A DNA stretch of 64,000 bases. It comes from an uncultured Actinomycetes bacterium. Lineage in GTDB: Bacteria > Actinomycetota > Actinomycetes > Nanopelagicales > Nanopelagicaceae. Position numbers and translations under genes: made by a program. The notes under the pieces are model-generated. The model was given only the letters and a program-made list of their open reading frames with translations. It had not been told where the DNA came from and searched no databases. The DNA lies in contig CAILSO010000019.1 of assembly GCA_903836945.1 (NCBI GenBank), positions 62,001 through 126,000 on the forward strand, written 5' to 3'. This document shows positions 1 through 64,000 of the stretch, piece by piece (the stretch's first letter is position 1; the number at the start of each line of letters is the position of its first letter).

Positions 1-1
1 G

Positions 2-337
2 ATTGGTGAAGAGATGGGATTGATCGGAACCGTTGCGGTTATTTCGCTTTACACCGTATTAATTTTTGCAATTTTTCGGGTCGCGGTACACACTAAAGAT
101 TCATTTTCAAAATATGCAGTGACCGGAATCGGCTCATGGCTAATTTTGCAGGTCTTAGTAAATCTTTTAACCGACGTTGGATTAGTCCCGGTGATTGGCG
201 TTACCCTGCCATTCATCTCTTATGGAGGTTCTTCGCTGATTTCAAACTTCTTGGGGATAGCCTTTGTCTTAAATGTGGCACGACAGGAGCCAGAGTTAAA
301 AGCATTGATCAGAGAACGTAAGGCGGCCAGATCTTGA
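2..337 (+). CDS. ftsW: Cell division protein FtsW (SEDS family), C-terminal part; truncated by window start
   Basis: Frame is open from base 2 (IGEEMGLIG...); SEDS C-terminal motif GVTLPFISYGGSSL; followed by murG. Confidence 0.93.
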   Translation: MGEEMGLIGTVAVISLYTVLIFAIFRVAVHTKDSFSKYAVTGIGSWLILQVLVNLLTDVGLVPVIGVTLPFISYGGSSLISNFLGIAFVLNVARQEPELKALIRERKAARS

Positions 338-1431
338 AGCGAGTCATCCTGGTAGGTGGTGGGACTGCCGGCCACGTTGAGCCAGCAATCGCTGTTGGAA
401 AGTGGCTGGAATCGCACGACTCGCAAATAAGTTGTGAATTTGTCGGGACTCGTCACGGTATTGAAATGGATTTAATTCCACGCACGGGATGGCGATTTCA
501 TAAAATCACTAAAGCTCCAATGCCAAGAAAATTGGGCTTTGGCTTAGTGGGTTGGCTATTAAAAGTTAAAGTCTCGTTCTGGCAATCGATCAAATTACTT
601 AGAGGTGCCGAGTTAGTAATCGGCTTTGGCGGATATGTAAGCGCTCCGGTTTATATTGCTGCGAAGGTTCTTCGAATTCCGATAATCATTCATGAGGCAA
701 ATGCCAAACCTGGCTGGGCCAATCGATTGGGAAGTAAATTAACCAAGGATGTAACTATCGCTTTTGCTGGAAGTAAATCTGCCGGCAAGGCTTGGCAAGA
801 GGCAGAGTTAGTTGGAATGCCGATCCGATCAGATATTGTCGCTATCCACTCTATTTCACAAAGTGATCGAAGTAAGGTTCGCGAATCTGTTTTGAATAGT
901 ATGGATTTGAATCCAGATAATCCGACGCTCTTTATATTTGGCGGATCACTTGGCGCTACGAGATTAAATGATGTTATTCGCCAAGCTCTCCCAAAGGTTT
1001 TGACCTCTGGCGTCAATGTTATTCATGCCGTTGGCAAGAAGAATCAACTCCCATTAAAGATAACTGGATATTCACCGATTTCATATGTTGATGACATGGC
1101 TAGTATTTATCTGGCAAGTGATTTGATCATCTCTCGAAGTGGTGCCGTTACGTGCGCTGAGATTGCAGCGAGTGGCCGGTATGCCTTGCTGGTGCCGTTG
1201 CCAATTGGAAATGGTGAGCAGGAGGCCAATGCGATGGACTTGGTGGCAGCCGGTGCCGCGCAAATTGTTAAAAATGAAGAATTCACGGCTGATTGGCTCA
1301 CTTCAAATTTAATGGAGCTCCTTCAAAAGGCGAGTGGTTCAAAGAGTTATCCCATAAATGAAAAACTTCTCCACGCCGACGCATTAATTGGCGAAATGGC
1401 ATTAAGGAAATTGGTTAAAGTTTCTTCATGA
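334..1431 (+). CDS. murG: UDP-N-acetylglucosamine--N-acetylmuramyl-(pentapeptide) pyrophosphoryl-undecaprenol GlcNAc transferase
   Basis: GGGTAGHVEPAIAV, IHEANAKPGWANR, ISRSGAVTCAE motifs; TTG start with TTGA overlap to ftsW stop. Confidence 0.96.
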   Translation: MKRVILVGGGTAGHVEPAIAVGKWLESHDSQISCEFVGTRHGIEMDLIPRTGWRFHKITKAPMPRKLGFGLVGWLLKVKVSFWQSIKLLRGAELVIGFGGYVSAPVYIAAKVLRIPIIIHEANAKPGWANRLGSKLTKDVTIAFAGSKSAGKAWQEAELVGMPIRSDIVAIHSISQSDRSKVRESVLNSMDLNPDNPTLFIFGGSLGATRLNDVIRQALPKVLTSGVNVIHAVGKKNQLPLKITGYSPISYVDDMASIYLASDLIISRSGAVTCAEIAASGRYALLVPLPIGNGEQEANAMDLVAAGAAQIVKNEEFTADWLTSNLMELLQKASGSKSYPINEKLLHADALIGEMALRKLVKVSS

Positions 1432-2819
1432 ACCTTGCGCAACTAAAGCAAAGGAGAGTCCACTTCATTGGACTCGGTGGCGCGGGAATGAGCGGCATCG
1501 CTCGAATCATGCTATCACTTGGCGTAGATGTCGCAGGCTCTGATGCAAAGGATTCTGCGGTGCTATCTGGCCTGCAAACGCTCGGCGCAAAAACCTATAT
1601 TGGTCACGATGCTAAGAATCTAGGTGACGCTGATTTATTAGTGGTTTCAAGTGCCATAAATGAAAATAACCCGGAATATCAAGCAGCACTAGGTGCTGGT
1701 GTCGAAATTCTTTCAAGAGCCCAAGCACTTGCAATTTTGATGTCGCAATCTCGTTCAGTGGCCGTTGCCGGAACTCATGGCAAGACAACGACGACTTCGA
1801 TGCTGACCGTCGCTCTGCAAAAGGCAGGTTTTGACCCATCCTTTGCTATCGGGGGAATGATCAATCGTGGCGGCACAAATGCCCACCTAGGTTCCGGCGA
1901 TTCGTTTATCGCTGAAGCCGATGAGTCCGATGGCTCCTTCCTTGAATACCGCCCGCTCGGGGCAATCGTGACTAATTTGGAGTTAGATCATGTCGATCAC
2001 TTCCCAAATATCGAGGCGGTACTAGAACTATTTCTAGAATTCGTTAATTCAATACAGCCTGGCGGATTTTTGGTAGCCGGTATCGATAGCCCGGGCGTCG
2101 TCGATCTTTTAAATCGCATTTCGCGAAAAGATATCAAAGTCATTACCTATGGGATCGCAGGGGATTATTCCCTTTCGCATATCGCCTTAACCGCAAATGG
2201 AGCTCATGCACGGATTGCGGCAAATGGAAAGGTATTGGGAGAACTCACTCTTACGATTCCAGGTGAACACAATTTATTTAATGCAACAGCAGCTTTGATT
2301 GCTGGAATTGAACTTGGGGCCAATAGCGCCGAATTAATCGCTGGTCTCGCCACCTTTTCTGGCGCTAGACGTAGGTTTGAAATTCGCGGAGTAGTAAATG
2401 GAATAACGGTAATTGATGACTACGGGCACCACCCAACCGAAGTACGCGTTACCTTAGAGACTGCTCGAAGATTTGCCGGAGCTGGTCGAGTTATCGTGAT
2501 CTTCCAACCGCATCGATACTCTCGTACAGCGACATTTGCGAGCGAATTTGCCAAGGCGCTCTCACTGGCCGATCAGGTTTACTTGTTGGAAATTTACGCT
2601 GCGAGCGAGGCGCCGATTCCTGGTGTGAGCTCGCTACTTATCTCGCGAGAGATGTCACCAGAGAAGGCAAAGTACGAACCCTCGATGCTGCAAATTATTG
2701 AAGATATTGCCTCCGATGTGAGTAAGGGTGATTTGATCATTACCTTGGGCGCAGGAGATGTAAATTCAATCGCACCAGTTTTGCTTGAAATGCTCGAGCA
2801 GCGATTTAATCAGAAATAA
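1428..2819 (+). CDS. murC: UDP-N-acetylmuramate--L-alanine ligase
   Basis: HFIGLGGAGMSGIA, GTHGKTTTTSM, IDDYGHHPTEV motifs. Confidence 0.97.
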   Translation: MNLAQLKQRRVHFIGLGGAGMSGIARIMLSLGVDVAGSDAKDSAVLSGLQTLGAKTYIGHDAKNLGDADLLVVSSAINENNPEYQAALGAGVEILSRAQALAILMSQSRSVAVAGTHGKTTTTSMLTVALQKAGFDPSFAIGGMINRGGTNAHLGSGDSFIAEADESDGSFLEYRPLGAIVTNLELDHVDHFPNIEAVLELFLEFVNSIQPGGFLVAGIDSPGVVDLLNRISRKDIKVITYGIAGDYSLSHIALTANGAHARIAANGKVLGELTLTIPGEHNLFNATAALIAGIELGANSAELIAGLATFSGARRRFEIRGVVNGITVIDDYGHHPTEVRVTLETARRFAGAGRVIVIFQPHRYSRTATFASEFAKALSLADQVYLLEIYAASEAPIPGVSSLLISREMSPEKAKYEPSMLQIIEDIASDVSKGDLIITLGAGDVNSIAPVLLEMLEQRFNQK

Positions 2820-2821
2820 AA

Positions 2822-3577
2822 ATGGCCCAATTAACAAAGCGGTTTCGAAGAATCCTTACCGCAACGCTCTTGATTCTTTTAGTCGCCGGCGCTGCCTACA
2901 CCTTGGGATGGTCTAAGGCGCTAGTTATCAAAGAAATTTCATATTCCGGAGTTAGTGCTGGTTCGCCTGAAGGGATGCTAATTAAGAATTCTTTGGAGGG
3001 CGCCCAATCTGAACTGGCTCTAAATAAGCCACTAGCTAGATTAAATATCGCTGCTCTCGCTAATAAACTTAACAATATCGATTGGATCTCCAGAGATGAG
3101 ATATCTAGAAATTGGTTTAGTGGCAAGGTCACAATCAGAATTTCAAAGCGAGTGCCGGTAGCGCAATTTAGGGATCCATCCGGGGCTGCAAAATTTATAG
3201 ATCAATCTGGGATGGAGTTTGGCCTGCCCTCCGCACCCGATCTCGCCGCAAGCAGCATCCCAGCAATAACTCTAAATGGCGCAAATTTGCCGGCCCGAGT
3301 TGCCGCTGCAAGATTTATTTCAGCCATGCCGGCGAGCATTTTGGAGAGTATGACCAGCCTGGTTATCTCTGAAAATCAAACGATCGAAATGAATAGTTCA
3401 ATTGGAGAAGTTGGAGAAGTTGGAAAAGTTGGAAAAGTTGGCTTATTAATCAACTGGGGTAGCGCCACTGATCTTCAAAACAAGGTAGGTGTTCTAAATA
3501 AGCTACTTGCAATGCCGGAGAATAAGAAGGCAACGCAGATTGATTTAACATCGGTGACTTCACCAGTCGTTAAGTAA
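2822..3577 (+). CDS. ftsQ: Cell division protein FtsQ/DivIB (single TM plus POTRA)
   Basis: N-terminal TM, POTRA-like region, position between murC and ftsZ. Confidence 0.85.
   Translation: MAQLTKRFRRILTATLLILLVAGAAYTLGWSKALVIKEISYSGVSAGSPEGMLIKNSLEGAQSELALNKPLARLNIAALANKLNNIDWISRDEISRNWFSGKVTIRISKRVPVAQFRDPSGAAKFIDQSGMEFGLPSAPDLAASSIPAITLNGANLPARVAAARFISAMPASILESMTSLVISENQTIEMNSSIGEVGEVGKVGKVGLLINWGSATDLQNKVGVLNKLLAMPENKKATQIDLTSVTSPVVK
3402..3441 (+). repeat. In-frame 9-bp tandem repeat in ftsQ (TTGGAGAAG x2, TTGGAAAAG x2, TTGG), encoding GEVGEVGKVGKVG
   Basis: Read directly from sequence. Confidence 0.95.
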
Positions 3578-3709
3578 ATTTCTAATTTAAATAGTTTTTA
3601 TTTCTTCGTGTCGGTCATTGATTGGGCATGCATTGCACCATAGTTTTGCCATCAGATTAGTGCACCATAACTCTCAAGTTGAGATTTAGGGTAAGGGAAG
3701 AGGCAGATT

Positions 3710-4852
3710 GTGGCAACACCACAGAATTATTTAGCAGTCATCAAAGTTGTTGGCGTTGGTGGCGGCGGAGTTAACGCAGTTAACCGAATGATTGAAGCTG
3801 GCCTTAAAGGCGTTGAGTTCATAGCAATCAACACCGATGCACAACAATTAATAATGAGTGATGCTGATGTGAAATTAGATATCGGTAGAAAATTAACTCG
3901 CGGACTTGGCGCTGGCGCTGCTCCAGAAATTGGCAAGCAAGCTGCACTAGATCATGCTGAAGAAATTGAAGAGATGTTGCGCGGTGCAGATATGGTTTTC
4001 GTAACTGCCGGTGAAGGTGGCGGAACCGGTACCGGTGGTGCGCCAGTAATTGCGCGAATCGCTAAAGAACTTGGTGCACTAACAGTTGGTGTTGTTACAA
4101 AACCATTTACATTTGAAGGAAAGCGTCGAACCGCACAAGCAGATGAAGGCATCGCCCAACTCCGTGAAGAAGTAGACACCTTAATTGTTATTCCAAATGA
4201 TCGTTTGCTTGCGATCTCAGATCGTTCAATAAGTCAGTTAGAAGCATTTAGAAGCGCTGATCAAGTTTTACTCTCAGGAGTTCAGGGAATCACAGATTTA
4301 ATTACAACACCTGGCCTTATCAACCTAGACTTTGCCGATGTTAAGAGCGTGATGGCTGGAGCTGGTTCAGCGCTTATGGGAATTGGTTCCGCGCGTGGTG
4401 AAGCTCGCGCGACGCGTGCTGCCGAACTCGCAATTTCAAGCCCGCTACTTGAAGCATCGATTGACGGCGCACATGGCGTTCTTCTTTCAATCGCGGGTGG
4501 TTCAGATATCGGACTCTTCGAACTCTCCGAAGCCGCTGAACTTGTTGCACAATCAGCGCACCCTGATGCAAATATTATTTTTGGAACAGTGATTGATGAT
4601 GCCCTCGGTGATGAAGTTCGCATTACCGTAATCGCCGCAGGCTTTGAAGGTGGAATACCTAAGCGAGTTTCAGTACCGGTGATTGATGCGGCCTCACTTG
4701 GCGGCAAGGCTGATCCAATCGCAGCAAATGACCCATTAGCTGTAGCACTTGAACAGGGCGAAGAAGAGAATAAGACGGGTTCGCGTCGTCGAATCACCTT
4801 TGAAGAAATGGTGAGCGAAGATGATATCGATATCCCGGATTTCATGAGATAA
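3710..4852 (+). CDS. ftsZ: Cell division protein FtsZ
   Basis: [24 protein letters not shown] tubulin signature, C-terminal [10 protein letters not shown] tail; GTG start with upstream GGAAGAGG. Confidence 0.98.
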
Positions 4853-4862
4853 GTTCATTTTT

Positions 4863-5453
4863 ATGGCACGTGAGTTATTCACAAGTGCGCAAGTTGAAAA
4901 TGATCGGGCGGCTCTGCGTAAATTGAGTTCGCTTCCAACAATTATTTTCATGAAGCAAGTTCATGGGGCACAAGTCTTACTGGTTGGCTCGAAATCAGAG
5001 CAAGATCAGGTCTGTGATGGGCTAGTAACTACCGAAAAGAATTTAGGGTTGGCTGTCGCAAGCGCAGATTGTCTGCCAATTCTCTTGCACTCCGATGGTG
5101 TTGTCGGTGCCGCGCACGCCGGACGTAAAGGTGTAGTGAATGGTGTCATCTCCAAGACAGTAGAAAAAATGCGAGCGGCTGGAGCTGGCGAGATAGTTGC
5201 CTCTATTGGCCCAGCTATTTGTGGAAACTGTTATGAAGTTAGTCCAGATATGTATGAAGAGCTACGAAATAGCCGAGTGGGTTTAGATGGTGGAACAAAT
5301 CACTTAGATATCGCCAAAAGCGCAAAGGCGGAGTTGTTAGATCTAAAGGTTGAGGTGTTTCATTATGAGATTTGCACGAAAGAGAACGCTAATTACTACT
5401 CCTTTAGACGAGATGGAACTTCACTTCGCCAGTTCGGAGTAATTTCACTGTGA
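4863..5453 (+). CDS. pgeF: Purine nucleoside phosphorylase / polyphenol oxidase (YfiH/YlmD family), apparently N-terminally short
   Basis: MKQVHGAQV, SADCLPILL, GAAHAGRKG, SIGPAICGNCYEV motifs. Confidence 0.88.
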   Translation: MARELFTSAQVENDRAALRKLSSLPTIIFMKQVHGAQVLLVGSKSEQDQVCDGLVTTEKNLGLAVASADCLPILLHSDGVVGAAHAGRKGVVNGVISKTVEKMRAAGAGEIVASIGPAICGNCYEVSPDMYEELRNSRVGLDGGTNHLDIAKSAKAELLDLKVEVFHYEICTKENANYYSFRRDGTSLRQFGVISL

Positions 5454-6127
5454 ATGATCGAAAGGCGCAAATCTCCAGTAATTTAGCCGCGGTTAGAGAG
5501 CGAATTGTCCGAGCCTTGGCTACCTGTGGGCGAACTGTCGATGAAGTTGAATTAATTGCAGTGACCAAAACATTTCCAGTCAGCGATGTTGAAATTCTTT
5601 ATGAATTAGGCCTTCGCAATTTTGGCGAGAATCGAGATCAAGAAGGGAGTCAGAAATCCCCACTCCTTCCAAGTGACGCTATCTGGCATTTTCAAGGGCA
5701 AATTCAGAGCAACAAACTCAAATCTATTGCCGAGTGGGCAGATGTAATTCATTCCATCGATGAGATCAGACATGCCAGAAAATTAAACGAGTTAGTGAAT
5801 GGACCGAAATCAATATTCATTCAAGTTTCACTAGATGAAAACCCCGCTGAGAATAGAGGGGGAGTAGCTCCGACCCTTCTTAAGGAGTTTCTGCAAGAGT
5901 TGGAAGAGTTGGAAAATTTAGATCCGATCGGACTAATGGCCGTTGCGCCAATTGACCAAGAGCCAGATCTGGCATTTTCCCGACTTGCCGAGATTCATAA
6001 GATTGCAAAAGAGGTAGACCCTCGGATCTCTAAGATTTCAGCCGGAATGAGTAATGATTTCGAAGCCGCCATTTTAAATGGGGCGACACATATTCGCATT
6101 GGTAGCCAAATCCTCGGGGTTCGCTAG
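5450..6127 (+). CDS. YggS family pyridoxal-phosphate-binding protein (PLPBP)
   Basis: VTKTFPVSD, NFGENRDQEG, HFQGQIQSNK, SAGMSNDFEAAI, IRIGSQILG motifs. Confidence 0.94.
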   Translation: MNDRKAQISSNLAAVRERIVRALATCGRTVDEVELIAVTKTFPVSDVEILYELGLRNFGENRDQEGSQKSPLLPSDAIWHFQGQIQSNKLKSIAEWADVIHSIDEIRHARKLNELVNGPKSIFIQVSLDENPAENRGGVAPTLLKEFLQELEELENLDPIGLMAVAPIDQEPDLAFSRLAEIHKIAKEVDPRISKISAGMSNDFEAAILNGATHIRIGSQILGVR

Positions 6128-6148
6128 TCCAGCCTTTACGATTCTGCT

Positions 6149-6640
6149 ATGGCTAATGCATTTAGAAAAGCGGCAAATTTTCTTGGACTTGTAGATGACG
6201 AGGATGGAGACCTAACTCCGCCAGTAGTGGAAGAAGTTCCACGTCGTTCATTTCGTCGGGAAGTTGTCGCTGATTCAGAGACCCCTTCGTATCTTCGCCC
6301 GGCATCAACACCTGTTCGCCTAACTACTCCAGCGCCAGAAGTTGTGCGCGAACCGGCAGTGATCGATCGGATTATTACGCTACATCCACGCATGTACAGC
6401 GAAGCCCGCACAATTGGCGAGCACTACCGAAGCGGTCAACCTGTAATTATGAATCTAAGTGACATGGAAGAGTCAGAGCGAAAGAGAATTATTGACTTTG
6501 CCTCCGGTCTGGTCTTTGGTCACTTCGGCCAAATTGAAAGAGTAACTTCAAAGGTATTTTTGCTTACACCACCAAATGTGATGGTGAGCAATGAAGATAA
6601 GACTGCGGCTGCGCAGGCTAGCTTTTTTAATCAAAGCTGA
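6149..6640 (+). CDS. sepF: Cell division protein SepF
   Basis: C-terminal SepF domain (VIMNLSDMEESERKRIIDFASGLVFG); located in ftsZ-yggS-sepF-yggT order. Confidence 0.95.
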   Translation: MANAFRKAANFLGLVDDEDGDLTPPVVEEVPRRSFRREVVADSETPSYLRPASTPVRLTTPAPEVVREPAVIDRIITLHPRMYSEARTIGEHYRSGQPVIMNLSDMEESERKRIIDFASGLVFGHFGQIERVTSKVFLLTPPNVMVSNEDKTAAAQASFFNQS

Positions 6641-6655
6641 AGTTAACTTCTCTTA

Positions 6656-6943
6656 ATGTCAATGATCGGGTTAATTCTCGCAACCGTATTGCGCATTTTT
6701 ACCTTTGCGCTGATCGGAAGATTGATTCTGGATTACATTCGCGTTTTTGCTAGCGCTTGGCGTCCGAGAGGAATTATCTTGGCGATTGCCGAACTAATTT
6801 ATGCCGTGACAGATCCGGTAATAAATTTTGTCCGTAGATTTGTACCACCGCTGCGTCTAGGTCCTGTGGCCCTAGATCTCTCATTTATCGTAATCTTCTT
6901 TGCGGCTCAGATTTTGGCGCAGATGCTACGCACCGCCTTCTAA
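6656..6943 (+). CDS. YggT family membrane protein
   Basis: Hydrophobic, YAVTDPVINFVRRFVPPLRLGPVALDLS motif; follows sepF. Confidence 0.92.
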   Translation: MSMIGLILATVLRIFTFALIGRLILDYIRVFASAWRPRGIILAIAELIYAVTDPVINFVRRFVPPLRLGPVALDLSFIVIFFAAQILAQMLRTAF

Positions 6944-6947
6944 AAAT

Positions 6948-9900
6948 TTAGTTTTGCTTTAGTTCCAGCCAGAGACCAAGTTCATTAGCATCGGTCGGAG
7001 TCTGTGCGCTTTTCTCGAAAGAGGTTGCCAAGGTCTCTGAGCAGATAAGTTCTAAATTCTTCTCAATTGCTGCAACAACCTCAGGATGTGCCGAATACTT
7101 AACAGAGATTCGATCACTGATATCAAAGTTTGATTGCTTGCGCTCTTCTTGAATTGCGCGGATCACCTCGCGGACCAAGCCGGCTTCAATTAACTCTGGA
7201 GTTAGGGTTAAATCAAGGGCCACGCTCTCACCTGAGTGAGATGCAACTGACCAACCTTCCTTTGGGGTTTCGGTAATAACTAAATCTTCAAGATTGATCT
7301 CTGCTTTGCCATTTGCGTATGAAAGCGAATGGGTGGCATTAGCACGCAAAGTTTTAACTAATTCGGTCTGATCACTTGCGGCAATCGCTTTGGCAATCTC
7401 TTGAACATCTGCGCCATATCTTGCGCCCAAAGATTTGAAATTAGCCTTTACGGATACGCTGACAAGTTCGGCCCCGGCCGATGCCAATTCATCAAGGCTT
7501 AAAACGTTTAGTTCATCAGAGATATGCGATCTGATTTCAGCATCCATTGCATCCCAACCATTAGCCGCAACTAAGGCCCGGGAGAGTGGTTGACGGATCT
7601 TGACTTTAGATTCGGCTCTAGCGGCGCGACCGAGTTCAACTAATCGCCTTGAAAGCCTGACCGAGCTAGCAAGTTTTGTATCAATCTCACTTGAAATTGA
7701 GATTGGAAAATTAGCTAGGTGTACCGATTCTTCAGATTGTGGTTCTAGATTTCGGACTAATTCTTGCCAAACATGTTCGGTGACAAAAGGCACCATCGGA
7801 GCCATTAGCTTGGTTAATTCACGCAGACATCGGTAAAGGGTATTTAGTGCGGCGTTATCGCCATCCCAGAATTTGCGACGCGATCTGCGGACATACCAAT
7901 TGGATAAATCATCGATAAATGAAGCGATGAGTTTTCCGGCCTCCTGCGAGTCGAAATCCGCATAGGCGGTATCAACCGCGGCGATTAGTGAATTTAGCTC
8001 GGAGATAATCCATCGATCCATTGTGCTTAGCGCAAGTGAATCATTTGTAAGTTTGAAATCAGATGCCTTTGCATAAAGTGTGAAGAAGGAGACGGTGTTC
8101 CAGTAAGTTAAAAGTGTCTTTCGCACTACATCAGAGATCGCATCGTGGCCAATTCTTCTTGCGCTCCAAGGCGAGCCGGCGGCCAGCATGTACCAACGAA
8201 CCGCATCGGCTCCGTGTTGATCCATAAGTGGGATTGGTTCTAAAACATTTCCAAGGTGCTTACTCATCTTGCGACCATCTTTATCCAGGATGTGACCTAG
8301 ACAGAGCACGGTCTCATATGAACTCTGATCGAATACCAAAGTTCCGATTGTCATCAAGGTATAGAACCAACCACGCGTCTGATCGATTGCTTCTGAGATG
8401 AAATCTGCTGGGTAGGCAGCGGCAAACTTTTCTTTAGAGCCGGGCTTATGTGGATAGCCCCATTGTGCAAATGGCATGGCGCCGGAATCAAACCAGCAAT
8501 CGATAACCTCAGGTGTGCGGTTCATGATGGCGCCACATTCCTTGCAAGGAAAAGTGATGTCATCGACAAATGGCCGGTGCGGGTCAGAAGCCAATAAATC
8601 TTTTCCAGAGAGCGTGCCGAGTTCGGCAAGTGAGCCGATGCAATAGTCATGCTTATTCTCACAGCGCCAAATTGGCAGGGGAGTTCCCCAATAACGATTA
8701 CGCGAAATAGCCCAATCGATATTGTTATTTAGCCAGTCACCGTAACGCCCGGTCTTGATGGTCTCGGGATACCAATTGGTCTTGGCATTCTCGCGAAGTA
8801 AGGCATCTTTAATAAGTGTTGTTTTGATATACCAAGATGGTTGTGCGTAATAAATTAAAACGGTGTGGCATCTCCAACAATGAGGATAAGAGTGTTCGTA
8901 TTGCAACTGCTTGAAGAGCAAACCACGTGATTTTAGATCGCGCACGAGCGGCTTATCTGCCTCTTTGAAGAAGGTGCCACCTACGAGATCAATGCCGGCT
9001 TCAAAGTGGCCATCAGGCAGAACTGGATTCACGACAGGTAAGTTGTACTTGCGACAGACTTGGAAGTCATCTGCGCCAAATGCTGGTGCTTGATGCACTA
9101 GGCCAGTTCCATCTTCGACAGTTACATAATCTGCCAAAACAATGAAATGCGAATCTGGAATATCCACTAACTCAAATGGGCGCTGGTAAGTCGTCTTCTC
9201 TAACTGCGCGCCAGTGAAGGTCGCAATTACTTTTCGCTCTTCACCCAAGATGTGGGCCAAATCTTGCGCAACGACCAAACGCTCGCTCTCGCCTTCACTA
9301 CCCGCCTTGGCAATTTCGATAACTTCGTAGTTGACCTTTGGGTTTACTGCCACCGCAGTATTTGAAACCAGAGTCCAAGGAGTTGTGGTCCAGACAAGAA
9401 GTGAGGCTCCAAGTTTCGCAAGTTCCCCAGATGTAACTGGGAAGCGTACGAATACTGAAGGGTCGGTTACGGTTTCATAACCTTGTGCCAATTCATGATC
9501 GGAAAGACCAGTGCCACATCGCGGGCAATAGGGAGCAACGCGGTGATCTTGAACTAAGAGGCCCTTATTCCAAATTTGTTGCAGCGACCACCAGACGCTC
9601 TCGACATACTCGCTAGACATCGTCCAATAAGCTTCATCGAAATCTACCCAGAAGCCCATTCGATTTGTCATCGCTATAAATTCATCAACGTGTTCCTGTA
9701 CTGAAATTCGACATTTAGCATTGAACTCAGCGATTCCATATTTTTCGATATCGCCCTTGCCGCTAAAACCAAGTTCTTTTTCAACTGCGATTTCAACCGG
9801 AAGGCCATGGCAATCCCAACCTGCTTTTCGAATTACCTGATGACCCTTCATTGTTTGATAACGAGGGAATAAATCCTTAAATACTCGAGCTTCAATATGG

Positions 9901-10076
9901 TGGGTGCCCGGTTTGCCATTCGCAGTAGGAGGGCCTTCGTAGAAAGTCCAGGAAGGTGCGCCATCTCTAGCAGAGATGGTCTTCTTAAAAATTTCTTGGG
10001 TCTGCCAGAAAGTTAGAATTTGGTGCTCGACCGCAGGAAGGTCAATTTGAGGCGGGAGCGATTTAACGTTCGACAT
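6948..10076 (-). CDS. ileS: Isoleucyl-tRNA synthetase
   Basis: Class I aaRS; PTANGKPGTHH (HIGH-like) and KMSKHLGN; likely start MSNVK at 10076 rather than 10115. Confidence 0.97.
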   Translation of the reverse strand: MSNVKSLPPQIDLPAVEHQILTFWQTQEIFKKTISARDGAPSWTFYEGPPTANGKPGTHHIEARVFKDLFPRYQTMKGHQVIRKAGWDCHGLPVEIAVEKELGFSGKGDIEKYGIAEFNAKCRISVQEHVDEFIAMTNRMGFWVDFDEAYWTMSSEYVESVWWSLQQIWNKGLLVQDHRVAPYCPRCGTGLSDHELAQGYETVTDPSVFVRFPVTSGELAKLGASLLVWTTTPWTLVSNTAVAVNPKVNYEVIEIAKAGSEGESERLVVAQDLAHILGEERKVIATFTGAQLEKTTYQRPFELVDIPDSHFIVLADYVTVEDGTGLVHQAPAFGADDFQVCRKYNLPVVNPVLPDGHFEAGIDLVGGTFFKEADKPLVRDLKSRGLLFKQLQYEHSYPHCWRCHTVLIYYAQPSWYIKTTLIKDALLRENAKTNWYPETIKTGRYGDWLNNNIDWAISRNRYWGTPLPIWRCENKHDYCIGSLAELGTLSGKDLLASDPHRPFVDDITFPCKECGAIMNRTPEVIDCWFDSGAMPFAQWGYPHKPGSKEKFAAAYPADFISEAIDQTRGWFYTLMTIGTLVFDQSSYETVLCLGHILDKDGRKMSKHLGNVLEPIPLMDQHGADAVRWYMLAAGSPWSARRIGHDAISDVVRKTLLTYWNTVSFFTLYAKASDFKLTNDSLALSTMDRWIISELNSLIAAVDTAYADFDSQEAGKLIASFIDDLSNWYVRRSRRKFWDGDNAALNTLYRCLRELTKLMAPMVPFVTEHVWQELVRNLEPQSEESVHLANFPISISSEIDTKLASSVRLSRRLVELGRAARAESKVKIRQPLSRALVAANGWDAMDAEIRSHISDELNVLSLDELASAGAELVSVSVKANFKSLGARYGADVQEIAKAIAASDQTELVKTLRANATHSLSYANGKAEINLEDLVITETPKEGWSVASHSGESVALDLTLTPELIEAGLVREVIRAIQEERKQSNFDISDRISVKYSAHPEVVAAIEKNLELICSETLATSFEKSAQTPTDANELGLWLELKQN

Positions 10077-10138
10077 TACCGCAAGTCTAGCGCGGCAAAG
10101 TTGGTGATCAGCCACGCAAGGTCTAATCTGTGCGCCCT

Positions 10139-10936
10139 ATGGTTAAAAAAGTTACTAAGAAGTCGACCCCCGCTGCCAAGAAGAGTGCGGGCAAGAAAGC
10201 CGCTCCAGCGAAGAAAGCCGCTCCAGCAAAAAAGGTAGTTGCTAAAAAAGCTGCCCCTGCGAAAAAAGTTGCAGCAAAGAAAGCACCGGCCAAGAAGGCA
10301 GCGAGTACGCGCTCTCCAAATATTGTTAAACCGCAATTGGCCAAGAAGGCGGTCGGTAAGCCATTCCCTGCAAAATTACAGAGCACCACAAAGGGTGATT
10401 CAACAACCATCACCGTTACACCTAACGAAGTTGCAGTAGCTGAAGTTGTTGTAGAAGAGCGTCGCTTAACCATGTTGCCACCTCCGCGTCCCATAAAGAG
10501 CGGCAAGAAGGGCCCTGGGCTAAAGCCAATCAAGGGCGCACCACAACCACTATTGATGGGTGAGAACGTCGAGAATTGGAGCGCTGCGGAATTAAAGGCG
10601 ATGCGCAGTGAACTCGCCAAGGATCTGACTCGCTTGAAAGAAGAATTAGCTGCAGTCGAGAGCGATATGGAAGATCTAATTAGCTCTGCTGGCGTAGGTG
10701 CTGGTGATGATCAGGCAGATGCTGGTACCAAGACTTTTGAACGTGAACATGAGATGTCTCTGGTTTACAACGCACGTGACATGGTTATTCAAACCGAACG
10801 GGCCCTAGAACGTTTAGATAGCAAGACTTATGGCCGCTGCGAAGTTTGCGGAAACTCAATCGGCAAAGCCAGACTTCAAGTTTTCCCAAGAGCCACCCTT
10901 TGCATGTCCTGCAAAGCTAAAGAGGAACGACGCTGA
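10139..10936 (+). CDS. DksA/TraR-type C4 zinc-finger protein with long Lys/Ala-rich N-terminal tail
   Basis: N-terminal (K/A/P)n repeats; C-terminal YGRCEVCGNSIGKARLQVFPRATLCMSCKAKEERR; ATG at 10139 preferred over tracked GTG 10130. Confidence 0.88.
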   Translation: MVKKVTKKSTPAAKKSAGKKAAPAKKAAPAKKVVAKKAAPAKKVAAKKAPAKKAASTRSPNIVKPQLAKKAVGKPFPAKLQSTTKGDSTTITVTPNEVAVAEVVVEERRLTMLPPPRPIKSGKKGPGLKPIKGAPQPLLMGENVENWSAAELKAMRSELAKDLTRLKEELAAVESDMEDLISSAGVGAGDDQADAGTKTFEREHEMSLVYNARDMVIQTERALERLDSKTYGRCEVCGNSIGKARLQVFPRATLCMSCKAKEERR

Positions 10937-11424
10937 ATTATTCGGTTCGACGCAAGTTAGCAATAACTGCTTTTCTTATTTTTCTTTTGGATTACGCAAC
11001 CAAAGTCTGGGCCGTTAAATTCTTGACCGATTCCGACATTAAGGTGATCGGCAATCTAATAAAATTCTCACTAACCTTTAATAAGGGCGCCGCATTTAGT
11101 CTGGCAACTAGCAAGACCATCTTTTTATCCTCCTTCGCCATCTGTGTTGGCGCAGCGATTATCTATTTTGGACGAAAAACTGAAAGTTCAAAGTGGGCTG
11201 TTGCATTGGGCTTAGTACTTGGTGGAATTTGCGGCAATCTGGCAGATCGAATCTTTCGTGCTCCAGGTGGACTGCAAGGGGCGGTAGTTGACTGGATTAA
11301 ATTTGCGCATTGGCCTACCTTCAATATTGCCGATTCCTCGGTTGTACTTGGCGGGGCTTGCCTGCTTTACTTGCAAATGAGAAAAATTCCCTATCGCAAC
11401 AATATTTCGGGGAGCGCTAATTAA
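10933..11424 (+). CDS. lspA: Lipoprotein signal peptidase, proposed CTG start (tracked ORF from TTG 10987 lacks TM1)
   Basis: LDYATKVWAV, NKGAAFS, GNLADRIFR, FNIADSSVVLG motifs; AAAGAGGA SD 6 nt before CTG; 163 aa. Confidence 0.9.
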   Translation: MNYSVRRKLAITAFLIFLLDYATKVWAVKFLTDSDIKVIGNLIKFSLTFNKGAAFSLATSKTIFLSSFAICVGAAIIYFGRKTESSKWAVALGLVLGGICGNLADRIFRAPGGLQGAVVDWIKFAHWPTFNIADSSVVLGGACLLYLQMRKIPYRNNISGSAN

Positions 11425-12366
11425 ATGGAACGTGAAATAAAGAATCTATTAATCCCGGAAGGCTTAGATAAAGAACGCGTAGATGCGGCGCTCTCTCGAT
11501 TATTGGGGCTCTCTAGATCAACCGTTGTGACCATGATTGAAGCAGATGAAATAACTATGGGCCGCAAGGTCTTAACAAAGTCTGACCGCGTTAATTCTGG
11601 TGATTTCATAACGGTAGTTATGCCCGAACCAAAGGGTGAGCCGAAATTAGTTGCTACGCCTATTGAAGGATTTAAAGTTGTCTACGATGATGAAGATGTA
11701 ATTGTTATCGACAAGCCTGCTGGAGTTGCGGCGCATCCAAGTCCCGGTTGGCGTGGGGCCACAGTAATCGGTGGCGTTGTTGCTGCTGGCTACCAAGTTG
11801 CAACAAGTGGAGCGGCCGAACGACAGGGCATTGTCCACCGGCTAGATGTTGGAACAACTGGCTTGATGGTTATCGCCAAAAACGAGAATTCATACAGCGA
11901 CCTCAAACAACAGTTTAGAGATCGAAGCGTTACCAAGGTTTATCACGCGCTAGTTCAGGGCCATATGGATCCATCAGAGGGAACCATTGATGCGCCAATT
12001 GATCGTCACCCAAAAGAGGATTACCGATTTGCTGTTGTTTCAGATGGAAAACCAAGTATTACTCACTACACCTCACTTGAATCTTTTCCTTCAGTTTCAC
12101 TGCTCCAGATTGAATTAGAAACTGGTCGCACTCACCAGATCCGGGTGCACTTCTCTGCACTTCGCCACCCCTTAGTTGGGGATATGACCTATGGCGCTGA
12201 CCATACGATTGCCGAACGGTTAGAGATCACTCGTCCTTGGCTACATGCCAGAGAGCTTAAATTCCGTCACCCCGGCACCGGGGCGCAGATTGAATTCTTC
12301 TCGGAATACCCGGCCGATCTGACACGCACGCTAGAAATTTTGGCCGGAAACGCTTCGGCGATTTAA
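11425..12366 (+). CDS. rluD: RluD-family 23S rRNA pseudouridine synthase
   Basis: S4-like N-terminus, GIVHRLDVGTTGLMVIAK, GRTHQIRVH motifs. Confidence 0.94.
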   Translation: MEREIKNLLIPEGLDKERVDAALSRLLGLSRSTVVTMIEADEITMGRKVLTKSDRVNSGDFITVVMPEPKGEPKLVATPIEGFKVVYDDEDVIVIDKPAGVAAHPSPGWRGATVIGGVVAAGYQVATSGAAERQGIVHRLDVGTTGLMVIAKNENSYSDLKQQFRDRSVTKVYHALVQGHMDPSEGTIDAPIDRHPKEDYRFAVVSDGKPSITHYTSLESFPSVSLLQIELETGRTHQIRVHFSALRHPLVGDMTYGADHTIAERLEITRPWLHARELKFRHPGTGAQIEFFSEYPADLTRTLEILAGNASAI

Positions 12367-12387
12367 CTGCGTAGTAATCTCCCATAA

Positions 12388-15300
12388 ATGCCGTCAGATC
12401 CAAATTTCGTCCACTTACACGTTCATACCGAGTATTCAATGCTCGATGGCGCTGCTCGTGTTGATGAACTCGTTGCGCAAGTTGCAAGAGAAGAGATGCC
12501 GGCAATTGCTATTACTGATCATGGAAATGTATTCGGAGCATATGAATTTAATAAGAAGGCGTTAAAGGCTGGCGTCAAACCGATCATCGGAATTGAAGCG
12601 TATGTAGCTCCCGAATCTAGATTCGATAAATTTCGAGTCAAGTGGGCTGATGGCGGCGAGGATGATGTTTCAGGCGGTGGCGCGTATACACATATGACTT
12701 TATTGGCTGAAAATAATTTTGGTCTTTCTAACCTTTTCAAACTCTCATCTCTAGCTTCTCTTGAGGGCTATTACTACAAGCCAAGAATGGATCGCGAACT
12801 ACTTTCAAAATATGCGACTGGAATTATTGCCACAACCGGATGTCCGGGCGGTGAGATTCAGACCAGGCTCCGAATGGGGGCTTACAAGGAAGCTGTGAAA
12901 GCAGCGAGTGAACTTCGAGATATTTTCGGAAGAGAGAATTTCTTCCTGGAGATTATGGATCATGGAATTGATATTGAAAATCGAGTCAAGGCTGATCTAT
13001 TAAAGCTAGGTAAAGATCTTGGCCTACCGCTTTTAGCCACGAACGATCTTCACTACACCAAGCACGAAGATGCACCTGCGCATGAAGCACTCCTATGCGT
13101 CCAATCTGGTTCAACTCTTGCCGATCCAAAACGTTTCAAATTTGAAAACTCCGAGTTTTATCTAAAGAGTGCAAAAGAGATGCGCACGCTCTTTGCAGAT
13201 CTACCTGAGGCATGCGATAACACCTTGCTGATTGCGCAACGCTGCAATATAACGATGCGTGAAAATGAAAATTTAATGCCAGAGTATTCAGTGCCTAAGG
13301 GGGAGACCGAAGACTCTTGGTTGCGCAAAGAGGCCAATGCCGGCCTGCAAGCCAGGCTTGAAGGCAAAGTTCCGACCGAATATCAGGAGCGGTTAGATTA
13401 TGAATTAGATGTCATGATCAAGATGGGCTTTCCCGGCTACTTCCTTGTTGTCTCTGATCTCTGTTCACATGCACGAAAAGTTGGAATCAGAGTTGGTCCC
13501 GGTCGTGGTTCGGCTGCGGGCTCCTTGGTCTCCTATGTATTAGGTATTACTGCGCTAGATCCAATAAGGCACGGCTTGCTCTTTGAAAGATTCTTAAATC
13601 CAGAGCGAATCTCCATGCCAGATATCGACCTAGATTTCGATGAACGCAGACGTTCGGAGATGATTGCTTATGCAACGCAGAAGTATGGTGATGACCGCGT
13701 CGCGCAAATCATTACCTACGGAACTATTAAATCTAAGCAAGCGCTAAAAGATTCAACGCGAGTTCTTGGTTACCCTTATGCCTTTGGCGACAAACTTACA
13801 AAGGCCTTGCCACCAACAGTGATGGGCAAAGATATTTCATTGGGTGGCGTTTTTGATCCAGAAAATGATCGTTATGGCGAAGCCGGTGAGTTTAGAACTC
13901 TTTATGAAACCGATCCTGACTCAAAGCGCATTGTTGATACCGCCCGGGGGCTTGAAGGTTTAAAGAGACAATGGGGCGTTCATGCTGCTGGCGTGATTCT
14001 TAGCCGCGAACCATTACTTGAAGTAATTCCAATCCATAAGCGAGACTCTGATGGCGCGATTATTACCCAATTTGATATGGGCGCCTGCGAATCTATCGGA
14101 CTTTTGAAGATGGACTTTCTGGGTCTTCGAAACCTTTCGGTTCTAGATGATTGCCTACTTAATATAAAAGCAAATCAAAATATAGATTTAAAGTTAGAAG
14201 ATCTCTCACTCGATGATCCAAAGACCTTCGAACTCCTTGGTCGCGGCGAAACGTTAGGTGTCTTTCAGCTAGATGGTGGCCCGATGCGCGCGCTACTTCG
14301 CCAGATGAACCCCGATTCATTTGAGGATATTTCAGCTGTTATTGCACTCTATCGTCCAGGACCAATGGGAGTAAATGCGCATAATGATTATGCCGACCGT
14401 AAAAATAAGCGACAAGAAGTCTCTTCCATTCACCCTGAACTCAAAGAAGCACTTTCTGAAATTCTCGATGATACCTATGGCCTAATTGTTTATCAAGAGC
14501 AAGTTATGGCGATCGCCCAAAAGGTGGCTGGTTTTAGTCTGGGGCGCGCAGATCTGCTCCGTAAGGCGATGGGTAAGAAAAATAAGGAGATTCTTGATAA
14601 AGAATATGTAAATTTTGAAAAAGGTATGACCGATAACGGATTCTCTAAATCTGCAATCGATAAATTGTGGGAGACGCTGATTCCCTTCTCCGATTACGCC
14701 TTCAACCGAGCACACAGTGCCGGGTATGGCATCGTCTCTTATTGGACCGCCTATTTGAAGGCAAATTACCCAACCGAATATATGGCTGCGCTATTGACCA
14801 GCGTGCGCGATGATAAAGATAAGAGCGCGCTTTACTTAAACGAGTGTCGAAGAATGGGCATCAAAGTTTTACCACCGGATGTAAATGAATCAACCGGGGA
14901 TTACACGCCACTTGCCAATGACATCCGATTCGGATTAACCGCAATTCGAAATGTTGGCGAGAATGTAGTCGCTTCAATCGTCGCTAGTCGCAAGGAGAAG
15001 GGACGTTACCTATCTTTTGGTGATTTCCTAACTAAGGTTGATGCCATAGTTTGCAATAAGAAGACGATCGAATCGCTAATTAAGGCCGGCGCCTTTGATT
15101 CTCTGAACCATCCGCGCAAAGGCTTGAGTCAAATTTTCTTAGAGGCGATAGATTCGGTCATAGAAGCAAAGCGCGCGGAATCAATTGGTCAATTTGATTT
15201 GTTTGGAAGCGCGGGATCAGATCACCCAAGTGCGGTTACTGGAATTGAAGTTGAAATTCCAGATCAAGAATGGGAAAAGGCGCTCTTACTAAGTTATGAG

Positions 15301-15903
15301 AGAGAGATGCTTGGTTTATATGTTTCCGACCATCCATTGCTTGGTGTCGAACATTTACTGCGCGCAGCTACCGATATGCCAATTAGTCAGATTGGTGAGG
15401 ATTCAACCGGGCACGAACAGATCGTCACGATTGGCGGTTTGATAACCCAGATTCAACGAAAGGTTTCTCGTACTGGTGATTCTTGGGCGATTGTTACAAT
15501 TGAGGATTTAGCTGGCGCTGTTGATGTGATGTTCTTTGCCAAGGCCTATTCGCAACATGCGATGAGTTTGGTTGATGATCGAATTGTGATCATTCGTGGG
15601 CGCGTCGATAAACGCGAAGAAGCGCCAAAGTTGATGGCGTTAGATGTCTCACTACCCGATATCAGTGCTGCACCAACTGGACCACTTGTAATTAGCATGG
15701 AGAGCGTTCGTTGCACGCCACCAGTTGTGGATCGAATCAAGGAGATCCTGCGCTCTCATCCAGGAAAGCGCGATGTCCACTTGAAACTAGATGATGGTAA
15801 AAAGAGTTTGGTTATGAAGCTTGGGGACGAACTTCGGGTTACCGCCTCGCCAAGTCTCAGTGCTGACCTTAAATCCATTTTGGGTCCAGATTGCTTGGTT
15901 TAA
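12388..15903 (+). CDS. dnaE: DNA polymerase III alpha subunit
   Basis: PHP motif FVHLHVHTEYSMLDG; MPDIDLDFDE; RPGPM; 1171 aa. Confidence 0.98.
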   Translation: MPSDPNFVHLHVHTEYSMLDGAARVDELVAQVAREEMPAIAITDHGNVFGAYEFNKKALKAGVKPIIGIEAYVAPESRFDKFRVKWADGGEDDVSGGGAYTHMTLLAENNFGLSNLFKLSSLASLEGYYYKPRMDRELLSKYATGIIATTGCPGGEIQTRLRMGAYKEAVKAASELRDIFGRENFFLEIMDHGIDIENRVKADLLKLGKDLGLPLLATNDLHYTKHEDAPAHEALLCVQSGSTLADPKRFKFENSEFYLKSAKEMRTLFADLPEACDNTLLIAQRCNITMRENENLMPEYSVPKGETEDSWLRKEANAGLQARLEGKVPTEYQERLDYELDVMIKMGFPGYFLVVSDLCSHARKVGIRVGPGRGSAAGSLVSYVLGITALDPIRHGLLFERFLNPERISMPDIDLDFDERRRSEMIAYATQKYGDDRVAQIITYGTIKSKQALKDSTRVLGYPYAFGDKLTKALPPTVMGKDISLGGVFDPENDRYGEAGEFRTLYETDPDSKRIVDTARGLEGLKRQWGVHAAGVILSREPLLEVIPIHKRDSDGAIITQFDMGACESIGLLKMDFLGLRNLSVLDDCLLNIKANQNIDLKLEDLSLDDPKTFELLGRGETLGVFQLDGGPMRALLRQMNPDSFEDISAVIALYRPGPMGVNAHNDYADRKNKRQEVSSIHPELKEALSEILDDTYGLIVYQEQVMAIAQKVAGFSLGRADLLRKAMGKKNKEILDKEYVNFEKGMTDNGFSKSAIDKLWETLIPFSDYAFNRAHSAGYGIVSYWTAYLKANYPTEYMAALLTSVRDDKDKSALYLNECRRMGIKVLPPDVNESTGDYTPLANDIRFGLTAIRNVGENVVASIVASRKEKGRYLSFGDFLTKVDAIVCNKKTIESLIKAGAFDSLNHPRKGLSQIFLEAIDSVIEAKRAESIGQFDLFGSAGSDHPSAVTGIEVEIPDQEWEKALLLSYEREMLGLYVSDHPLLGVEHLLRAATDMPISQIGEDSTGHEQIVTIGGLITQIQRKVSRTGDSWAIVTIEDLAGAVDVMFFAKAYSQHAMSLVDDRIVIIRGRVDKREEAPKLMALDVSLPDISAAPTGPLVISMESVRCTPPVVDRIKEILRSHPGKRDVHLKLDDGKKSLVMKLGDELRVTASPSLSADLKSILGPDCLV

Positions 15904-15958
15904 TCTAGTTTCATCTAATTCGCAGCAGGGTGGCAATGCGCTGCAATAGAATTGATGC

Positions 15959-17278
15959 ATGGCGCCAGAGGGAATTAGAACCTTAGATCTTCGGGGGAGA
16001 TCTCTCTCAAAATCGCAATATCAATCGGTTCTACCCAGAGCCCGTTTGGATGTTGATGCCGCGCTAGCTGCAGTAAAACCAATCTTGGAGCGAGTAGCCA
16101 ATGGTGATGAAGGTGAGTTAATTAAATTAGCCCTTGAATTTGATGGTGTTGCCCCAGTGCAAGTGAGAGTTCCGAAAGCGGCGATTGAAAAAGCCCTCGC
16201 TGCACTTGATCCAAAATTAAAGAGCGCATTAGAAGAAGCAATCAAGCGTGTAAAGCGTGTTCACGAAGATCAAACCCGGAACGATAAAACGACCCAAGTT
16301 GTTGATGGGGGATCAGTTACACATAAATGGATACCAGTAGATCGTGTCGGGCTATATGTACCTGGCGGCAATGCGGTTTATCCAAGTTCGGTAATTATGA
16401 ATGTGGTTCCGGCGCAGATTGCAAAGGTTTCCAGTATTGCAATTGCCTCACCGCCACAAAAAGATAACGACGGACTTCCAAATAACACTATCTTGGCAAC
16501 CTGCGCTTTATTAGGTATCGATGAGGTGTATGCAATTGGTGGCGCTCAGGCAGTAGCAATGTTTGCATATGGTGTAGACGGAGTTTGTGAAGCAGTTGAT
16601 ATGGTCACTGGCCCAGGAAATATTTATGTAGCGGCAGCAAAGCGGGCGCTGCGCGGCAAGATTGCAATCGATTCAGAGGCTGGCCCAACCGAAGTTGCTG
16701 TGCTGGCAGATGAAAGTGCAATTGCTAGAGAGGTAGCGGCGGATTTAATTAGCCAAGCCGAACACGATGTCATCGCGGCTGCAGTTTTAGTAACACCTTC
16801 AATTGAGTTAGCCAATGAGGTAACCCGCGAACTTAAAAAGCGAGTTAGCAAGACAAAGCACGAGCAGCGAATCCGAAGTGCGCTAAGTGGTGAGCAATCG
16901 GCCATAGTTCTTGTTTCGGATATCGCCCAAGGTATTGATGTCGTTAATGCATATGCGGCAGAACATTTAGAGTTACAAGTAAAAAATCTGGATTTTGTTG
17001 CGAAGCAGATTAGAAATGCTGGAGCTGTATTTCTTGGTAGATATTCACCAGTCTCGCTTGGTGATTATTCGGCTGGCTCAAATCATGTTCTGCCTACCGG
17101 TGGTTGTGCCTGTCACTCAAGTGGCTTATCGGTGCAAACATTTCTAAAAGGTGTGAGTTTTATTTCCTATGATGAAAAGGCTTTCAAAGATATTTCAGAA
17201 AATGTCATTAGATTGGCAAAATCAGAAGATCTCCCTGCCCACGGTGAAGCCATGAGTGCAAGGCTTGAAGATGAGTAG
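15959..17278 (+). CDS. hisD: Histidinol dehydrogenase
   Basis: VPGGNAVYPSSVIMN, GGAQAVAMFAYG, GPGNIYVAAAKR, SEAGPTEV motifs. Confidence 0.97.
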   Translation: MAPEGIRTLDLRGRSLSKSQYQSVLPRARLDVDAALAAVKPILERVANGDEGELIKLALEFDGVAPVQVRVPKAAIEKALAALDPKLKSALEEAIKRVKRVHEDQTRNDKTTQVVDGGSVTHKWIPVDRVGLYVPGGNAVYPSSVIMNVVPAQIAKVSSIAIASPPQKDNDGLPNNTILATCALLGIDEVYAIGGAQAVAMFAYGVDGVCEAVDMVTGPGNIYVAAAKRALRGKIAIDSEAGPTEVAVLADESAIAREVAADLISQAEHDVIAAAVLVTPSIELANEVTRELKKRVSKTKHEQRIRSALSGEQSAIVLVSDIAQGIDVVNAYAAEHLELQVKNLDFVAKQIRNAGAVFLGRYSPVSLGDYSAGSNHVLPTGGCACHSSGLSVQTFLKGVSFISYDEKAFKDISENVIRLAKSEDLPAHGEAMSARLEDE

Positions 17279-18404
17279 TAATTCATCCGGGGCAAACCAG
17301 GAGAGCCAAAATCCCAAGGGTTGGCCAAGTTGGCTACCTATTCGAAGTGATCTAGCTTCACTTACTCCATATGGCGCCCCGCAAATGGGTGATGTTGTTG
17401 CACTTAACACAAATGAAAATCCCTTTCCCTTGTCAGAGGAACTTGTTAATTCAATGCTTCAAGCCTTGGGACCTGTTCTACACAATTTAAATAGGTATCC
17501 AGATCGCGATGCAGCTTTACTTCGTGAGAAATTGGCTGCTTATATAAATACCTCCCACGGATCGCAAATAACCAAAGAAAATATCTGGGTGGCAAATGGA
17601 AGTAATGAAGTAATTCAAACCCTGGCCCTAGCTTTCGGCGAGCGAAAGATCCTTGGCTTTACTCCTTCATATTCCGTGCACCCGTTAATTGCTCGAGTCG
17701 TGGGTTCGATCTGGGTGGAGGGAAAGCGCAATCCCGATTTCACACTTAATTTGAAGACTGCACTTTCGGAGATTTCCGAGCATAAGCCTTCACTTACATT
17801 TATCACTACGCCAAATAACCCAACCGGAACTCTCTTGTCGCTAAACGAGGTAGAAGAACTCGCCAAGGCAACTGCTTTGGTTTCAGGGCTTTTAATCGTG
17901 GATGAGGCCTACGAAGAATTTTCAGTCGAACCTTCAGCAGTCTCGCTGATTGCAAAGTATCCAAATCTTGTTGTAGTCAGAACTATGTCAAAGGCATTTG
18001 CCTTTGCCGGTGCCCGCGTTGGATATGCGGTCGCGAATCCAAGTGTTGTAAATGCTTGCTTAGTTACCAGATTGCCTTACCACCTAAGTAGCCAGACCCA
18101 AGCGATTGCATCGGTGGCCCTAGATCACGCCTCTGAGTTATTGGCACAAGTCGCCTTACTTACTAGCGAGCGAGAGTTAATTGCTGCCGAGCTTTCAAGA
18201 ATGGGATATGAAGTGGTTGCAAGTAGTTCTAACTTCCTAATGTTTAAGGGATTCAAAGAGTCCGCTACTAAGGCTTGGGAAGATTTGGTAGATCAAGGAA
18301 TTTTGATTCGAGACATTGGAATTGATGGCTACCTGCGAGTATCGGTTGGCACGCCAAAAGAGAATCAACGATTTTTAGCGGCAATCGCAGCGCTTAGGCA
18401 ATAA
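17271..18404 (+). CDS. hisC: Histidinol-phosphate aminotransferase
   Basis: NTNENPFPLS, NPTGT, TMSKAFAFAGARVGY motifs; ATG at 17271 overlaps hisD end. Confidence 0.95.
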   Translation: MSSNSSGANQESQNPKGWPSWLPIRSDLASLTPYGAPQMGDVVALNTNENPFPLSEELVNSMLQALGPVLHNLNRYPDRDAALLREKLAAYINTSHGSQITKENIWVANGSNEVIQTLALAFGERKILGFTPSYSVHPLIARVVGSIWVEGKRNPDFTLNLKTALSEISEHKPSLTFITTPNNPTGTLLSLNEVEELAKATALVSGLLIVDEAYEEFSVEPSAVSLIAKYPNLVVVRTMSKAFAFAGARVGYAVANPSVVNACLVTRLPYHLSSQTQAIASVALDHASELLAQVALLTSERELIAAELSRMGYEVVASSSNFLMFKGFKESATKAWEDLVDQGILIRDIGIDGYLRVSVGTPKENQRFLAAIAALRQ

Positions 18405-18451
18405 TAGAACCCTTGAACTCTTGCCCAGTCCAAATTCCATGAAATCAGGAG

Positions 18452-19042
18452 ATGCCGATGAGAAGCGCACACGTTAACCGCAAGACCAAAGAGTCAGAAG
18501 TTGATGTCAAACTCAATCTTGATGGATCTGGAGTTGTCGAAGTTGATACTGGGGTTCCATTTTTTGATCACATGCTTTCACAACTCGGAAAGCATTCTGG
18601 TTTTGATCTGACTGTTAAGACAAAGGGTGATGTTGATGTGGATTCCCATCACACCGTTGAAGATACTTCTTTGGCTTTCGGGCAGGCACTTCGCGAAGCG
18701 TTGGGCGATAAATCTGGAATTAAAAGATTCGGCGATGCCATGGTTCCACTCGATGAAGTTCTAGTACAAGCGGCAGTGGATCTCTCTGGCCGACCATATC
18801 TAGTACACCGACAACCAGAGATTGTGGAGTTGATCGGCACCTTTGATACAACACTCGGTCGCCATATCTGGGAATCGATTGTTGCCGAAGCCCGGATTGC
18901 TTTGCATGTGCGCGTTCTGGAAGGGCGAAATGCACATCACGTTTTTGAGGCACAATTTAAAGCTGTCGCCCGCGCACTTAAGGAAGCGTGCGCAATTGAT
19001 GGTCGCAGTACCGGAATCCCTTCCACCAAGGGCGTTCTTTGA
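18452..19042 (+). CDS. hisB: Imidazoleglycerol-phosphate dehydratase
   Basis: FFDHMLSQLGKHSGFDL, DSHHTVEDTSLAFG motifs. Confidence 0.97.
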   Translation: MPMRSAHVNRKTKESEVDVKLNLDGSGVVEVDTGVPFFDHMLSQLGKHSGFDLTVKTKGDVDVDSHHTVEDTSLAFGQALREALGDKSGIKRFGDAMVPLDEVLVQAAVDLSGRPYLVHRQPEIVELIGTFDTTLGRHIWESIVAEARIALHVRVLEGRNAHHVFEAQFKAVARALKEACAIDGRSTGIPSTKGVL

Positions 19043-19635
19043 TCGCAATCCTTGATTACGGTTCCGGCAATTTACGTTCAGCGGCACGCGCCTTTGAATT
19101 AGCAGATAGCCAGACCGTTGTAACAAACGATCCAGATATTTGTGCAGAAGCAGATGGATTGGTTGTTCCAGGTGTTGGCGCCTTTGCCGCTTGCATGCAA
19201 CAACTTATTGCGGCGGGTGGAAAAGAGATTATTGACGCCAGAGTGAAGGCTAGTAAACCACTTTTTGGAATTTGTGTTGGAATGCAGATTTTATTTTCAC
19301 AGAGTTCAGAGAAAGGCCAGACTGGTGGTCTGAATATTTTGGCAGGAGAGGTCACTGAGATAGCCGCGCCCGTTCTTCCACATATTGGTTGGAACACAGT
19401 TGTTGCAGCCAGAGAGTCAAAGCTATTTGCCGGCCTGACTGATTCCTATTTCTACTTTGTGCATTCCTACGCGGCAAAGGGCGCTGTTGCAAATGCGAAA
19501 AATTCTTACGCCAATTACGGGGAAGTTTTCTTAGCGGCTGTTGAGCGAGATAACGTTGTGGCTACCCAATTTCATCCAGAGAAGAGTGGTGATGCTGGGG
19601 CCCGGCTAATTTCTAATTGGGTGCAATCACTATGA
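19039..19635 (+). CDS. hisH: Imidazole glycerol phosphate synthase glutaminase subunit
   Basis: [33 protein letters not shown] motifs. Confidence 0.97.
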
Positions 19636-20366
19636 AAATGCCGAAGAAGTTAGAACTATTACCCGCAATTGATGTTAAAGGCGGTCGTGCGGTTCGGCTA
19701 GTCCAAGGTGAATTAAGCAAAGAGAGCCAATATGGTGCGCCGATAGAAGTTGCTTCGGAATTTGTCGTAGCTGGTGCGGAGTGGATCCACTTAGTTGATC
19801 TAGATGCGGCATTTGGTATTGGGAGTAATGCCGAGCTGCTTGCCGAAGTAATTGCAAGTGTAGATATAAAGGTAGAACTTTCTGGTGGAATTCGAGATGA
19901 CGAATCGTTAAGAAGAGCATTAGCAACAGGATGCGCGAGAGTTAATCTCGGTACCGCAGCATTAGAGGATCCAGATTGGACTGCAAAGGTAATCAGCGAA
20001 TTCGGTGATCGAATTGCCGTAGGTCTAGATGTGCGCGGTCACACTTTGGCGGCGCGCGGTTGGACGAAAGAGGGCGGGGAGTTATTTGAAACTCTAGAAC
20101 GCCTTGATCGAGATGGCTGTGCCAGATATATCGTTACGGATGTTGCCAAGGATGGAACGCTGACCGGACCAAACTTAGAGTTACTAAAGGAAGTTTGTCA
20201 GGCTACGAAAAATCCTGTTGTAGCTAGTGGCGGAGTTTCCAAGATCAAAGATCTATTGGATCTAAGAGAGCTCACATCGATAGGTGTCGAGGGCGCGATT
20301 GTCGGAAAGGCCTTGTATGCAGGAGCATTTACATTGCAAGAAGCCTTGGAAGTTTCTGGAAAATGA
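19632..20366 (+). CDS. priA: HisA/PriA-type phosphoribosyl isomerase (probably bifunctional HisA/TrpF)
   Basis: [49 protein letters not shown]; overall close to actinobacterial PriA; ATG 19632 overlaps hisH stop. Confidence 0.92.
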
Positions 20367-21124
20367 CCTTAGCGAAGAGAATTATTCCGTGCCTAGATGT
20401 AGCAGGTGGCCGGGTAGTAAAGGGCGTTAATTTTTTAAATCTTAAGGATGCGGGCGATCCAGTTGAGTTAGCAAAGCGCTATGGCCAAGAAGGCGCGGAT
20501 GAAATTACCTTTCTTGATATTTCAGCAAGCGTTGAAGAGCGAACTACGACCTTAGAGATCGTCTCGCGCACTGCAGAACAAGTCTTCATTCCATTAACCG
20601 TTGGGGGCGGTATTCGCACCACCCAAGATGTAGATCGATTACTTCGCGCGGGGGCCGATAAGGTTTCGATAAATACCGCGGCGATTGCTAGACCGCAATT
20701 AATAAATGAAATTTCTGACCGTTTTGGAAATCAAGTTTTAGTCTTATCGGTAGATGCCAGGCGAGCGGGGACCAAATCTGGCTATGAAGTAACCACACAT
20801 GGCGGCCGCGAAAGTGCTGACTTAGATGCTTTGGTATGGATCGAAGAAGCGATCGAGCGAGGCATTGGTGAAATTTTGCTCAATTCAATGGATGCTGATG
20901 GCACCAAAGAGGGATTTGATCTACCGATGATTGAGGATGTTCGTGCGATATCGCGAGTACCTGTAATCGCCAGCGGTGGCGCGGGTGTGATCGGTGACTT
21001 TGCCAAGGCAATTGAATCTGGGGCAGATGCAGTTTTGGCAGCGAGCGTCTTTCACTTCGGCGAGATCAAAATAAGTGATATTAAGGCCGCCTGGCGCGAG
21101 CAAGGAATTGCAGTACGCGATTAG
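20363..21124 (+). CDS. hisF: Imidazole glycerol phosphate synthase cyclase subunit
   Basis: [34 protein letters not shown] motifs. Confidence 0.97.
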
Positions 21125-21148
21125 CTGTAAATAGGAGAGAATTCTCCC

Positions 21149-21496
21149 GTGATATTTGAGATCCCAGTTGAAGTCGCTTCACATTTCGAGAAAGGCGAAC
21201 TCGTCGCCGCCATCGCGCAAGATTTTCAAACAAATGAAGTCTTGATGCTGGCTTGGATGAACCGAGAAGCGCTGACTCTGACAATCGAGAGTGCAAGGGC
21301 TACCTACTGGAGTAGAAGTCGAAATAGCCTCTGGTTAAAGGGTGAAAGCTCGGGACATTTTCAAGAGATTAAAGAGATTTCATATGATTGCGATGGCGAT
21401 GCCATTTTGCTTAAAGTAAAACAGATTGGTGCAGCTTGCCACACGGGGGAGCGCAGCTGTTTTCATAATAAGTTAAATGGAAAGTTCAGTGAATGA
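21149..21496 (+). CDS. hisI: Phosphoribosyl-AMP cyclohydrolase
   Basis: [39 protein letters not shown] motifs. Confidence 0.96.
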
Positions 21497-22986
21497 ATTT
21501 AACTGAATTTCGGGATATCGCTAAAGACCATAATGTAATTCCGGTTTGGAAAAAATTCTTAGCCGATAGCGAAACCCCACTTGCGCTCTACCGTAAGTTG
21601 GCCAAGAACCGTCCCGGAACTTTTCTTCTCGAATCAGCAGAACATGGCGGTGCTTGGTCTAGATACTCTTTTATCGGAGTAAATAGCGAGGCGACCCTAA
21701 GCGAGAGAGATGGCAAGGCCTTCTGGGAAGGCAATATGCCGGCAGGTGCTCCATCTGGAATAGATCCTCTGGATGCGCTTCGCCAAAGCGCCGCACATCT
21801 CAAGTCTCCGCGACTTAATAACTTGCCACCCCTAACCGGCGGACTAGTTGGTTACATGGGTTATGACGCAGTCAAGCGATTAGAAAAAATTACTGGCCCG
21901 GCGAAGAATGAAATCAAACTTCCAGAAATGAGCTTTATGCTCACAACGGATTTAGCCGTTTATGACCATCAAGAAGGCGTCGTAACTTTGATTGCAAATG
22001 CGATCAATTGGGATGGCAGTGATGATCGCGTAGATGAGGCTTATGAAGCTGCGCTATCTCGGATTGAAATTATGGCGGCGGATTTAGCCAAGCCAAGTCC
22101 GGCTCATATCTCAAATTTGATTGAAAAAGTTGTGCCGAATTTCAGTAGAAGTACAAGTGACGTTGAATATTTCAAGAGCGTTGAAAGCATTAAGGAAGAG
22201 ATTAAGGCGGGCGAGGCTTTCCAGGTTGTTTTATCGCAACGATTTAACATGGAGGCGAAGGCTGATGCCCTAGATATTTACCGGGTCCTTAGATTGCACA
22301 ATCCCAGCCCATATATGTATTTGTTACGTTTTGGCGATGGCCTAGATGTGGTCGGATCTAGCCCGGAAGCTCTAGTAAAAGTTACCGATAAAGAGGTAAT
22401 GATTCATCCTATTGCTGGCACTAGAAAACGTTCGACCGATCCAGAAGAAGATGCAAAACTAGGTGAGGAATTATTGGCAGACCCAAAGGAACGAGCAGAA
22501 CATCTGATGTTGGTAGATCTAGGTCGTAACGATCTTGGTCGCGTCAGCGAGTCAGGTTCTGTCGAAGTAGTTGAATTTATGCACGTTGAAAGATATTCCC
22601 ATGTCATGCATATTGTTTCAACCGTCATTGGAAAGTTAGCAAAGGGCAAGAGCGCGATTGATGCCCTGTTCGCAGTCTTCCCAGCAGGAACACTCTCTGG
22701 CGCACCAAAACCACGAGCAATGCAGATCATCGAAGATCACGAACCAGTAGGTCGTGGAATTTACGGGGGGACGATCGGCTATCTTGATTTCACTGGAAAT
22801 ATAGATACCTGTATAGCAATCAGAACAGCGGTTATTAAAGATGGCACTGCTTACGTCCAGGCGGGTGCCGGGATTGTTGCAGATTCAGACAGTGCAAGTG
22901 AGAATCAAGAGTGCTTGAATAAGGCAGCAGCAGTTTTAGGTGCGATAGCAACTGCTAACTCGATGGTTGGCCAGGAACTAAAATGA
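21493..22986 (+). CDS. trpE: Anthranilate synthase component I
   Basis: Chorismate-binding domain: [44 protein letters not shown]. Confidence 0.96.
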
Positions 22987-23132
22987 AAGAGATATTGATT
23001 CTAATTGCCACATTAATTCCGGTGCTGTATTTGGCCTACCGTTTAGTGAGGCGCGGAGTTTCAAAAAAATATGAGCGCCACCCAAAAACTCCTTGGAGTT
23101 CGTTAAATGAAGGAATAGATCCAAGCCAATGA
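22983..23132 (+). CDS. Small (49 aa) putative membrane protein between trpE and trpC; not in supplied ORF track
   Basis: Translation [53 protein letters not shown] overlaps with trpE stop and trpC start. Confidence 0.75.
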   Translation: MKEILILIATLIPVLYLAYRLVRRGVSKKYERHPKTPWSSLNEGIDPSQ

Positions 23133-23902
23133 GCACCGTACTTGAATCCATAATTGAAGGCGTCCTCGAAGATGTAGCGCAGCGACGCATTCCAGCTGGC
23201 AAATTAGCAGAACAATTATCAAGCGCACCTAAAGTAATTGATGCGTTAGCGGCGCTAAGCGCACCAGGTACTTCGGTAATTGCCGAAGTTAAGCGCGCCT
23301 CACCAAGCAAGGGCGATCTGGCAAAAATCAATGATCCGGCTTCACTTGCCGAGGAGTACCAAGCTGGCGGCGCTAGCATCATTAGCGTTTTGACCGAAGA
23401 GCGAAGATTTAAAGGTTCGATTGCAGATTTCACGGCAGTTCGAGAGCGAGTTACCTTGCCGCTGCTTCGAAAAGATTTCATTGTGACTGAATATCAAGTC
23501 ATGGAGTCTCGGGCTATTGGTGCGGATCTACAACTTTTGATAGTAGCCGCGTTGAGCAAATCGCAGCTTAAAGATTATTTTCAAATGACTCACGAACTTG
23601 GAATGAATTCACTTATCGAAACTCACAATGAAGATGAGTTGGAAATTGCCCTAAATTTAGGCGCCAAGATCATCGGTGTTAACTCGCGAAATCTAAAAAC
23701 GCTTGAAGTTGACCCACTTGCATTTGATCGCCTTCTGCCAAAGATCCCATCTGGGGTCATTAAGGTGGCTGAATCAGGGATTGCCAGCCGCGGTGATGTC
23801 TCACACATAGAAGAATTAGGCGGGGATGCGATCCTGGTTGGGGAGACATTAGTCAAGGCATCGAACGCTGGCGTTGGAATTCAAACCCTCTTAGGTCACT
23901 AA
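23129..23902 (+). CDS. trpC: Indole-3-glycerol phosphate synthase
   Basis: [36 protein letters not shown] motifs. Confidence 0.97.
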
Positions 23903-23921
23903 CAATCGCTATTATTTGCAG

Positions 23922-25133
23922 ATGAGTAGCGCTACCACTCCAACTTTGGTTGAAGATTTTCTCGGGCACTTTGGCCCTTACGGTGGTCGTTTCGTTCCAG
24001 AAGCGCTCATAAGTGCGCTCGATGAATTAACGCAGGCGCATGAAAGCGCAAAGCGTGATCCCGAATTTCAAAATCAATTAGCAGAGCTTCATCGCACATA
24101 CACCGGTCGCCCAAGCATTTTGACGGAGGCGAAGCGATTTGCAGAACATGCTGGGGGAGCTCGAATATTTTTAAAGCGTGAAGATTTAAATCACACTGGT
24201 AGCCACAAAATTAATAACGTTCTGGGACAAGCACTTCTAACCAAGCGAATGGGCAAGAAGCGCATCATCGCTGAAACTGGTGCCGGTCAACACGGTGTTG
24301 CATCTGCAACCGCAGCGGCGCTGCTTGGGTTGGAATGCGTTGTGTATATGGGTGAGGCCGATACCAAAAGGCAAGCGCTAAATGTTGCGCGAATGAAATT
24401 ACTTGGAGCGCAAGTTATTCCAGTAACTCAGGGTTCGAAGACGCTTAAAGATGCGATCAATGAAGCGATGCGCGATTGGGTTACAAATGTAGCCACTACA
24501 CATTATTTACTTGGCACGGTCGCCGGACCACATCCATTCCCGACTATGGTTCGAGACTTCCACCGAGTTATCGGTGTCGAGGCAAGAGCTCAGATGCTTG
24601 AAGAATTCGGTCGACTTCCTGATGCCGTTCTTGCTTGTGTTGGCGGCGGTTCAAATGCGATTGGAATTTTTCATCCCTTTATCGGTGATGCGAATGTCCG
24701 ATTGATCGGATTAGAAGCGGGTGGAAGTGGCATTGAATCTGGAAAGCATGCTTCAACCATCAGTGGTGGTAGCGCAGGTGTTTTACACGGAACTAGAACT
24801 TATGTGTTGCAAGATGAAAACGGCCAGACCGTGGAATCCCATTCGATATCAGCCGGTTTGGATTACCCAGGAGTTGGCCCAGAACATGCATTCTTACATG
24901 ACATCGGACGCGCTGAATATCGATCTATAACTGATGCGCAAGCGATGGAAGCATTCTCGATCCTTTGCAAGAGCGAAGGAATCATTCCAGCGATTGAAAC
25001 CGCACACGCCCTCGCCGGCGCAATGATTATCGGCAAGGAACTTGGACCATCTGGTTGTTTGCTAATTAACTTATCTGGTCGTGGCGATAAGGATGTTGCC
25101 ACCGCTGCTGAATATTTCAAGATCGAGCTGTAA
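23922..25133 (+). CDS. trpB: Tryptophan synthase beta chain
   Basis: [43 protein letters not shown] motifs. Confidence 0.98.
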
Positions 25134-25927
25134 TGACGGCGCTCTCGAATCTACTTGTTAAGACGCAAGCCGAAAATCGCGCTGCACTAATTGGTTATCT
25201 CCCAGCCGGTTTTCCAACTAAAGAAAAATGCATTCTTGCAATCAAAGCAATGGTTACTGGTGGCGTAGATGCCATAGAGATTGGTTATCCATATAGCGAT
25301 CCAGTTATGGATGGTCCGGTTATTCAAGCTGCTGCCGAACAATCTCTCGCCAATGGCACCAGCGCATCAGATGTATTCGACATTTTGGCGGCAACAGTTG
25401 CCTTAGGCGTACCCGCAGTCATCATGACTTACTGGAATCCAATTGAGCGATTTGGGATTGAAAAGTTTGCTGCCGAACTGGCCAAGCGCGGTGGCTCTGG
25501 AGTAATTACTCCTGACTTAACCATTGAAGAATCAGCAACTTGGAGATCGGCCTGCGCGAAATCCGATATCAATTCAATCTATGTCGTAGCTCCTAGTACG
25601 AGTGATGCCAGATTGCCCAAGGTTGTTGAAGCTTGCTCGGGCTTTGTCTATGCCGCAAGTTTGATGGGCGTAACCGGTACTAGAGGTTCGGTTTCGGGTA
25701 ATGCAAGTGAATTAGTCGCCCGAATTAAATCTCATACCTCAACTCCCGTTGCAGTTGGCCTTGGGGTTTCAAATGGCGCCCAAGCCAAAGAGGTTGCGCA
25801 GTATGCCGATGGTGTAATTGTTGGCTCGGCCTTCATTCGTAAATTGCAAGAGAACGATAATTTTGATCGCGCGCTGGAAGCGATAACTGCACTAGCAAAA
25901 GAATTAGCTATTGGAGTTCGTCGATGA
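25133..25927 (+). CDS. trpA: Tryptophan synthase alpha chain
   Basis: EIGYPYSDPVMDGPVIQAA, GVTGTRG motifs. Confidence 0.97.
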   Translation: MTALSNLLVKTQAENRAALIGYLPAGFPTKEKCILAIKAMVTGGVDAIEIGYPYSDPVMDGPVIQAAAEQSLANGTSASDVFDILAATVALGVPAVIMTYWNPIERFGIEKFAAELAKRGGSGVITPDLTIEESATWRSACAKSDINSIYVVAPSTSDARLPKVVEACSGFVYAASLMGVTGTRGSVSGNASELVARIKSHTSTPVAVGLGVSNGAQAKEVAQYADGVIVGSAFIRKLQENDNFDRALEAITALAKELAIGVRR

Positions 25928-26424
25928 AGAAGTTGCAACCGTGGCTAACACTGGCCGCTCGAATTATTTTGGGCGCAACCTTGCTCGCCGCTGGCATCCT
26001 AAAAATCAAACACCCTTCAGAGGCGGCATCTTCAGTTCGTGTCTACAAATTATTGCCGGTAAGTCTGGCAAATATTCTGGGTTACAGCTTGCCACCGATT
26101 GAAATTGGGTTAGCGATATTCCTATTAGTAGGTATTTGGGTTAAACGGGTTGGAGCAATCTCAGGAATCTTGATGGTGGTATTTATAATCGCGGTCGGTC
26201 AAGCTTGGGCGCGAAAATTGGCAATTAATTGTGGCTGCTTTGGTAACGGGGGAGTTACTGCGGATGGAAAGGTGCATCCTCTGACCTATCTGACCGAAAT
26301 TATTCGAGATATCGGGCTTGCCGCACTTGCTTATTACTTGTATCGCTATCCACACGGTAAATTGAGCATCGATAAATTAGATAAATTAGATAAATTAGAT
26401 AAATCTGAAGAAGTAAGCGAATAG
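25924..26424 (+). CDS. MauE/DoxX-like redox-associated membrane protein
   Basis: 4-TM protein with NCGCFG motif; next to DsbA-like gene. Confidence 0.82.
   Translation: MKKLQPWLTLAARIILGATLLAAGILKIKHPSEAASSVRVYKLLPVSLANILGYSLPPIEIGLAIFLLVGIWVKRVGAISGILMVVFIIAVGQAWARKLAINCGCFGNGGVTADGKVHPLTYLTEIIRDIGLAALAYYLYRYPHGKLSIDKLDKLDKLDKSEEVSE
26371..26404 (+). repeat. In-frame 9-bp tandem repeat GATAAATTA x3 plus partial, encoding DKLDKLDKLDK at C-terminus of the MauE-like protein
   Basis: Read directly from sequence. Confidence 0.96.
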
Positions 26425-26438
26425 AGACGGGGAAACTT

Positions 26439-27113
26439 ATGGCCATGGAACCAAAAAAAGATAAGGGTATGCGCGGACTAGTTATCGGCATGGTCCTATT
26501 TGTAGTTGTAGTTGGCGTCGCCTTCTCGCTCTATTCAAATAAGAGTAATTCAGCAGCATCAATTCCATCTTCAGTATCAAAGGCAGATGGTTATGGGGTT
26601 GTATTTAATGCCAACGCCAAGCCACAGATCGATATCTGGGAGGATTTCCAATGCCCAATCTGCCAACGATTTGAATCGATTAATAATTCATACCTAAATC
26701 AAGTTGCTCAATCTGGTAAGGCCAAAGTGGTCTTTCACCCAATGAGCTTTATTGGTGCGGAGTCAATTTTGGCTGCAAATGCTGCTGCTTGTTCAGCCGA
26801 TCAAAGCAAGTTCTTGGAGTATCACAAGTTGCTTTATCAGAACCAATCTACAACTGAGAATTCGGGAAAGTGGAGCAATCAATTCCTAGAACAACTCGGT
26901 CAAGTGGCCGGAATCAGCAATAACTCATTTATTAATTGCATCCAAAGTGCCAAATATGGAAATTGGACCAAGAATATAAATGCTGATGCCGCTGCGAAAA
27001 ATGTTAACTCAACCCCAACTGTATTTGTAAACGGAAAAGAGTTGGATCGCGCGACTCAATATATGGATGGCGCCGCCTTCCAAAAGGCGCTCAAAGATGC
27101 TGGAGTTAAGTAA
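26439..27113 (+). CDS. Membrane-anchored DsbA-like thioredoxin-fold protein
   Basis: N-terminal TM, WEDFQCPICQRFE (CPIC), STPTVFVNGKEL cis-Pro motif. Confidence 0.92.
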   Translation: MAMEPKKDKGMRGLVIGMVLFVVVVGVAFSLYSNKSNSAASIPSSVSKADGYGVVFNANAKPQIDIWEDFQCPICQRFESINNSYLNQVAQSGKAKVVFHPMSFIGAESILAANAAACSADQSKFLEYHKLLYQNQSTTENSGKWSNQFLEQLGQVAGISNNSFINCIQSAKYGNWTKNINADAAAKNVNSTPTVFVNGKELDRATQYMDGAAFQKALKDAGVK

Positions 27114-27120
27114 GAAATAA

Positions 27121-27927
27121 ATGCACTTTTTTATTCCAACTCCAACAAATTCAAAGTTGGAGTTGGGAGTTTTAACAGTCCATTACTACGCACTCTGCAT
27201 TCTGCTTGGAATAATCTGCGCATATCTTCTAACCAAGAAGCGATATCTCGCTAGAGGTGGAGCTGCTTCGGAAGTTTCAGATCTACTTTTATATCTAGTG
27301 CCAATTGGAATTATCGGTGGCCGGCTTTATCACGTAATTTCTTCACCAGATGCATATTTTGGCAAGAACGGTAATGCCCTCGCCGTATTCAAGATTTGGG
27401 AAGGTGGCATGGGGATTTGGGGTGCGGTAGCGCTGGCAACACTTGCGGCCTATTTATATTTTCAAAGACATACTTCAAGCGTTGGGTTTGCAATCTTTGC
27501 AGATAGCGTTGCACCCGCGCTTTTGATCGGACAGGCAATTGGCAGATTTGGCAATTGGTTTAACGCAGAACTCTTTGGCAAACCCTCAACTCTTCCTTGG
27601 GCACTTGAGATTCCACTAGAAAAACGACCTGATGGTTTTGCTCATTTTTCTACCTTTCACCCAACATTCCTTTATGAGGCTCTCTGGTCTCTCCTGTGCG
27701 CACTCATTTTGATCTACCTCCCAACGGTTATTAGATTAAAGCCCGGCCGATTATTTATCGCCTACATTGCGCTTTATTCATTTGGCCGCTTTTGGATTGA
27801 GAGCATCCGAATAGATAGCGCTCATAAAATCTTGGGGCTACGGCTAAATATGTGGGTCGCTGCGACTGCTTTCCTTTCGGCAACAGTGGTTTTGGCTATC
27901 TCCTTGCGAGAAAAAAGTGAAAGTTAA
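27121..27927 (+). CDS. lgt: Prolipoprotein diacylglyceryl transferase
   Basis: GGRLYHVI, IGRFGNWFNAELFG, HPTFLYEALWS motifs. Confidence 0.96.
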   Translation: MHFFIPTPTNSKLELGVLTVHYYALCILLGIICAYLLTKKRYLARGGAASEVSDLLLYLVPIGIIGGRLYHVISSPDAYFGKNGNALAVFKIWEGGMGIWGAVALATLAAYLYFQRHTSSVGFAIFADSVAPALLIGQAIGRFGNWFNAELFGKPSTLPWALEIPLEKRPDGFAHFSTFHPTFLYEALWSLLCALILIYLPTVIRLKPGRLFIAYIALYSFGRFWIESIRIDSAHKILGLRLNMWVAATAFLSATVVLAISLREKSES

Positions 27928-27943
27928 GGATTAGAATCAGAAC

Positions 27944-28651
27944 ATGGCTTTAGAAGATGTATATCAACGAAACCTGCACCATAAGACCCACAAAGCAGGT
28001 TGGCTTCGCGCTGCAGTATTAGGTGCAAATGATGGCTTGGTTGCAACCGCATCTTTGATGATTGGTGTCTCGGCGGCAAAAGCTGGCGATGTTTTAGTTG
28101 CAGTCGGAGTAGCTGGTATCGCCGCAGGTGCACTATCAATGGCGGTCGGTGAATACATTTCAGTACGTTCTCAAAACGATATTGAAGAATCTGATCGTCA
28201 AATGGAGATCGAACATCTAGCTACCGATCCAGAAGGAGAACTTGAAGAACTCACACAAATTTATGTAGAGCGCGGCCTTACGCGAGAGCTTGCCTCGCAG
28301 GTTGCAAAAGTTATGACCGAGAAGGATGCCCTCGGTGCCCACCTTCGCGATGAGCTCGGGCAATTTGAACATACCAAGGCGCGTCCGGTTCAAGCCGCAA
28401 TCGCTTCCGCAATCAGTTACACAACCGGTGGAATAGTTCCGTTGCTTGGGGCGCTTGCTCCAACAGCCGGCACCAAGAATTTAAGCATCGTCCTATTTAC
28501 CTTGATCGGCTTGGCTGGAACTGGCGTCATTAGCGCCCGCCTAGCTGGGGCCACTTACTGGAAGACCACCTTGCGCGTGCTTATCGGGGGCTCAATTGGA
28601 ATGGCGATCACAGCAGGAATTGGCTCGCTGGTTCACCTTTCCGGTATCTAA
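27944..28651 (+). CDS. VIT1/CCC1-family Fe/Mn transporter-like protein
   Basis: LGANDGLVATASLMIGV, GALSMAVGEYISVRSQND motifs. Confidence 0.93.
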   Translation: MALEDVYQRNLHHKTHKAGWLRAAVLGANDGLVATASLMIGVSAAKAGDVLVAVGVAGIAAGALSMAVGEYISVRSQNDIEESDRQMEIEHLATDPEGELEELTQIYVERGLTRELASQVAKVMTEKDALGAHLRDELGQFEHTKARPVQAAIASAISYTTGGIVPLLGALAPTAGTKNLSIVLFTLIGLAGTGVISARLAGATYWKTTLRVLIGGSIGMAITAGIGSLVHLSGI

Positions 28652-28747
28652 TTGCTAGGCTTTCCTTCCCTGGTTAGAGGCTAAAGTTAGAAGCTAACCA
28701 AAATTTCGTTGGGCCACTGATGTCCCGACCGTTCATCAGGAGCGATC

Positions 28748-31700
28748 GTGACTTTATTTTCAACAGTGCCTTCAGCACAGGGTTTGTATGACCCAAATCA
28801 AGAGCGTGACGCTTGTGGTGTTGCAATGGTCGCTACCTTAAATAAAAAACCAACTCACGAGATTGTTTCAAAGGCGCTGACAGCTCTTCGCAACATGGAG
28901 CATCGCGGTGCAACCGGAGCAGAACCAGATAGTGGTGACGGTGCTGGAATATTAATTCGCATCCCAGATGCCTTCTATCGCGAAGTTGTTGAATTCAAAC
29001 TTCCAGAAGCTGGTAGATATGCAACCGGAATTTTCTTTATTGATCCTTCATTTTCTGAGAGAAGTGAAGTAGAAAAGATTGCCAATGAAGAAGGCTTAGT
29101 AATTTTAGGCTGGCGCAAACTTCCAACCAATCCAAGCAAGTTAGGCAAAACGGCAATTTCTGTTATGCCTAATTTTGAGCAGATTTTTATTGCTGGAAAG
29201 AGTAACGAGAGTGATCTAGATTTAGATCGCCTCGCCTTCTGTTTCCGCAAGCGCATCGAACATGCCTATGCACTTTATGTTCCATCACTCTCTTCTCGTA
29301 CCATTGTTTATAAGGGAATGCTAACTACTCTGCAATTAGAGGAATTCTTCCCAGATCTTTCAGATGAACGTCTAGCTTCGCCACTTGCTCTTGTGCATTC
29401 ACGTTTTTCTACAAATACTTTTCCGTCCTGGCCGTTGGCCCACCCATACCGTTACATCGCACACAACGGCGAGATTAATACGGTTCGAGGAAATCGAAAT
29501 TGGATGCGGGCTCGCGAAACACTTCTAGCGAGTGATCTAATTCCTGGAGATCTCTCTCGGGTATTTCCAATCGTCGATAACGAGAGCAGTGACTCAGCTT
29601 CCTTTGATCAAGTACTAGAACTTCTGTACCTAGGCGGACGCTCGCTGCCACACGCAGTTTTGATGATGATTCCCGAAGCATGGGAGAACCATGCAACGAT
29701 GCCGCAAAACCGACGCGACTTCTATAAGTTCCACTCTTCACTTATGGAACCTTGGGATGGCCCAGCCTGCATTACTTTCACAGATGGAAATCAAATCGGA
29801 GCAGTTCTAGATCGAAACGGTCTACGACCATCTCGTTATTGGATCACCAAAGATGGTCTCGTAGTTCTTGCCAGCGAGTTCGGAGTGCTAGATGTAGAAC
29901 CTGAAAACATTGCTAGTAAGGGACGTTTGCAACCTGGCCGTATGTTCTTGGTTGATATCGAAGAAGGTCGAATCATTGAAGATGGTGAGATCAAGGATCA
30001 ATTGGCTGATGCTGCACCTTATGGCGAATACCTTCATGCTGGTTTGGTCACATTAGAAGAACTTCCTTCACGTGAACACATTGTTTACCCACACTCATCT
30101 GTCATTCGCCGCCAGCGCGCATTTGGTTACACCGAGGAAGATCTTCGCGTAATCATCACTCCGATGGCTAAGAATGGCGCCGAACCTCTTGGTTCGATGG
30201 GAACCGATTCACCGATCGCTGCACTCTCAGCAAAGTCAAGGTTGCTATTTGATTACTTCTCACAACTTTTCGCCCAAGTCACCAACCCGCCACTTGATGC
30301 TATTCGTGAAGAATTAGTTACAAGCCTCGGTGGAACAATTGGCCCAGAGCACAATCTGCTCGATCCAGGTCCAGCTTCATGTCGTCAAATCACTTTAGAT
30401 TTTCCAGTAATCGATAACGATGAGTTAGCGAAGTTAATTCACGTAAATGCTGATGGAAATCATCCAGGTTTCCAAGCCCATGTTGTTCGGGGACTATTCC
30501 CAGTCGGTGGCGGGGGAGAAGCGCTGCGCAATCGTTTGGAAGAGATTCGCGCGGAGGTTTCGCAAGCAATTAAAGATGGCGCACACATAATTGTGCTCTC
30601 TGATCGCGATGGCGATTCTGAAGAAGCTCCAATTCCTTCTTTATTACTTACAGCCGCGGTTCATCATCACTTAATCCGCGAGAAGACCCGGACCAAAGTT
30701 GGTCTGGTTGTTGAAACCGGCGAAGTCCGTGAAGTTCACCATGTTGCTCTGCTAATTGGCTTTGGTGCCGCCGCAGTTAATCCATATCTGGCGATGGAGT
30801 CGGCGGAGGACTTGGTTCGCCAAGGCGTTATCACTGGAATTACTCCAGAAAAAGCGGTTGCTAATTTAATTAAGTCACTTGGCAAAGGCGTACTAAAAGT
30901 AATGTCAAAGATGGGTATTTCTACAATCGCCTCATATACCGGAGCCCAAGTCTTCGAAGCAATTGGCCTATCTAGGGAAGTTATCGATGAATACTTCGTC
31001 GGTGTAACTTCAAAGCTAGGTGGAATTTCACTGGATGCGATCGCTGAAGAGACCATCAAGCGACATCACATTGCTTATCCACCAGGTGGTGAAGTACCTG
31101 GTACAAAGCGACTTCCTATTGGTGGCGAATATCAATGGCGCCGAGATGGTGAGCCACATTTATTCGATCCTGAAACTGTCTTCGCACTTCAACATGCGAC
31201 AAGATCAAAACGTTATGACATTTTCAAGCGTTACACCGAACGCGTCGATAATCAATCAAAACGTCTGATGACCTTGCGTGGGCTATTTGAATTCAAAACC
31301 GGAGTTCGTCCAGCTATCTCAATAGATGAGGTTGAGCCACGTTCGGAGATCATCAAGCGATTTGCAACTGGCGCGATGTCTTACGGTTCGATCTCAGCAG
31401 AGGCCCATGAAACTTTGGCGATCGCCATGAATCGCATTGGCGGTAAATCAAACACCGGAGAAGGTGGCGAAGATCCAGATCGCTACACCCTTGAGGCGAA
31501 TGGCGATTCAAAGCGGTCTGCAATCAAGCAAGTTGCTTCAGGTCGTTTCGGCGTTACAAGTGAGTACTTGGTAAATGCTGATGATATTCAGATCAAGATG
31601 GCGCAAGGAGCCAAGCCAGGTGAAGGTGGTCAACTTCCGGGCAACAAGGTTTATCCATGGATTGCCAAGGTGCGTTATTCAACTCCTGGTGTTGGTCTAA

Positions 31701-33262
31701 TCTCACCACCACCACATCACGACATCTATTCAATCGAAGATTTGGCACAACTAATTCACGACCTCAAGAATGCGAATAAGAATGCGCGCGTTCACGTGAA
31801 ATTGGTTGCCGAAGTTGGAGTCGGAACAGTTGCTGCTGGCGTAAGTAAGGCGCATGCCGATGTTGTGTTAATTTCCGGACACGATGGCGGTACAGGTGCT
31901 TCACCACTTACATCTCTAAAACATGCCGGCGCCCCTTGGGAATTAGGTTTGGCAGAGACACAACAGACCTTGATGCTCAACGGTCTTCGCGATCGAATTG
32001 TTGTTCAAGTAGATGGTCAGATGAAGACCGGTCGCGACATCGTTATTGCAGCGCTCCTAGGTGGCGAAGAGTTCGGTTTTGCTACCGCACCACTTGTTGT
32101 TTCGGGTTGCGTAATGATGCGCGTCTGCCACCTAGATACCTGTCCAGTTGGTGTTGCTACTCAAAATCCAGAATTGCGTAAGCGCTTCTCTGGAAAGCCG
32201 GAGTTCGTCGAAACCTTCTTTGAATACATTGCAGATGAAGTTCGCGAACACTTAGCTGCTCTGGGCTTTAGATCTCTCGATGAAGCAATCGGTCAGGTTG
32301 AATTTCTAGATACCAAGAAGGCAATCGACCATTGGAAGGCAAGTGGCCTTGATCTAGCACCATTACTTGCAGCGCCGGTATTCCAATCTGATGCACCACG
32401 CAAGAATTCAACAGTTCAAGATCACGGCCTAACTGCAGCACTTGATAATCAATTAATTGAATTAGCAAAGGCGGCGCTTGAGACCAAAGCGGAAGTTAAT
32501 ATCCAAGTTCCAGTAAAGAATGTGAACCGCACAGTTGGAACGATGCTTGGCGCAGAGATCACCAGAAAGTTTGGGGGTGCTGGGCTTGCGGATAACACCG
32601 TGAATGTGACCTTGCACGGTACCGCTGGAAACTCATTTGGCGCCTTCATTCCAAAGGGACTTACTCTGCGTCTTTATGGAGATGCAAATGACTATGTTGG
32701 TAAGGGCTTATCTGGCGGTCGGGTAATCGTTCGTCCAGATGAGAAAGCAAGCTTTAACTCTGAAACAAATGTCATCGCTGGAAATGTGATCGGTTATGGA
32801 TCGACTTCCGGTCAGATCATGATTCGCGGATTAGTTGGCGAAAGATTCTGCGTCCGTAACTCCGGAGCAACTGCAATTGTTGAAGGCGTTGGTGATCATG
32901 GTTGTGAATATATGACTGGTGGCACCGCGGTAATCCTTGGCCCAACAGGTCGAAACTTCGCAGCCGGCATGTCTGGCGGGCGAGCCTTCGTCTTGGATCT
33001 TGAATCACGACTAGTCAATCCGGAAATGGTTGATGTTCTAGCACTACCGACTGATCAAGAAGAGAATTTGAAATCTTTGATCTCACTCTTCCATGCCGAA
33101 ACTGGATCAACAGTCGCAAAAGAACTTCTAGATGATTGGCAGAGTGCAAAGAGTCGAATCTCCTTGGTGATGCCAAGAGATTACGCGCGGGTACTTGCCG
33201 CAATGGAACGTGCTGAACGCGAAGGCTTACCAGTAGACCAAGCAGTGATGGAGGCGATTTAA
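28748..33262 (+). CDS. gltB: Glutamate synthase large subunit
   Basis: CGVAMVA N-terminal amidotransferase, FMN/Fe-S domains, 1504 aa; GTG start with AGGAG. Confidence 0.98.
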
Positions 33263-34720
33263 ATGGCAGATCCAAAGGGATTTCTAACAACGCCACGAGA
33301 ACTTCCAAAGCGTAGGCCAGTTGATGTTCGCATTAAAGATTGGCGCGAGGTCTATGAAGAGCAAGATTTTGGCGCACTTCAAAAGCAGGCTGGTCGATGC
33401 ATGGACTGCGGCATACCTTTCTGTCATCAAGGTTGCCCGCTTGGAAATTTAATTCCAGAATGGAATGACCTAATCTGGCGCGGGGAGAAGAGCGAAGCTA
33501 TTGATCGCCTTCACGCGACAAATAACTTTCCAGAGTTCACCGGTCGGCTATGTCCAGCACCATGTGAAACTGCCTGCGTTGTTGGTATCAATGCAGATGC
33601 AGTGACTATTAAACAAGTTGAATTGCGCACCATTGAAGAAGCATTCGCAAATGGCAGCGTAAAACCACTTCCATCCGAGCGATTGACTGGAAAGACTGTC
33701 GCGGTTATTGGTTCTGGTCCCGCAGGTTTAGCTGCCGCACAACAATTAACTCGCGCCGGTCATACTGTTGCAGTATACGAACGAGGTGAGAAGCCAGGCG
33801 GACTACTTCGTTATGGAATTCCAGAATTTAAAATGGAGAAGGCAATCCTTGATCGTCGAATCGCGCAAATGGAAGCCGAAGGAACTCGCTTTAGAAGTGG
33901 TGTAAATGTTGGCGTCGATGTAACCGGACAAGAACTTCGCTCGAAATATGATGCCGTTGTTCTCTCAGTAGGTGCGACAAATTGGCGCGATCTAAATGTT
34001 CCAGGTCGTGAGTTAAAGGGAATTTATCAGGCGATGGAATTTTTGCCTTGGGGCAATAAGCAAGGTCTTGGCGAATTGGATTCCGAACCACCAATCAATA
34101 CCAAGGGCAAGCACGTTGTGATCCTCGGCGGCGGCGATACCGGTGCGGATTGTCTTGGCACATCTATTCGCCAAGGCGCAGCCTCAGTTACCCAACTCGA
34201 GATTATGCCTAGACCAACCGATGAGCGACCAGCTTCCCAGCCATGGCCAACCTACCCAATGATTTATCGGGTCAGCAGCGCACATGAAGAAGCAGGCGAG
34301 CGTCTTTATTCAGTTTCAACCGAAGAATTTATCGGGGATGGAAATGGAAATCTAAAGGCGATCAAACTTGTTGAATCAAAATTTGTGGATGGCAAGTTTG
34401 AAAAGGTGGCTGGCTCTGAAAAGGAAATCCCAGCCGATTTCGTCTTCCTTGCAATGGGTTTTGTCGGCCCGGAGAAATCTCCACTACTTCAACAACTTGA
34501 AGTCGAATTCGATGAGCGCGGAAACATAAAGCGCAATGGTGAATTCGCTACAAATGTAGAGGGCGTTTTTGTTGCGGGCGACGCCGGCCGAGGCCAGTCA
34601 CTAATTGTTTGGGCAATTGCTGAAGGACGAAGTGCGGCAGCGGCAGTAGATGAATTCTTGGTGGGAGAGTCGCAACTTCCGGCACCAATTGAACCCACAA
34701 CTCGATCATTAATGGTTTAA
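33263..34720 (+). CDS. gltD: Glutamate synthase small subunit
   Basis: CMDCGIPFCHQGCPLGN, GSGPAGLAAAQQL, GGGDTGADC motifs. Confidence 0.97.
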   Translation: MADPKGFLTTPRELPKRRPVDVRIKDWREVYEEQDFGALQKQAGRCMDCGIPFCHQGCPLGNLIPEWNDLIWRGEKSEAIDRLHATNNFPEFTGRLCPAPCETACVVGINADAVTIKQVELRTIEEAFANGSVKPLPSERLTGKTVAVIGSGPAGLAAAQQLTRAGHTVAVYERGEKPGGLLRYGIPEFKMEKAILDRRIAQMEAEGTRFRSGVNVGVDVTGQELRSKYDAVVLSVGATNWRDLNVPGRELKGIYQAMEFLPWGNKQGLGELDSEPPINTKGKHVVILGGGDTGADCLGTSIRQGAASVTQLEIMPRPTDERPASQPWPTYPMIYRVSSAHEEAGERLYSVSTEEFIGDGNGNLKAIKLVESKFVDGKFEKVAGSEKEIPADFVFLAMGFVGPEKSPLLQQLEVEFDERGNIKRNGEFATNVEGVFVAGDAGRGQSLIVWAIAEGRSAAAAVDEFLVGESQLPAPIEPTTRSLMV

Positions 34721-34777
34721 CGTTAATTTTTGGTGTTTATTGAAATTTGAATCAACTAATTAGATTAAGGTAGAGGT

Positions 34778-36220
34778 ATGCGTAGAGCGAAGATAGTTTG
34801 CACAATGGGTCCAGCGGTTGAAGCACCGGAGAAGGTGGATCAATTGATTGCCGCCGGAATGAATATGGCGCGCTTAAATCTCTCTCACGGCGGTTATCCC
34901 GAACATCAGGCGCGACTTGATGCGGTGCGAAGTGCTGCCGCCAAGGCGGGTAAAGCTGTTGCGGTATTGGTTGACTTACAAGGACCAAAGATTCGCCTTG
35001 CTCGCTTTGAAAATGGGCCGCATGATTTAGCTCGTGGTGACATATTTACTATTACCACCGATGAAGTACCCGGAACCAAAGAACGAGTTGGCACCACTTA
35101 CAAAGGGTTGCCAGGGGATTGCAGGCCAGGAGATCGAATTTTGATCGATGATGGCAAGGTCACTGTCGAAGTTATTGAAGTTAAAGGAAATGATGTTGTA
35201 ACAAAGTGCATCGAACCTGGCGCGGTCAGCAACAATAAAGGCATCAACCTTCCAGGTGTTGCGGTCTCAGTTCCGGCGCTTTCGGAAAAGGATCGCGAAG
35301 ATTTACGTTGGGGACTTCGCGCAGGTGCCGATTTCATCGCGCTCTCATTTGTTCGAAATGCAAAAGATATTGAAGATGTGCATCGCATCATGGATGAAGA
35401 AGGCATTCGTCGTCCAGTGATTGCAAAGATCGAGAAGCCACAAGCGGTCGATAACTTAGAAGAGATCGTCGCCGCATTCGATGGAATTATGGTTGCTCGC
35501 GGAGATCTCGGAGTTGAGATGCCAATTGAGGAAGTGCCGCTAGTTCAAAAGCGCTGCATTACTTTGGCCCGCGATGCCGCTAAGCCGGTAATTGTTGCAA
35601 CTCAAATGTTGGATTCGATGATCACAAACTCTCGTCCAACTCGTGCGGAATCAACCGACTGCGCAAATGCGGTTCTAGATGGCGCCGATGCTTTGATGTT
35701 ATCTGGTGAGACCAGCGTCGGTGACTTTGCGATTGAAGCTGTAGTAACAATGGCTCGCATCATCGAACGCACCGAAGAAGTAATGCTTGATCGAATTCCA
35801 GCCCTCTCGCATGCACCAAAGACAAAGGGCGGCGCTATTACAAAGGCAGCCGTAGATGTTGGTGCAATTGTCGATGCCAAATACTTAGTTGCATTTACTC
35901 AAAGTGGAGATTCAGCTCGTCGAATGTCGCGCTTGCGTTCGCCAATTAAAATTCTTGCACTAACCCCAGAAACCTCGGTTTATAACCAATTAGCGCTTTC
36001 TTGGGGTGTTGAACCAATGATTACCCCAATGGTTTCTCATACCGATGAGATGGTTAAGCAGGTTGATGCAATTTTGATCGATTCACATCGAGTTCAAAAA
36101 GGTGAAAATGTGGTGATAGTGGCCGGTTCGCCTCCTGGAATTCCTGGAAGTACAAATGCCATGCGCGTGCACCGCGTAGGTGATGCCGTTGAAGGCATCG
36201 CAGCTGCCTACCGTAAATAA
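34778..36220 (+). CDS. pyk: Pyruvate kinase
   Basis: AKIVCTMGPA, MNMARLNLSHG, MVARGDLGVEMP, ATQMLDSM motifs. Confidence 0.98.
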   Translation: MRRAKIVCTMGPAVEAPEKVDQLIAAGMNMARLNLSHGGYPEHQARLDAVRSAAAKAGKAVAVLVDLQGPKIRLARFENGPHDLARGDIFTITTDEVPGTKERVGTTYKGLPGDCRPGDRILIDDGKVTVEVIEVKGNDVVTKCIEPGAVSNNKGINLPGVAVSVPALSEKDREDLRWGLRAGADFIALSFVRNAKDIEDVHRIMDEEGIRRPVIAKIEKPQAVDNLEEIVAAFDGIMVARGDLGVEMPIEEVPLVQKRCITLARDAAKPVIVATQMLDSMITNSRPTRAESTDCANAVLDGADALMLSGETSVGDFAIEAVVTMARIIERTEEVMLDRIPALSHAPKTKGGAITKAAVDVGAIVDAKYLVAFTQSGDSARRMSRLRSPIKILALTPETSVYNQLALSWGVEPMITPMVSHTDEMVKQVDAILIDSHRVQKGENVVIVAGSPPGIPGSTNAMRVHRVGDAVEGIAAAYRK

Positions 36221-36264
36221 TCTACGTAGTTAGAGTCGATTTCGATCAGTTAGAATTGTCGGAC

Positions 36265-36337
36265 GCCTCGGTACTCCAACGGTAGAGAGGGCGGACTCAA
36301 AATCCGCACAGTGTCGGTTCAAATCCGACTCGAGGCA
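36265..36337 (+). tRNA. tRNA with CAA anticodon (Leu, UUG codon), short 5-nt variable region (class I fold)
   Basis: Acceptor GCCTCGG/TCGAGGC; anticodon arm GCGGA-CTCAAAA-TCCGC; variable ACAGT; T arm GTCGG-TTCAAAT-CCGAC; discriminator A; CCA not encoded. Confidence 0.88.
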
Positions 36338-36359
36338 CATGAGCAAACAAGAGCCAACT

Positions 36360-36935
36360 ATGCCGGCACACATACTTGTTGCCGAAGATGAGGCTTTGAT
36401 TCGATTAGACCTAGTTGAAATGCTCACCGAAGCCGGTTACGAAGTTATTGCCCAAGCAACAAATGGGGTAGAGGCAATTGCTCTCGCTAAAGAATTTAAG
36501 CCAGATTTGGCAATTCTTGATGTAAAGATGCCAGAGTTAGATGGAATATCTGCGGCAGAACAAATTATTGAAATAGCACCAGTATTAATGTTGACTGCAT
36601 TTAGCCAGAAGGAATTAGTTGAACGCGCACGTGATGCGGGCGTGATGGCATATGTGGTAAAACCTTTTAGCATTAATGATTTGACCCCAGCCATTGAGAT
36701 TGCGATGAGTCGCCACCTTCAGATGCGATCGCTTCGAGATGAGGTGGCCGATCTCCACGAAAGACTTGAGACCCGCAAGGTCATTGATCGAGCCAAGGGA
36801 ATTTTAATGCAGGCGCTAAACCTCACTGAACCAGCGGCCTTTAGTTGGATCCAGCGGGCGGCAATGGATCGGCGGATCAGCATGAAGGCCGTTGCCCAGG
36901 CGGTTATCTCGCCGGATTCGGTTCCAGAGCGCTAA
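36360..36935 (+). CDS. pdtaR: Response regulator with ANTAR RNA-binding domain (PdtaR-like)
   Basis: Receiver: VAEDEALIRLDL, LAILDVKMPELDG; C-terminal ANTAR: VIDRAKGILMQALNLTEPAAFSWIQRAAMDRR; start 36360 preferred to 36339. Confidence 0.92.
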   Translation: MPAHILVAEDEALIRLDLVEMLTEAGYEVIAQATNGVEAIALAKEFKPDLAILDVKMPELDGISAAEQIIEIAPVLMLTAFSQKELVERARDAGVMAYVVKPFSINDLTPAIEIAMSRHLQMRSLRDEVADLHERLETRKVIDRAKGILMQALNLTEPAAFSWIQRAAMDRRISMKAVAQAVISPDSVPER

Positions 36936-37011
36936 TTTCGCCGGGAGCCTGCGACTGGTATTTCAGACAGGTAACAATCCGATTAAGAGTGGCCTTTTAC
37001 GCTAATTTAGA

Positions 37012-37039
37012 TTGAATTCACCTGCTATTCACCTATAAC
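37012..37039 (+). promoter_or_regulatory. Candidate sigma70-like promoter for livK: TTGAAT-N16-TATAAC, spacer occupied by two ATTCACCT repeats
   Basis: Hexamers and direct repeats (37016-37023, 37027-37034) read directly. Confidence 0.5.
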
Positions 37040-37110
37040 CTTGCCACCTCCCTGTCCCGGGATGGAAATAAAAAGCCCTGTAGTAATACAGGACAAACAG
37101 GAAGGTCTAC

Positions 37111-38280
37111 ATGAACAAGAATACAAAGCGCATTCTTGCCGTTGTAGGTGCATCAGCTCTAACAATCGGAGCTCTTGTTTCTACATCAGCGCAAGCTGCA
37201 GTAACTTCAGTATCACTAGTATTTCAAGGACCACTTTCAGGTTCTGATGCACTAGCAGGCCAAGATGAACTTCTTGGAACACTGACAGCACTTCAGATGT
37301 ACAACGATTCAAAGCCTGCCGTAAAGGTAACTTTGGTCAAGGCTGACGATCAAGGAGATCCATCAGTTGCTGGTCCAGTTTCTCAAGGTATCGCAACAAA
37401 TAAGAGCGTTGTAGGTATCATCGGATCTGCTTACTCAGGTGCAACAATTGCATCATTCCCTGCATACAAGGCAGCCGGAATCCCAATGGTTTCACAATCA
37501 GCAACACGTGCAACCCTTACAGATCCAAAGGCATCTGACAACGGCTTCCCAATCTTCCACCGTGTTGTTCCACCAGATTCAGTTCAAGGTCCTGCGCTAG
37601 TTCGCTGGGCAACTGAAGGTGTTTCATCACCAAAGGTCTACGTACTTGATGACCTACAAACCTACTCAACAGGTCTTGTTGGATTCATGGCGCCACAACT
37701 TGCTAAGCAAGGTATCACTGGCGTTGTCTATAGCCACCAACCAAAGGGAACAACTGATTACACATCAGAAGTTTCAAAGATCAAGGCTTCAGGAGCTAAC
37801 GTAGTTATCTACGCTGGTTACTATGCAGAAGCAGGTCCTTTAGCTAAGGCACTTAAGGATGGCGGTTATAAGGGCGTATTTGCATCAGGCGACGGAACAG
37901 TTAACGCTGGTTTCGTAACTGGCGCTGGCGCTGCTGCTGCAGAAGGCGCACGCCTAACAGCTCCAGACTTCCCATTCTCAGGTGTTGCAAATGCTGCTCA
38001 AAAAGCTGCATATACAAAGGCAACCGGGGAACCAATTTCTAAGGCTGACTCACACACATATGTTGTTTCATCATTCGATGCAACAAATGTATTCCTAACC
38101 TGTATCAAGGCTGGAAAGTTGACTCGTCCTGCAATTCAAAACTGCATTAACTCAGGAACCTTTGACAGCATGTCAGGCGTAAAGTTGAAGTTTGGACGTT
38201 ACGGCGATGTTGTTGGTGGCGCACCAATCGGTGGCTTCAAGGTAGTTGGCGGAGTAATCACATACGTAGCAGCTAAGTAA
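37111..38280 (+). CDS. livK: Branched-chain amino-acid-type ABC transporter substrate-binding protein
   Basis: Signal peptide, Peripla_BP_6-type fold (LVFQGPLSGSDA, VGIIGSAYSG), followed by livHMGF. Confidence 0.93.
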   Translation: MNKNTKRILAVVGASALTIGALVSTSAQAAVTSVSLVFQGPLSGSDALAGQDELLGTLTALQMYNDSKPAVKVTLVKADDQGDPSVAGPVSQGIATNKSVVGIIGSAYSGATIASFPAYKAAGIPMVSQSATRATLTDPKASDNGFPIFHRVVPPDSVQGPALVRWATEGVSSPKVYVLDDLQTYSTGLVGFMAPQLAKQGITGVVYSHQPKGTTDYTSEVSKIKASGANVVIYAGYYAEAGPLAKALKDGGYKGVFASGDGTVNAGFVTGAGAAAAEGARLTAPDFPFSGVANAAQKAAYTKATGEPISKADSHTYVVSSFDATNVFLTCIKAGKLTRPAIQNCINSGTFDSMSGVKLKFGRYGDVVGGAPIGGFKVVGGVITYVAAK

Positions 38281-38328
38281 TCCTTAGTTTGAAACGAATG
38301 CGTTAATTCGCTTAGTCAGTTAGTCGAT

Positions 38329-38368
38329 TTCTGGGGCTATTTCACTGTAATGTGAGGTAGTCCCAGAA
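38329..38368 (+). promoter_or_regulatory. Long intergenic hairpin (17-bp stem with G-U pairs, 6-nt loop TGTAAT) between livK and livH
   Basis: TTCTGGGGCTATTTCAC / GTGAGGTAGTCCCAGAA; not followed by a T run. Confidence 0.8.
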
Positions 38369-38416
38369 TCACTATGTATAAGGTCCCTCGATTGTTTAAA
38401 GTAAGAAAAGAGTCTG

Positions 38417-39370
38417 ATGAATTTCTCAGTTGTCACTAGCCAATTTTGGCCGCTACTTATTAACGGTTTAGCGGTAGGCCTTATTTACGTTTTGATCTCC
38501 CTTGGCTACACCATGGTTTATGGAGTGCTTCGCTTGATTAACTTCGCGAACTCCGAAATCTTTATGGTTGGCACCTTCGCAACAGTTATCGTAACGCGTG
38601 ATGTTTTTCATTACACAAGCGCCCACGACGCTCTCCACGGATGGAAACTGATTGCATCCCTACTTTTACTTTTGATCGCTTCAATGCTCTTTTCGGGAGT
38701 CACCGCGGTGCTTGTGGAATTAGTTGCTTACCGCCGACTTCGCTCAAAGGGTACTAACCGATTGGCGAGCCTTATTTCAGCAATCGGAACTTCGATCATG
38801 ATTTCAGAGGGCGTGCGTATACTCACTAAGTCAGCTCCGGTTCCGACCCCACGTTTACTCTCAAAATTCAATTTATTCACGATCGGCTCTGTCGCGATTC
38901 GCATCGATACCTTCATGGTGATCATCGCTGCCGCGCTAATTTTCTTCCTAGTTGATCGTTTTGTAACCAAGACTCTTCTTGGAAAAGCTATCCGCGCAGT
39001 ATCGATGAGTGAAGAGACTTCCAAGTTGATGGGAATCAACCTCAACCGCGTAATCTCAGCAACCTTCCTGATCGGTGGACTTGTTACTGGCGCGGCAGCA
39101 TTTCTTTACATGCAGGTTTATGAAAATACTGTTTTTAACATAGGGTTCAACCTTGGGCTTGCCGCTTTCACAGCGGCAGTTTTAGGTGGAATTGGAAATA
39201 TCCGTGGCGCTTTTTACGGCGGATTAACCCTGGGCCTCTTTGAGCAATTCGCCTCAGCAGTAATTGGAGGTCAATGGAAGGCCGTAACCGTTTTCACAGT
39301 TTTAGTTTTGGTACTTCTCTTCCGTCCAAATGGATTATTTGGCGAAGCTATCCAGCAGAGTAGGGTCTAA
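38417..39370 (+). CDS. livH: Branched-chain amino-acid ABC transporter permease
   Basis: LINGLAVGLIYVLISLGYTMVYGVLRLINFA motif. Confidence 0.95.
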   Translation: MNFSVVTSQFWPLLINGLAVGLIYVLISLGYTMVYGVLRLINFANSEIFMVGTFATVIVTRDVFHYTSAHDALHGWKLIASLLLLLIASMLFSGVTAVLVELVAYRRLRSKGTNRLASLISAIGTSIMISEGVRILTKSAPVPTPRLLSKFNLFTIGSVAIRIDTFMVIIAAALIFFLVDRFVTKTLLGKAIRAVSMSEETSKLMGINLNRVISATFLIGGLVTGAAAFLYMQVYENTVFNIGFNLGLAAFTAAVLGGIGNIRGAFYGGLTLGLFEQFASAVIGGQWKAVTVFTVLVLVLLFRPNGLFGEAIQQSRV

Positions 39371-39374
39371 TTCC

Positions 39375-40430
39375 ATGGCTAATTTAAAGAACATTAACCT
39401 GCGTGATAAGGGTGCAAACCTTTGGGAAGGCTGGGATCGCCCAAAGCGCACCGCCTTCGTAGTAATTCTTATTGCTTTGGTGGGCTTGCTGCCTTACGGT
39501 GGGAATTTCTCATTCACAAGTATCTTAAATACGCCTAGTAGTTCTTACCAAGCAGTTCTTGTTTATCCAGTAGGTATGTTCGTTTTGATGGCTCTTGGAT
39601 TAAACGTCGTTGTTGGCAAGAGTGGACTTCTAGATTTAGGTTATGTGGCCTTCTTTGCAATCGGTGGCTACACAGCTGGTTTACTCTCAGAACATACCCA
39701 CCTAAATACCTGGGAAATCCTGCCAATCGGAATGGCAGCCGCCATGTTTGCTGGCGTTCTACTCGGTCTACCGACACTTCGTCTGCGCGGTGATTACCTA
39801 GCGATTGTGACTCTCGGCTTTGGAGAAATCGTTCGTATCGTTGCGCTAAATACCCAATCAATCGGTGCATCAACCGGTATTGCAAGTATTCGTACACCTC
39901 CTAAAACATTTGGTTTGCAATTCGACATCATGCACTCAAACTCATATTTCTGGGTTGTTCTTGCAATGATCTTGCTAGTTATCTGGATGATTCGCCGTTT
40001 TACAGTTCGTCGCCCAGGTCGTGCTTGGGAAGCGATCCGTCAAGATGAAGATGTCGCGATTCTTATGGGCGTTCCAATCTTGCGTTACAAGGTTTGGTCA
40101 TTCTGTATTGGCGCAGCAATTGGTGGGGCAGCAGGAGTCATCTTCGCCTCAAAGACCCAATATGTTGCACCAAATATGTTTACCTTTAACGTCTCGGTTC
40201 TTATTCTCTCTTGCGTAGTTTTCGGCGGAATGGGAAATATGTGGGGTGTAATTCTTGGCGGCGTAATTTTGGCTTACTTGCCAGAACGTATCCGTTTCAT
40301 TTCAAATGCCCGTCAATTGGTATTTGGAATCACCTTGGTTGTAATTATGAATTTGCGTCCAGATGGTCTCTTGCCGCGAAAGAAGCGCGAGAAACTTGGC
40401 GCCGCAAAGAAAGCAGGGGAAAATGTCTGA
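39375..40430 (+). CDS. livM: Branched-chain amino-acid ABC transporter permease
   Basis: ALGLNVVVGKSGLLDLGYVAFFAIGGY, LPTLRLRGDYLAIVTLGFGEIVRI motifs; ATG at 39375. Confidence 0.95.
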   Translation: MANLKNINLRDKGANLWEGWDRPKRTAFVVILIALVGLLPYGGNFSFTSILNTPSSSYQAVLVYPVGMFVLMALGLNVVVGKSGLLDLGYVAFFAIGGYTAGLLSEHTHLNTWEILPIGMAAAMFAGVLLGLPTLRLRGDYLAIVTLGFGEIVRIVALNTQSIGASTGIASIRTPPKTFGLQFDIMHSNSYFWVVLAMILLVIWMIRRFTVRRPGRAWEAIRQDEDVAILMGVPILRYKVWSFCIGAAIGGAAGVIFASKTQYVAPNMFTFNVSVLILSCVVFGGMGNMWGVILGGVILAYLPERIRFISNARQLVFGITLVVIMNLRPDGLLPRKKREKLGAAKKAGENV

Positions 40431-41199
40431 GCGCATTCTTGAACTCAAAGATGTCACTATGCAATTTGGCGGCGTTAAGGCCCTAGATGGCGTTAACTTT
40501 CATGTAAACAAGGGTGAAATTTGCGCGCTTATCGGCCCTAACGGCGCTGGAAAGACAACTGTCTTTAACGTTGTAACCGGCGTTTATAAGCCAACCTCTG
40601 GTGATATCACCTTTAAAGGCGAGAGCTTGCTAGGTCTAAAGCGGAACAAAATTACTTCAAAGGGCGTAGCTCGTACCTTCCAAAATGTTCGCCTCTTTGG
40701 TGATATGACCGCGCTTGAAAATGTAATGACTGCAACCGATGTTCATAAGAAGTCTGGTTTAATCGGCTCACTTTTCGGCACCCCTCGCGCTCGTCGCGAA
40801 GAGAAGGCTGGAAAGGCTCGCGCCCACGAACTTCTTGAATTCATGGGAATCGATCATCGCGCTGACCAACTTGGAAAGAATCTTCCATATGGTGATCAAC
40901 GTCGTTTGGAGATAGCGCGCGCGCTCGGAACCGAGCCACAGATCGTTCTACTAGATGAGCCAGCAGCTGGTTTCAACCCAGCAGAGAAGGTGGCACTTGC
41001 AGCGACAATCAAGAAGATTCGCGATGCGGGTTACACCGTTTTGCTTATCGAACACGACATGTCACTGATCATGGGAATCTCAGATCGAGTAGCCGTTCTT
41101 GACTTCGGCAAGAAGATTGCTGACGGAACTACAACTGAAGTACAGAATGATCCAAAGGTTATCGAAGCATATTTAGGAGCACCTGCTGATGCGTCTTGA
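40423..41199 (+). CDS. livG: Branched-chain amino-acid ABC transporter ATP-binding protein
   Basis: Walker A GPNGAGKTT, LPYGDQRRLEIARAL, Walker B; ATG 40423 overlaps livM end. Confidence 0.95.
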   Translation: MSERILELKDVTMQFGGVKALDGVNFHVNKGEICALIGPNGAGKTTVFNVVTGVYKPTSGDITFKGESLLGLKRNKITSKGVARTFQNVRLFGDMTALENVMTATDVHKKSGLIGSLFGTPRARREEKAGKARAHELLEFMGIDHRADQLGKNLPYGDQRRLEIARALGTEPQIVLLDEPAAGFNPAEKVALAATIKKIRDAGYTVLLIEHDMSLIMGISDRVAVLDFGKKIADGTTTEVQNDPKVIEAYLGAPADAS

Positions 41200-41923
41200 A
41201 GTTAAAGATCTCCGAGTTCAATACGGAAAAATTGAAGCTATTAAGGGAATCTCCTTTGTTGTTGAACAAGGTGAAATTGTTACCCTGATTGGCGCGAACG
41301 GCGCTGGCAAGACCACAACCTTGAAGACCATCTCAGGTTTACGCCCAGTTGCTTCAGGGCAGATCATTTACGATGGGCAAGATATCTCAAAGATGTCGGC
41401 TCACGAGCGAGTCAACCTTGGTATTTCTCAGGCACCAGAAGGCCGTGGAATCTTTCCAGGTATGACTGTTTTGGAAAACCTAGAGATCGGAAAGTACTCT
41501 CGCAAAGAACGCAAGAGCGAGATGCAAGAAGATCTAGATAAGGTCTACCAACTTTTCCCACGCCTTAAAGAGCGCACATCACAAGCTGGCGGAACTCTTT
41601 CTGGTGGCGAGCAACAAATGCTTGCAATTGGTCGCGCGCTTATGGCACGTCCTAAGGTCTTGTTGCTAGATGAGCCTTCAATGGGACTTGCACCAATGAT
41701 GATTGCAAATATTTTCAACATCATCACAACAATTAATAAGGAATTGGGAACAACCATTCTTTTAGTAGAACAAAATGCACAGCAGGCACTGCAACGCGCT
41801 AACCGTGCTTATGTTCTTGAAACCGGAAACGTTGTTAAGACTGCTAATGCGCAAGACCTGCTAAATGATCCTGCGGTTCGAGCAGCTTATCTAGGAACTG
41901 GTGCCGAAAAGGGCCACCACTAA
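41189..41923 (+). CDS. livF: Branched-chain amino-acid ABC transporter ATP-binding protein
   Basis: Walker A GANGAGKTT, LSGGEQQMLAIGRALM motifs. Confidence 0.95.
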   Translation: MRLEVKDLRVQYGKIEAIKGISFVVEQGEIVTLIGANGAGKTTTLKTISGLRPVASGQIIYDGQDISKMSAHERVNLGISQAPEGRGIFPGMTVLENLEIGKYSRKERKSEMQEDLDKVYQLFPRLKERTSQAGGTLSGGEQQMLAIGRALMARPKVLLLDEPSMGLAPMMIANIFNIITTINKELGTTILLVEQNAQQALQRANRAYVLETGNVVKTANAQDLLNDPAVRAAYLGTGAEKGHH

Positions 41924-41939
41924 ACCAAGGCTCGTATAG

Positions 41940-42347
41940 CTAATTTCGCTCAGCGAGGATCATGCAGGTGATTCTTGCTGAGCAAGTTCGCTCACCTTTA
42001 TCGTTAGTAATTTCAATCTCGTAACAACAAAGCGTTTTACCTAATGTGACGGCTGTTGCAACCCCAGTTACGAAACCAGAAGTAGCAGATTTATGATGAG
42101 TGGCATTTATATCAACGCCGACAATTCTTCGATTTGGCCCAGCATGCAATTGTGTTCCAATAGAACCCAAACTCTCGGCTAAGACCACATTAGCGCCACC
42201 GTGTAGTAACCCAACTGGCTGGGTATTACCCTCGACAGGCATTCGACCAACCATGCGCGATGGCGAAGCTTCGAGAATCTCAATTCCCATCTTCTTATCT
42301 AACGCGCCACTGCCACGCTCTTTGACGATATTGAGGAAATCATCCAT
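41940..42347 (-). CDS. Hotdog-fold thioesterase (PaaI/YdiI-like)
   Basis: GLLHGGANVVLAESLGSIG, INATHHKSA motifs; start MDDFLNIVK at 42347. Confidence 0.88.
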   Translation of the reverse strand: MDDFLNIVKERGSGALDKKMGIEILEASPSRMVGRMPVEGNTQPVGLLHGGANVVLAESLGSIGTQLHAGPNRRIVGVDINATHHKSATSGFVTGVATAVTLGKTLCCYEIEITNDKGERTCSARITCMILAERN

Positions 42348-42379
42348 GTTGGAGATTCTAGCGAATAGACTCAATATTG

Positions 42380-44986
42380 ATGAGCGTAAAAAAGAAACTT
42401 CTATTAATTGATGGCCATTCATTGGCCTATCGAGCCTATTACGCGCTCCCGGTGGAAAACTTTGCAACCGCTGCAGGTCAACCAACTAATGCGGTTTATG
42501 GATTTGCCTCGATGTTGATCAATTTGATCAGCTCCGAGAAGCCAACCCACGTTGCCACCGCCTTTGATGTATCGCGAAAAACTTTTCGTAGCGAGAAGTT
42601 TCCAGAATATAAGGCGAATCGAAGTGCAACGCCATCAGAATTTAAATCCCAAACTAGCCTGCTATTTGATTTAGTTGCTGCCTTTGGCATTCAAAGTTTT
42701 GCAATCGAGGGCTTTGAGGCCGATGACATCATCGCGACGCTAGCAAAGCGGGCACAGGCCGAAGGCTATGAAGTACTGATCTGCACCGGGGATCGAGATT
42801 CATTTCAGTTGGTAAATGAAATGACAACAGTGCTCTATCCAAAGCGCGGCGTTACCGATTTAGCCCGTATGACTCCAGAAGAAGTGCAAGATAAATATGG
42901 TCTTACCCCGGCTCAGTATCCCGATTTTGCCGCACTACGTGGTGACCCGAGTGATAACTTGCCATCGGTTCCTGGAGTTGGCGAGAAGACCGCCGCAAAG
43001 TGGATTCAAGAATATGGCTCGCTGGAAGAGTTGATTGTTAATGCCGATAATTTATCGGGTAAAGCCGGAGCCACATTTCGCGAATATATTCCCAAGGTAC
43101 TTCTAAATCATGAACTGACAATTTTAAGAAGTAATGTTGATATTGCGAAGTCCACATCAGATTTGGCTTGGGATGGAATTGATAATGATGCAACAAACCA
43201 ACTTCTAGATCGTTTGGAAATAAAGGCGCTAAAAGAGCGAGTAAAATCTATTGGCGGAAGTGTCAGCCAAGATAATGCCACCAAAGAGAGTGCTTCAAGC
43301 AATAACAAGCGGGCAACCAGATTAGTAAAGGAAATTAACTCTGACGATTTAGAGAAGTTACTTTCCGACCGCACAGATGCCATCGCGCTCGATTATTCAA
43401 TCGTTGATGGAAAGTTAGTTGAATATTGCGTAGCGCTTGATGCAACCACAAATTATTTAGTGAGAAGTGGCTCTTTTGGCGATTGGCTCAAGGATCCAAA
43501 ATTGCCAAAGTATTTGCATGGGGCCAAAGAATTTGCTCGAAACTATCCACTGGGTGGATTGGCTTTTGACACAGAACTTGCGGCCTATCTACTAAATCCA
43601 GGTGCCCGAAACCTTGAGCTTGCGGATTTAACCGAGCGCTTCCTGGGAATCGTTAACGCCGAACAAGCCGAAGATCTCTTCAATAGTTATAAGGGAGATC
43701 TGGCAAGTGCGATCTTTGCAATCACTGAGATCCTAATTAAGGAACTAGAGCAGAGAGATATGCTCAAATTGATGCAGGAGATAGAGATACCTTCCCTGCT
43801 TGAACTTGCAACGATGGAACGGGTTGGTATCGGGGTCGATAAGTCCAAATTGACTGATCTCCACCTCTTTTTTCAAAGCGAGGTAGATCGCGAAACCAAA
43901 GGAGCGCATAAAGAAGCCGGAAAAGAATTCAATGTTGGTTCGCCAAAGCAATTGCAAGGAATTTTATTTGATGATTTAGATCTACCAAGAACCAAGAAGA
44001 TAAAGACTGGATTTACCACAGATGCTGAAAGTTTGGAATGGCTATTTTCAAAGACTAAGCATCCCATCTTAAAACATCTGCTTCGCATTCGTGAGGCTGG
44101 AAAATTGATGACAACGGTTCAAGGATTACTGGATTCCATTGCGAAAGATGGACGGATCCATACAATTTTTCAACAAACAGTTACATCAACCGGGCGGTTG
44201 TCATCTACTAATCCTAATCTTCAGAATATTCCAGTCCGAACCGATGAAGGTCGCAAAATTCGTGACTGTTTTGTTTCACAAGATCCCTTCGTCACCCTGC
44301 TTACGGCAGATTACAGTCAAATTGAAATGCGAATCATGGCCCACCTCTCGGGTGATGCGAACTTAATCGAAGCATTCCAATTAGGGGAGGACTTGCATTC
44401 AACCGTTGCCTCTTTGGTTTTTGGGGTGAAAGCTGATCAAGTAGATCCGGAGATGCGCCGGCAAATAAAGGCCATGTCTTACGGCCTGGCATATGGGTTA
44501 TCTGCCTATGGTTTGGCGCAACAATTAGATCTATCGCCGACTGAGGCTGCGATCTTGATGGATAAATACTTTGAGCGCTTTGGCGGAATTCAAAAGTATC
44601 TTAAGAGCGTGGTTGTTGAAGCAGCAAAGAAGGGTTACACCGAAACCATTCTTGGTAGAAGGCGCTACCTTCCTGATTTAACAGATGAGAATCGGGCCCG
44701 ACGCGAAATCGCCGAGCGCGCCGCTCTCAATGCACCAATCCAAGGATCGGCGGCAGACATTATTAAATTGGCGATGTTAAATGCCGCGCGAGCAATCGAT
44801 GTAGCAGGATTAAAATCTCGCCTACTTTTGCAAGTTCACGATGAATTGATTTTCGAGGTTGCAAGTGGTGAAGAAAAAGAATTGACCGAGTTAGTAAGAA
44901 GAGAGATGGGGTCGGCATATAAATTGTCCGTACCTCTAGATGTAAATATTGGTATTGGAAAAAGCTGGGATCTTGCCGCCCACTAA
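42380..44986 (+). CDS. polA: DNA polymerase I
   Basis: 5'-3' exonuclease domain LLLIDGHSLAYRAYYAL; polymerase motifs TADYSQIEMRIMAHLS, LLQVHDELIFE. Confidence 0.97.
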   Translation: MSVKKKLLLIDGHSLAYRAYYALPVENFATAAGQPTNAVYGFASMLINLISSEKPTHVATAFDVSRKTFRSEKFPEYKANRSATPSEFKSQTSLLFDLVAAFGIQSFAIEGFEADDIIATLAKRAQAEGYEVLICTGDRDSFQLVNEMTTVLYPKRGVTDLARMTPEEVQDKYGLTPAQYPDFAALRGDPSDNLPSVPGVGEKTAAKWIQEYGSLEELIVNADNLSGKAGATFREYIPKVLLNHELTILRSNVDIAKSTSDLAWDGIDNDATNQLLDRLEIKALKERVKSIGGSVSQDNATKESASSNNKRATRLVKEINSDDLEKLLSDRTDAIALDYSIVDGKLVEYCVALDATTNYLVRSGSFGDWLKDPKLPKYLHGAKEFARNYPLGGLAFDTELAAYLLNPGARNLELADLTERFLGIVNAEQAEDLFNSYKGDLASAIFAITEILIKELEQRDMLKLMQEIEIPSLLELATMERVGIGVDKSKLTDLHLFFQSEVDRETKGAHKEAGKEFNVGSPKQLQGILFDDLDLPRTKKIKTGFTTDAESLEWLFSKTKHPILKHLLRIREAGKLMTTVQGLLDSIAKDGRIHTIFQQTVTSTGRLSSTNPNLQNIPVRTDEGRKIRDCFVSQDPFVTLLTADYSQIEMRIMAHLSGDANLIEAFQLGEDLHSTVASLVFGVKADQVDPEMRRQIKAMSYGLAYGLSAYGLAQQLDLSPTEAAILMDKYFERFGGIQKYLKSVVVEAAKKGYTETILGRRRYLPDLTDENRARREIAERAALNAPIQGSAADIIKLAMLNAARAIDVAGLKSRLLLQVHDELIFEVASGEEKELTELVRREMGSAYKLSVPLDVNIGIGKSWDLAAH

Positions 44987-44997
44987 TATTGCAAAGT

Positions 44998-46224
44998 CTA
45001 TTTCTGCTTATCAAGGGAAGCTTGGATTGCATTTACATCCTCTTGATTCTTAGCCAATCGATCTGCCGCGGTTAATCGATTTGACCCAAAAGAGATGATT
45101 GTGAAACCTATAACGATGCAGGCTGAGAAGAGCGCGAAACCAAATCTTGGTGAATATGTTTGGCATATGTAGCCGCCCAAAGCAGAGCCGATTGCGGCGG
45201 CAGTACCTTCAAAGGTCCAAAGCCAACCAAGGGCGGAGGCAGCGCTTCCCTGAGGTCTAATTACTTCCACTAACTCCCAATAGAAAACCATTTGTGCGCC
45301 GACAACAATTCCAAGAGCACTACCTACACAGAAGAGTGACCAATTAGGATTTGTGTAAGCCAACGGTGCGGCAACCACAACCCAACAAATATAGGTTCTT
45401 TTAAAAGATTTCAAAGGTGATAATTTCTTTGAGATCAGGCCGGCAAGCAGACTGCCAAGAATATTTGCAGTAGCAAAGGCGCCAAAAAGCCAGCCAGCGC
45501 GATGGGGAACGTGCTTCAAAGTTGATATGGCAGGTATGGCGATTTCAAATACACCATTTCCTAGACCTATAAATATTCCTTCCAGAATCAGCAGCTGAAT
45601 GGCTGGCATTCTTAAGATGTGGATGGCATCTTTGATCTTTTCCTCAGGTTTCCACCGACTTGTAATTGGCAGTAGTGCCAAGGCAACTCCGCCAATCAAC
45701 ATTAAAGTGGCACAAAGATTCAAAGCCATTGCTGGATGTTTTGATAGGGCTAGCGCCGTAACTACGACTGGTCCAATTACCGCGGCACTGCTCATAATCG
45801 CCGTGTCCAGAGCGAAGGCACTTCGCTGATGTTCTGCCGGCGCAATTAACTTCCAGAGTGGCCGCACCGACAGATTAATAGGTGGTGAAAAGAGGCCAAA
45901 TGCAACGGAAAATACCGTGAGCAAAATTCGTCCGTGCACGTAATTGAAAATTAAGACACTCGCAGCAAATGAGGGTACGAGAACTCGAAGCGGGATGCGA
46001 AGTCCCAACTTATCGATTACCGAAGATCTAATTCCTGCGGTTAGCGATCCAGCCAAGGCATTTAAACCAACGGCCAATCCGGCCAACGAGATTGATTTGG
46101 TTTCATGAAAAATTTTGAAATAGATTCCAAGAGAAAGCATGCCGTAGGCAATTCGTGCTGGCAGGGAGCAGAAGATCAGTAAAAAGGCAGATGGCAACCG
46201 TAAAAGCTCGAAATATCTCCGCAC
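44998..46224 (-). CDS. Major facilitator superfamily transporter
   Basis: About 12 hydrophobic segments, MFS-like repeats; GTG start. Confidence 0.8.
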   Translation of the reverse strand: MRRYFELLRLPSAFLLIFCSLPARIAYGMLSLGIYFKIFHETKSISLAGLAVGLNALAGSLTAGIRSSVIDKLGLRIPLRVLVPSFAASVLIFNYVHGRILLTVFSVAFGLFSPPINLSVRPLWKLIAPAEHQRSAFALDTAIMSSAAVIGPVVVTALALSKHPAMALNLCATLMLIGGVALALLPITSRWKPEEKIKDAIHILRMPAIQLLILEGIFIGLGNGVFEIAIPAISTLKHVPHRAGWLFGAFATANILGSLLAGLISKKLSPLKSFKRTYICWVVVAAPLAYTNPNWSLFCVGSALGIVVGAQMVFYWELVEVIRPQGSAASALGWLWTFEGTAAAIGSALGGYICQTYSPRFGFALFSACIVIGFTIISFGSNRLTAADRLAKNQEDVNAIQASLDKQK

Positions 46225-46344
46225 ATTCTCATTCTAGACCTCGGTTTTGACCCCATGGGGGAGCGCAAGTAGCCTTATCTCCTTGCAGGTCAGCCAGATT
46301 TGCAGCCGTCCTATTCCTACTACTTTCTATTCCTACGGAGAATC

Positions 46345-47691
46345 TTGACCCCTACACAAATTGCAGTAAATGACATTGGAAGCGCAGAAGATTTCTTAGC
46401 CGCAATCGAAGGCACAATTAAGAACTTTAACGATGGTGATCTTGTCGCAGGTATCGTTGTTCAAATTGATCGTGAAGAAGTTCTGCTTGATATTGGATAC
46501 AAGACCGAAGGTGTAATTCCTTCCCGCGAACTATCTATCCGCCACGATATCGATCCATCAGAGATCGTCTCAGTCGGAGACCGCGTTGAAGCTCTTGTAA
46601 TCACAAAAGAAGATAAAGAGGGTCGCTTAATTCTCTCTAAGAAGCGCGCACAATACGAACGCGCCTGGGGAGATATCGAAGGGAAGAAAGAGCGTGACGA
46701 AGTTGTCACCGGTACTGTTATTGAAGTTGTTAAGGGTGGCTTGATCGTAGATATTGGTCTACGTGGCTTCCTTCCAGCATCTCTAGTTGAAATGCGTCGC
46801 GTTCGTGACTTGACTCCATATATTGGCAAGCAGGTTGAAGCTCGCATCATCGAACTTGATAAGAACCGCAACAATGTTGTTCTCTCTCGTCGTGCCTTCC
46901 TAGAACAAACACAATCAGAATCTCGCACCACATTCCTTAATCAGTTGACTAAGGGACAAGTTCGAAGTGGCGTTGTCTCCTCAATCGTAAACTTCGGTGC
47001 TTTCGTAGACCTAGGTGGCGTAGATGGCCTAGTTCACGTTTCAGAGCTATCTTGGAAGCACATTGATCATCCATCGGAAGTTGTTGAAGTTGGCGATGAA
47101 GTAACCGTTGAAGTTCTCGAAGTAGATTTCGAACGCGAGCGTGTTTCACTATCACTTAAGGCAACTCAAGAAGATCCATGGCAAGCCTTTGCTCGCACAC
47201 ACACCATCAATCAAGTTGTTCCAGGTGAAGTCACCAAGCTCGTTCCATTCGGCGCCTTTATCCGCGTCTTTGAAGGAATCGAAGGCTTAGTTCACATCTC
47301 AGAGTTGGCCGAACGCCACGTTGAGATCCCAGAACAAGTTGTTCAAGTAGGCGATGAGCTATTCGTAAAGATCATCGACATCGACTTAGAACGTCGTCGA
47401 ATCTCACTTTCATTAAAGCAAGCTAATGAGGGTCACGAAGTAGAAGTTGAAGCATTTGATCCAACTCAATACGGAATGCCTGCTCGTTACGACGCAGAAG
47501 GTAAATTCATTTACCCAGAAGGCTTTGATGCCGATACTCAAGAGTGGCGCCCTGGTTTTGAAGCGCAACGCGAAGAGTGGGAGCGTCAATACGCCGAAGC
47601 ACAAGCACGCTTTATGGCACACCGTAAGCAATCGCAAGAAGCAAAGGCTGCTAACGAAGCTGCCGCTCCTGCGGAAACCAGCGCTGAATAA
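46345..47691 (+). CDS. rpsA: 30S ribosomal protein S1
   Basis: Four S1 domains (e.g. VVSSIVNFGAFVDLGGVDGLVHVSELSW); likely TTG start with GGAG upstream. Confidence 0.97.
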   Translation: MTPTQIAVNDIGSAEDFLAAIEGTIKNFNDGDLVAGIVVQIDREEVLLDIGYKTEGVIPSRELSIRHDIDPSEIVSVGDRVEALVITKEDKEGRLILSKKRAQYERAWGDIEGKKERDEVVTGTVIEVVKGGLIVDIGLRGFLPASLVEMRRVRDLTPYIGKQVEARIIELDKNRNNVVLSRRAFLEQTQSESRTTFLNQLTKGQVRSGVVSSIVNFGAFVDLGGVDGLVHVSELSWKHIDHPSEVVEVGDEVTVEVLEVDFERERVSLSLKATQEDPWQAFARTHTINQVVPGEVTKLVPFGAFIRVFEGIEGLVHISELAERHVEIPEQVVQVGDELFVKIIDIDLERRRISLSLKQANEGHEVEVEAFDPTQYGMPARYDAEGKFIYPEGFDADTQEWRPGFEAQREEWERQYAEAQARFMAHRKQSQEAKAANEAAAPAETSAE

Positions 47692-47711
47692 ATTCACCGC
47701 TAAATAGAGTT

Positions 47712-47739
47712 AAAGGCCCTGGCTTCGGTCGGGGCCTTT
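47712..47739 (+). terminator. Intrinsic-terminator-like hairpin after rpsA (AAAGGCCC...GGGCCTTT)
   Basis: 8-bp perfect stem, 12-nt loop, followed by ACCCATTTTTA. Confidence 0.8.
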
Positions 47740-47830
47740 ACCCATTTTTAGGGAAGTATGAAAATCGACAAGAAGGATCTTTTGGAATTAGGAATCGCTA
47801 ATAGGTGTTGGGACTAGGTAGAGTTATTTC

Positions 47831-48436
47831 GTGTTAACCGTAGCGCTCACTGGAGGTATTGGCTCTGGTAAATCGATGGCTGGCGAGATGTTTGAGTTAA
47901 TTGGCGCCACGGTAGTTGATTCAGATCAATTAGCTAGGGATGTAGTTGAGCGCGGGACTGAAGGATTTGATGAATTAGTCTCCACTTTCGGTGATGAGAT
48001 ATTAACCAATGGCGATTTAGACCGGCGCAAACTCGGTGACATCGTCTTTGGTAATCCAGATCTGAGAGTGAAGTTGGAGGAGCTAATCCATCCGCGTGTT
48101 CGTTTAGCATTTGAACAAGTTGTAGAAGCAGCCAGCCCAGGGGATGTAATTATCAATGAGATTCCTCTCTTGGTTGAGACAAATGGCGCAGATCGCTTTG
48201 ATTTAGTAGTGGTTGTAACCTCGCCACTGGAACTACGCAAGCAGCGGCTATTGCAAAAAGGTTTAAAGGGTTATGAAATTGAGAAGCGGATTGCGGCGCA
48301 AGTCAGTGATGAAGAACGACAAGCTATCGCAGATTATGTGATCGTAAATGATGGCGACGCTGACAGGTTACTGCGCCAAGTCGAGAATCTTTATGAAGAT
48401 ATCCTTCTGCCGCGCGCACTTGCTAACTCAAAATGA
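47831..48436 (+). CDS. coaE: Dephospho-CoA kinase
   Basis: [22 protein letters not shown] motifs; GTG start. Confidence 0.96.
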
Positions 48437-50514
48437 CGCGTCCAGTAACCGACCTAGCTCGAAAGGTCAACCCCTTCCAAGTTATAAGTGAATATAAGCC
48501 AGCCGGGGATCAGCCAGCAGCCATTGCTGAATTGGCAAAGCGAGTACGCGCAGGGGAGAACGATGTTGTTCTTCTGGGAGCCACCGGAACCGGAAAATCC
48601 GCGACTACTGCTTGGTTGATCGAAGAGTTGCAGAGACCAACTTTAGTTCTAGCTCCTAATAAGACTTTGGCTGCGCAATTAGCAAATGAATTTAAAGAAT
48701 TGTTGCCTAATAATGCCGTCGAATATTTTGTTTCGTACTATGACTATTACCAACCCGAGGCATATGTCCCTCAGACCGATACCTTTATCGAAAAGGATAG
48801 CTCGGTAAATGATGAGGTAGAACGCCTGCGTCACTCGGCAACAAATTCACTTCTGACTAGGCGAGATGTTGTCGTAGTTGCGACGGTCTCGTGCATCTAT
48901 GGACTTGGAACCCCCCAAGAGTATGTAGATCGAATGATTCAATTAAGGGTCGGCGATCGCATCGAGCGAAATGTGTTACTTCGAAAATTCGTAGATATTT
49001 TATATAAGCGAAATGACATGGCCTTTGAGCGCGGTACTTTTCGCGTAAGAGGTGACACCATAGAGATTATTCCGATGTATGAAGAATTAGCACTTCGAAT
49101 TGAAATGTTTGGCGATGAGATTGAAAGGATCACGACTCTGCACCCACTTACCGGTGAGATTGTTCGTGATGAAAGTGAGATGTACATATTTCCAGCCAGC
49201 CATTATTCGGCGGGTCCAGAAACAATGAAGCGAGCCATGAGTCAGATTCAAGCCGAAATGGAGATCCAAGTAGATAAATTCGAGCGACAAAACAAGTTAC
49301 TTGAAGCCCAACGACTTCGGATGCGTACCACCTTTGATTTAGAGATGATGCAACAACTTGGTTTTTGCTCAGGAATTGAAAATTACTCGAGACATATCGA
49401 TGGTCGCGACGCTGATTCACCGCCCAATTGCTTACTGGATTATTTCCCAGAAGATTTCCTAGTAGTTATCGATGAATCCCACGTAACAGTTCCGCAGATT
49501 GGCGCCATGTACGAAGGAGATGCCTCCCGTAAGCGAACCCTCGTAGAGCATGGCTTCCGTTTGCCAAGTGCTTTGGATAATCGCCCGCTGAGGTTTGATG
49601 AATTCATCGCCCGAAAGGGACAAACTGTTTATCTTTCAGCGACGCCAGGCAAATATGAAATGGCCAAGACTAATGGCGAGTATGTAGAACAGGTGATTCG
49701 CCCAACTGGCCTGGTGGACCCGGCAATCATAATCAAGCCAATCAAGGGTCAGATTGATGACCTACTTGGCGAGATCAATATTCGGGCGGCAAAGAATGAG
49801 AGAGTGCTTGTCACAACGCTCACAAAGAAGATGTCAGAAGATCTAACTGATTATTTGATGGAACAAGGAGTTCGCGTTCGTTATCTACACTCCGAGGTAG
49901 ATACCTTGCGCCGCGTTGAATTGCTACGAGAACTTCGAAGCGGTGAATATGATGTTTTGATTGGTATCAATCTTCTTCGTGAGGGTCTAGATCTTCCCGA
50001 AGTTTCGTTGGTGGCAATTTTAGATGCGGATAAACAAGGATTTCTTCGATCGGCCACATCACTGATTCAAACTATCGGTCGCGCAGCGCGAAATGTCTCC
50101 GGCGAGGTTCATATGTATGCAGATAGCGTCACCCCGGCGATGGAACAGGCTATCGATGAGACAAATCGTCGCCGGGCAAAGCAAGTGGCATATAACAAAG
50201 AGCGCGGGTTAGATCCTCAGCCACTTCGAAAGAAGATATCTGATATCACTGACCTGATCACTAAAGAGGCAGAAGATACGCAAGTGTTAACGGGATCTAT
50301 AAAGGGGAGCAAAGCTCCAATTCCCGCCCTTGGTTTTGCCTCAAAGTCGGCGCATTCGCTGCCAAGACAAGAGTTACTCTCTCTCATAGAATCGCTCACA
50401 GAACAGATGAAGTTGGCGGCTAGTGAATTGCACTTCGAGTTAGCAGCAAGACTTCGAGATGAACTTAGAGAGCTCAAGAAAGAGCTTCGTGGAATGGAAG
50501 AGGCCGGTACTTGA
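48433..50514 (+). CDS. uvrB: Excinuclease ABC subunit B
   Basis: [49 protein letters not shown] domain at C-terminus. Confidence 0.98.
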
Positions 50515-53354
50515 GCGCAGATCATCTAATAGTTCGTGGCGCAAGAGAGCACAATCTCAAGAATGTCTCCATTGAACTTCCTCGAAACTCTTTGGTTGTT
50601 TTTACCGGGCTTTCTGGCTCAGGTAAATCATCCTTAGCCTTTGACACAATTTTTGCCGAAGGTCAGCGTAGATATGTTGAATCGCTCTCGGCATATGCTC
50701 GGCAATTCTTAGGGCAGATGGATAAGCCTGATGTTGATTTCATTGAAGGTTTATCTCCGGCGGTATCTATCGATCAAAAATCGACCAATCGAAATCCACG
50801 TTCGACGGTTGGAACTATCACTGAAGTTTATGACTATCTACGTCTTCTCTTTGCCCGCGCCGGTCGGCCTCACTGTCCAAAGTGCGGTAAAGCAATAAAA
50901 AAGCAGACACCGCAAAATATTGTTGATCAAATTCTGGAAATGGATGAAGGAACAAAATTTCTGGTATTAGCTCCAGTTGTTCGCGCTAGAAAGGGCGAAT
51001 TCCTAGATCTATTCAAAGATTTTACAACTCAAGGTTATTCCAGGGTTCGAGTCGACGGCACGGTCTATCCAATCGCAGAAGTTCCAAAATTAAAGAAGCA
51101 AGAGAAGCATACGATCGATGTCGTCGTAGACCGTCTGACCGTAAGCACGGAATCAAAGACTCGATTGACGGATTCAATCGAGACCGCTCTCAAACTTGCC
51201 AGTGGCTTAGTCGTATTGGATTTTGTAGATGCAAAGGCGGGTTCAAAGGATAAAGAGCGCACCTACAGCGAACATATGGCCTGCCATGATTGTGGACTTT
51301 CCTTTGAAGAACTTGAGCCACGATCCTTCTCATTTAATTCGCCATTTGGTGCCTGCCCTGAATGTACGGGTATCGGAACGCGCCTAGAAGTTGATGAAGA
51401 ATTGGTAATTCCCGATGAAGATCTTTCTATCTCCGAAGGTGCCATCGCTCCGTGGTCTAGTGGTCAATCATCGGAATACTTCCAACGCATCCTTGAAGGA
51501 TTGGCGGGCGAGCTTAAATTCTCACTTGATAATCCATGGAAGAAATTATCGGTAAAGGCAAAAGAGGCAATCCTTCACGGCTGGGATTATGAAGTACATG
51601 TAAAGTACAAGAATCGTTATGGCCGGGTGCGCAATTATTCAACTGGATTTGAAGGAGTCGTCTCCTTCGTAGAGCGAAAGCATGCTGAAACTGACAGCGA
51701 TTTTTCGCGCGAAAAGTATGCGGCATATATGCGGGAAACTCCTTGTCCGGCTTGCAAGGGAACCCGACTTAAGCCCGAGGTTCTGGCAGTCACCATTGGC
51801 GGCAAGAGCATTGCTGCAATCTGCGAACTTTCAATCGGGGAGTGCGCCGAATTCTTAAAGAAGATCTCGCTTAATTCTCGCGAAAAGCAGATTGCCGATC
51901 GAGTTCTAAAAGAAGTTCATACGCGCCTTGGTTTCTTACTTGATGTCGGCCTAGATTATTTATCTTTGGATCGCCCAGCCGGAACGCTATCGGGTGGTGA
52001 GGCACAGCGAATTCGATTGGCAACACAGATTGGCTCTGGTCTTGTGGGAGTGCTCTACGTACTTGATGAACCAAGTATCGGTCTGCACCAGCGGGATAAT
52101 CGACGTCTCATTGAAACATTAACGCGCTTGCGGGACCTGGGAAATACTTTAATAGTCGTCGAACATGATGAGGACACAATTCGAACGGCGGATTGGATTG
52201 TAGATATTGGGCCAGGCGCTGGCGAACATGGTGGACATGTTGTCTCTTCAGGTGATTATCAGGCCTTAATTAGCGCGAAGAATTCCATAACCGGAGATTA
52301 TCTATCTGGTCGAACTAAGATCGAGATACCTAAAGAACGTCGCAAGTTAGATCCGAAACGTAGCCTGGTTGTAAAGGGCGCAAAGGAAAATAACCTGCAG
52401 GGGATAGATGTCTCATTCCCACTTGGTGCCTTTGTCGCAGTCTCGGGAGTCAGTGGTTCTGGAAAATCCACTTTAGTAAATGACATTCTCTACTCGGTTT
52501 TGGCTAATAAGTTAAATGGCGCACGAATAGTTCCGGGTCGCCATAAGACAGTCACCGGACTAGAACACCTAGATAAAGTTGTGCATGTTGACCAATCGCC
52601 AATTGGAAGAACACCCAGATCCAATCCAGCTACCTATACCGGCGTCTTTGACAAGGTACGGGCACTTTTTGCCGAGACGACTGAAGCAAAGATTCGCGGA
52701 TATCAACAAGGTCGCTTCTCTTTCAATGTAAAGGGCGGCCGCTGTGAGAACTGCGCCGGAGATGGCACGATCACCATTGAGATGAATTTCTTGCCCGATG
52801 TCTATGTCCCTTGCGAAGTTTGCCATGGAGCTAGATATAACCGGGAAACCTTAGAGGTGCACTACAAAGGAAAGACCATCGCTGAAGTTTTGAATATGCC
52901 AATCGAAGAGGCTCATGGATTCTTTGAATCAGTGCCGGCGATCGCCAGATATCTAAAGACTTTAAATGATGTTGGCTTAGGATATGTTCGTCTGGGTCAA
53001 TCAGCCCCAACTCTTTCCGGCGGCGAAGCGCAGCGCGTGAAGTTAGCAACGGAATTGCAACGACGCTCTACCGGTCGCACTATTTATGTTCTTGATGAAC
53101 CTACAACTGGTCTGCACTTTGAGGATGTTCGAAAACTCCTCATCGTCCTGAACCGATTAGTCGATACGGGAAATACCGTTATTGTCATTGAACACAACCT
53201 TGATGTAATTAAATCAGCAGACTGGATCATTGATATGGGTCCTGAAGGTGGATCGGGGGGTGGCTATGTTGTCGCCGAAGGCACGCCCGAAGCGGTCAGT
53301 GTCAATCCAAAGAGTTACACCGGAAGCTTCTTGGCGCAAACTTTAAAGAATTAG
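50511..53354 (+). CDS. uvrA: Excinuclease ABC subunit A
   Basis: [12 protein letters not shown], two ABC domains, zinc-binding cysteines, 947 aa. Confidence 0.98.
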
Positions 53355-53355
53355 C

Positions 53356-55278
53356 ATGAGCGATCCGCAAAGTTATCGGCCACAAAATATCCCTACCGAC
53401 CCTGGGGTCTATCGCTTTTACGATGCGGGGGATCAGGTTATCTATGTTGGGAAAGCGAAGAATCTTAAAAATAGATTAAATTCATATTTCCAAAAGAACC
53501 TTTTGGAAAAGACATATCGAATGGTCCACACCGCAGTACGAGTTGATTGGACCATTGTAAATACCGAGGTAGAAGCCCTTCAGTTGGAGTTCACCTGGAT
53601 CAAGTCGGAAAATCCCAAATTCAATATTCAATTTAAGGACGATAAGTCTTATCCATATTTGGGCGTCAGCGTCAAAGAGGAATATCCACGGCTATTTATT
53701 TCACGCGCGAAGAAGCGAGCTGGGGTCAAATACTTCGGTCCATATGCACATGCTTGGGCGCTTCGATCGACATTCGATGTTCTACAAAAGCTCTATCCAA
53801 TTAGAAGTTGTTCGGATGAGAATTTTCAAAGAGCCAAGAGGAGCAAGCGTCAATGCCTGTTGGGGGATATTGGTAAATGTAGCGCGCCTTGTGTCGAATG
53901 GGTATCGAAGGAGGACCACCTTAAATTGGCAAAGGATTTGATCTCATTCGTGGATTCAAATCCTGATGATATTTCAAACCAACTTTTGACAGATATGCAG
54001 CGTGCCTCGGAATTAGAGGAATTTGAAAAAGCGGCAAGGATTCGTGACCAATTAGATGCCATCGCTAGATCTAGCCAAACTGCGGGAACTATGTTGAGTA
54101 GCAATTTTTCAGCCGACATCCTTGCGACCTTTGAAGAGGTAACCCATGCGGCGGCAACCATCTTTAGCGTGCGCTTTGGTCGAGTTGTTGGATCGAGATC
54201 TTGGATTATTGATCGCGCAGACATTCTCGAGGAAGAGAATTTCTCACAAAGTGCGCTCATGAAGATCTATAGCGAGACCCCTGCGCCAAGTGAAATTCTT
54301 GTCGATGAACTTCCAAGCGATCCAGAGGTAATCTCAAGTTGGTTATCAGAAAAATCTGGCCATAAAGTCAGCATCACAAAACCTTTAAGAGGGGAGAAGG
54401 TTGAGGTACTGACGACGGTAAAACGAAACGCTCAGCAAGCTCTTATCCAATACCTAAGCAAGCGATCAAATGACTCGGCTGTTAGCGGAAGAGCTATTGA
54501 AGAGATTGCAACCTTATTAGATCTCCCAGAATTGCCACTTCGAATTGAATGTTTTGATATCTCCAACACGCAAGGCACAAATATGGTTGCTTCGATGGTG
54601 GTCTTTGAGGATGGCCAGCCAAAAAAGAGCGATTACCGCAGATTTGCAATCGCCGACGATGAGAAGTTCGATGACACCAGAGCGATGCACCATGTGCTTA
54701 CTAGGCGCTTAAAACGATACCTAGCAGATAAAGATGTGGATCCGCGGGAACTTGCAATCGCTGGTGGAAATAGAAGTAAGTTCTCATATCCGCCGCAATT
54801 GATTGTCGTCGATGGTGGCGCACCTCAGGTTGCAGCCGCAGCACGAGCTTTAGCGGAGCTTGGGATATCAGATATTGCTTTATGTGGCCTGGCAAAGCGA
54901 TTGGAAGAAGTTTGGTTGCCCGACTCAAAAGATCCGATTATTTTTCCGCGCCATAGTGAAGGCCTATATTTGCTTCAACGGATTCGAGATGAGGCGCATC
55001 GATTTGCAATTACCTTCCATCGAAGCAGGAGATCGAAGGTAATGTTGGAATCTTTGTTAGATGAGATTCCACAACTTGGGGAAGTGCGTCGCAAAGCCTT
55101 ACTAGAACGGTTTGGATCAGTAGCCGCGCTTAAAAAAGCAGATTTATCAGAAGTAGCCGCGGTCCCTGGTATTGGAAGCAAGACTGCAGAAATTATCATT
55201 AGCGCATTGAACGCCGAGATTATCGAAGAGCAAGAGCAAGGAATACGCGCGAATATGGAAACCGGCGAGATACTTTGA
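53356..55278 (+). CDS. uvrC: Excinuclease ABC subunit C
   Basis: GIY-YIG domain GVYRFYDAGDQVIYVGKAKNLKNRL; C-terminal HhH. Confidence 0.97.
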   Translation: MSDPQSYRPQNIPTDPGVYRFYDAGDQVIYVGKAKNLKNRLNSYFQKNLLEKTYRMVHTAVRVDWTIVNTEVEALQLEFTWIKSENPKFNIQFKDDKSYPYLGVSVKEEYPRLFISRAKKRAGVKYFGPYAHAWALRSTFDVLQKLYPIRSCSDENFQRAKRSKRQCLLGDIGKCSAPCVEWVSKEDHLKLAKDLISFVDSNPDDISNQLLTDMQRASELEEFEKAARIRDQLDAIARSSQTAGTMLSSNFSADILATFEEVTHAAATIFSVRFGRVVGSRSWIIDRADILEEENFSQSALMKIYSETPAPSEILVDELPSDPEVISSWLSEKSGHKVSITKPLRGEKVEVLTTVKRNAQQALIQYLSKRSNDSAVSGRAIEEIATLLDLPELPLRIECFDISNTQGTNMVASMVVFEDGQPKKSDYRRFAIADDEKFDDTRAMHHVLTRRLKRYLADKDVDPRELAIAGGNRSKFSYPPQLIVVDGGAPQVAAAARALAELGISDIALCGLAKRLEEVWLPDSKDPIIFPRHSEGLYLLQRIRDEAHRFAITFHRSRRSKVMLESLLDEIPQLGEVRRKALLERFGSVAALKKADLSEVAAVPGIGSKTAEIIISALNAEIIEEQEQGIRANMETGEIL

Positions 55279-55290
55279 GAGGATATAGCC

Positions 55291-56166
55291 ATGACATCCA
55301 ATGAGGTCGTGGTGATCACCGGCATGAGCGGTGCTGGAAAATCTACAGTTGCACATGCCCTTGAAGATCTCGGTTGGTATGTGGTCGACAACCTACCGCC
55401 AGCAATGCTGGCTACCTTGTGCGATCTGGCAGCAAAGACTACGACTTCAATCGCAGTAGTAATTGATGTAAGAGGTCGACAGTTTTTTGATGACTTAACC
55501 CGAGCACTTGCCGAAGTCGCTGATAAGGGGATCAGTCGCCGTGTCTTGTTCGTAGATGCAGCTGATGATGTATTAGTCCGTCGTTTTGAATCAACTCGCA
55601 GGCCGCACCCGCTACAAGGCCCTGATCGCATCTTGGATGGCATCACAAAAGAACGTGAACGTCTGCAGGAAGTTAGATCAGTTGCTGATGTAGTTATTGA
55701 TTCATCTTCACTTAATATCCATCAGTTAGATAAGAAGATTGCAGATATTTTTAGTGATGGCGAGATCGCTGATCTTAGGGTGAATATTCTCTCCTTTGGT
55801 TATAAGTATGGAATTCCGGTCGATGCCGATTTAGTCATGGACTGTCGTTTTATCCCAAATCCACATTGGATACCCGAATTGCGTCCGCTGACTGGTTTAG
55901 ATAACGCCGTGAAAGAGAATGTAATGAGGGCGGAAAATGTTCAGGAATTTCTCGTTAACTACCAGGCGTTGTTTGCAACGATGGCAAATGGTTTTATTCA
56001 CGAAGGACGAAAGTATTTGACACTTGCCGTCGGGTGTACTGGAGGTAAGCATCGAAGTGTTGCCGTTGCCGAGGAATTGGCCAAGCGATTCAACGGCGAA
56101 CTTCACAACTCAGGCCGGGCAATTTCAGCTCATGCCATTCACCGCGATCTCGGTCGCGAAATCTAG
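55291..56166 (+). CDS. rapZ: RapZ/YvcJ family nucleotide-binding protein
   Basis: ITGMSGAGKSTVAHALEDLGWYVVDNLPP, GCTGGKHRSVAVAE motifs. Confidence 0.96.
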   Translation: MTSNEVVVITGMSGAGKSTVAHALEDLGWYVVDNLPPAMLATLCDLAAKTTTSIAVVIDVRGRQFFDDLTRALAEVADKGISRRVLFVDAADDVLVRRFESTRRPHPLQGPDRILDGITKERERLQEVRSVADVVIDSSSLNIHQLDKKIADIFSDGEIADLRVNILSFGYKYGIPVDADLVMDCRFIPNPHWIPELRPLTGLDNAVKENVMRAENVQEFLVNYQALFATMANGFIHEGRKYLTLAVGCTGGKHRSVAVAEELAKRFNGELHNSGRAISAHAIHRDLGREI

Positions 56167-56183
56167 TCTGAATTTATAGATAG

Positions 56184-57119
56184 ATGTCACCAAGAATTGT
56201 TGCCTTGGGTGGCGGCCATGGATTAGCGGCAACGCTATCGGCGCTGCGATCAATTACCAGTGAGATCACAGCAGTGGTTACCGTTGCTGATAACGGCGGC
56301 TCGAGCGGAAGAATTAGAGAAGAGTTTGATTTTTTACCGCCCGGTGATTTACGAATGGCACTTGCGGCGCTCTGTAGCGATGATGAGTGGGGTCGCAATT
56401 GGGCGGAGATTCTGCAATTCCGATTTACCGGAACAGGGGAATTATCTGGTCACGCCGTTGGTAATTTATTGCTGGCAGCCCTTTGGGATCGTGATCGTGA
56501 TTTAGTAAAGGGCATCGACCGCGTAGGTGAATTATTGCGAACGGTAGGGCGAGTTCTACCTATGTCATTGCAGCCACTTGATATTGAAGGTGTTTTCATT
56601 ACCCCTGCTGGAGAGCGAAAAGTTCGTGGGCAAATCGAAGTTGCAACAACGAGGGCAATGGTAAAGAGCCTCAAATTGATTCCCGAAAATCCAACCCCTA
56701 CGCCAGAGGCTTTGACTGCAATTGCAAATGCAGATTGGATAACTATCGGCCCGGGAAGTTGGCTGTCGAGTGTGATGCCACATTTCCTCGCTGCTGATTT
56801 AGCCGATGCCATAGTCACAAGTCGGGCGAAGAAGGTACTTATTTTTAATTTACCCGAACCAAGAAGTGAGGGTGAGTTTGCGGGGTATAGTCCGAAAGAG
56901 CATTTAAGTTTCCTTCTCACTCATCGGCCTGATTTGCATATAGATATGGCTATAGCCGATCAAAGTTCTTTCAAATCCGAGAGCGAGATCGCTGATTTGC
57001 GGGTCAGCTTGGCCGAATGTGGTGGAAAATTAGAAATTGGAGATTTCGCCTCAAAAATTGGCGCGGTCTCCCATGATGTAAAAAAATTGAGTTCAGCTTT
57101 CTCGCACATTTTCGCTTGA
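56184..57119 (+). CDS. yvcK: YvcK/CofD-like gluconeogenesis factor
   Basis: [42 protein letters not shown] motifs. Confidence 0.95.
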
Positions 57120-57138
57120 ACCCTGCTTAAATGCGCCT

Positions 57139-58116
57139 ATGGCAATGACCGCTTCAGTAAAGGATGAGCTCTCAAGGCTCTCCGTAAATAAGCCGTGCTG
57201 CCGCAAAGCGGAAGTATCTGCAATCTTAAGATTTGCCGGAGGGCTACATATCGCCTCTGGGAAAATTACCATCGAAGTAGAATTAGATACCGCACAGAGC
57301 GCCAGGCGATTACGTAAAGATATCTCTGAAGTTTATGGGCACGAAAGTGAATTAGCCGTCCTTTCGCCTAGTGGTATCCGAAAAGGAAGTCGTTACGTTG
57401 TTCGAGTCACCTCAGATGGCGATGCTTTAGCAAGACAGACCGGTTTGATCGATGCGAATAATCGTCCGATTCGCGGTTTGCCGCCACAAGTTGTCTCAGC
57501 TGGTATTTGTGATGCCGAAGCAGCTTGGCGAGGTGCCTTCTTGGCTCACGGATCGCTTACTGAACCGGGTCGCTCTTCCGCTTTAGAAATTACTTGCCCG
57601 GGACCTGAAGCTGCTCTGGCTTTAGTCGGCGCGGCTCGTCGTTTGGGTATCACTGCAAAAGCGCGCGAAGTTAGAAATGTTGATCGGGTAGTGCTGCGCG
57701 ATGGAGATGCGATTGGGGCTTTACTCACTCGTCTTGGCGCACACGAAAGTGTCTTAGCGTGGGAAGAACGTCGCATGCGCAGGGAAGTGCGAGCGACCGC
57801 CAATCGTTTGGCAAACTTTGATGATGCTAATCTTCGCCGCTCGGCCCGGGCAGCAGTTGCTGCGTCTGCCAGAGTTGCAAGAGCAATGGAGATTTTGGGG
57901 CCACAGATTCCAGAGCACTTAAAGGAAGCTGGTGAGTTGCGTATTAATCATGGCCAAGCCAGCCTTGAAGAGCTTGGTTCCTTAGCCTCACCACCGATGA
58001 CTAAAGATGCGATTGCTGGGCGAATTCGACGCTTACTTGCGATGGCTGATAAGCGCGCACATGACCTTGGAATTCCAGATACCGAAGCGGGATTAGCGCC
58101 TGATTTACTCGGGTAA
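57139..58116 (+). CDS. whiA: Sporulation/division regulator WhiA (LAGLIDADG-like plus HTH)
   Basis: [53 protein letters not shown] motifs. Confidence 0.97.
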
Positions 58117-58148
58117 CCCCGCTTTCTTGGCTGATAGGATTACGCCCT

Positions 58149-58160
58149 CACAACGTTGTG
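58149..58160. promoter_or_regulatory. Perfect 12-bp palindrome CACAACGTTGTG upstream of gap; LacI-family-operator-like
   Basis: Sequence equals its own reverse complement; AACGTT centre. Confidence 0.55.
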
Positions 58161-58184
58161 GTTTTAAACAAATTTTCTTTTTAA

Positions 58185-59197
<1,013 letters not shown>

Positions 59198-59198
<1 letters not shown>

Positions 59199-60388
59199 TG
59201 AATATTCAAACCCTCGAAAATCTAGATCCAACTGATCTTCGCGGGAAGCGAGTATTTCTCCGCTGTGATTTAAACGTGCCATTGAAAGATGGCACGATCA
59301 CAGATGATGGTCGAATTCGTGCATCGCTTCCAACAATCAAATATCTAATTGAACAAGGCGCGGCTATAGTCATCGCTGCACACTTGGGCCGCCCTAAAGG
59401 CGAGCGAAAGCCCGAACTCTCACTGGCACCAGTGGCAAAGCGACTTAGTGAATTGCTCGGAACCGAAGTTGCATTTTCAAATGAGATTGTTGGAAGTTCC
59501 AAAGCGCTTGCAGTTTCAAGTGGTGAAGTTGTCTTGTTGGAAAATATTCGTTACGAGGCTGCTGAAACGAGCAAAGAGGAATCGCAGCGTGAAGTACTTG
59601 CTCGTGAATTAGCCAAGTATGCCGATCTATTCATAAGCGATGGCTTTGGCGCGGTTCATAGAAAACATGCTTCGGTCTACGACATCGCAAAGTTATTGCC
59701 TCATGCTGCAGGCTTCTTAGTTGCCGCTGAAGTTGAAGTCTTGAAAAAGCTAACTCAATCACCAGAGCGTCCCTACGGAGTAGTTCTTGGCGGCGCAAAG
59801 GTTTCCGACAAAATTGGCGTCATATCTAACCTGCTCGATAAGGTCAATGTTTTAGCCATCGGCGGGGGAATGCTATTCACCTTTTTGGCCGCCCAAGGAA
59901 AAGAGATCGGTAAATCTTTAGTAGAAGTCGATTTAATCCCAACCGTTAAAGAACTCTTGACTCGGGCAGAATCCCTTGGAGTTAAACTTTTATTGCCGAC
60001 AGACATTGTTGTCGCGAAGGAATTTTCGGCGGATGCAACTCCGACCACGGTTTCAGCAAGTGCCATACCTTCTGATCAAATGGGATTGGATATTGGCCCA
60101 GATACGGCGGCTAATTTTGCTTCTGCAATCTCGACTTGCAAAACTGTTTTCTGGAATGGCCCGATGGGTGTATTTGAATTCCCAAACTTTGCTAATGGCA
60201 CAAAGGTCGTCGCAAAGGCGCTGACGGGAGTTACCGGCATATCAGTTGTAGGTGGCGGTGATTCGGCAGCCGCGGTACGCAAACTCGGTTTTGTCGATGC
60301 TGATTTCGGATATATCTCAACTGGTGGTGGAGCTTCACTTGAATACCTAGAAGGAAAAGAGCTACCAGGCTTAGTAGTCCTGATCTAA
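59198..60388 (+). CDS. pgk: Phosphoglycerate kinase
   Basis: [39 protein letters not shown] motifs. Confidence 0.98.
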
Positions 60389-60428
60389 AGAATTTTTCAA
60401 GCGAGAAATAGAATCGAAAAGGGGAGAG

Positions 60429-61208
60429 ATGCGTAAACCGCTGATAGCTGGAAATTGGAAGATGAATCTAAATCATCTGGAAGCGATTGCCGTTACCCAG
60501 AAACTTTCTTATTCACTAGATGATAAGGATTACGACGCCGTAGATGTTCTAGTTATTCCGCCATTTACCGATATTCGTTCTGTCCAAACCTTGATTGACG
60601 GGGATCGACTTCGCTTAGTTTATGGCGCACAGGATCTCTCACCAGAGGCGAGTGGGGCTTATACCGGCGATATTTCTGGCTCGATGCTAAATAAACTTGG
60701 CTGCTCACACGTCCTAATTGGCCATTCCGAACGACGGGCAATTCACGGGGAAGGCGATGAGCTCCTCAATCGAAAGATCAAAGCGGCTTTGGGCAACGAG
60801 ATAACTCCGCTCTTATGTATCGGAGAAGAACTTGAGATTCGTGAATCTGGTAATCAAGTTGAATATGTATTGACTCAACTTCGAAATGCACTAAAGGGAT
60901 TTCACAAACCTGATCTCAAAAAGATCGTCTTTGCCTACGAACCTGTATGGGCTATTGGCACTGGCAAGACTGCAACCCCAGAAGATGCGCAAGAAGTTTG
61001 CGCCGCCATTCGAATTGAGTTGAAGAAGATCGGTTCTGAAGAGATTGCCGATGCAGCGCGAATCCTTTACGGCGGCTCCGTTAAGTCGGCGAATATTGTT
61101 GAAATCATGAAGCAAGAGGATGTGGATGGCGTCCTTGTGGGCGGAGCAAGCCTTGATCCAGAGGAATTCGCCCGAATCGCCAAATTTCACCGCGTAGCTT
61201 CGGCATAA
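60429..61208 (+). CDS. tpiA: Triosephosphate isomerase
   Basis: [30 protein letters not shown] motifs. Confidence 0.98.
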
Positions 61209-61269
61209 AACTTCCCACCCAAACAGGTATCCTTAGCACCTACCCAAATGTAAGAAACTGGAGAAATTC

Positions 61270-61500
61270 GTGGTCTTGGCACTTTCAATCTTGTTAGTTA
61301 TCACAAGCGTCCTGATGGTTCTTTTGGTGCTATTGCACAAAGGAAAGGGAAGTGGTCTCTCAGATCTATTTGGTGGCGGTATTTCTTCTTCTTATGGTGG
61401 AAGTTCAGTTGTAGAACGAAATCTTGATCGAATCACCATTGTTGTCGGAGGTTTGTGGTTTGCTGGAGTGATAGCGCTCTCGCTAGTTTTAAAGAAGTAG
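61270..61500 (+). CDS. secG: Preprotein translocase subunit SecG
   Basis: Two TM segments, LLHKGKGSGLSDLFGGG motif; after tpiA. Confidence 0.95.
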   Translation: MVLALSILLVITSVLMVLLVLLHKGKGSGLSDLFGGGISSSYGGSSVVERNLDRITIVVGGLWFAGVIALSLVLKK

Positions 61501-61546
61501 TTTTCGATAATTTAAATACTTTAAAAACCTATTCTTAGGAGTTGAA

Positions 61547-61882
61547 ATGGGAAGTGCAATTCGTGGAAGTCGTGTCGGCGCCGGCCCAATGGGCGAGGCC
61601 GAGCGTGGCGATGCTATTGCTCGATTCCGAGTTTCCTACTGGTGCGCAAATGGACATGAGACTCGTCCATCATTCGCACAAGAAGAATCTGTTCAGATCC
61701 CAACCGAATGGGATTGCCCTCGTTGTGGTTACCCAGCAGGTCTAAATAAAGATAAGCCACCAATGCCGGTAAAGAATGAGCCTTACAAGACTCACTTGGC
61801 TTACGTGAAGGAGCGTCGCACGGAGACCGAATCTAAGAAGATCTTGGAAGATGCGCTAGCACGCTTGCGCGGAGAAGATTAA
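61547..61882 (+). CDS. rbpA: RNA polymerase-binding protein RbpA
   Basis: AIRGSRVG, YWCANGHETRPSFAQEESVQIPTEWDCPRCGYPAG, THLAYVKERR motifs. Confidence 0.97.
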   Translation: MGSAIRGSRVGAGPMGEAERGDAIARFRVSYWCANGHETRPSFAQEESVQIPTEWDCPRCGYPAGLNKDKPPMPVKNEPYKTHLAYVKERRTETESKKILEDALARLRGED

Positions 61883-63420
61883 AAGTTTCTAAAGCTCTTT
61901 AAAATCTCAGCAATGCCGGCACCTCTATTTTTAAGGTGTATTCGAAGAAGTGGCAGGTTGCGGCTACTAAGCGCAGCCCCATCACCTAAAGCTTGTGCCA
62001 TTAAGAGTTTGTGAAAGCTTAGATCTTTTCCAGGTATTTCAAGATCAGTGTGATTCTCACCAGTGATCTGAATGAAGGCGCCATTTAATTGCCCGCCCTT
62101 GTGAAATTGTCCAGTGGAGTGAAGAAACCTTGGTCCCCACCCAAAGGTAACGCCGCGCTTGGTCTTATCGGCGAGTAATTCACGAATCTTTACGATTTCA
62201 TCATCCACGCCGCGATTTAGATAAGCCATCACAGCAATATAAGTTGATGCCGGTTGTAGGAATTTCTCAAGAATTTCAACCAGGCTAGCTCCATCGAAAT
62301 CTGAAAAGACCTGCAGGACCTCATCTTCGAAGACTGGAGTTTGCTTTGGAATTGGGTTTGCGCCCCATTCCGCTAATAGTGAATTTGTGCGATCCTTCGC
62401 CTCAGTAACATTTGGTTGGTTAAAAGGATCAACCTGCAACCCTCGACCTAGAAGAGCAGTTACATATTCCCAAAATATAAATTGTTCACCAATAGATCCT
62501 TCAACAACCAAATCGGCAGAACCCTTGGCAAAAGCTATTTTAAAACCAGCGCCTGAGATTTGTGATCCAGCTTCTTCAATAACGATTGGAAGTCGTCCAA
62601 CTTGATTCTTCCCGGTCGACTCGGCAATTAATTGTTCGATCCAATCAGCAAGTCCTGGGATCGCAGAATTGGAATCGAAGAAGGCGATATTTTGGTCGCT
62701 TTGTTCCAGAATTAGAGTTGCCACCTGGACGACAGAACTATTCGCATCCACAAAAGAATTTTGTGAAGATTTTGTACTCTTCAATATATCTTCAATATCG
62801 ACACCGATAAGGGCTGCCGGTGTTAATCCAAAGGCGCTAAGTGCACTGTAACGACCGCCCACATTTGGATCCGCGTTCACTACTTTATAGCCGGACTCTT
62901 TCGCCGAGAGATCGAGTGGTGAGTTCGGATCTGTGATGATCAGAAAATGCTCACGGGGATCAAGATTTGCATCGCGAAATGCCTTCTCAAAGAGAGCTTT
63001 CTGCGAGGCGGTCTCAATTGTGGAACCTGATTTAGATCCAACTATTACCAAGGTCTTTGCCAGATTAGTCGGTATCGCAGCGCCAATCTGATCCGGATCC
63101 GTTGAGTCTAAAACTGTTAATTGCTTCCCAAAGGTCTTCGCAAAAACTTCAGGGGCAAGGGAAGAGCCACCCATTCCGCAGAGGATCAAATTATTCAAGC
63201 CAGCGCTTTTAGTCCAGGAAACCAATTGATTCAATTGTTCAATCAGCGAGCGAGAGGAAGTTGGGAGATCGATCCAGTTGAGTCGTGTAGGCGCCTCGGT
63301 CTCGGTTCCCCAAAGGGTGTCATCCTTTGCAGCCAATTTTGCTACAACTGAATTTAAATCTTTAGCGATCGAACTTTCTGGATTGTATTTAGCTAAGAGC
63401 GGCCCAGAGAGTTCAATCAT
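61879..63420 (-). CDS. pgi: Glucose-6-phosphate isomerase
   Basis: LCGMGGSSLAPEV, VGSKSGSTIET, GGRYSALSAFGLTPAAL motifs. Confidence 0.92.
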   Translation of the reverse strand: MIELSGPLLAKYNPESSIAKDLNSVVAKLAAKDDTLWGTETEAPTRLNWIDLPTSSRSLIEQLNQLVSWTKSAGLNNLILCGMGGSSLAPEVFAKTFGKQLTVLDSTDPDQIGAAIPTNLAKTLVIVGSKSGSTIETASQKALFEKAFRDANLDPREHFLIITDPNSPLDLSAKESGYKVVNADPNVGGRYSALSAFGLTPAALIGVDIEDILKSTKSSQNSFVDANSSVVQVATLILEQSDQNIAFFDSNSAIPGLADWIEQLIAESTGKNQVGRLPIVIEEAGSQISGAGFKIAFAKGSADLVVEGSIGEQFIFWEYVTALLGRGLQVDPFNQPNVTEAKDRTNSLLAEWGANPIPKQTPVFEDEVLQVFSDFDGASLVEILEKFLQPASTYIAVMAYLNRGVDDEIVKIRELLADKTKRGVTFGWGPRFLHSTGQFHKGGQLNGAFIQITGENHTDLEIPGKDLSFHKLLMAQALGDGAALSSRNLPLLRIHLKNRGAGIAEILKSFRNF

Positions 63421-64000
63421 TTCTTGGCCGCATCAATTGTGGCGAGAAGTTGGGCCCAAGCCTGCTCAAACTTAATTACGCCTTCATCTTCCAATTTTCC
63501 GGCAACTTCTTCGATATCAATACCGGCCGAGATCAATTCTCCTAAAATCTTTTCTGATGATTCATAGGCAGGGCGGACGGTATCTCCAGCTACTTGTCCA
63601 TGTGCACGAACTTCATCCAAAGTACCTTCAGGCATAGTGTTTACAACATGCGAAGTTGCTAAGCCAACAACGTATCGGGTGCTATCTAGCGCTTTGTCCT
63701 TTACGCCGGTTGAGGCCCAAAGTACGCGTTGATAATTGGCGCCCTTAGATTCCAATTTCTTCCAACGTTCGCTTTGAATCAATTGATCAAATGCTTGATA
63801 GGTGTGAACTGCATTAGCAATAGCAGCATGACTCCGAAGAGGGGAGTCCGGCGCTAACCGAGAATCAATCTCTAAATCTACGCGGCTGACAAAGAGAGAT
63901 GCCACAGAATGAATCTTTGAAATATCTTGATTCGACGCAACGCGCTTTTCTAATCCACTTTGGTAGGCATCTGCAACTCCAAGGTATCTGGACTTGGAAA
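63417..64000 (-). CDS. tal: Transaldolase, truncated by window end (frame open to 64000)
   Basis: YLGVADAYQSGLEKRVASNQDISKIHSVASLFVSRVDLEID, YQRVLWASTGVKD motifs. Confidence 0.94.
   Translation of the reverse strand, partial: SKSRYLGVADAYQSGLEKRVASNQDISKIHSVASLFVSRVDLEIDSRLAPDSPLRSHAAIANAVHTYQAFDQLIQSERWKKLESKGANYQRVLWASTGVKDKALDSTRYVVGLATSHVVNTMPEGTLDEVRAHGQVAGDTVRPAYESSEKILGELISAGIDIEEVAGKLEDEGVIKFEQAWAQLLATIDAAKK

Follow-up and report, generated by a model that had tools for sequence, protein, structure and literature searches.

An uncultured actinobacterium of the Nanopelagicaceae has a tRNA gene with a leucine anticodon and a variable region of only 5 nt, where bacterial class II tRNA-Leu have 11-18 nt, and the question it raises is whether this is a working leucine tRNA whose long arm has been lost, a tRNA of other descent, or a regulatory element for the gene that follows it. 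The window analyzed, a stretch of 64,000 nucleotides, comes from an assembly of 1.26 Mb in 56 contigs that is about 90% complete. The relevant features are these:

34778..36220, + strand: pyk, pyruvate kinase, 480 aa (Pfam PK and PK_C; NCBIfam)
36251..36256, + strand: possible -10 element TAGAAT (TANNNT), just upstream of the tRNA
36265..36337, + strand: class I (short variable region) tRNA-Leu(CAA), CCA not encoded (ARAGORN, Rfam, fold, congeners)
36274..36290, + strand: leucine-type D region with 3-bp stem, C13.A22 mismatch, A14 A15, G18G19 and A20a G20b
36298..36300, + strand: anticodon CAA, reading UUG (ARAGORN; the anticodon begins at tRNA position 34)
36308..36312, + strand: variable region ACAGT, 5 nt (from the sequence; 13-15 nt in class II leucine tRNAs of the same genus)
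36338..36338, + strand: single base C between A73 and the next start codon (ATG or GTG is flush in 25 of 27 family loci)
36339..36935, + strand: pdtaR-like response regulator with ANTAR RNA-binding domain, 198 aa (Pfam Response_reg 1.2e-25, ANTAR 1.6e-22)

ARAGORN calls a tRNA-Leu(CAA) at 36265-36338, and Rfam RF00005 matches 36265-36337 with 55.7 bits against a gathering score of 29 (E 2.2e-10), in an alignment that spans the whole model, positions 1-71. The minimum-energy fold is a cloverleaf (z = -2.5), so covariance scoring and folding agree with the clean cloverleaf and CAA anticodon proposed from the letters. The acceptor stem GCCUCGG/UCGAGGC has 7 bp, the D region is CUCCAACGGUAGAGAGG, the anticodon stem-loop is GCGGA-CUCAAAA-UCCGC with ACAGU as the variable region, and the T arm GUCGG-UUCAAAU-CCGAC has a 5-bp stem followed by the discriminator A73, a single C and the ATG of the next gene. 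Loop, anticodon and variable region are thus as the sequence-only reading had them. A 7-bp acceptor and 5-bp T stem rule out the 8/4 or 9/3 partition of the allo-tRNA fold; allo-tRNAs and other non-canonical bacterial tRNAs are likewise unusual, some with leucine anticodons (PMC7609411), but here the acceptor branch is the ordinary 7/5 one and a long arm is missing. With five nucleotides its variable region falls in the class I range (4-5 nt) and well short of a class II arm (about 11 nt or more). Its D stem has 3 bp instead of the 4 bp usual in class I, and positions 13 and 22 are unpaired in all members of a comparison set of class I UUR-Leu tRNAs, 127 distinct sequences drawn from actinobacterial loci and a small number of others.

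The D stem is one of several respects in which the molecule is built like a leucine tRNA. With the bacterial class II tRNA-Leu (E. coli leuX CAA and leuZ UAA; Streptomyces bldA UAA) it shares a leucine anticodon, A73, the hinge pairs U8-A14 and A15-U48, G18G19, A20a and the 3-bp D stem with a 13.22 mismatch, which is C.A in the short form and G.A (mostly) or A.A in class II. In the comparison set A73 is present in 127/127, A15, U8 and G18G19 each in 126/127, A14 in 125/127, A20a in 124/127 and C.A at 13.22 in 126/127; the search pattern itself demanded U48, the loop CTYAAA and AGTGT, which are for that reason not independent evidence. The impression that D-loop and A73 were leucine-like was therefore borne out on parsing. 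In E. coli the leucine determinants are A73, A15-U48, G18G19 and A20a, and activity persists in variants without the long arm, while for the short-armed human mitochondrial tRNA-Leu(UUR) the main ones are A73 and A14 (PMC9976931); the tRNA in the window has every determinant named there for either system. Animal mitochondrial tRNA-Leu(UUR) also resembles it in form, with a short variable region, UUR decoding and A14 and A73 kept (PMC9976931), but the window tRNA is bacterial and cytosolic, has a normal stable cloverleaf, and coexists with CUN isoacceptors that keep the long arm.

Only one leucyl-tRNA synthetase (LeuRS) scores above the family cut-off in each of eight genomes examined, and a second, dedicated LeuRS is rejected on that count. 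The single housekeeping enzyme would charge the short tRNA through A73 and the D-loop and hinge elements U8-A14, A15-U48, G18G19 and A20a, none of which needs a long arm, and the charged CAA tRNA would then read UUG as leucine. Charging by the ordinary LeuRS is what we infer from the retained determinants. That UUG does mean leucine follows from a comparison of the TTG sites of pyk, pdtaR and leuS with orthologs no more than 75% identical, scored by aligned weight. The share of CTN-leucine in the orthologs is 65% at TTG sites, against 64% at TTA, 58% at CTT and 71% at CTC, so TTG aligns like the other leucine codons and a reassignment of UUG is rejected.

Of the leucine codons in five genes from around the locus, 35% are UUR, and the leucine tRNA sets of relatives indicate what reads them. 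Forty tRNAs were found in the relative G014, four of them for leucine: class II GAG and UAG, whose variable regions measure 15 and 13 nt, and class I UAA and CAA with 5 nt each. The lists of long tRNAs from G010 and G022 give the same make-up, the same four recur in G179, a relative that is complete in a single contig, and in G090 and G112 the CUN tRNAs are again class II with both UAA and CAA class I. No second CAA tRNA was found in the well-assembled relatives, where the UAA partner is short-armed, and a second copy elsewhere was rejected on scanning the window's genome and the relatives' tRNA sets. In the assembly that contains the window no UAA partner turned up, even with three mismatches allowed; since UUA codons are used, this is most likely an assembly gap, and the full leucine set is for that reason taken from relatives. 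As there is no long-armed copy in those whose sets were checked, the window tRNA is, judged from these sets, the only UUG decoder of its lineage. A collapsed variable arm, one of two possibilities first raised for this gene, is well supported by the identity elements, the leucine-type D arm and the congeners described below, and there is high confidence in a normal, sole UUG-decoding tRNA-Leu whose arm has shrunk to five bases and which LeuRS would charge through arm-independent determinants.

The alternative that survives best is that another class I isotype, lysine or threonine for instance, had its anticodon mutated to CAA, its leucine features being convergent or the amino acid carried being a different one. 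When the variable region is left out, tRNAs for Thr, Lys and other non-leucine class I isotypes are as similar to it as class II Leu, and nearest-neighbor comparison on that basis does not mark class II Leu as its closest kin outside the D arm. The 3-bp D stem, the near-invariant C13.A22 mismatch and the D-loop AA..GGYAGA are nevertheless those of class II Leu, A73 is invariant, and UUG sites are leucine sites, which together make such a switch unlikely. The short form would thus have descended from a class II tRNA-Leu and not have converged on one.

The other possibility first raised, a regulatory or alternative tRNA, draws on the position of the gene. In its stronger form the tRNA, or a tRNA-like 5′ leader of pdtaR, would stand outside bulk translation, and in favor of this it lies flush against the gene for an ANTAR RNA-binding regulator with a junction that is kept in the family. 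The placement between pyk and the regulator, with ATG at 36339, was correctly seen, C36338 being the sole base after A73, and the downstream neighbor is of PdtaR type in having both a receiver and an ANTAR domain. The statement that a tRNA-Leu lies near pdtaR in other actinobacteria also proved right, as pdtaR is within 4 kb in 93 of 98 short-armed CAA loci, and the tRNA is short there too. Outside the window's family, however, pyk is usually followed by the tRNA on the opposite strand and then by pdtaR, and the tRNA therefore cannot be a general pdtaR leader. The complete set of leucine identity elements is retained, and the lack of another CAA tRNA in well-assembled relatives makes this one the ordinary UUG decoder, so that a purely regulatory role is very improbable.

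A pseudogene or an assembly artefact with a deleted arm has next to no probability, given that 20 of 24 further congeneric genomes have the same 73 bases without a single change, between flanks that differ (the four genomes with no match being 60-87% complete), that orthologs occur across many families, and that the stems of the 127 short-armed sequences pair with many compensatory changes, pair 28-42 being CG, GC, UA, AU or GU and pair 10-25 GC, UA, CG or AU. As the orthologs are short-armed as well, the suggestion that they might show a normal arm, this copy being a sequencing error, fails. Candidatus Planktophila versatilis is among the named matching records, from which the window's relatives would be freshwater actinobacteria of the Nanopelagicales type.

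The short-armed tRNA-Leu(UUR) is far from confined to this family. A strict pattern, CTYAAANNNNNNNNAGTGTNGGTTCRA, matched at least 240 of 395 genomes sampled from the class, with none for the reversed control, and at least 53 of 297 in a sample spread over the phylum. Named matches include Mycobacterium, Mycolicibacterium, Nocardia, Gordonia, Rhodococcus, Corynebacterium, Streptomyces, Micromonospora, Salinispora, Bifidobacterium, Microbacterium and Arthrobacter, and by ARAGORN the anticodon is UAA in 73 loci and CAA in 71 among the matches listed. The two isoacceptors need not be of the same form. In the Streptomyces-like G063 UAA is long (bldA-like) and CAA short (pattern match G063:C12:3161), and G118 and G072 have the reverse; both forms for one anticodon were not seen together in any of the checked genomes. 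The CUN tRNAs are long-armed in the checked cellular genomes except for an odd UAG call in G063, a 76-nt tRNA-Leu of low score (39.7 bits; L286:101-176) that is perhaps on a mobile element. L153, from a Mycobacterium metagenome-assembled genome (MAG), and L225 each have two short-armed UUR-Leu matches a few kb apart. Three matches among those listed come from non-actinobacterial MAGs; one of them, a contig labeled Rokubacteria (L155:384-670), has Gly(GCC)-Cys(GCA)-Leu(UAA) with the leucine tRNA short-armed, possibly by arm loss in another phylum or else through misbinning or contamination. The order is that of glyW-cysT-leuZ in E. coli. A DNA search for E. coli relatives gave no match.

Viral contigs (IMG/VR, L317-L436) have at least 120 stretches with a short-armed tRNA-Leu of the same signature, 98 with UAA and 21 with CAA among the matches listed. 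It occurs too in phages of Prochlorococcus, Lactobacillus and Pseudomonas (L477-L479); phage LP65 has three short leucine tRNAs (UAA, UAG and CAA), and in Pseudomonas phage ZC03 one tRNA cluster has a UAG copy that is long and a UAA copy that is short. In the M. abscessus prophages prophiGD02-2 and prophiGD90-1 (H29, H30) the first 47 bases are an 85% match to the 3′ part of the tRNA, which suggests integration into a short-armed tRNA-Leu gene.

The literature touches on such tRNAs without treating them as a class. A 2023 review has short-armed tRNA-Leu confined to animal mitochondria, a limit that is contradicted by many actinobacteria (mycobacteria and streptomycetes included) and by phages. 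A report on the M. tuberculosis MenT3 toxin gives tRNA-Leu-2, -3 and -5 a long variable loop (PMC11541572); that only these of the leucine set are singled out in this way is consistent with two short UUR tRNAs, as in G090, which the report implies in passing and does not discuss. In a mycobacterial genome paper a short-loop tRNA-Leu(TAG) appears in an extra tRNA gene cluster, the long form being called the expected one (PMC6582537). In the open-access literature searched, no paper was found that treats the short-armed tRNA-Leu(UUR) of bacteria as a class of its own, though an earlier one in a subscription journal is possible. The presumed job of the short-armed tRNA-Leu(CAA) is an ordinary one; its form is unexpected, and its distribution is broad.

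What is peculiar to the window's family is the junction. Here the tRNA is codirectional with pdtaR and ends one base before ATG or GTG in 25 of 27 loci, and 24 of those 25 start codons open straight into the PdtaR frame. In 22 of the 27 a TANNNT box begins 10-22 nt before the tRNA (shuffle mean 6.8, maximum 14); a sigma-70 scan found no full consensus promoter. Cutting of a joint transcript after A73 would yield a pdtaR mRNA that begins CAUG and is nearly leaderless, and this is suggested because the only room for a normal ribosome-binding site is inside the acceptor stem of the tRNA. Two other tRNA genes of the same genome also end close to a start codon: tRNA-Asn(GTT) (L012:1501-1574) one base before the ATG of a 292-aa ORF, and tRNA-Ala(GGC) (L018, minus strand, 1501-1573) 3 nt before that of a 324-aa ORF, dehydrogenase-like when named by eye; both junctions are absent from G014.

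Short-armed leucine tRNAs offer natural, living cases for testing how LeuRS recognizes its substrate when the arm is missing. They also matter for tRNA-seq pipelines in which arm length is used to sort tRNA-Leu, for antimycobacterial work directed at LeuRS, and for UUA/UUG (bldA) biology in Streptomyces, whose two isoacceptors are in different structural classes. The larger proposal, that of a widespread second class of tRNA-Leu(UUR) in Actinobacteria and in phages of unrelated hosts together with a tRNA that acts as the processing signal for pdtaR, is put forward tentatively, with the odds somewhat against it as a whole. In human mitochondrial DNA a protein gene follows tRNA-Leu(UUR) almost flush. 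If the proposal is true, pdtaR would in this family have a nearly leaderless message tied to transcription of a tRNA, a bacterial parallel of mitochondrial tRNA punctuation.
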